A stretch of 64,000 nucleotides of DNA, from positions 17,413,221-17,477,220 of the forward strand of contig CM034607.1 of NCBI GenBank assembly GCA_020091685.1, written 5' to 3'. The number at the start of each line of letters is the position of its first letter. Position 1 is the first letter of the stretch. The stretch comes from Lutjanus erythropterus. Lineage: Eukaryota > Chordata > Actinopteri > Lutjaniformes > Lutjanidae. Positions 1-64,000 of this stretch are shown piece by piece. The notes beneath the pieces are model-generated. The model made no database searches. It was not told the DNA's origin and worked only from the letters and a program-made list of their open reading frames with translations. Made by a program: the position numbers and the translations under genes.

Positions 1-144
1 TTTGAGTTTGAAAACATGTCATGTCTAATTATAGCTTGTGAATTTTGGTGTAGTTAGCTTTGCGCTTCAAGTTCTTTCTGCCAGCACTGATTTTTTTTTT
101 TTTTTTTTTAAATTTTGGATCTGCCTCTGTCCATGTCTCTGCAG

Positions 145-345
145 TACTGCGTGTGGACAGATGGTCTCAACGCCCTCCTGGGTAAGGAGATGACCAGCGA
201 TTACACCAAATCTGACATGGACACCCTCCTCTCCATGGAGATGAAGCTCCGCCTCTTGGATCTAGAGAACATCCAGATTCCTGAGGCCCCGCCCCCGATT
301 CCCAAAGAACCTAGCAACTATGACTTTGTTTACGACTGTAACTAG
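145..345 (+). CDS. elmo1: elmo1 last coding exon (3' end of gene)
   Basis: Terminal exon of an ELMO-family engulfment and cell motility protein, which pairs with DOCK proteins to activate Rac in migration and phagocytosis. A pyrimidine-rich tract ending in GCAG precedes the exon at 144. The exon opens in phase 0 and encodes 66 residues before TAG at 343-345. It covers the end of the PH-domain helix ([11 protein letters not shown]) and the proline-rich tail ([11 protein letters not shown]), which in the family contacts the DOCK SH3 domain. The tail ends in YDFVYDCN; from memory this is the ELMO1 ending, while ELMO2 ends differently, so elmo1 is preferred. All earlier exons lie to the left of the window. 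Confidence 0.88.
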
Positions 346-1650
346 ACAAACAACCCCTAGGAGCCCCTGAACCCAAACCCCACCCAGCACCTACTGTACT
401 CACTGGACCAATCCCCTTTTTTTCTTACAAACTGGAAGAAAAAACAAATAAAACCGTCTAATATAAAAAAAAAAAAGAACTGTGATTGAAAGAAAAAAGG
501 ATTTATTGAACTGTTTTCCTCTTGCTTCTTGCTTTATAAGAGAGAAAATAGTGCATATTAATCGGCTCGCTGCACTTGAGGGACTCGGGGTCGATGCAGG
601 TTGCCATGGAGAAGAGAAACCAGGAAGTATTTGTTTGGCCTGTGGTTGGTCGTCCTGCGTCTTCTTCCTCACTCCTCCTATGTCTGATGTTTTTGAAACA
701 TTCACTTCTTCTTCTGCTCGGCCGAGGTGCCCACTGTCATTTTGCTTGAAGGTTGTTGTAGAAAAATGCTTAGAAGTTCTATTTGATTCAGCTTCCTTGT
801 CGTCCTGGTTTTTTTTTAATGTTTACTTTATTATTTTTCCTCAGGGCTTTTGTGGGGGGGAGGGATAATGGTTGTGTAGTCCAGGAACAGGGAGGGGCGG
901 GGTTTTGTCGTCAGCTTTCCAGCAGTATTCCCTGTCACATTCTCACTTACAGTATTTGTGGCAGCTAAATGTTTCCCAAGAGGCTGAAAAAGAAGGTCGA
1001 AGTACATCTTAAGACAAAAACTTAATGAAAATGGTCTCTTATATCCGTTCTGTCCTGCTACACATATACTGAAGACTGTTAGAATAAGTCGATCCTCAAA
1101 ATCAAGGCCCTCAAAGCCTTTCTTTTAAATATCCTGATGTTAATGTTACTATCCCACCGCTGCTTATATTGCATATTGTACACATCTACACAGTGGCTTC
1201 GCCAGAATCAACCGTTAAAGCACCATCATTTTGAAACACACGTGCAAACACACACTCGTCTCTCCCTCATTTAAGTCTCTCTCATTGTAATGACTGCTGT
1301 ACACGACATTCCTAAGCAATATTTGAGCTTTTTTTCTGTTTATCATTTGTAAGATGGTCATAATTTAGTGATTTTAAAATTGTGAAACTGCCAAGTAGTT
1401 GGTATTACAAAGAGGATGTTAGTGTTTTGGTCAAGGGAAGTAAGTTGTCTTTTTTTGTGTGTGTGTTCAGGACTATATGGCCACAAAATTGAAAGTTTAT
1501 GTATTTTTTTAATTTAAAAACAAATCATGGTTGTTATCTCTGGTATGATTTATATATTTTCCCCCTTACTATTTAATACCTTCAGATGTTTTTTTCTTTA
1601 GGATTTTTCAAAGCCCCTCAAAACTGCTGTTTACATTAAAGATTTAAGAA
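346..1650 (+). other. elmo1: elmo1 3' UTR, proximal part
   Basis: No further coding sequence follows the elmo1 stop. A canonical AATAAA lies about 100 bases after the stop, followed by an A-rich run. A second possible signal (ATTAAA near 1636) would give a long-UTR isoform. The right limit is a guess, because recognisable dispersed repeat begins at about 1700. Confidence 0.45.
447..452 (+). terminator. elmo1: Poly(A) signal of elmo1
   Basis: AATAAA about 100 bases downstream of the elmo1 stop, followed some 15 bases later by an A-rich stretch. Position and sequence fit a proximal polyadenylation signal. Confidence 0.5.
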
Positions 1651-1704
1651 CCGTAACTGCTTTTTCCTCCTGCTCTTCTCTTCATTCATGAACCACATGC
1701 ACTT

Positions 1705-2100
1705 CAACGGTCATTTATTTGTTTATTTATTTATGATTTATTTAGCAGGGATAGTGCGCGATACATCTATTGTACCAGATATAACTAAAAGCTAATTTTC
1801 ATCTGTAGTCCTTTGGCAGAGGCCACCAGTGATGCACAGAGATAAAAGATCTGTTACAGTAAAATAAAACCTTACATTTTGCGAAACAGCAGACAACAAA
1901 AAAAATTAAATATTAAAAAACAAAACAACCACACTGACATAAAAAAACAGAAGAACAATTTAAAAAAAAATTCCCACACACACTCTCTGCAATCCCAACA
2001 CCCCATATATTGGTCCTTGAATAAGAGCAAACAGTTCAGTACAGAACTATAGCACCAGTGCACATCTGCAGTATCTTTGTTTAGCTGTTCCAGGTGTTAT
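1705..2100. repeat. Dispersed repeat (LINE/SINE tail-like)
   Basis: TTTATTTAGCAGGGATAGTG followed by a segment ending near TGTTCCAGGTGTTA resembles a dispersed teleost repeat known to me from many fish genomes. It is diverged and has no open frame. The class is uncertain; identification is from memory. Confidence 0.45.
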
Positions 2101-4402
2101 TGAAAATCATTACTAATCTAAAATAAAAGCTAGATGTTAAAAGCACCTATGACATTGAAACAAATTAGTCTACAGTGAATATAGACTGCACTGAAATGAT
2201 CTGGTCGGCCGCCAACAACAACCACAGTAAACTAAGTCTACAAAATGTACATGAAAAATTTAAATATTTGTTGAAAATGATTTTGTTCCAAACATTAGAA
2301 TACAGATTCAGTTTTCAGATAATAATTAGAACAATAATAGACTTATCAAAACAAACAAAACAAAAAACAAGTTCCTCTTATACTGTTATCACAAATGCAT
2401 TCAAAATAAAACTAAATAACTAATACTAAATAAAATGCCCAAAAAGTGGTGCACCATGAACGGTGTTCTATCAGCTATGATCTCCCCCTACCGACATGTT
2501 CACTCACACCAATCACATAACCATACTTCCTATCTCACATTCTCTCAGGTGAGGAAAAGGGAAGAATGAATAGGCCCTAAACATCTAACTACACAGCATG
2601 AATTTATCTTTTAATAACTGAAAAAATCTCTTCACTCATTCCTCTATTATATTTACTTTTGAATGTTTCATTCTACACAGCCATCAATCATCTTGAGGTA
2701 TATAATATACCTGGTCAGTGTTTCATTTGTTTATCATTTGAACTTTAAAAAAATATTCCCCTTTGTCTGATATCAGAGACTGTCAACTCATTACAATCAG
2801 TCAACCTGGTGGAGTGGGTGGATTCAAAGGTCTGGAGCCAAGCAATATCCCCCTACCAGATAAACCCGACTCAAAAAGAATTCTAAATAAAAACACATAT
2901 ATCTGCATTGTTACACTTCAAACCAATATCAGCCCCTGTGATATGCCAACAACTGCTCAGGAAGTCAGTAACTATCAGTATGTAGTCCAGGGGAACAAAA
3001 AGACTCCTGCAGCACTTACAGGTACATGCTGAATTTATTGGCTGGTCAGTGAGGGTGTTTCTAATCATCAGTGGTGGAATGTAAAAGTTACTTGAACTTG
3101 ATGTGATGTTTTGTTAGAAATACTAGTATTACTGAACAGTATATACAAATACAGAAAACTAATTCATGCAAAACATTTCATGACAAACATGTCCAGCTTC
3201 ACACGTTTGAGGATTTGAAGTTGTTTGAAGAAATTTTAATCACTTTAGTTAAAACTGTGATATTTTTCACCTGAAATTGATTACACTGGTTCACACAGAC
3301 ACTGTCACAAGGGCAGCAAACGTCTAATGTGACAGACTCCTCACTGACAGCAGCTGGTGTCGCACCGTCTTCCCTCTTCACACGCAGCCGTAGGCGCACT
3401 TGTTGCAGCTGGATGGGCAACATAAGGTACGCCTCTTCGTGCAGGTGGTGCTGGAGCACTTCTTTGATTCTTTGAGGGTCCATTTTTCAGTTCAGAAAAA
3501 TGAATGTGTCAGTCCTGTGATGAACTGGCGACCTGTCCAGGTTGTACCCTGCCCTTTTACTTTTAATGCTTCAAGTTATACTTTTAATTAAAAGCACAAT
3601 ATGCAACATTTTCCTTAAAAACAATATACAGTCAACAATCAGCTATCTTTCTTGTGCATTTACAAACAGCTCAGACAGATCTTACTGATTCTGTCGTTAA
3701 GTAAAGGTTATGAATGCTTCCTCACCCACTGCACATCACAGACACACCTCATGGTTGGGTGTTTGATGGTTGTTGTTCACAGTGTCACAGTTCCTCCTCC
3801 AGAGACTCCAGGTTCGTCTCCTCCTGTCCAGCTCACACAGCCTGCATGTGTCCTCTGAGCTGCTGCTGTCCAACCACAGTAACGGCAGCATAAAATGTGG
3901 CACTGGTCCCAACAGACCTGGACAAAAATTGCTGACATTTGATGACAATGCCTCAGTAGCCTGTGTTGTCATCGCCTTCAGAGCTGAAAAGAAACCCTGC
4001 TGTACATAAACACTCTCTTGAATCTCTCGTGTATCCAGGCCTTAAGCTCAAATGTCAACCTACATCTTACATCTGCACCTGCATCAAAGCTAAATGTCCT
4101 CCTGACAAATGTAGTTACATTAATAACATGTTAACATGCAAAAAGGTAATATTAGTTTTAATCCACAGAATTTGTCAACATCTCAATACCACTGTAAAGG
4201 AAGCAGAATTTGAATGCAGCTTATTTGCAGCTAAATAACTGCAAACACTGTCATTGTCCTTAAATATTTATATGTAAATATTGTACTCTAAAACAATCAG
4301 TCTTACACTTTTATGAATTTATCATTTATGACCCAGAATGAGTGGGGATCTACCTTTGCTTCTAAGCTGCATATTTTAGCTCACTTTGTCTTTGTCTTTG
4401 TC

Positions 4403-4404
<2 letters not shown>
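2101..4404. other. Intergenic stretch without recognised gene
   Basis: AT-rich sequence between elmo1 and pex1. The only coding-like patches are on the minus strand at about 3300-3483 (MDPQRIKEVLQHHLHEEAYL and following) and about 3740-3970. Neither has convincing splice sites or a recognised family. They may be relic exons. Confidence 0.4.

Positions 4405-4476
<72 letters not shown>
4405..4476. repeat. (TG)n microsatellite
   Basis: About 36 uninterrupted TG units. Short valine/cysteine open frames across it are artefacts of the repeat. Confidence 0.95.
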
Positions 4477-4477
<1 letters not shown>

Positions 4478-4796
4478 ATGTGTGGTGCATCCTTGGTTTT
4501 GGTGCCTGATTTTTCCCATTACATGCATGGCTGTGTCACAGGATATTTATTTTCCTGCACATAGGTCGTAGCAGTCCCTCACTCCTCCGTGTGTGACACC
4601 ATTTCCTGCTTGACGGCTCTATCTAGCAGCCAGCACAGGGACCTCCACTGCGCTCCGTCTTCAGGGGAAGATTGTTAACTCACCAATGGATACTGATGCC
4701 TCTGTGCTCATTAGAAATGTAAGTCTGAGCCTAACAGCATCTGTCTCACACTCTCTTGGGCAAAAAAGAAAACACTCTCTACTGCCTACCACCCAG

Positions 4797-4801
<5 letters not shown>

Positions 4802-4849
<48 letters not shown>
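4802..4849. repeat. (CA)n microsatellite
   Basis: About 24 CA units, 325 bases from the TG tract and in the opposite orientation. Confidence 0.95.
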
Positions 4850-4850
<1 letters not shown>

Positions 4851-5127
4851 CATGCAGATGTTTCAGCAGTCACACTTTAATGGCACCATTCCTGGGAGGG
4901 GGAGCTGTGGTGTGTTTTGTGCCTGTGAAGTGGTTTACTCACCAGAGCTGATGGCTCTGATGAAACTCTATTAGCCACTCGTTAGCAGGGATGGAGGAGG
5001 AGAACCGATGGAGAGGGACAAAAAAAAGTGGAGAACCTCAAGGGAGGTCAGACAGATGCAGAGCGTGGACCAAACAACCCAAACAACTTGCACTAAAAAA
5101 GAACCTGCAGTGAATATTAATTTCATT

Positions 5128-5770
5128 TTGGTACCACTTCACAATGAGACTATCGTTATGAATGATTTATGAATTGTTTATAATGAGGTTATTAGTTATG
5201 TTGTAGGGGTGCCCTGGTAGTTCAGTTGGTGGAGCGTACACCCCATGTACTGAAGCGATCAGTCCTCTGTGGCAGCCCTGCTTTGATTCCAACCTGTGGC
5301 CCTTTGCAGCATTTTGCTGCATCTCGTCCCCACACTCTCCAACCCCTTTCCTATTACAATCACAATCTTCCAAACTATATATTAAAAAATGTCATAAACA
5401 TTTTATAAATCATTAATCATCTCTGACAACACATTAGATGTGCAGTTATACCTGCCAGCTTCATCAGATATTTCTTATAACTGTTGTCAGTATATCTTAA
5501 TAGTCAGAATGTTTCATTTAGCATCAAATTAACAAATAACCAGATTCATGCAGGAAGACTTGTTTTCTTTAATATTTTCAGTATGCATGGTTAATGAGTT
5601 GTGAGCAATAATTGGATATTGTGACATAGTTAGCCACCATCACTGTATGAAAACTGTGTTATAACTTATTTATAATTGTTTATAAATGACTTTGGCATAA
5701 TTACTGGCATAATTAATACTTTAATTCTAAACTATTTATAAGAGTATGGTCTTACTGTAAAGCCCTGCCA
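5128..5770. mobile_element. Inverted-repeat MITE interrupted by a SINE
   Basis: The left end reads GGTACCACTTCACAATGAGA; the right end, reverse-complemented, reads GGCAGGGCTTTACAGTAAGA. This matches the widespread fish DNA-transposon end of the type GGTAACACTTTACAATAAGG. The interior is rich in TTTATAA palindromes. A tRNA-derived SINE lies inside. No transposase remains. Confidence 0.6.
5206..5362 (+). mobile_element. tRNA-derived SINE
   Basis: An A-box-like TGGTAGTTCAGTTGG and a B-box-like TTTGATTCCAACC are spaced as in a tRNA promoter. They are followed by a tRNA-unrelated body with the CCCTTTCCT-type tail seen in fish SINEs. It does not fold as a functional tRNA. Confidence 0.65.
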
Positions 5771-6399
5771 ACAAATTTTAACAAAACAGAAACATACAGT
5801 CTTAACAATGACCACCACAACAAACCAATAAAACAAGTTCAATCTCCTGCCCTCAACCAATTGAAACGTCACATCAGAGCATCATCCTATTTTACTGTAC
5901 ATCCTGAAGGTTCAGATAACCAATTTAAGAACTGGGACTTCATGTACTCATATTGCCAGAGGGTATGTGGATTTCCAAGGTTTCAAAAGTGTCTAATATA
6001 TAATTAGTGAAAATTTTGAATAAATATTAATTTGGTCAAATTAGAAATTACAGTGTCAACCACATAAGTCAGTCAATCTGGAGGTGGGTAGGCACTTAAC
6101 TTTTGGTTTGGCAAAATCGGCATGATAGCCTTCAACATAATGTAATTCAAGTGGTCTGAGAGAAAACCAGACTACTGCATGTCAAATAACAAGTGTAGAA
6201 GAGCAAAGAAGTGCAAATATGTGACAAAAGGAAGAGTCTCAGTTATCATGACAACATAATGCCAAAGACAGAGAAAGTGACTGAAGTAACAGGATACATG
6301 TCTAACAAAAGAAAAATCAAAATGTTTATCAAAACCTCAGTGAAAGGTATTGCTATTATTTTGCCCACTTCCTGTAAACCTTGCTTGTATTGAGATATT

Positions 6400-6865
6400 G
6401 ATCCAGATCAATCACATATATAAAGATGGACAACATAACAGCTCCCCATAAGTGAAGCTAGATATCTTCATCGCCCCCTGGTGGCTGGCTGTAGTATAGG
6501 GCATAAACCCCGCCCCCTCTATGTTAGCCTATAGGACATCAAGGTACACGTAAAATATTTTTTTTCTCTGACATGGTTTCTGTCGTTTTAGCATGACACA
6601 CTGGTGTTTGTTCAAGTGTTAATTTTTCTGATCAGTTTGGATTTAATTAGTTATTTGATACCATAAAAAGCAGGTTTCACATAACAATTGACAGCTGAGC
6701 TCGGCTCCTCCATACGGCAGCTTTAACCCTGATTAGCACTGGACACACTCTGGCCAGTACAAGATGGCAGTGCTTGTATCTGGGATATTTTGGCTTCAGT
6801 TTTGTACAGATGGAGGAAGTGTAGACGTGTCGTCCATCTTTATTTCTGTCAATGAAACCCACATA
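6400..6865. mobile_element. Inverted-repeat MITE
   Basis: The left part has TATAAAGATGGACAACATAA and the CGCCCCCTGGTGGCTGGCTG block. The right part contains the complementary arm, with GACGTGTCGTCCATCTTTAT read on the plus strand. The paired arms around AAGATGGAC are characteristic of a common teleost MITE. Ends are approximate. Confidence 0.55.
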
Positions 6866-7483
6866 TTTTTTGACACACGCTCAAACCCAGATTTAACCTC
6901 TGCCACTCACTACTACATCTCTGTGGGAGTCTTATAGCTATGAATCAATATCACTTATCACTATATTGGTTGTGTGTGTTTGTTTGTGTTTGTGTGTAGC
7001 AATGTAGCTATTTTTATGTACTCACCATATCTTGATTCCCTGAGGTGCTCGTTGCCATCATGTGTTTGTGTGTTTCCATGTACACTGACTCGCCTGTGAG
7101 AGCCAGGAGAGAAAAAGACTTGGCTGGCCTCATTACAAGTTTCTCAGAGACTTCACGCAGAGTGTGTGACAGCAGCCGGAGGGGCTGCAGCCAGCAGGGC
7201 GCTGCTCCTCTCCTCGTCCAGCAGGACACACTAATCAAATCAGATTAAGGCTGGAACTGATTATATGGGCACGCGTTCTTCCAGAGCCGTCTCTCAGACG
7301 AGTTGGCATGGCATCCAGACTGGTCCGCCTTCTGCCCTCGTTAGTGTTTGTAGGGTCATTTCAGCCAAACACAAACAAAAACCTCTTTCTACCAAGACAA
7401 CAGACCCATTCTGTGTGATAAGTGATTTCCGAATATGTTTTTTAATATGCAGTTTTAGTTTTAAGACATTGCACTTGTACACA

Positions 7484-7620
7484 GGGGTGGAAATAACTAA
7501 TTACAAATACTCAAATTACAGTAATTAAGTATTTTTTTGGGGGTACTTTTGCGGTACTACTTCACAAGGTAATCTACTAGTTACTTCCAAAATCATAGCT
7601 GAGTACTGACTACAGTTTGA
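7484..7620. repeat. Dispersed repeat fragment
   Basis: GGGGTGGAAATAACTAATTA, then TACTAGTTACTT further on, resembles the fish repeat whose consensus contains GTGGAAAGTAACTAAGTACA. Related fragments occur at about 34140-34220, 35480-35640 and 39999-40250. Confidence 0.45.
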
Positions 7621-9300
7621 ATTAATATCCAGACCTTTCATCTGCATGTTTGTAGCCATTCAGATGATCTGATCACAAAGGAGCCAATGAAAACAAAGAC
7701 ATACAACTGAAAAACAAAACAAAGTGGTGCAGCAGCAAACATTTGGAGTAAGGTTGTTAATGACTCATTAATTGATCAATTGCCATTGAGAATTTAACCA
7801 GTTAGAAATGTATTCGTCGATATTTAATCAGGAGACATGGCAGTAATTGCGCCTCTTTTGATATTGTTTTGTCTGGCAGAGCCATGTGTTGAAGAAGGAA
7901 ACTTGAGCTGTGTGAAGAAGTGACGAAAAGTTATGGAAAAAATTCAAAAGTGCTGTATTAAAGAGTGCTTCATCGCTAAAACGTATTTATGTGAAATTTG
8001 TTAGTCACATTTTATCAACTTTGACCACAAGAAGTGTTAATTTCAGATGGGAAGCTACTGTTAATATGAACATAATTAAGGATTTACTAACCTGAATAAA
8101 GCTTTGTTCTCATTTTAGATCTGGTAGCTGCAAAAAGCATACTGTTAATTAATGGATAATAAAGTGTTTTTTACTTTAACAGAGAAAAATATTTAGTAAA
8201 TGTTTAACAATGAGATGATATGCTATTTTCGTTATTTTGCCGTAATTCCATCCACTTCAATATTAGGATATTAGCAGATATCTCAAAATCTCTGCAAATA
8301 AAACCAAATTTCTAAATCAGAAAGTTTTTGTGATTTGAGTGGACTAATCCTAACTTTTCTCAAAGTTGGACCAGATCTGTGCGTCATCAAAGTGTCTTCA
8401 AAGTAGAGACGGATTAAAGGTGAAGCCAATACAAACAAAGAAACTATACTTGCTATTTCTAGCCGTTTGTTATTGAATGTGATGCCATAGTTCAGTGGTT
8501 CCCTAAGGGTGTTATTGACAAAATGTCATCTTACTCGAGTAAATCACAAACGTAATGGTGCCAACAGAGCAGCTTTAGGGGCACAGAGGAAAAAAATGTG
8601 TGAGACCTATTCTAAGTTTTCCTGCTCATCATTTGTATTGACTTGTTTTCTCAGCTTGTTGTCTCAGCTTGTTCTCTCTGAGTCTCTCATTACTGGAGAC
8701 ATTTGTCCAATGCGGAGCCATCAGAGGCTGCAGATAGGAGCTCTGCTACACTGATGTTATTGATTACTGGAGGGACAGATCCATATCCCTTGTACATTAT
8801 TATTCACCTGACCCGAGAGCAGACTGAACGATGCAGGGTGCAGCAGTTTCTAATGTGACAGACACCTCCAGGTGCTGAGTCTGGATAGTGCAGAGAGTTA
8901 TTGATTAATAACTCAAATTTAATCCCAATAGATAACAGATACATAAATGTTTAACCTCAGGAAAAGCCCCGAAAAAGTAGAAACTGGTGTTGTTTTGTCC
9001 GGCGTGAGGTGGGTGGGACTCAGTTGGAAAAAGATGATGTCACAAATGTCTGAGCGCCAATCAGAGTTTACTAACATTTGAAACAAAACCTGATAACAGT
9101 TGAGGGATTGTCTCCTCTGGTCCCAGGCCACTGCCTATCGAGTTTGATCAAACCCACACAGTCTTGATAAAGTAGAGCTGAGTTTTTATTTTACTGTTTT
9201 TATTAGTGCTGTTTAGTGTTATGAATACCAAGGGAGGTTTTCAAACTTGGACTTATTTATTATATATGTTAATATTCATATATCCATGAATATTAATTAA
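7621..9300. other. Intergenic stretch, nothing recognised
   Basis: AT-rich unique-looking sequence with only short open frames, no family match and no convincing splice pattern. Confidence 0.4.
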
Positions 9301-9309
9301 GAAATATTT

Positions 9310-9820
9310 AAAGCAGCCATAGATATCTTTTAGATAACAAAGTATCAAAAGACCAGGATCGCTCACAGTGATAAAATAAAATAAAATTACTACCCAAATC
9401 TGCAGCTCCCCTCAGATTTACAGGGCTTAATGGAGTTTCAGCTCATTGTTTAGCTGTCCGTCTCACAACTTTACTCTTTTGGTTCACTCTGACGGCTCCC
9501 CATCGTTTTCAGGCACAGCGGGCAGGTGTTTTCCCAGAAAATGCTCTAAAAACCCACTGTACACTACCTGCTCAGCACCAAACGGCAGACAAACACAGTT
9601 AGCAACTAGCTGGTGAACATAGAGGAGCATTTAATGGCTAAAGAGCTTCATATTTCCTGTATGAGTTGGTGGAGACCAAAAACAAAGCTAAAGGAGAGTG
9701 AATATCAGCAGGTGACCACAAACAAATGAATGATAATGTTGCTCTGTAAGCGCTGGATGAGTAAATAAGCAACTGTTTTCTAGCAAGTTAAACTGAAAAT
9801 GTGTTTATATGTCAATGTTA
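9310..9820. repeat. Dispersed repeat, family also at sytl1 intron
   Basis: Contains CAACTAGCTGGTGAACATAG and GAGTTGGTGGAGACCAAAAA. The same family occurs in the opposite orientation at about 47865-47965, exactly at the left edge of the duplicated sytl1 block. Non-coding and diverged. Confidence 0.5.
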
Positions 9821-9823
9821 AGT

Positions 9824-9960
9824 GCCTTGATAGCTGAATGGTGACAGCACATAATGGCTGCATGGTCAAAACTATCGCCAGTACAATTCCAACTTTGCAA
9901 CCTTATTTCATATCCCTCCCTACCCCTTGTTTCGTGACTGCTTCTGAACCGTCTCTATCC
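9824..9960 (+). mobile_element. tRNA-derived SINE (degenerate)
   Basis: CCTTGATAGCTGAATGGTGA acts as an A-box-type head and CAGTACAATTCCAAC as a B-box-like segment. A pyrimidine-rich tail follows (TATCCCTCCCTACCCC). Confidence 0.5.
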
Positions 9961-12530
9961 AGTAAATGCAAAGATCTTAAAAATCTTAAAAAACAAAACT
10001 GCCAGAAAATCAGTTATTGCAGGTTTAAGATTTGAAACCAAGTTTTCAGGAACTTCAAGGGAGCGTAGTGTAACATGTGGCTTAATTTTTCTGGAATTCA
10101 TCTTGAATACTTCTGTTGTGGTGTAAAATAATTACAAAGAAACTTAATGTTAGCTGATGATCCAGGTTTTGTTCACCTCCAGTCTTTTAATTTCTCACCT
10201 TGTTGCAGTGATGTTGAAGCAAGTCAAGTCTGTTGGGTTTTTTCACCAACAAAGGCAATGAAACAGATTTTCAGCCTGCTCTCTTTATATTTTAAGGGTA
10301 TATTTTATATTCTAATGATAATTTGGTGAGTAAACTAGGTGATTCACACCAAAAAAGGTGTCGTGCCTGTGTAACTGCATGTTACCAGCTTAAACCTAGA
10401 GTCGGTATGTAGATTTTCTCTGTGAATGTGAGCAGTGGCTGTGACTGCTCCTCCAGCTGCAGCACCTGGGGCCCTGGGCCAGGATTAGTAGGGCGAAATG
10501 ATTGCATTAACCCAGACAAAGATCATCCCTACAGAGTGGGGAACTGTGATTTAGATAAACGGATACAACTCTGGAATTGATTTCCATGTCCACCTCAACA
10601 GCTGCTTAATCTCACCTATCTCAGTGGTGAATCTGGAAGTCTTATCTCCTTCACTGGCGTTAGCGTGGTGATTGATTGAAGAGGCCGCTGCAGTCAGTCA
10701 GTGTTTACAAGAGTTATACAAGCACACGAGGACTAATGCATTTCTAATAGGCTGCAAGAGGAGCAATCTGCCAAGATGCATTCACTCTGTATGACTGAAA
10801 AATGGTTGTAGTTTAGAGGCGATCAAGTTTATTTGTATCACCAAGTGCCACACAGACTCAAGCTCTAAGGAGACAGAAGTTCATACTATCCCTGAAAACA
10901 GCAGTCGAGAAAAGAAACTCACCACAAAGTCAATTTCGAAGCTGTTCTGGAGCTTTCAGTCATATCACTGGATTTATAGATTGTCAAAATTTCCTTTTTT
11001 TCCCAAGCACTTTTGGATTTCTCTTCCATTCTGCGCTGTAAAGTTTCTTGACCTTTGAAACCAATCTCCCTTAGAAATATGTAATATTTATGATGTTTAA
11101 TAAGTCACTCCTTCTTGCCAAAGTTTGAATAAGATGTTTTTAAAAAAGTACATATGAAAAACTGTCAACTGGGGAAAATCTTTATCCAGAACTTATATTT
11201 GGCTTCTAATTATTCTAAAGAACAATGGTGCCTGTAGCCTGTTTCTCTAATGCCTTACTTTTTTGCGTCTTTGTCATATTCCTGCACACCAGGAAACTTA
11301 CCTGTCAAGAAGAAACAAAACCTAACAGAGCTAAAATGGTCCCACAGTCACCTGTCATCTCTGCCTCTCACTCATTTTTCTTTAAAACATATTAGTCAAA
11401 CCCCAGCATGGCATTTTCCTTTTTTTTTTTTTTGATGTCCTCTTTATGTCACTAAACCACACTCATCTCTCCTCTTTTTCCCACTTTAACACCCATACAC
11501 ACAGAAAAAACCTTTGTTCTATTTTGGAGAAAAGTATTCTCAGCAAGTGAACATGTCATACACAAGTCTTTTGTTCTCCTCTGCATCGCTCAGGATCTAA
11601 TTCTGGTGAAGGTTGACACTTCTTGATGTTGTCAAATGGACGGGTGCTTTGTTGTAAACCGGAGCCCATGAATCACTCGGTGTGGCTTTGAAGAGCAAGA
11701 GCACCTCTGAGGACAGGGAGGTTATGAAGAAGAGACTTTGTAATGTAGCAACAAATGAGCTGAACTTTACCTCGGGTGTCTGTTTTTGGGCCGCGAGGTT
11801 TGCTCCTCTAATTGCTCGCTGAGTTTTTCGAAAGTCACCATATGTTCAGGGGTGTCAGGCTTTGATGAAGAAGTCATGTGGGGGGGAAATGAAAGATGGA
11901 TGGTGATGTGCTGAGGACCACAGGGGATAGCTATCTGGTGCATCAATAAATCTTTGAGATTTCCCCACCGCCAGCCCCACCCAAGGCTGCACCGAATGAA
12001 ACAACATGCCTGATGGTCGGAGAGACTGTCCTCCAACCAGGTGACTTGAAGAGTTCAAGACCAAGTGAGTGTTATCAATCATCTTCTTTTCTGAAGAAAT
12101 ACCTCGGCTGACCGTTCTGTCTGACTTCCTAGAGGACGGCAAGCAGAGAGTTTCAGGAGCATATCTAAGTTCCCAGGATAATCTGTTCTCTGCTGAAGTC
12201 AGTCTCACACTTCACTCAATAGAGACTGAGGACAATCTCCAAGCTTTTATTTCCACAACTGTGTGGAAACAATTAAGAGACTTAAGAAAACATGCTCCGC
12301 AGAACAAATTTTAAGTCTTTAGGGTGGCCCTTCTTATTGGGGTGGTGACATGGCCTGATGTGTCTACAAATGAGGGGAATGGTGTCACGTGAAAAAATAT
12401 AAGGGGCAAAGGTTTGTTGGCAGCCATTCTCACTGTCATTTTATTTTGCATTTAGAAATCCCCAAATAGCCAGTAAGATTGACAATTGTTTGGTTTAGCA
12501 AGACTAGTTCTATACTAACCGCTAACCCTA
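9961..12530. other. Intergenic stretch without recognised gene
   Basis: No exon chain found. About 10390-10760 is less AT-rich and more even in composition than its surroundings and could be a conserved non-coding element. The open frames at 11767-12310 do not match any family I know. Confidence 0.35.
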
Positions 12531-12974
12531 ACACGTAATGTCATATATAGCAATGGGGAACATCGGATCCTGGGAACATAGAACCCTCTGTCATGTTCCC
12601 ATTACTAGGATCATGTGGAGGAACTGCAATTTAGACACAGTTCTGGGGATGTTATTTTACCCCATTTTTGATTGGACGAGTACTCAGTTTATTTCAGCCA
12701 CCATTTTTAAAAATGTGCTGCCACAAATATGTTTGTTTTTTGTTCATTATGCTTCAATACATCGTAGGGTAGTTACAAAAGAAAGCATATCGCAGATGGA
12801 TGAACGACGAAGTTTCGGCTTTATTGAGCATTTATACTGCTATAAGGATGAAATACAGCTGGAATTGGAACAAAAATCATCGGACTAATTTGTTTTATCT
12901 TTGCAGATCTTTTGACCCCAGTGGAAAAGCAGACAACAACCTCGTATTTCTCTACACCAATACTACTTAGTCAT

Positions 12975-13235
12975 CCGTCCTGAAGTTAAGTACCTGGTTT
13001 TGCTCCATTTTTGTGTGTTTCAGTGAGAAAAGCCAGTGGTTACAAAGTTGTTTAACTCTGGAGTTATAAAGCTGGATTGAGTATTTAGGATTTCCTAACC
13101 TGAGATAAGATAGGATGAAGTAGGATAATAGGATCTGCTTCTGAAATACCAAATTTTCTTAAACTCTTTGTATTTTTAAGTCTTTAGATAGGAAGTTTCT
13201 GTAATACAGCCCCTGGGGAACATAGGACCCTGGAA
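12975..13235. repeat. Right half of a MITE also found in sytl1
   Basis: TTGAGTATTTAGGAT, CCTAACCTGAGA and the end ATACAGCCCC match the right half of the element at 49046-50041. The left arm is missing here, so this is a truncated copy. Confidence 0.6.
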
Positions 13236-14679
13236 AAATAAGAAGAATTGCAGAGTTTTCAATGCAGAAATCAACAAGGCATCACACAATCAATATTATT
13301 GTTAGATGGGAGGAATCCAGGTTTTCTCTCCGTGTGACCATCCACCAGACAGTCCCACGAGACAGAAATGCTTCTAGTCAAAGTCACAGATGTCATTTTT
13401 GTTTCTCTTTCTCTGTGTTTGTGTATTTTAAAAGAATTTCCTGGAGTAACAATTCTTCATGTTTGTCCCATCACAGTTGCGGGAGGAAAGAGTGACAGTG
13501 ATAGATTGATAAAAGAGGGGAGAGAAAAATGTCTCCCATTGGACCATTTTTTTCCATTCGGCATTGTGTGGGACTGACACAAGACTAATGCAATCCAAAT
13601 CCAGCCCAGTGTGTCTATATTTACCTCTGCAGAACAACCTGCCGGTGCCAGTGTGTGTAGGATGACAGCAGGCATGGCGCTTCAATAGGAAAATATTGTC
13701 AAGATTGTTCGCTGCAACCACCGAGGAACAGCCTGAAGACTGTTGCAATCTCAGGTAAGACTCTCAGCTCTTTCAGATGCCCTGGGACCCTTCAGTCAAG
13801 ACCTGCACAAAGTTTCTGCTCTAAAGGTTTAAAAACAGTCAGGAGAGCTTTAAAATCTGTTTACATTTGTTTCTTGCATTTCACCTGCCAGTAAACTGCT
13901 CCAGTTAATTCCTGCTGAGGGCACAACGCAGGCAATCTTTGAAGTTTCTTTTTTTCCTCTCCTCTAAAATATGGGTCAGCCTGGTGCTTATTCTTAACTT
14001 AAATCTCAGTTGCTTCAGCTGTTTACAAAAGTGCAAGTATAAACTGATGTTAAAAAATGTCTTGTTTTAGATTACATGCAGGAACCTAGGACCACTAGAG
14101 CACTTGAACTGCCTGTAAAGGCAGCCGGATCAATATTTAATAAGTTAAAGTTAAGTTTTTAATGTCAGTGGTCTTCAGCGGGTTATGTCCGTCGCATTTT
14201 TTAGCTTTGTAAAAAGTTTTGATTTGCTATATTAGTAAAGTCATACACATTTCATAATCTGACTTTTTAAGTTCTAGTGCTTTATTTTCTGCAAATGTTG
14301 TCTTAATCATGACCCTTAAATACTGCATGTTATGTGTAATGTCAATGTAAATGGACACAAGGAGGGAACTGAACTGGAACTGTTATGTAAGAGAGTCCAA
14401 ATTTCTGTTTGCACAAAAACATTCATTTAAAGGCTTATGTCTGACTTCACTGGAATTTACTACCTAGTCAGGGAGCTCTTGACTGTCACTCACTGAAAAC
14501 AACAGTACAGTTTACACACAGTACTGAAAGATATTAATACAGTGTTTGAAAATCTAAAGATGGTTTTTCAGTTAGTAAAAAATTAGATTGAGTAAAGATC
14601 TTCTCAGTTGTATAATTTTGCTTACTGACATTAATTTGCTAATAATTGGCATCCAGCCTAATGTGACATCCCTTAAAGA
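13236..14679. other. Intergenic stretch, nothing recognised
   Basis: No exon, RNA gene or complete mobile element recognised on either strand. Confidence 0.35.
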
Positions 14680-15359
14680 TTAAAGGGACAATTCACCCCA
14701 AAGTCAAAAATACATATTTTTCCACTGACCTTACCACTATTTATCCATCTAAATAGTTTTGGTCTGAGTTTTGGAGATACTGTCTGTAGAGAAGTCTGCT
14801 GTCTCTCTAATTTAATGGAACTAGATGGCACTCGGCTTGCTGTGCTCAAAGTGGCAAAAAGTATATTTGAGCAAATCAACACAATGTCTCTTTCCAGAAA
14901 TCATGATTCGGTTGCTCAGGATAATCCACAGACCATGTTGTGGGCACTTTCACATAGGAAGTATTTTCTTTCTACCGTCCCCAAACCATATCACCGCGCA
15001 AAAGGAAGCATGCATCTACTCATGGATGAGAGATTTGTGCTTGTGACATGATGTGAACATGAAGGCATCCTCCTCGGCTCAACTGTAACCTCTCATCCAC
15101 GAGTAGATAACGCTTCCTTCTGCATGGTGATATGTTTGGTAGGTGTAGTTTGGTAGGAGGAAAATAGTTTCTCCATGAAACTGCTTACAACAAGGTTATG
15201 GTTTATCTTGAGTAACTGGGTCATGATTTCTTCAAGGAGACACTGATGTTGAGTTTTTCGAATGTTTTGAGCATCACAAGCCGAGTGCCATCCGGTCCCA
15301 TTATATCTGAGAGAAGGCAGACATCTGTACGGCCGATATCTACAAAACAATCAAGATGG

Positions 15360-15426
<67 letters not shown>

Positions 15427-15490
15427 TATATATAACACACACATATATATATATTTATTTATTTTTTTTTACTTTGAGGTGAACTGTCCT
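14680..15490. mobile_element. Palindromic MITE (GGGACAATTCACCCC family)
   Basis: The left end reads TTAAAGGGACAATTCACCCC; the right end, reverse-complemented, reads GGACAGTTCACCTCAAAGTA. The arms also pair internally: GGAACTAGATGGCACTCGGC on the left and the complement of GCCGAGTGCCATCCGGTCCC on the right. A TA/CA microsatellite lies in the right arm. A truncated relative sits in rbm48 intron 3. No transposase. Confidence 0.7.
15359..15454. repeat. (TA)n/(CA)n compound microsatellite
   Basis: Alternating TATATA, then CACACA, then TATATA blocks inside the right arm of the MITE. Confidence 0.9.
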
Positions 15491-16659
15491 CCAAACTGTG
15501 AATCAAAACGTGTGAAGTCAAATATCTGTCCATTTTTGACATTACTCTCGCTCACTATGATCCCTGCTGGTTGTTCAGGTTTTATTATAGGAAGTTGAAA
15601 ATGGCGTCTCTATTTACAACAAGTGACTCCAGTAACTCTAATTGCTTTTCTCGGATGACTTTAATCCTTCTCAATTTATATTTATATGTAAAGCAATTAA
15701 AATAGATTAAGACTGTTCCTGTTAAATTAATAATGTTTGTCAAACTTTATCACGAATCACTGCCTATTAGTCCAGGAAGGTCGAATAATGAAAATAATAC
15801 ATAACAGCAGCATGAGAAATATTCATATAATGTATAATAACTATTTTAGAAGTTTCAGATTTCAGTCAATCTAACATAAATATGCATTGAGTGATTATAA
15901 AGGCTTCTGCGCTCATGTTACACACAGGTGTTTTCACTTTGTCTAATTAGACCTCCTCTCAATGAGGCGTACAGACTAACTTACATCTTAATCATTCTCA
16001 TTAGTTTCTAGAGTTCAGTGACCTCATGTAATTTGCTGCACAGCTCCACCCAACTTCAACCTGAGCACATGACTAATTAGTTTAGATAAAAACACCTGTG
16101 TGAGTGTGCAGGACCTGAAACCACCTACAGCAGAGGTCTCCAACCGTTTCCCTGACATTCTGCTCAGGTCTTTGGTAGAGCGCATTTTGAGCACTACATC
16201 ATGAAAAAGTGTTGAACTTAGCTCAGCCTGCTTGAGCCATCTTTACCACTCAGTTTATTTTATGTGAAGATATCTCAAGTGGATGTTGCTGTTTTTTTAA
16301 ATAGTATTCCCTTTCAGTTTGCTCCTGAACACTGGAAACAAAAAGTCACTCCAGACACGTGATCCAAAGGTAGGTGTATTTTTTAAAGATTATTTTTGAA
16401 GATATTATTGTTTCAGAGGTCTCACTGGACATAATTATGTTACTTTGTTACAACAACAACAAATCATTCATTTGTCTTTTTTCAAGTAAAGTAGTGAAGC
16501 TAAGCTAATGTAAATATAAACTGACATTTGCTACAAATCTGATTGTTCATGGTTTTTAACCTGATGAATTTAATGCTTTTCTATCGCAAACTGTCAAAGT
16601 TTCTTCTTTTTCACTGTCTAAAAACATACTGTATACCAAGCGGTTGTTTTCTATGAAAT

Positions 16660-16990
16660 AAAAAATAATAGATTATTTCATTATTAATTAATCTGATGAT
16701 TATTTTGTCAATTAATCTACTAGTTGTTTGGTCCATAAAATGTCAGAAAATGTTCCTCAGTGTTTCACAAAGCCCAAGCTGTTGGCCTCAAATGTCTTGA
16801 TCTGACCATAACACAAAGATATTCAGTTTATTGTCATAAAGGACTATAGAAACAGAAAAGATTCAGCTGGAATTGGAGTGTTTTTACTTTTTCTCTTAAA
16901 AATGACAAACTGATTAATCCATTATCAGAACAGTTGGTGATTAATTTAGTTACCATTAATAATCAGTTGATGGATTATTAAATGTTGTAG
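16660..16990. repeat. Dispersed DNA-element fragment
   Basis: Contains GTCCATAAAATGTCAGAAAA and CACAAAGCCCAAGCTG between AT-rich ATTAATTAATC-type ends. I recognise this from a common fish repeat. No coding capacity. Confidence 0.5.
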
Positions 16991-17335
16991 CTTTTAAAAA
17001 TACTTCTGATCATCTATTGTTGTTAATGATGCATTTAATATAACTATATTATATACAAGTTGAAATAATTTCATAAGTATGACTTTTTTTAAGTTTCTGA
17101 AACCATGCTCTACCAACAAAGTTGAATTGTCATTTAGTGATGCTAAGATGATAAATTTGCATTTAAAAAAAAACTAAATGTAACAAATTTGTACTGTTGG
17201 ACCATCACACAGATGAGTAACTGATTTATTTCTTTATCAAGTGAGAATCTTATTTGACTTTTCTACATTGTCAGTTTTTGTAAATATATTTTGATACTAA
17301 CACTGAACTGTTTGGTAAAGGCTTATGTTTAAATT

Positions 17336-17362
17336 ACAAACAAACAAACAAACAAACAAAAA
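17336..17362. repeat. (CAAA)n microsatellite
   Basis: About six CAAA units in tandem. Confidence 0.85.
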
Positions 17363-17529
17363 TTTCCATTGCTTTTTCAGGATGAGGACATTAAAGGGTT
17401 AAGTGACAACTCATGCATAACAATAACAGGACAGAAAAACTAATAAGTGTACAATTAACCCCATTAGTAAAAAGCTTGTGTTCAGGTCGTCAGTGTTCCC
17501 TTATCCTATCATAGTTTTAAAATTTATAC

Positions 17530-17725
17530 CATAAAAATAATCTTAACTTTTGCAAAAACAATTTAATTTAGTTTTCTTCCCAGAAATCACTGACATGCTA
17601 AGATATAGGCCTACTGTACAAGTTTTCTGACACCCTAAAATCAAAAGGCCTCGTGACACCCCGTGGGTCTTTGGCGACCCTAGTGGGGTTCGGGATCCTC
17701 AGGTTAGGAACCAGTGATCAAAATT
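17530..17725 (-). repeat. Dispersed repeat (hAT-like end)
   Basis: Read on the minus strand, the segment begins near GGTTCCTAACCTGAGGATCC and continues with a GGGTCG-type block, as in a common fish hAT-derived repeat. Confidence 0.4.
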
Positions 17726-17916
17726 ATCCTTGTAATACCAAACCATGCTATGCTAGCATCTGAAAAGAAGATATAAACATAAGATTTGTGTTGAGCTCAA
17801 TAAGATCACTTTTAGATAAGGTAATAAAATTAAGAAACATGTCTCATCCAGTGGCTGTAAACAGGAAAATAATTAAAACAGTGTACTGCAGGCAAGATTT
17901 GTACAAATATTCAATG

Positions 17917-17922
17917 TTTAAT
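17917..17922 (-). terminator. pex1: Candidate poly(A) signal of pex1
   Basis: ATTAAA on the minus strand about 215 bases beyond the pex1 stop. It is a weak candidate chosen only by position. Confidence 0.25.
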
Positions 17923-18135
17923 TCTAACAATTAGATAATTTATACTCATTATACATATGTACACTTATTACATTTTAAGTAAATACATATCCATTCAAAA
18001 TCAAGTCAGTAGGAAAGTTGTAAATGATTACATTATCTTCAAAGCTCTGGAACTGTTAAACTCCGCTGATTGTTAGATTGTCAGTCATCAATATAAATTA
18101 GGTGTGTCAAACTAAAATGTCTGATCAAGCTAAAG

Positions 18136-36305
<18,170 letters not shown>

Positions 36306-36555
36306 AATGTTCACATTGCCTGACTACCTCTGTAAATACAAAGCAGGTTGCTCTGCTAATGTTAAATTGTGCAACATACTCATAGTCGATCGATGTGCTC
36401 CGTATGCGCCCACCTAGACCAAAGCAGCTGATGCCTAGCTGAACAAATTTTCAAAATAAGATGTCACACGTGGACACGCAATAGATGCATGTGTACGTGA
36501 AATTGAACGAGCTCTTATTTTGAAGTGAGTCAGACGGCAAAATATTTCCAGAAAC
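36306..36555. promoter_or_regulatory. Bidirectional pex1/rbm48 promoter
   Basis: Only 250 bases separate the two divergent start codons. No TATA box is obvious. Possible factor sites include CACACGTGGA near 36466 and TGAGTCAG near 36525. Head-to-head PEX1-RBM48 is, to my knowledge, also the human arrangement at 7q21, which supports a shared promoter. Transcription starts are not visible. Confidence 0.6.
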
Positions 36556-39009
36556 ATGGCGGCACCTGTAAGCAATAGTTCAGACTGTTGGGGCGTCCCA
36601 GAGGTTTATAAACACCACGAACAGCGGAAAGTATGTATTTCTCGACCAAAATACAGAGAGGGAAGGAAAGCGAAAGCTGTTAAGGTAAGAATATGCTAAG
36701 TATCAATAAGAAAAACACAGTATGTATCAAGCTATGAGACGCTGTTACTCCTAGCTAGAGAGTAAATATCACGTACAGTGTTAATATACCGAGATCAGTT
36801 CTCCCTTTTTTTCTTTTTCTCTTACAAGATAGAAAGTTTACCCCGGAGCCCCTCATGTATATTCACTAGAATAATTTGACGCACTAGCATATTCTTTTCC
36901 ACCCCTACTTAGTTATGTGCAAGGACACCTCAAGAGAAGTGTGTTTGAAAAATATGAGATATGTATTAAAATATTTAAATACAGTGAATACAGACTATCC
37001 ATAACACATACACACATCAAGAGAGTGTGTTTTACTCTTGATGCATAAAGAAAATAAAATGCAGATTATGGTTAACTTAAATAATATACGTTACAAGTAT
37101 ATATAATATATATATATATGAATTATAAATAATAGAAAATATAAAACAAGCCTGACTAAGATCATAAAAAGAACAACAGTAGGCCTAGTCCACGTCTATT
37201 TTTGTCCTGTGCATCATCAGGTGTACACCATCAACTTAGAGTCTCGTTACGTGATGGTCCAAGGGGTCCCAGCCATCGGAGTGATGACAGAGCTGATCCA
37301 GCTGTGTGCCCTGTACGGAGTTGTGGAGGAGTACAGGCCCCTGGACGAGTATCCTGCAGAGGAGTTCACGGAGGTCTACCTTGTCAAGTTCCAGAAACTC
37401 ACCAGTGCCAGGTTCAGGAAGTGATAAACTTACCCAGTCCATTACACTGCAGTGGCAACATTAAAAAGACTTGCTCAGTGATTTTTGTTTAAACGTTTCT
37501 GTTTCAGAGCAGCCAAAAGACACATGGATGAAAAGAGTTTCTATGGGGGCGTGCTGCATGTGTGCTACGTCCCAGAATATGAGACAGTGGAAGACACCAG
37601 GCTGAAGCTGCAGGACAGGAGGAGATATGTAATCAGGGCTGTTCAGAATAAAGGTACATGTTCACATCAAGACTTACTCTTAAAAGGACAGTTCCCCCTA
37701 AAATCAGAAATGCATATTTTTCCTCTTACCTGTAGTGCTATGTATCCATCTAGACTGTGTTGGTCCTAGTTGCTGAGTTTTGGACATATTGGTAGTAGAG
37801 ATGCCTACCTTCTCTCCAATATGATTAAAGTAAGCGCCAAAAAATAGATTTCAAAAATTCAACAGAAATGTCTTTTTCCAGATAGTCCACAGACCTTGTT
37901 TTGAGCAGTTTCATGTAGGAACTACTTTCTTTCTAGATCGAAAGCAGTTTTGCAATATTATACTGCAGAATGAAAAGTAGTTCCTACGTGAAACTGATCA
38001 CAACAAGGTCTGTGGATAATCTTGAGTAATTGGAAAGTCATTTCTGAAAAGAAAAAATGGTGTTGAGTTTTCGTATGCATGTTCTTGGTGCTCCGAGCAC
38101 CACAAGCAGAGTGTCCTCTAATTCTGTGATATTTGAGAGAAGGTACATCTCTATGACCAAAATGTTCAAGACTTGGCACCTTACACCAAAAACAATCTAC
38201 ATGGATAAAAAAAAATTATTTGTATTTTTTGTTGTTGAAATTACAAATTAACCTGAACCATTTGTTGAAAGTGTTTTTTCTTTAATATTATTGTTACACA
38301 GCAAGAGAAAAGGATCAGAAGGAGGCTGTAAAGAAGGAGTCCATGTCATCAGACACAGCCACCACATCAGAGACAATCGTCACCAGACAAGATAAAACCT
38401 CTGACAGTGATCATACAGGGGAGACCTCAAACTTCAGGCATTATTCAGGCTTTCCTCTACTGCCTTTACCTCCCCAGGAATATCATTACCATGGACATAA
38501 AAATCAGCATGGGACTATAGCAACAGAGGACAAAATGGGGACATTGCACAATGTCATCACTGACCCAAAACAGGAACCAACACTGAGTTCAACCTCCAGC
38601 CAAACCTCTTCAGACAGAAGCACAGAACACAAACTAACCTCAAGTCAGTCTTCTGCAGTCAGATTTGTCCCACGGACCGCACACTTGGAGAACAGGAAAC
38701 GCAAGATGGAAGAGGCTGCGGAGCCCTCGCTGACTGACGTTAGCAGAAACAGTGAGCCACTTATTGGACCAAAGCTCCCAGAACCACCTAAACTAGACAT
38801 GGAGGACGAGTCGCTGAACACAACTGTGAGCCTGATCAGGAACACAATGAAACAGGTATACTGAAATTCAGAATAAAACAAAATCGTCTCTGTTGTCTAA
38901 TTGCCTCTATTCATGTCAGTAAAAACTGCTGTTTCATGATTCTCAGGTGGAATCGGTTCCCGACCTCAAACCAGTGGAGAAAAAAGTGAAACCACGTCGT
39001 CGGATTTGA
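36556..39009 (+). CDS. rbm48: Rbm48, RNA-binding motif protein 48 (complete, five coding exons)
   Basis: RBM48 is an RRM protein that works with ARMC7 in minor (U12-type) intron splicing. Coding exons are 36556-36684, 37221-37411, 37508-37653, 38302-38855 and 38947-39009; they total 1083 nt, 360 residues plus stop, with all phases compatible. Recalled human length is 367. Exon 1 (MAAPVSNSSDCWGVP) ends KYREGRKAKAVK. The RRM spans residues about 44-150, with VYTINLESRYVMVQGVPAIG, KRHMDEKSFYGG and LHVCYVPEYETVEDT. Exon 4 is a serine/threonine-rich, poorly conserved linker ending DDESLNTTVSLIRNTMKQ-like (DESLNTTVSLIRNTMKQ). The tail is basic (KKVKPRRRI). Intron 3 holds a truncated MITE. Confidence 0.93.
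37681..38213. mobile_element. Truncated palindromic MITE in rbm48 intron 3
   Basis: The left end TAAAAGGACAGTTCCCCCTA and the body GTGCTATGTATCCATCTAGA match the family at 14680-15490. The right arm is present to about AACAATCTACATGG but the outer right end is missing. Confidence 0.65.
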
Positions 39010-39137
39010 TCAAATGAGCTTCCTTGATGCTGGACTTTATGCAGAGATTGCTGCTACCACTAACTAACAGTTTCTCTTTGAAGTTTGTTTTTATTTACGT
39101 GTTTTGCATCAAAATACAAACATCTCTTAACGTTTTT

Positions 39138-39143
39138 ATTAAA
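39138..39143 (+). terminator. rbm48: Poly(A) signal of rbm48
   Basis: ATTAAA about 130 bases after the rbm48 stop, in a T-rich context. Confidence 0.45.
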
Positions 39144-39785
39144 GACTATGGCTGGAAATGCAGATGAATGATTTTTTAATGGTTCTGGTTGTTCCTGAAA
39201 TGCATGCTGTTCAAATGCTTCAATTATCTGAAAACAGAGGAAAATAGAATTTAATGTCTGACTTAGAAATTGAAATTATAAGTTTTTCAACAGCCTTTAA
39301 AATCTTTTCTGGACCTATTTTTTTTAATACTGAATTGAAAACAAACATTAGAAGACTTCTTGTCTTCAAACCACCAATGTGTTTTTTATGAGCTCTAAAT
39401 TATTTTTTGTTTTTTTGTTTGACTTTTTTGGTCATAGACAAAGAGTTTTGGACTCCACTGTGAGAATATATCATTGCCCTTTATTGATCACTAACTGCAT
39501 GTCACAGTTCATCATTTCAAAAGCTGCTAACTTGACATGTTTAGTGTCAGAAAATGTAGCCTACCCTCATTGATATAAATGAGGTGGAAAAAATAATAGG
39601 CACACCTGTCAGTATAAGGCAATACAGTTCAACAGCATCACGTCAAACAGGTTTTCACACATGCAGTAGACCTGTAAGCAGACTTAGATGTGTGACATTG
39701 GTGGAGTTCCCCTTTAAGACTGCTTTAGGATATGAGAAAAAAAAAACAAACCTTCACTGTGTGAATGCACTCCACAGTCCATGAT

Positions 39786-39890
39786 GATCACTGTCTCGTT
39801 TGTGCTGTTTTCACGCCCTGCACCGCTGCAAAGATCTCCTCTGCAGCAGCATTCAGCCGCTCACCCACAGCACATAGTCCAACAATGTTG
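39786..39890 (-). pseudogene. Possible N-terminal exon relic of a fish zinc-finger gene
   Basis: The minus-strand frame reads VGERLNAAAEEIFAAVQG, then VKTAQTRQ and a stop. It resembles the RLTAAAEEIFG motif at the start of many fish C2H2 zinc-finger proteins. No zinc-finger exon is found nearby, so a relic or retro-fragment is likely. The match is short. Confidence 0.35.
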
Positions 39891-39998
39891 ATGTGTCAAG
39901 CTGCACAAAAATTTAAGGAGAATACATTCAGCTAAAACCTTCAAAATTAAGTAGTAAGGCAGAGTAAGTTGGTTTAGTATTCAGTGAAGGAAACTATG

Positions 39999-40250
39999 AG
40001 TGGTGGAAAGTGAAGTACATTTACTCAAGTGCACTACTTGCATATATTTTTGTGGTACATGTACTTTTACTTGAGTATTTCCATTTGTGGCTACAATATA
40101 CCTCCTTCCCACTACAGTTTAGAGCGTAATATCATGCTTTTTACTCCACTATATTTATCTGACATCTTTAGTTGCATTTCAGATTCACATTTTACCTAAT
40201 AAACATAAAATAAAAAGATTAAACTACTGTTTGTCCATGTTTAAGACCTT
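39999..40250. repeat. Dispersed repeat
   Basis: Begins GTGGTGGAAAGTGAAGTACA and includes GTACTTTTACTTGAGTATTT and TTTTTACTCCACTATATTTA. This is the best-preserved copy of the repeat also seen as fragments at 7484, 34140 and 35480. Confidence 0.6.
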
Positions 40251-40639
40251 TGACTTGTTACAAGACAGCAGAGTCTAGTTAGGGCCCTTTCTCATGTTTC
40301 AGTTAAAAAAGAGACATTTCTCCTCTAAACTTTAAATTTATTTATTTAAATTTTTTGTTCTCTGAAAACAAATTTGTGTCACTAAACTTTGTTTTTCTTC
40401 TTTCCTACCATAATAATCATACTTGTGTCCAGATTTATCTGGTGACCCTTTAGCGGGGCCTAAATCCTCAAAAGGCTCTTCAGATCTAATGATGGAGTCC
40501 TCGTGTCATTTGAGGATCTAAGAGGAAAACACTATATTCCAAAAAAAGCCATTTTTTTTAAAATACCTGCAGATCAGAAGTTTTATTTTAGCACATCAAA
40601 ACAATTCACTAACAATGTCACCCTTTTCTGGTTTAGAGA

Positions 40640-41570
40640 AAACTAGTCCTCTCACATATGACTTATTGGTCTCTGAATGTACAGAATCTTCTGAATTAAG
40701 ATCCACAAGTAGAAACTACACCAGATGAGTGCCAGGATTCTTGTACAAAGGCACAAACCCAATCTGTTAATACCAGACATTAATTGGTACAATATAATTA
40801 GTTAACATGCACTTATGTTACTCCAGTTAAACAACATAAATTTGATAGCAACGATCCAGATACAAGCATCAAGTGTAAACAGGAAAGAGGAACACTGATC
40901 CATTCTCTTTGGGAATGTGCTAAAATAAATGAGTTTCAGGGGGGAAATCAATGTGGCTGTTGCAGAGATTTTTATCTCTAAAATTACTCCTCAACCCAAA
41001 TGTCTTTTTTTTGGCAAATGCACCCGAGTATCCCAAAATCAGAAGAAAAGTAAACGATCCCTCCTTGACGTGTGCCTACCACAGGCAAGACGTCAGATTT
41101 CCCTCTTTTGGAAAAACAATACCAGACCTCGAATAGATCGATGAGAGGTTGAAAGAAATCTAAATCTAAAGATAATCTATACTGTAGGTAGAGAGAAATA
41201 GAGAATTACAATAAAGAAACATTTATGTGGGCTTTGTTTTATCTTTTTTGGTTTGGGGGATGCTTTGTTTTTTCTGTTGTTTTTGTTTTGATTATTTTTT
41301 TAGTTTCTTGTTTTTTCCTCTATTCTTTGCTGTTTTTGTTGCAGTGTTTGCATTAACTGATTTCGCTCTTTCTTTTTTACTTTCATATTTTATTTATATA
41401 AACCTGCAGTATAACCTACTAATTCTAGATGTTATGGGATGAATGAAGATGGGAAAGGGGTGCTTGGAAGGGTGGGAAGAATGAAGCATATGTGACTTGT
41501 GCCTTTACACTGCCACTGCATCTTTAAGTTAATATATATATATTTATATCATTAAAAATGACTGACAATT
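40640..41570 (+). mobile_element. LINE (L1-like) ORF2 C-terminal fragment and 3' tail
   Basis: The plus-strand translation, with frame changes, reads CKQERGTLIHSLWECAKI, then GEINVAVAEIFISKITPQPK, then ARRQISLFWKNNTRPRIDR. This matches the C-terminal CxxE...HxxWEC block and following segment of L1-clade ORF2. The 3' part is non-coding, ending near TTAATATATATATATTTATA. It is dead, truncated and frameshifted. Confidence 0.65.
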
Positions 41571-42747
41571 GAGCCTGAACTGAGCCTTCAAAATTCATTT
41601 CTATTGACTTGCAGTAGTCTGGTGACCTCAAATTAGTAAACGTTTAAATTATTAAAAAACAAACACAGGATCCTAAGAGTGACTCTCTTATGCAAAAACA
41701 TACAAATCAAAGCAATTAGACCTACCTCGAAGAAGTATAGTGATTCAATGGAGTTTCAACGTCTGGTGTTAAGATGCACCTGATGCAACATCACATTTAA
41801 AGCAATTCATGAATTACAAGGGTTAAGATACTATCAAGACTTTACTTTGGAAGCCAAATAGCTCCACTTCCTGTTTAATTCCAGTTGCAGCAGCTAAGAT
41901 CGCCACCTGCTGGACAGGAGCTCTGACTCATCTGATAAACTCTTTACTCCTCAGTCTTTTGATGATAAATAGGAAGGTTGACACCTGATGTAAAAGGGTT
42001 TCTTTCATATTAAAAAGTGAGGTCAAATTACAGGATATTGTCGTCTCTCCTTGTGCTCGTGGCCTTAATCATCACTGTCCCTTCTGTAATTTGCCTGAAA
42101 AGTATAAAGTGTGAGTAGAAAGTCTGACCACAAGGTGGCAGTCAGCTCATCCATAAAAATATGAACACATACAACTCCAGGCCTTTTCTATTATATCTGA
42201 TTACAGAAGTGACAGCTGAATAATCAGAATACATTTTCCTGTTTCTGTAGGGTGAAAGGGATTAGGCCTATGTTTCTGGCATGCTCCAAAGAGTCCAGGA
42301 GGTCTGGGAAAATACTAGAAGTACTTCGTTTTAGTACTTTCTGTTTAGAAATGTTTTCTCCATCTTTGTCTCCTTGATATTTTAAGCTAGTCAGTAAAGC
42401 AAACAGCGGAAGATTCATCAGTTCCGGTCTGATATTTAATTAATACCCTACAATGGATTACAAAGGCACATTTGTCAGATAAGACAGACTGAACCAAAAC
42501 ATCCACGTAAAACAACTGAAATGCAGACAGATTTGGTTTCAGAACTACATATTTCTATTCTACACCATTAAGTCACAATATTGCACCACTACTGCCTCCT
42601 CTGAATGTGTCTGTGTGTATGAAAAACAGAAATAAACAGTGTGTGTGTGTGTCATTGTGACAGAGAGGTTAAATGCGTTGAAGGTGTCTTTTCAGTCCAA
42701 CCATTACATGAACATGCAAATGACCGTGATTGTGTGCACAGCATGTG

Positions 42748-45700
42748 TCAGTCAGATCGCTGTGCAAGGTTAGTTCTGATTGGCAGCGCTGTGTCGATCC
42801 AGTGGTTTGGGTTTTTGATCATGGAGGTCCACACAGCGACCTCCTCTTCTGTGGAGTCCATCCAGCTGACGGCCTCCCCGTAACTCTGACCTGAGATTAT
42901 AAAAAATAGACAAATATCAGTATTTATGTCGAAAACATTACCAACAACTGACCACTGTTCATGTGTGTATAAGCGCAGATACTGCACTGTACTTGCTTTG
43001 ATCATAGGCTCCTAATCTATGGCGCAAGTAGAGCCAGTGCATTCCCATTATTCAATTAGGGGAAGCAAAGTTATGGTTTTGCTACTCCACTTTTTTTATT
43101 TCTAAAAATAAACTTATCACAGTAATCAGATGATTATATTTCAACACTATATCAAAGATGATTTTATTATTTTCAGCTTACTAACAAAACAAGTAAAAAT
43201 ACCAATTTTTGGACCACTGATTGTGCGTCACAGCATGCTTTAGCTGTTGATCACATTAATCAATCCAAGACAATCACCACACCCACTGATCTATATTCAC
43301 CTTCACCCAGCCCTTTTACACAGTGTGCTGATGCACATATATGAACCAAATGAAGGTGTTCATATAGACGGGCAGTTTGTGCACCAGGCCATACCACCTT
43401 GCATTTGGCATTTATTATTTGAATTTCAACTGAGGGTGTAAAATACTAAACTAAGGGTGCAATGCGGGCTTCTGCACCATCGTAAAACCAGACCTGGTCT
43501 CGTTTGTCATGTCTCTGAGTGTGAATTTTTTGCCATGTCATCAACATTCATATCTATGCAGCCAATTTGTTTATGATTTAATTGTTTACAAGGTCACTCT
43601 TCATAGATTTAGACTCTTCATTTTGCTCTCAAAGTGCACCAGATTGATGCATTTAACTTTAAAAGGCACAAAATTTCCCGCTTTGTATCAAAGAGTCTGG
43701 GTATTATTTTGTATTACCCTGTTGATTTTATTGATTGAGATGCAGAGGGGGTAAACGCACTAGAGGTATCTGTTTCTTGACTAACAAGGTTAGGTGCTAC
43801 AGAAATGCTGGGCGAGGACCCACAGACCCCCTGCAGAACATGTATCTTTCCAAGTTTGCCCCCCATTAAAAAAAACAAAAACAAAACATAAACAGGTGCC
43901 AACTGCTACTGAAAGGCAATTTATCTGTGTCCATGTGCTCCCTTCGGTGCAGGCTCACCTGGAGAAGCAGATGATTTTACCACTTGATTAATATCCAAGA
44001 GATTGTGCCTGGCAGCCAAAAAGAGAAATCATGCCCCCCTAAACTGAAAGCACTAATTACAAACAATCCCTGTAGGCTCTTCCCTCTGAATACTACAACT
44101 TTATGTTAAAATCTAAAATAAACTGAAGACACCCAGTGCACAGAGGTGAGCTTCTCTCCTAAGTGCCAGCTGGTGCATTGCAAACCACAGTAACACACTA
44201 GGATACTAGAATTGACAGTATTTTATTATAACTTCACATTTAAAAACAATAAAGAGTGAACTATTTATTTTGCGAGTTGCTTAATCAAATTTTCTCTGTT
44301 TTTACATTAGAATCTGTTTGAAAATCCATCTTAGTTAAACTCCCTGTGAGCCATGTGGGACAAGGACCTCAGGATTACCATGTCAGATGGACAACAGGGA
44401 CTTACTGTACACTAGAACTAGATACAGTTTACTGTAGTGCAGGATTTAACACAAAGTCCATTTTACCAATGCAAGACCAGCCTGACAGAGTGGATATATG
44501 CAACAGATGTAAACAAAACACCTGCTGACCATACATACTTTGTTATAGTTATCACAATTTTGGCCTGCAATATTTGATACACTCAGTGGGGTCTTAGGTA
44601 AAACAGTAAATCCTGACCCCCACACTGCCTTTTTCAGAATTTCTTCTATGCATCCGTCCCTCTGCTTTCTAGGAAACTTATTTTCCTTAAATAAAAACGC
44701 CCATCTCACCTAAGGATTCACGAGACACTGCAGCAACCCAGACAACCCTTTTTAGAACATATGACTGTATTGACTGAATTTCATTCTATGCATTTATTTA
44801 TTTTTATTTTGTTCTTGGCCCCTTTTTGATAGAGACAGATGAAGGGAAGACAGAATGGGGGAGAGAGAGATGGGATGACATGCAAAGAACAACAAGCCGA
44901 AAATGAACCCAGGCCACTGCAGAGACCTGCCAGGTGAGCTACCAAGCTGGCCTTATTTACTTATTTATTTATTTTCCCTCCCCTGTCCTGGTATGCATGT
45001 GTATAAATGAGACTCCAGGGTAGGCAGATGGGGGAGAGGGTTCGACCTCCATGCGTGGAAGGGACCCAGAAGTGGATGGGAGCGTGGGCGGGTGGGAGTG
45101 GGCTGGAGTGGATAACTACAGAACACTGTTAACATTACTGTCAGTTGTGTATGTCGGTAATTTGTGTGCAAAACATAATAAAGAAATTTACAGTAAGAAA
45201 GACCGCATCAAAGTTGTCACTTCCCACCACTTTACTGACATCATCTTCCTACAGGAAACTCACAAAGAGACAGAGGCCGCCGCACTGTCATCTGTGGTTT
45301 GATCTTGAGTGCTTCACATTTCTCGTCAAGCACAACAACTCCAGCCATGAGCAAAACAACACCATCGATATTGAGGCAAACTAAAATATCTATTTTCTGC
45401 ATTGCTCACGTGTAAAACTTGATTGGTGATGCATGCTTCATGCCATCTGCCTTCTTTTCGGTGGATTTCAAAAGGAACCGGCCCAACATGGGATATTTAA
45501 CAATGTTCAGTAACACTGAGACACACTGGTAATCTAGAAATGACCTCACTCTGATGACACGACCATCTGAAATGCCTGAAATGCCACCAGGACAAAATGC
45601 AGAGTGAAGCACTGGACTGAAATACCGTCACCATACCACTCCTAAACATCACCACTGTAGATGGAGCATAAAACTGCTTTTATGGCACCCTCTACAAAGC

Positions 45701-48264
45701 TGATCATAAAATAAACCAACCAGTCAAACATCCTCTTTAATGTCATAACCCCTCACACAGCAACTGCTGCCCTCCTACAAACCTACAAAATATCAGGAGA
45801 CAAATGAGATAGGGTTGAATCTCTAATCTCTCTCTAATCAGCACAGAATAGATAAATTTTAAAATGAGATCCATAAGCTTAAATTTGTCACATTATAAGC
45901 CTCTTTGTCACAGTGAGTCAAGCCTCCAGTTACCTACTGACTTATAGAAGACAGACGAAGACAAACATGTGAGTGAGATAATTTAAAAAGCACACTGGAC
46001 AACAACAGCCCAGAACTGAGAGGTGCTTGATAAGAGATAAGATCCTCTGTCTAGACCAGGCTGGTATTCACAAGGACTGCAACAGACGAGAACAAACCCT
46101 TACCAATAAAACTGGCCGCTGTTTTCAGAACAAGCTAACGATAAGAGTGTGGTCCCCTATATAGTTGCCTATTATATCATCTGTCACAACCATGCAATTT
46201 TTCGTTTAAAAGACATCTAATAGCCGTCTATAGACCTGACATTTAGACTAGAACCCAGCTAAATTTGGGCTGTCAACGAAGGTTTGGTAGACATCTAACC
46301 ATAATATAAGTACAGCCTAGCCATCAATTAGACAGCTACTAAATAACTACATATTAATCTCTGTCTTCATAGTTGATTTTATTAACATGATATAATGGCA
46401 TACATCCCACAAACTGTGGGAAAAAGCTTCAGTTTTAACACTGTTTTGACTAGAAGTGGGATAAACATAGCCAGGCTACAGCCAAGCCATTGAAATGATA
46501 ATAACTCACTTACTCGGTTTCACCGGATGGGCTTCAAGCAGACTACACATACCTGGTCCATGTTAGACCTAAATCGTATATGTATAGATGTATAGACCAT
46601 ATCAATAAAATTATACTATGAACATGATGGGATATTATCTATTTAAGAAGCTACATAAGCAAAAACTACAATGAAACGATTTTGGCTAGAAGTTGGCTAC
46701 AAATAGTTAGTCCAGTTGGGAGCTAGATCTTGGCTTCGTATGGATCATGACAGAAATTGAACCAGACATTTTGTAATCACTGTTAAATTTGCTTATGTGA
46801 TGGAATATCATACATCTCACAAGCTGCATGGGCAAAAACTAAATTTAACCACTTGTCCAATATTCTATACCCACTTCATGAAAGCTTATACATAGATGTT
46901 GATCTCTGTGAGTCCCTGCTCCTGTAAAACATCCATTTTCATTAATTCATTCGATCTTTATTTATGCCGTGACAAACATTGAGGTTTCCCTCATTTTTAC
47001 TAAAAAATAATAAATTAAATAAATAAACAGAACTGCAATTGTTTTGAGATTTTATATTTGTAAAAGCAAAAACAAATATTTGTTTGTAAGCTGCAATGTA
47101 TGTTTTATGTTAGCAATGTTATGTTAGCTCCACGGACGTCACCAAAATCACACAAACAAGAATCTACACAGTAAACAGCCTCCAGGCTTGTGTAACCCTG
47201 TACAGAATCTGAAGCCTTGATGAAGCTCAGTTTGTATGTTTGTGTGTGCAGCTGTGCACTTAGTAAGAGCTAAATGGTGAGTCTGGAAACTGACTGGACA
47301 TAAGTACTGGTGCGAAGAGACACTCACCGGTTCCACAGCTCAGACGAATCCCTCCCAGGACGTGTGTTTTTAACCCTTCACGCTGCCAGACAGTCAGCTC
47401 AGCACAGGCCTCTTTCAGGTCGCTGGTGTGAAAGCCATCGTACACCATGGTGTGGTTATAGGTCGGGCTGATGGAGCGCTTCACCATCCGAGTCTTCTGA
47501 CCACTCTGCCGACTTGCATCTGGGAGTATGTAGCTTGTGGGGTGTAGATTATGAGTATGAGACAATTCATTTCAGATTCAAACCAGAATTTGGTTAAATA
47601 TTGATGTTGAGGGTATACACATACAGATCTGATGTTTTTAAGAACATTTTAAAGCTACATGTATAAGTTTCCCTCATTCTGTGTACATAAGGTGATTTGG
47701 TAACTTGGTGGCAGCACGACAAACTATAAACAAAATACTGACGTATTATGACCTTAAAAAGGTTGTTATGTTAAGCATGTGAGCAAACACTTCCTTATTG
47801 ACACACCCAGCAGTTACAGAGCAGCATTATGATTCATTTGGAGGATTTAGTTTAACATTCACTCTTCTTTTAGCTCTGTTTTGGTCTCCACCAACTCCAG
47901 GAGGAAATATCAGGATCTTGAACTGCTAAATGCTCTATTGGCTTCACCAGCTACTTGCTAATTTGACCCTTGGGTGCAGATCCGAGGTCTGTAGGTTGAG
48001 CCGTTGTTAATATAAAATATTGATTATAGCAGCTTTGAGTTTGGAGAAGGATTATCATATAAAGATGCACATGAAGGTGGATAAAAATAAAAATGCCAGG
48101 TTGCTAGGTTGTATAACTGATGACAAAATATCAGGAAATATGTTGCAGAACTGACACACCTTCTTACAAAGGAGTCTATAGGGCCCCCTTTGTTGGACAG
48201 GAGACCTTGAGCCTCCCGAAGCCAGATGTGAAGCTCTCCTGTCAGAGGCAGACCGCCACCTTAA

Positions 48265-48320
<56 letters not shown>

Positions 48321-50422
48321 ATATTCGAGACAAATGTGATTGAGTTAAGACATAACCTGCATTTATGATGTCTGTGCTCTGCTCACCTTCAAATCCATCT
48401 GGGATGAACTTAATAGAGAGCAAGATGGTCCCACGGCTGTTAATGGAGTCTGGACTCAAATGAACCTGTGATGGGGGCAAAGGGGGGAGCAGAAATGAGA
48501 AAAAGATACAGGCAAAGGAAAAGAAACAAGAAGAAAGAGAAAGAAAAATCAGGGGAGAGGGAGGCAGAAGTGTGGAAGCAGGAAAAGATTAAGGTTACAT
48601 AAAACCTTAGTTGAAATTCACAGCATGTCTTCGTCTCCCTTCAGCTCTCCCAGACACAAGAGACACTCCTCTCTGTATTCTGTGTCTCCAACAAAGCTGC
48701 CAAAACTGCTGTCACACAGACACTCAGATACTAAACAAATGTAGATGCAGGCAGCATACTGTTTTGGTAAATATTTGTCTGGGAGTATTCACACTCGCAT
48801 GCTAATTTATGTGACTACATGATTGTGTATTTGCATTAAAGCGCTTTGTTTCTGTCTTCCCCTACCCGCGGCTGCAGGTCTTGCCACAGAGGCTGAGTGC
48901 AGGTCCAGTCCCAGAGACCCAGAGACACCTCCACCTCCCCCAGAAACACGTTCCTGCTCAGGGGCTCGGCGTGCCACACAGACAGGTTCAAGGTCCGGCT
49001 CCTGAGTTCTCCAATCCGCACTTTATACTACAAGAAAAGAACCAGGGGTCGTATCGCAGAAATGTACGACTTACGTTAAGATACGAAGAGCCTAAAATAG
49101 GAATTTTACCATGTTCCCCATGGAAGCAAATCATAATTAACGTTAGGAATTTTGTCTTATCTTACTTCATCCTATCTTATCTCAGGGTAAGAAATACTAA
49201 ACACTAAATCCAACATCACTTGACAACTTTTATGCCTGTTACCTAGCAACCAACACCACTTTTCTCATCTTGTCTAAGTAATTAACTTGGTAACTGTTGT
49301 TTTCTTTTTCTCACTGAAACATACAAAAACAAAGACATTCTTTTTGGGAAATTTACAACAATGTTCCTAACTTTAGGATAACTGTTAAGCTGTCCTTATT
49401 TTCACTTTTTCACCTGTAGTACCTAAATGACTATTTAGCTAATGGTAACAAATGGTAGTTTTCCCAAACAGCAGCTAACAGCAGTGCTCACTAACAGTAG
49501 CCACAGTAGTGTTAGAGAACACTAGCAAAAGGTAGAGTAAGGTAGCCAACTTTTTAAATTCATATGTTTTTAACAATGGATGCTGGTTACGGGAGTAACT
49601 GTGTCTGCTAAGTAAGCCCACTGTGCTTCGTTTATGTACCAAGTTAGTGTTTTTGTCAGTTTTTCAGAAAGAACATCTGGGTTTCTCTACAGATGTTATC
49701 AACACCTCTAACACAGAGGTTCAGCGGGGGCCGTGGTTTTGATTCCTCTATGCATCTTCATCCAACTCTCTCTCTTATTTCCTGTCTATCTTCAAGCTGT
49801 CCTATCAATTAAAGGCCAAAAAGCCCAATAAAGTGTGCTGGATCCTAGATAAGAGACATTAAAATTGATAAGCAATATTGGATTGAGTATTTAGGATTCC
49901 CTAACCTGAGAAGAAAGATGAGATAGGATAAGTTTGTTAGGGCTTGCTTCTGTGATACCAAATCTGTAATACCAAATTGGAAAAGGATCACAATTTTAGC
50001 CTTTTCCTGTCTTAAGATGGGAAGTCTCTGTTATACAGCCCCAGAATCAGACAGGTAACACATGAAAAGGATGGAAGGGGAAAGAGCAGGACAAAGCATG
50101 ACATGTTTTCTGCCACCATGAGAAGTAAACATAAATCTGGTCATTTATGGAAAGGATATCTTCAAGACTGGAGAAATAAGTGACTGCAGCACATGTTGCA
50201 GGACACGTGGACGAGAGCTGATGGAAAAATGTGCAGATGGGGGATTTCTGTGAAGGCTGACACTTATTATGTAAACGAGAGTGTCTCACTCGGAGCGTCT
50301 GATCATAGACTGGGTTTAGTGTCTTCTTCTTCACTGACGTTTTCTTCTTACTATGACTCGACTTGTCCGGCAACAGATAGGCTTTTACATATCTGTGAAA
50401 AACACACACACACACACACACG

Positions 50423-50462
<40 letters not shown>

Positions 50463-51007
50463 CCTTCTTTGACTGATTTTGTATGTGACTCTGTTGCTGC
50501 AGGATACACATTCACATGCACCGTCACTTACGGGTCGGAGCGGTTCTTGCGTGCTGAGGCGATGTCCTCACAGCGATATACTTTAACGTGCAGCTCCTCC
50601 TTCTGGGTGTCGTAAACCAATGAGAATTGGATGCGGCCCCTCACCTCCACCACTCCGAAGTCCCCCGAGCTGAACAGACTCATCATGCTTCCACTGAGCT
50701 ATAACACACACACACACACACACACAAAGAGCAGCGATCGGCTCCTACGTCATTGTCCAAAGCTGAGTCATCTTGCGTCGCTGGATAGCCAATTAATCAA
50801 ATGTGTGAGTGTGTGCATGCACGTATGCCTGCGCAAGTGTGTGCGTGAGTGTGAGTGTGTGCATGCGTGTGTGTGAGTGTGAGTGTACCGTGTAGCCAGA
50901 TTGAAGGCTGCCAGTGGAGCTGCTGGTTTTCAGAGAGGCTGGATCTGGTTCTGTCAGGCTGCTGCTCAGAGAGTCAGTGTCCCCATTGTGACCATCAAAG
51001 TCTTCCT

Positions 51008-51059
<52 letters not shown>

Positions 51060-51430
51060 NCTCCTGGAGGAAATATCAGGATCTTGAACTGCTAAATGCT
51101 CTATTGGCTTCACCAGCTACTTGCTAATTTGACCCTTGGGTGCAGATCCGAGGTCTGTAGGTTGAGCCGTTGTTAATATAAAATATTGATTATAGCAGCT
51201 TTGAGTTTGGAGAAGGATTATCATATAAAGATGCACATGAAGGTGGATAAAAATAAAAATGCCAGGTTGCTAGGTTGTATAACTGATGACAAAATATCAG
51301 GAAATATGTTGCAGAACTGACACACCTTCTTACAAAGGAGTCTATAGGGCCCCCTTTGTTGGACAGGAGACCTTGAGCCTCCCGAAGCCAGATGTGAAGC
51401 TCTCCTGTCAGAGGCAGACCGCCACCTTAA

Positions 51431-51510
<80 letters not shown>

Positions 51511-53612
51511 ATATTCGAGACAAATGTGATTGAGTTAAGACATAACCTGCATTTATGATGTCTGTGCTCTGCTCACCTTCAAATCCATCTGGGATGAACT
51601 TAATAGAGAGCAAGATGGTCCCACGGCTGTTAATGGAGTCTGGACTCAAATGAACCTGTGATGGGGGCAAAGGGGGGAGCAGAAATGAGAAAAAGATACA
51701 GGCAAAGGAAAAGAAACAAGAAGAAAGAGAAAGAAAAATCAGGGGAGAGGGAGGCAGAAGTGTGGAAGCAGGAAAAGATTAAGGTTACATAAAACCTTAG
51801 TTGAAATTCACAGCATGTCTTCGTCTCCCTTCAGCTCTCCCAGACACAAGAGACACTCCTCTCTGTATTCTGTGTCTCCAACAAAGCTGCCAAAACTGCT
51901 GTCACACAGACACTCAGATACTAAACAAATGTAGATGCAGGCAGCATACTGTTTTGGTAAATATTTGTCTGGGAGTATTCACACTCGCATGCTAATTTAT
52001 GTGACTACATGATTGTGTATTTGCATTAAAGCGCTTTGTTTCTGTCTTCCCCTACCCGCGGCTGCAGGTCTTGCCACAGAGGCTGAGTGCAGGTCCAGTC
52101 CCAGAGACCCAGAGACACCTCCACCTCCCCCAGAAACACGTTCCTGCTCAGGGGCTCGGCGTGCCACACAGACAGGTTCAAGGTCCGGCTCCTGAGTTCT
52201 CCAATCCGCACTTTATACTACAAGAAAAGAACCAGGGGTCGTATCGCAGAAGTGTACAACTTACGTTAAGATAGGAAGAGCCTAAAATAGGAATTTTACC
52301 ATGTTCCCTATGGAAGCAAATCCTAATTAACGTTACGAATTTTGTCTTATCTTACTTCATCCTATCTTATCTCAGGGTAAGAAATACTAAACACTAAATC
52401 CAACATCACTTGACAACTTTTATGCCTGTTACCTAGCAACCAACACCACTTTTCTCATCTTGTCTAAGTAATTAACTTGGTAACTGTTGTTTTCTTTTTC
52501 TCACTGAAACATACAAAAACAAAGACATTCTTTTTGGGAAATTTACAACAATGTTCCTAACTTTAGGATAACTGTTAAGCTGTCCTTATTTTCACTTTTT
52601 CACCTGTAGTACCTAAATTACTATTTAGCTAATGGTAACAAATGGTAGTTTTCCCAAACAGCAGCTAACAGCAGTGCTCACTAACAGTAGCCACAGTAGT
52701 GTTAGAGAACACTAGCAAAAGGTAGAGTAAGGTAGCCAACTTTTTAAATTCATATGTTTTTAACAATGGATGCTGGTTACGGGAGTAACTGTGTCTGCTA
52801 AGTAAGCCCACTGTGCTTCGTTTATGTACCAAGTTAGTGTTTTTGTCAGTTTTTCAGAAAGAACATCTGGGTTTCTCTACAGATGTTATCAACACCTCTA
52901 ACACAGAGGTTCAGCGGGGGCCGTGGTTTTGATTCCTCTATGCATCTTCATCCAACTCTCTCTCTTATTTCCTGTCTATCTTCAAGCTGTCCTATCAATT
53001 AAAGGCCAAAAAGCCCAATAAAGTGTGCTGGATCCTAGATAAGAGACATTAAAATTGATAAGCAATATTGGATTGAGTATTTAGGATTCCCTAACCTGAG
53101 AAGAAAGATGAGATAGGATAAGTTTGTTAGGGCTTGCTTCTGTGATACCAAATCTGTAATACCAAATTGGAAAAGGATCACAATTTTAGCCTTTTCCTGT
53201 CTTAAGATGGGAAGTCTCTGTTATACAGCCCCAGAATCAGACAGGTAACACATGAAAAGGATGGAAGGGGAAAGAGCAGGACAAAGCATGACATGTTTTC
53301 TGCCACCATGAGAAGTAAACATAAATCTGGTCATTTATGGAAAGGATATCTTCAAGACTGGAGAAATAAGTGACTGCAGCACATGTTGCAGGACACGTGG
53401 ACGAGAGCTGATGGAAAAATGTGCAGATGGGGGATTTCTGTGAAGGCTGACACTTATTATGTAAACGAGAGTGTCTCACTCGGAGCGTCTGATCATAGAC
53501 TGGGTTTAGTGTCTTCTTCTTCACTGACGTTTTCTTCTTACTATGACTCGACTTGTCCGGCAACAGATAGGCTTTTACATATCTGTGAAAAACACACACA
53601 CACACACACACG

Positions 53613-53652
<40 letters not shown>

Positions 53653-54193
53653 CCTTCTTTGACTGATTTTGTATGTGACTCTGTTGCTGCAGGATACACA
53701 TTCACATGCACCGTCACTTACGGGTCGGAGCGGTTCTTGCGTGCTGAGGCGATGTCCTCACAGCGATATACTTTAACGTGCAGCTCCTCCTTCTGGGTGT
53801 CGTAAACCAATGAGAATTGGATGCGGCCCCTCACCTCCACCACTCCGAAGTCCCCCGAGCTGAACAGACTCATCATGCTTCCACTGAGCTATAACACACA
53901 CACACACACACACACAAAGAGCAGCGATCGGCTCCTACGTCATTGTCCAAAGCTGAGTCATCTTGCGTCGCTGGATAGCCAATTAATCAAATGTGTGAGT
54001 GTGTGCATGCACGTATGCCTGCGTAAGTGTGTGCGTGTGAGTGTGTGCATGCGTGTGTGTGAGTGTGAGTGTACCGTGTAGCCAGATTGAAGGCTGCCAG
54101 TGGAGCTGCTGGTTTTCAGAGAGGCTGGATCTGGTTCTGTCAGGCTGCTGCTCAGAGAGTCAGTGTCCCCATTGTGACCATCAAAGTCTTCCT

Positions 54194-54245
<52 letters not shown>

Positions 54246-57200
54246 AAAATTCTCAGATACAGCGTCACTACTGATCATCTATCAACACTCTTTATATATC
54301 ATACTGTTTAACTATTTTATTATACCATACTATTGCATGTAAAAATTAAATAAGAAAAAAATGTGATTGATTTATACATTTAAATAAATAAAAAACATTG
54401 ACTTCACGTTGCTGGGGTGTCTTCGGATTGAGCTCAACAGTGACCACCCACTTTTTGTACAGGTTTCAGAAGTGAATTCAGATTCAGAAAATCTTTATAT
54501 AAAGAGTTTCAAATGGGAAACTAAGCCAAACTACAAGATGAATTGTGACTGTAAAAAATAATTTGGAGCAAAAAAAAAAATCAACGATTGTGTATATAAG
54601 TATTTTGAAAGTGAAGAAACTAGTCATCCAATAAACCACTGCAACTTTTTTAAAAATTTAACCTGTCATTGTTATTGTTTCTATTGTTAACTAGACGAGT
54701 GCACTCAGTAGAGTGCATATCTCAACCAGACAACAGATGGTGAAGCACTTACTGCAATGCCACCACAACAGCCAGATGTAACCAAGAGAGATTTATCAAC
54801 CAACTGCCAACATGAACATGAACCCCACATACGTTATCCTGAGCTTAAACACCATTTCAGACTGTAGCGGCTGTTGATCACTTCCAGCCTCCAGCAATTA
54901 AGAAGACTGAGAAATCAGTTGTCAATGGTCGTATTAAACAGAGCAGTCAAAAAACAGAATTACTGCCCCACAGTTGTACGTCTCCAACAACCAGTCAAGT
55001 TAAAGTTTACATCCATGTCTGTCCAGACTCATATAATGTCTGTAGTGAAGACTTTGAAGGAATTTGGAAGAAATTTCCAGTGAGAAACTTAAGAGTACAG
55101 AGAACTTTAGAGAGCTGAATATTATGATGTCACAGTTAAGTTTAACGTTTGGATATAAAATGTAATAACTTCGCCATTTTAGGTATCTGTGTGTAATGTA
55201 GTTATAGTTATCGTATGATTAAGATATGGCCAAAAACGTGTTTAGTGAGGTCACCATGACCTTGACTTTTGAACACCAAAATTCATCCTTGAGTCCAAGC
55301 GGTCATTTGTGCCAAGTTTGAAGAGATTCATAAGGCTTGTGGCCACGGCTGTTGCCAGCATGGAGCATTCAGTCAACGTACGGTGTTCAAAAACAATGAG
55401 GCTGATCAGTCAAGTAGTATGCGAGATTATCCCCAGACAAGATGGAGGTCAGTTGATCATGTATGCACACATGTATGCACACACGCAAACCTGGAAATGA
55501 TAGCATGATCCCCAGGCAGGCTTAATAATAATGGTGTTGTAATATACTGTAGTTTGTATTTTGTGTGCATATTCACTGCAGCATAAACATCATAAGGTTC
55601 ATTTTTGCAGAGTCAACCCTGAAGAAGAGTCAAAAGTTGCCCTGAAGAAGAGGAACAGTCAAGTTTCTGACAATAGCAAACATGGCAACACAGGAGGAAG
55701 TTGTAATAATGTATTTCATGAGAAAGAGGCAAAAGTGGAGGCAGCGTTGTAGATGAAGGTGTGTCCATTAAATACATCACAACATGTGGATGGAGACTTT
55801 TTTTTCACTGTCTATTTGATGACAAACATCATTTACAATACTATTGGATTTTTTTAAACTTCTTTGTCATGTGCTATGGTCGTTGCTTGCTTGAACTACT
55901 GGCTACACAGATTACCTAGCTCCGACAATCACAGACATTACTGTTACACTCTAGGATTGTGGGCAATGTAGCACTTCTCCATGACCATCAGGAATAAAAC
56001 ATGTTTTTCTTAAAACGTTGATATCGTACGTATTTCTGGCTTTTACAGGGACATATACCACCTTCTCACAATCTCATAGCTCATGGTAAGTCTACCATTA
56101 GATGCTTAATAATTCAAAATCCTTGACTCAGAATATGAACGCTCACTTCCAGAACCTCAGTGTTGAGCTCTACAGGAGGCGAAATAAGTTTTGTAGAAGC
56201 CAGTTTACCAAGACTATTAGTGGTGTAAATCTGTGAGTGTGGGTGTGTGTTATAATCACCTCTGGTTCCTCTGAGTGGCCATTACTTCTCCTTTCAGACT
56301 CTACGAGCAGAACAATGAGTTAATAATAACTCTAAGAGACAGTTAGAGAGGTACAGAGGCATTGAGAGAGGAGAAGCTTTCCTACCTTTGGATGAAATGG
56401 AATTATTGTGCTGGAGTCCCTGGAGTTGGAGATGATTATTTATGATTAGATGATTTGTTTTTTCAAACATAGAAAAAAAGAAACGCACATGTAAACACAT
56501 GACAGACCTGTGCTACAGGACATCTTGTTCTGGGTGTAGGTGTTGGTTTCAGATTTCCTTGATTCCTGAAAACACAAAGAAGATATTGGGGAAATGCAAC
56601 TACACACAGTAAATGATTTTTCCGTGACAGATGCCCTGCACTAACCCTTTACTCTCCTCTTCCTCCTCCTCTTCTTCTTCTTTGCTGTCTTTCAATCTAC
56701 TCTCAGCCTCAGGAGAGGTGTTGCTGTTGTGGGAGGTCTCCTCTGTCTCGCCATTGAACAGTCCAGTCAGGGGTGAATCTGTCACCATGGCAACAACCAC
56801 ATGAACCATCACTGGGATATCCCTATAACAGTAGGAAATCAGCCCCATGTGCCTGTAACAGTAGCACTGCGTTAACTGAAAACAGACCTCTGTTCTTTGT
56901 CTTCCTGTGGCGTAAGGTGGCATGGACGAGGGTGCTGCCTGACCGGCTGCGGTGGCGTTTGCTGCGCTCCTCGTTGAACCATGCTCCAGACAGGGAGCGC
57001 AGACGCTGCGGGTCTGTCTCTGTCTGCTCGAGGATCCTGCAGCGTTGACACAGGGCCAAGTTAAGCAGCAAACAATCTCATCCTCCCATCGGCAAGAGTC
57101 AGCTGATGTCAGCTGACATCACAAAATAAACAGTCACCGTTGTCACGTCTGTCATGCAACTTACTCAACTTGAAAGCGACAAAGACATGTGTCAATTCTG

Positions 57201-58015
57201 CTAATACAAGGACACATAAAATCTGACTTGCCAGGTTTCCATCAACATTAACAACAGGATGCTTTGAAACATGCACCATTCTGACAGCAGAGCTAAAACG
57301 AGTCAACTATATAATTCATTTTCTATACAAAATTAATAGGGAATGATTGTGGTTATTGTCATAGGTTAGCCGCACTTGGCGAAACATCACTGCAACCTAT
57401 TTGGTGGCGGGTCAGGCACACTTTGTCCCCGTGAATGTGACTTGGGTGTAACTCGGCACAGCTGGGCGCCTTATGTGAAGTAATGGAAATGCAAAACATC
57501 ATGGCAGAATTTGACAAATGGAAAAGTCCAATTTGAGGATCCCGTCTCATTTTGAAGATGATTCATTATTTCAGCTGATATTGAGCTTACATGTTACCTA
57601 TTATTAAAGAGTAGTTTTTCTACCTTAAACTACAACATACAGACAGGAGATGAATTAAACAAAGCCCCTGAATAAATGGCCGTAAAACAAAGAATGCAGA
57701 TGCTTTCTTACACGTGTGCTGGATGATAGAATCAAGTCATTATCATCCTATCGTGTTCTCTGACAGGACTGCAACTTGTCGCCTTTGGATGGAAGGGTCA
57801 CTGTAATTCTACTCCTTTAATTTGTCACATGTCTGTATGTTTGTGTTTATTACTGGAGAAAACTGTCACCTAAAAACAGTCACCTCTGACCTTACACGCC
57901 CTTCATCAAGACGACGCAACTCCAAGTCCCGTTGTATGACCTGCAGGATGGTGGACTGCTCCTCTTCCGTCAGATGGCTCAAGTCCAGAGAAGAGTCAAA
58001 CTGCCCGTCCTCCAT
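42748..58015 (-). CDS. sytl1: Sytl1, synaptotagmin-like protein 1 (14 coding exons; six exons duplicated in this assembly)
   Basis: A Rab27 effector with an N-terminal Slp homology domain and two C2 domains; the family tethers secretory vesicles to the plasma membrane. Coding exons: 57891-58015, 56888-57036, 56646-56778, 56508-56565, 56386-56419, 56260-56300, then 50889-51005, 50532-50698, 50290-50392, 48866-49027, 48387-48465 and 48160-48259 (or their copies in 51326-54191), then 47328-47533 and 42748-42890. With one copy of the block the total is 1617 nt, 538 residues plus stop, all phases compatible. The start is ATG at 58013-58015 ([20 protein letters not shown]), just after an acceptor. 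SHD1 and SHD2 are contiguous without the zinc finger of Slp3-5, and the linker is short, so Sytl1 is favoured over Sytl2. The end [11 protein letters not shown] resembles recalled human SYTL1 (PLRTNLAPRT). Confidence 0.88.
44808..44957 (-). mobile_element. tRNA-derived SINE in sytl1 last intron
   Basis: Read on the minus strand: AGCTTGGTAGCTCACCTGGC as A-box head, CCTGGGTTCATTTTC as B-box, and the CTCTCCCCCATTCTGTCTTC-type body. Confidence 0.65.
45160..45420 (+). pseudogene. LINE endonuclease fragment in sytl1 last intron
   Basis: The plus-strand frame reads [20 protein letters not shown], then [15 protein letters not shown] is the apurinic endonuclease motif at the start of L1-type ORF2. 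The frame ends soon after. A dead, 3'-truncated fragment. Confidence 0.45.
46130..46920. repeat. Repeat region with AGACATCTAA-type units
   Basis: Several scattered imperfect motifs of the type AGACATCTAATAG and TAGACATCTAACC, plus repeated GGGAAAAGCTTCAG- and GGGCAAAAACTAAA-like blocks, suggest an old DNA element with internal repeats. Ends are not found and the class is unknown. Confidence 0.35.
48263..48318. repeat. (CA)n microsatellite, copy 1 allele
   Basis: About 28 CA units directly upstream (minus-strand sense) of the C2B exon. Its counterpart in copy 2 is about 24 bases longer (51429-51508). Confidence 0.9.
49046..50041. mobile_element. Inverted-repeat MITE in sytl1 intron (copy also at 52236-53231)
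   Basis: The left end GGGGTCGTATCGCAGAAATG and the reverse-complemented right end GGGGCTGTATAACAGAGACT are inverted. Inner arms share AGAGCCTAAAAT/ATTTTAGCC and TTATCTCAGG/CCTAACCTGAG. A GGGG start would suit a Harbinger-like element but no target duplication was established. A SINE 3' tail (49727-49838) lies inside. A half copy is at 12975-13235. Confidence 0.6.
49727..49838 (+). mobile_element. SINE 3' part (second copy 52917-53028)
   Basis: GTGGTTTTGATTCCTC resembles a B-box. It is followed by TCTCTCTTATTTCCTGTCTA and AATTAAAGGCCAAAAAGCCC, the tail of common fish tRNA-SINEs. The head is missing. Confidence 0.5.
50401..50460. repeat. (CA)n with CG interruptions
   Basis: CA tract with CGCACG interruptions next to the 5' end of the 103-nt C2A exon. 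The identical tract is in copy 2 at 53591-53650. Confidence 0.85.
51008..51059. repeat. (CA)n at the end of copy 1
   Basis: CA tract cut off by the N. The equivalent tract in copy 2 (54194-54243) continues into unique sequence CTCAAAATTCTCAGATAC. Confidence 0.9.
51060..51060. other. Ambiguous base N at the duplication junction
   Basis: The only N in the window. It sits exactly between a CA microsatellite and the start of the second copy of the block, as expected where an assembler joined two contigs or haplotypes. Confidence 0.95.
51061..54242. repeat. Tandem duplicate block, copy 2
   Basis: Second copy of the 3.2-kb block. Sytl1 exon copies are 51326-51425, 51577-51655, 52056-52217, 53480-53582, 53722-53888 and 54075-54191. 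Differences from copy 1 are a CA tract about 24 bases longer, a 4-base deletion near 54030, a few substitutions around 52250-52340, and T for G near 52619. Confidence 0.95.
51429..51508. repeat. (CA)n microsatellite, copy 2 allele
   Basis: About 40 CA units, the longer counterpart of 48263-48318. Confidence 0.9.
54244..56259. other. sytl1 intron 6, mostly unrecognised with one dispersed repeat
   Basis: AT-rich intron sequence. At about 55240-55340, ATTCATCCTTGAGTCCAAGC and TGTGCCAAGTTTGAAGAGAT match a very common fish repeat. No additional exon with compatible phase was found. Confidence 0.45.
56260..56778 (-). other. sytl1: sytl1 linker exons including two microexons
   Basis: Exon 3 (56646-56778) is acidic, with an eight-glutamate run. 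Exons 4-6 are 58, 34 and 41 nt. Phases allow only one chain: exon 4 in the frame [15 protein letters not shown], exon 5 [11 protein letters not shown], and exon 6 beginning at the acceptor CTGCTCGTAG to give [14 protein letters not shown], which joins EDFDGHNG. The alternative acceptor CTGAAAG leads to a stop in the next exon. This part is poorly conserved and is the least certain section of the gene model. Confidence 0.55.
56888..58015 (-). other. sytl1: sytl1 Slp homology (Rab27-binding) domain exons
   Basis: Exon 1 (57891-58015) encodes SHD1: [20 protein letters not shown], then [13 protein letters not shown]. Exon 2 (56888-57036) encodes [19 protein letters not shown], the SHD2 G-x-W-F motif. 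In the family these helices clasp Rab27. The junction shares one Arg codon (AG|G). No CxxC zinc-finger pairs separate the two parts. Confidence 0.85.
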
Positions 58016-58017
58016 CC

Positions 58018-59764
58018 CTGAGTGAGAAGCAAAACCACACTGCTTAAACAAGCAGACAGCAACTACTCATTTATAACTACAGCTGAATACGTAATATAAA
58101 CAAACTAAATGATGTCTAGTGTAAGACTGCTCTTATTGTTCTTGCCAAACCAGCGTTGCTGTCACATGTTGCATATGTCAACAAGTTTTGAGTAGATTTT
58201 TCCTGCTCAGAATGTTTCATTTGAATAATTCTTTAGGTCTGAAGAGGTAAAAGTGTCCAGTTTCTCGCAAGAAACAAGCAAAGACATGTAAAAAAAACAA
58301 CACTATTTTGTGTAGTGGACAAATGTTTTTTCCTCTTTCTTCTTCTTGTGTAACTATATTCAGATTCCTTTGGGTTTATCCTGACCTCCTGACACACAGG
58401 CCGGGAAACACATTGTAAAACCATTCAACCAACTTTGAAATCAAATCATGTGTCCTCCGGTGACTCTAGTACCTCAGTGGGTGAGGACACATGCTGTGTA
58501 AGGTACAGTAGGCTATTCCTGTCTGCCTTAATGACTTTCATCCCCTCCTGCTCCAAATGCCGTCTGCTGTAGACTGTTTGTAACTCTTTTCTTAGTTGAT
58601 AGCATTTTCCAGTCTTTCTGGGCTGTGATTAATAAGTGGGATACAATTTCTCTTTAAATGCTCTTCTTTACTTCTCTTCTCTACTTTACTGTTGCACATA
58701 ACAATAATAATAATAGTGTTACTTATATAGCACCTTTAAAAACAGAGTTTAAAAAGTGCTTTGAAACACAAAACAAAAATGCAGGATACCCAGGAGGCAA
58801 TATAACAACAGACAGTCAATTTAAATAAATTAAAGGAATAAAATGGATGGCAACCTCACATAATATTAATATAAATAAATACAAATACAAAGAAGAAAAT
58901 AAAAAAAAAAAAAAAGATTAAAAAGATGTTATCAGATAAAGGCAAGTCTACAAAAATGTGTTTAAAGACGTGACTAAAAAGATCACACTGCAACATAAAT
59001 GTTAACGTTTATGTCTACATAAAATTATGGATGCATATGGATTTCTTTCAGCCACTTCTCATGGCCCATACAATAACATAATCACGACATTCACATTTTT
59101 GTTATTTTAAAAAGAAGTTCATATAACCTGTAGTTGAGGGCACGAAAGCCAGAGATGTAGTGAGCAAAGACAAATGACTTAATATTCCATAGTTCTCAAA
59201 CCAAGTTTAATTGGCATAACTGTTAAAAAAAAAAGAACAGTACTGCCTTAGAATTTAAATTAAACGCTTTGGCAATTTCTCAAATCAGATATTCTTATAG
59301 CCGATATTTATTGTCTAATGTACGCTGATACAATAAATTTATGTTTGTGCAACCCTCATTAAAATAATAGTTGGAGTCGCTGATGACAATGAAATGAGGG
59401 TGTTTTAAGAGTAAATTTAATTCTATAATAATGTCAATAATAATGCTGTGGAAATATTCCTTCTGGGATATATAAATATATTTATTATTTATTTATATGC
59501 ACACAATAAACTACATGGCTCAATGAGAAACATCAGATTTAGCACTGTAACTGGAGCAACTGAAATAAGCCCAAAATGTAAAGTCTACAGTAACTTCATG
59601 TACTTGTTTAAAACTACAAAATAATACTGTTTCAGCTGTCACTACCTGATTTGACACTGAGGGGCGTGATGTTAAAGAAAAAACCTGCTGTACTACAATA
59701 TAATTAATTTATGTCTTTGTGTGAGTGAGTGAGTGTCTGTGTTCACTGCCTGCAGGCTACTTAC
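58018..59764. other. sytl1 5' intron with repeat fragments
   Basis: Contains a degenerate SINE-like piece at about 58462-58560 (AGTACCTCAGTGGGTGAGGA) and a repeat tail at about 58715-58790 (ACTTATATAGCACCTTTAAA). Nothing else recognised. Confidence 0.4.
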
Positions 59765-59850
59765 CTTTCAGTAATTAGCGCATGCGCAAAGCGCCTCTCC
59801 TGTTCGAGCGGTTAGGAGTTTGGCAAACAGGATATCAGACATGAAACGAG
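59765..59850 (-). other. sytl1: Candidate alternative 5' UTR exon of sytl1
   Basis: On the minus strand a short GC-richer stretch ends at a strong donor (CTGAAAG then GTAAGT, complement at 59759-59764). It lies about 1.75 kb upstream of the first coding exon. The GCGCATGCGC palindrome lies within it. Exon start not determinable. Confidence 0.4.
59778..59787. promoter_or_regulatory. NRF1-type palindromic site
   Basis: GCGCATGCGC matches the core of the known NRF1 consensus (YGCGCAYGCGCR; here flanked by A on both sides). Such sites mark CpG-type vertebrate promoters, which fits a transcription start for sytl1 here. Confidence 0.5.
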
Positions 59851-60285
59851 TGTACCAGAGCTTTAACAGCTGACACCTAAACAACACAAACATAATTATA
59901 TCACGGCGTGTAGTATACAATACATAGAGTCATATTAACAGTACTGAAGTAAAGTTTGCAGTGATGTACTCATCTAAAATTGATTGAAATTGTGGCTTTT
60001 CTTGGGTTTTATTTACACAAAAAAAGCTATAAATTTGATACTTTATTTTGAAAGATTATTTAAGCGTTTAGTCATGATTATGCAGGTCGATATGAAGTTT
60101 CCCTTTAGGAAAAACAGGCCCATGCTGCACTTTCCTCATCATGAACACCGCGAGAGAGAGGACACCTGTCGCCACTTTACCCTCTTTGGTTAATCTCACA
60201 GGTTAAACTCTCCCCTCTCACATTCATTTAAAAAATACGCACAGGAACCAACATTTAAAAAAAATCCAAGAGTGTGTTACCTTAC

Positions 60286-60525
60286 TTGACAGCGTCCACC
60301 GGTTCCATCTGTGAAAAGTTGGGAGAAAAGTTGTCCTGTGTGCGTCGAGCTGTGTGTGCAGAGTAAACGCAGTGAACACGCCCTCCAGTGCAGTCCGCAC
60401 AGGGGCTGTGGTCAGCTGTGAGCGCAGTGTGAACAGACGGAACAAACACAAAAAATACAGTGTGTGTGTGTGTGAGTGTGTGTGAAGGAATGTCAGATTA
60501 GTACTGTGTGTTTATTTGACTCTGT
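60286..60525 (-). other. sytl1: Candidate distal 5' UTR exon of sytl1
   Basis: The minus strand ends at CTGTCAA followed by GTAAGG (an alternative donor GTAACA lies five bases on). A TATA-like CTTTATAAAA at 60555-60564 (minus sense) is about 30 bases upstream of the proposed start. No coding frame. The exon is inferred from these signals only. Confidence 0.35.
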
Positions 60526-60554
60526 GATATGACTCACACACACACACACGGATG

Positions 60555-60564
60555 TTTTATAAAG
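60555..60564 (-). promoter_or_regulatory. TATA-like box, minus strand
   Basis: Reads CTTTATAAAA on the minus strand; suitably placed for the distal sytl1 exon candidate. Confidence 0.3.
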
Positions 60565-60766
60565 TAGCAGGGTGGAGGTGGGATGTAAAACTTTCTTTCT
60601 TGAAGCTGTCCACACCTGCTAAACACACACGGCTGCACCTACTGTACTGCACACATACACACACACACGCACACATACATACTCCACAAGATGAAAAATA
60701 TTAACTTTGGGTTTTACTTCCATTTTGTTAGCTTAAATAAATGATCTAAGACTTTTTCTGCACACT

Positions 60767-61717
60767 TAAAGGGTTTATTTCTCTCAAATATTGTTCATGA
60801 TTTTGCTAATATCCATGTTAGTGAGCACTTCCACTTTGGCAAGATAATCTATCTGATGCACAGGTGTGCCTTGGACTGGTCACAATAAAAGGTCACTCCA
60901 AAATGTGCAGTTTTATCTTCAAACAAGATATATATTATCCACTTTACTATGGATATCTCTCATAGGGCAAGAATATCAGAGTAAGCCAATGGGAGGCAGA
61001 GTAGGGTGAGTCATGCCTTTGTCCTCCTGGGGCAAAAATGGTGTCTGCTGCTGATTATACTCTCTTTAGCTTTAAAAAGGCAAAAAATCTCTGTCTGAAT
61101 ACTCTGCAATAAAAAGCCATTCTAAAACGTGCAGTTTTAGCTTGAAAAAAAGACGTATTAAGCACTGAACTGAAGGTTTCACGTAGTGGTACAGATAATA
61201 TTTTTCAAGGAAGGCAAAGGCAGGACCTTCCCTACTTGGCCTCTGATTGGCTTCCCCAAATATTTGTAACCTAACACTAACCAATCACTACTCATGCCTA
61301 AACCTAACTAACGCAACAATTAAAGGAACAAGACAATCAGAGGCAGAGGATGACGGGTCATGACTTCGCCTTCCAGGGAAAAAGATTTGCTATCTTTAAG
61401 CCTGTGTGAAATAGCCATAGTTCAGTGCCTTATAAATGTCTTTTGTCAAGATAAAACTGCACATTTGGCTATTTCACACAGAGCTACAGATACCTTTTTT
61501 CCCCCGGGAGGGCAAAGTCATGACCCCAGCCTACTCTGCTTCTGACTGGCTAGTGCTTGTTGCCCTCATTGGTTGGATTTGCCTGGGTTGCATGAGGAGC
61601 GATTGGTTAGGGTTAGTGTAAGAATATCAGGATAAGCCAATCACTAGCAGAGAAGGACAGTTTATGACTTTGTTGCCCTCATGGGTGAACAAAATTTGAG
61701 AGAAATAAACCTTTTGT
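60767..61717. mobile_element. Inverted-repeat MITE complex
   Basis: The left end AAAGGGTTTATTTCTCTCAA pairs with the reverse complement of the right end, AAAGGTTTATTTCTCTCAAA. The segment TGTGCAGTTTTA(T/G)CTT occurs three times inside: direct at about 60903 and 61130, inverted at about 61445. This suggests nested or multiplied arms. No transposase. Confidence 0.6.
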
Positions 61718-62448
61718 GTTCCCAAGAAGAGTTTTCTATGGGCCTGAAAAATGGGAGCAAAAATAAAAGTGTTGCATTTATATTTTTTGAGTTTACAAAC
61801 TGAGGTCTTTGCTTGTGGTAGAGAAAATAACCAGCCACATGAAGTCTGCCTCAACTTTTTGGTGTGGACTTGTGGTAATGTGTATGTGTGCTAGACATCC
61901 CTGTCTCTCATTGGAAGTGTGTTTGTGTGTGTTGGGGGAGGGTGAACTCAGAGTGAAAAAGACCTGTATTCAGTCCTGTCCTTTGTCAACAGACTTGGAT
62001 GACAGCCACAGTCTGCCCTGTTGGGGAAGTTTTTTTGTGTGGGCTTATTCAAGCCTGTATAGGTCCTGGCTCAGACAGCAACTGGTGCATCCAACCAGCC
62101 ATCCTGCTGCTCCCCTAAAGGCCTCCACCAGCACCTTGTCCCTGTGGACATTCAGATATGCAAGGATTAATGGGTGATTCTTATCTGCAGATACCGGGAG
62201 TGTGTCTCTGGCCCAGGTTACAGCTGAATCAGTTCTCACTCTCTCTGCAGGTGTGACCAAATACACACTCAACACAAACTGTACAATCTCCTGCAGTGAT
62301 TAGCTGTTACCAATCCCTCATTTGCATGAATGAAAGCAGACATGGCAGGTTTTTATCCTTAGTTTATTCAGGCTGCCAGCCTTTTTAAAGCATTTTCATT
62401 TGAATGGCATCACAAAAAAAAATCAAACATATTCATACTGATCATCTT
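61718..62448. other. Intergenic stretch with an unexplained coding-like patch
   Basis: At 62050-62200 the minus strand reads ILAYLNVHRDKVLVEAFRGA, then AGWLVGC, with balanced composition. It has no recognised family and no clear donor site. It may be a relic exon or chance. Confidence 0.3.
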
Positions 62449-63104
62449 AAAGGGCCAGTGTGTAGGATTAAGTCGTCTCCACCAGTGAGCTTGCAGACTG
62501 TAAACACTTTGCCTGATCCTTCCCTTACAAACATGCAGGAGAAGCTACAATGGCCATTAAACTTGCAAAAAAGTCTGTATCTATAGCCAGTGATTGGTTT
62601 GTTCAATCTGGGCAACTGTAGAAACATGGTGGTGAAAAATGGAAGCCTCAGAGGAAGATGACCTGTGCCCTCTGTGTATATGAGGGGCTCATTCCAAGTT
62701 CACAAAAATTTTGGCCCAATATTTGCCTTGCACAGTTTTATCAGCCTATATAGGTATCAGTGTATATGTGATCAGATAATATTTTACATAATGCAGCTTG
62801 TTATTATTCTTTTTTTCCATAGGTTGCATTTTATATATATTTAATGCTTTCTATTATTTCAAATTGTTCTATTTGTGTGTTTTTTTAATATACATATATA
62901 TTTCATAATTATTAAAAATACCTTCGAAATTTACTGTTTCAGGGCCCTGATATTGGTATATTGATATATAAATATTTAATTTCTTTACTCCCTAATATCA
63001 GTATTGGCATCATCCCCAAAAATTCAGTCGATCCCTAATTATATTCAGTTTCTGCCATAATCTGCAGATAAATCCCTGTAAATCTTACACACTGGACCTT
63101 TAAC
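62449..63104. mobile_element. Palindromic MITE (GGTCCAGTGTGTAGGATTTA family)
   Basis: The left end TTAAAGGGCCAGTGTGTAGG and the reverse-complemented right end TTAAAGGTCCAGTGTGTAAG define a MITE very common in spiny-rayed fish. The body contains ATTGGTTTGTTCAATCTGGG and ATGAGGGGCTCATTCCAAG. TTAA at both ends may be the target site. Confidence 0.75.
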
Positions 63105-64000
63105 CAGCATTAGCATGAGTAAACAGGGTCACATCACATCTTGTTGAACTGTTATTACAGGATTAAAGCTGATATGCATGTAAAATAAATATGAGCAGTC
63201 AAAACAGTTTATAAAAAAGGCTGAGCTATTGACTCGTGAAAACAAAAACACACAAATAAGAGGAGTGCTGCTAAAGCAATATTGGAAGTAATTGTAAAGT
63301 TAAATGATCTATAGCTATTACTATTACTATTATTATTATTATGCCTTACATGATAGTTTATAAAGTGTATTTTTCTCTGTACCCAGGAGTTTTTGAGACG
63401 GCTCTTTATTGTTTCTAGCTAAATTAACTAACGCACTGCAAGTTAACGAAGGAAAACATATATGACATACATAAATATTAAAACTTTAATCTCAGTAAAT
63501 CACTATAAAGTTATGGAGCTCCACATGAAACACAGAACTATTCTCCGATGATGGACAAAATCTTGATGTCCAGGGTCTCATTTTGGTCTATTTTAGGGGG
63601 CTTGAAAAAAGTTTGAAATGCCTGTTATGACCTTGCCTGACCTACTGTCTACTATATCACCCTTTCCCACAGCCGTACTACAGCTGTAGCTGTACTATTT
63701 ACACAGTTGAAACATTGATACAGCTAGTTGCTTGATGTTTGTAAGAGGACAAATACTTAACATGCAGTATTAGTGAAAATTTAGGGCAAATTTTATCATA
63801 AAGATAAATCAAGGACAGCTCTAAATTCCTCATTAGTCAGATTGTACAAATACCAACAGCCAAAATGTATCTGAAATAAAAATACTATACAAACACAGTG
63901 AACACATGCACATACACTTGTTACACAATGCAGTATTCTGAGAAAAATGTCCTCTTATAAACACACCCAGCCCTCAGGGGTACACATGGGGACCAAACCA
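63105..64000. other. Intergenic end of window, nothing recognised
   Basis: AT-rich sequence with a short TTATTA repeat near 63325. No exon or complete element is visible. Confidence 0.4.

Follow-up and report, generated by a model that had tools for sequence, protein, structure and literature searches.

The window analysed here, 64,000 nucleotides of the Lutjanus erythropterus assembly (GCA_020091685.1, contig CM034607.1, positions 17,413,221 to 17,477,220 of the forward strand), carries a block of about 3.2 kb in two near-identical tandem copies inside a likely synaptotagmin-like gene. We consider it highly probable that this is a false duplication originating from an unmerged contig overlap, and that the real chromosome carries the block once. 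In the mechanism that we propose, the ends of two contigs would share about 3.2 kb, one contig stopping in an (AC)n tract and the other having its start about 3.2 kb ahead of that stop. During scaffolding or gap handling, the contigs would then have been placed end to end with one N between them and the overlap left unmerged. Sequencing reads would accordingly be expected to show one copy of the block.

Self-BLAST of the window gave one dominant match, a direct repeat that pairs positions 47895-51057 (copy 1, the putative left-hand contig end) with positions 51061-54243 (copy 2, the putative right-hand contig start). In this alignment 3,150 of the 3,187 columns are identical, that is 98.84% with gaps and 99.7% outside gaps, which confirmed the near-identical tandem duplication of about 3.2 kb claimed in a sequence-only reading of this DNA, whose outer coordinates (47893 and 54242) proved correct within 2 bases. 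The same reading had the blocks matching through exons, introns and microsatellites, and the alignment indeed crosses five coding exons, introns, AC tracts and one interspersed element; at the place that had been labelled a MITE, only weak inverted arms were detected (24 nt at 71% and 17 nt at 82%). The copies differ by 9 mismatches and 2 gaps, the latter accounting for 28 gap columns in total. According to the list of differences, the mismatches comprise one at 47899, 4 bases into the block, and eight internal substitutions, with an extra mismatch at 51058, just past the end of the BLAST match, and the copies also differ in length at two places, by 24 bp in an (AC)n tract and by 4 bp where the sequence is TG-rich.

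The place where the copies meet bears directly on the origin of the repeat. The junction falls at an N at position 51060; every other letter of the window is A, C, G or T, and this is also the one N in the 264 kb examined (the window plus 200 kb of flanks). Across 20 flank stretches, covering the 200 kb around the window, no further N was present. The two blocks had been described as meeting at the window's only N, beside a CA repeat, and this was borne out, as the pure (AC)25 tract in which copy 1 stops (51010-51059) directly adjoins the N. Its partner in copy 2 is an (AC)24 tract at 54196-54243, and the match stops 2 bases short of the N because the AC tracts differ in length. Copy 2 starts immediately past the N, and its (AC)24 tract continues into sequence that is absent after copy 1; just before the counterpart start in copy 1 (47895) lies sequence that is missing from copy 2. 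Thus, copy 1 has its right limit and copy 2 its left limit at the N, which is the pattern expected for two overlapping contig ends that were joined, and we infer that the N marks a contig join or scaffold gap. By arithmetic on these counts, the chance of an unrelated N lying 3 bases or less from the junction is about 7 in 264,000, a figure that leaves out the case in which the assembly broke because of a real duplication.

Assemblies may also fail at near-identical tandem repeats. The rival explanation is that the gene has really undergone a very recent internal tandem duplication, the N resulting from assembly failure at the duplication junction. The eight internal substitutions and two length changes are differences that a young duplication could have. 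We nevertheless regard this explanation as very improbable, given that the limits of the copies fall at the N, where an (AC)n tract also ends. Some scaffolders write a single N for a predicted overlap. Our literature search, which included the available text of PMC8110574 and PMC5368935, returned no statement of this convention. The paper describing the CSA pipeline, in the part available to us, reports that other gap closers leave some gaps unclosed, probably from overlapping repeat sequence at contig ends, and that part contains nothing linking such unclosed gaps to this genome.

The gene that contains the block is read from the minus strand. In each copy we found five coding exons with AG/GT splice sites, adding up to 628 nt, and these 628 coding bases are identical between the copies. 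Exons e1 (phase 0 in, 0 out; 50889-51005 in copy 1 and 54075-54191 in copy 2) and e5 (0 in, 1 out; 48387-48465 and 51577-51655) were delimited by their splice sites and open frame; exons e2 (0 in, 2 out; 50532-50698 and 53722-53888), e3 (2 in, 0 out; 50290-50392 and 53480-53582) and e4 (0 in, 0 out; 48866-49027 and 52056-52217), assigned to the first C2 domain, were recognized by splice sites and the Pfam C2 match. Together, e1-e5 encode a C2 domain (Pfam PF00168, E 1e-21). Outside the block, exon e6 (47328-47519, minus strand), with entry phase 1, forms part of a second C2 domain, the frame that holds it matching Pfam C2 with 28.9 bits against a cut-off of 22. Among the best 60 of 80 matched sequences, the two best solved matches were synaptotagmin-7 and synaptotagmin-like protein 4. 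These matches, together with the C2 matches on e1-e5 and on the e6 frame, make a synaptotagmin-like identity of the gene likely; it may be sytl1, the paralogue named in the sequence-only reading. The two C2 domains in tandem looked for in an Slp/SYTL protein are present, an arrangement that also occurs in synaptotagmins and is hence not specific to Slp/SYTL. Two upstream reading frames were scanned with the N-terminal Slp homology domain in mind, and no Pfam match was obtained in them. The order of the exons suggests that the repeated domain is C2A. A literature search for exon duplication in synaptotagmin-like genes returned only a review on dysferlin.

Other candidate coding sequences were seen in the window. 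On the minus strand, a reading frame at 25405-25686 matches the Pfam AAA ATPase family (43.7 bits), and another at 28572-29120 gives an AAA ATPase match just under the curated cut-off (20.7 vs 21.2); these frames may belong to a PEX1-type gene. On the plus strand, two adjacent open frames at 37122-37766, in which no Pfam match was found, may encode an RBM48-type protein, which they resemble.

The splice phases of the duplicated exons provided a second line of evidence. The e1-e5 cassette has entry phase 0 and exit phase 1, the latter being the phase that e6 needs at entry. In transcription order copy 2 is the first copy. A single copy joined to e6 gave an open frame with no stops; both copies read in series gave 14 stops in 482 codons, and the first of these, at codon 213, is reached after 209 codons of the first copy, one codon spanning the join and two more. 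A true exon-cassette duplication that is read fully should have the same entry and exit phase, and the cassette of 628 nt has 0 and 1, respectively. Because the frame shifts, joining all exons of both copies would not be predicted to yield a protein in which C2A is present twice in complete form. This phase test argues against a fully read duplication, the full reading of both copies breaking the frame, but it would not by itself exclude a real one with exon skipping. Single exons of one copy can be joined in phase to single exons of the other in 13 ways, all from e1-e4 and all omitting e5 of the first-read copy; such joins would preserve the frame, and skipping all five exons of one copy would bring back the normal protein. 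As the phase of the cassette is asymmetric, a real duplication would entail either truncation or exon skipping, and we give very little credence to a real, very young duplication of the first C2-domain exons that shortens the protein before the second C2 domain or has its exons skipped.

Copies of the block elsewhere in the genome were sought with 3,108 bases of copy 1 as query against the whole assembly (937.6 Mb in 444 contigs); 40 of 1,472 candidates were scored, with at least 98 matches, and the counts are lower bounds. Among these 40, two matches were near full length, both of them in this block, and the remaining ones listed were either 65-88% identical to parts of the interspersed element or short simple-repeat matches, some of them inside the block. 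The interspersed element itself was matched at no fewer than 39 other places in the scored candidates (40 of 1,472). A query of 167 C2 residues found 55 matches in the genome (104 of 104 candidates scored), none of them above 60% identity outside the block. The assembly artefact proposed in the sequence-only reading is thus supported on several sides: the 264 kb contain a single N, which lies at the junction; a dinucleotide tract terminates copy 1; the doubled cassette breaks the frame; and no further near-full-length copy was among the genome-wide matches listed.

In a self-comparison of the 264 kb (simple repeats masked, 88% identity, at least 300 bp), a single further repeat emerged, a pair of 651 bp in inverted orientation with 95.7% identity. 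A large AT-rich inverted repeat occupies positions 20110-21659 of the window; its arms, of about 650 bp, are 95.7% identical and 249 bp apart, and it contains internal direct repeats spaced about 142 bp.

Returning to the false duplication, it had been proposed that the artefact consists of two alleles in series. This stands as one sub-type of artefact, but it is not the sole one, the other being an overlap of a single haplotype with consensus errors. The distribution of the substitutions bears on both. Six of the eight internal substitutions lie within an 85-bp stretch of copy 1 (49062-49146), within or at the edge of the interspersed element, and when 8 sites were placed at random 200,000 times, this concentration never arose, the 85-bp width having been picked after inspection of the data. 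A contig overlap does not by itself explain the cluster.

The bases at the substituted sites were scored against other genomic copies of the element, a comparison in which 4 of the 8 internal sites could be scored (the alignments did not reach 49062 and 49068, and 50834 lies outside the query). At site 49084 the copy 2 base occurred in 3 of 3 alignments to other genomic copies, at site 49133 in 3 of 6, with the copy 1 base in 0 of 6, and at site 49429 in 2 of 2 and 3 of 3 alignments. Site 49146 had the copy 1 base, in 5 of 6 alignments with copy 1 as query and in 4 of 6 with copy 2 as query. At site 49119 the base followed whichever copy served as query. The element thus agrees with copy 2 at three of the four scorable sites and with copy 1 at the other, a result that fits two alleles and would also be compatible with polishing errors from misplaced reads.

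Under the heterotype sub-type, in which two parental alleles would have been placed serially, clean substitutions would be found in addition to length differences in simple repeats, as is the case here, and the division of the four scorable sites suggests that neither copy is simply wrong; that just 2 of the 8 internal substitutions fall outside one 85-bp stretch is, on the other hand, uneven for two alleles. On balance we incline slightly towards this origin. Our confidence is more tentative for the homotype sub-type, in which both contig ends would derive from the same haplotype; the element would then contain errors of consensus or polishing, and the simple repeats would carry length errors. 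The clustering of the substitutions in or at a many-copy element, where reads may have been misplaced, is consistent with it, as is the confinement of the length differences to simple or TG-rich repeats, and its published form, about as long as one read, occurs at the boundaries of contigs. Against this, the base usual for the element is not consistently in the same copy at the four scorable sites.

False duplications in vertebrate assemblies have been described in PMC8081667 (Nature 2021), which, in the part of the article available to us, divides them into homotype and heterotype forms and notes that they can be mistaken for exon duplications. The homotype form is reported there near contig boundaries, with a length of about one read, and shows up after scaffolding as tandem copies with an intervening gap; one partial false duplication, in GABRG2, involved four of the ten exons. 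The present case resembles those in its near-identical tandem copies separated by a gap, and differs from them in that the gap is a single N and in being known from sequence alone.

The available text of a second study, PMC9516828 (Genome Biology 2022, 23:205), names as criteria a read depth that is halved in heterotype and very low in homotype cases, the presence of a gap between the two copies, read pairs that are discordant or spanned, and k-mers specific to one haplotype (1-copy). The gap between a pair on one scaffold is represented here by the single N, which probably stands for a gap. The study also defines false exon gain, for which at least one complete coding exon should lie in a duplicated block of the same gene; here there are five in each copy, and the likeness extends to the doubling of complete coding exons inside one gene with a gap between the copies. 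Whereas PMC9516828 uses read depth and discordant pairs, our case was judged on the assembled letters themselves. That text also mentions a true tandem duplication, specific to one allele, that showed haploid depth, and a finding of half depth would thus be insufficient on its own to refute a real duplication.

In summary, near-identical repeats that meet at an N, combined with an exon-phase test, offer a quick screen for errors of this kind that works without reads. A one-base N may escape programs that seek longer gaps. For the synaptotagmin-like gene of L. erythropterus, a gene model built on this stretch would likely be split or frameshifted, and the doubled first C2-domain exons most likely represent an ordinary assembly error and would not constitute a new gene structure.
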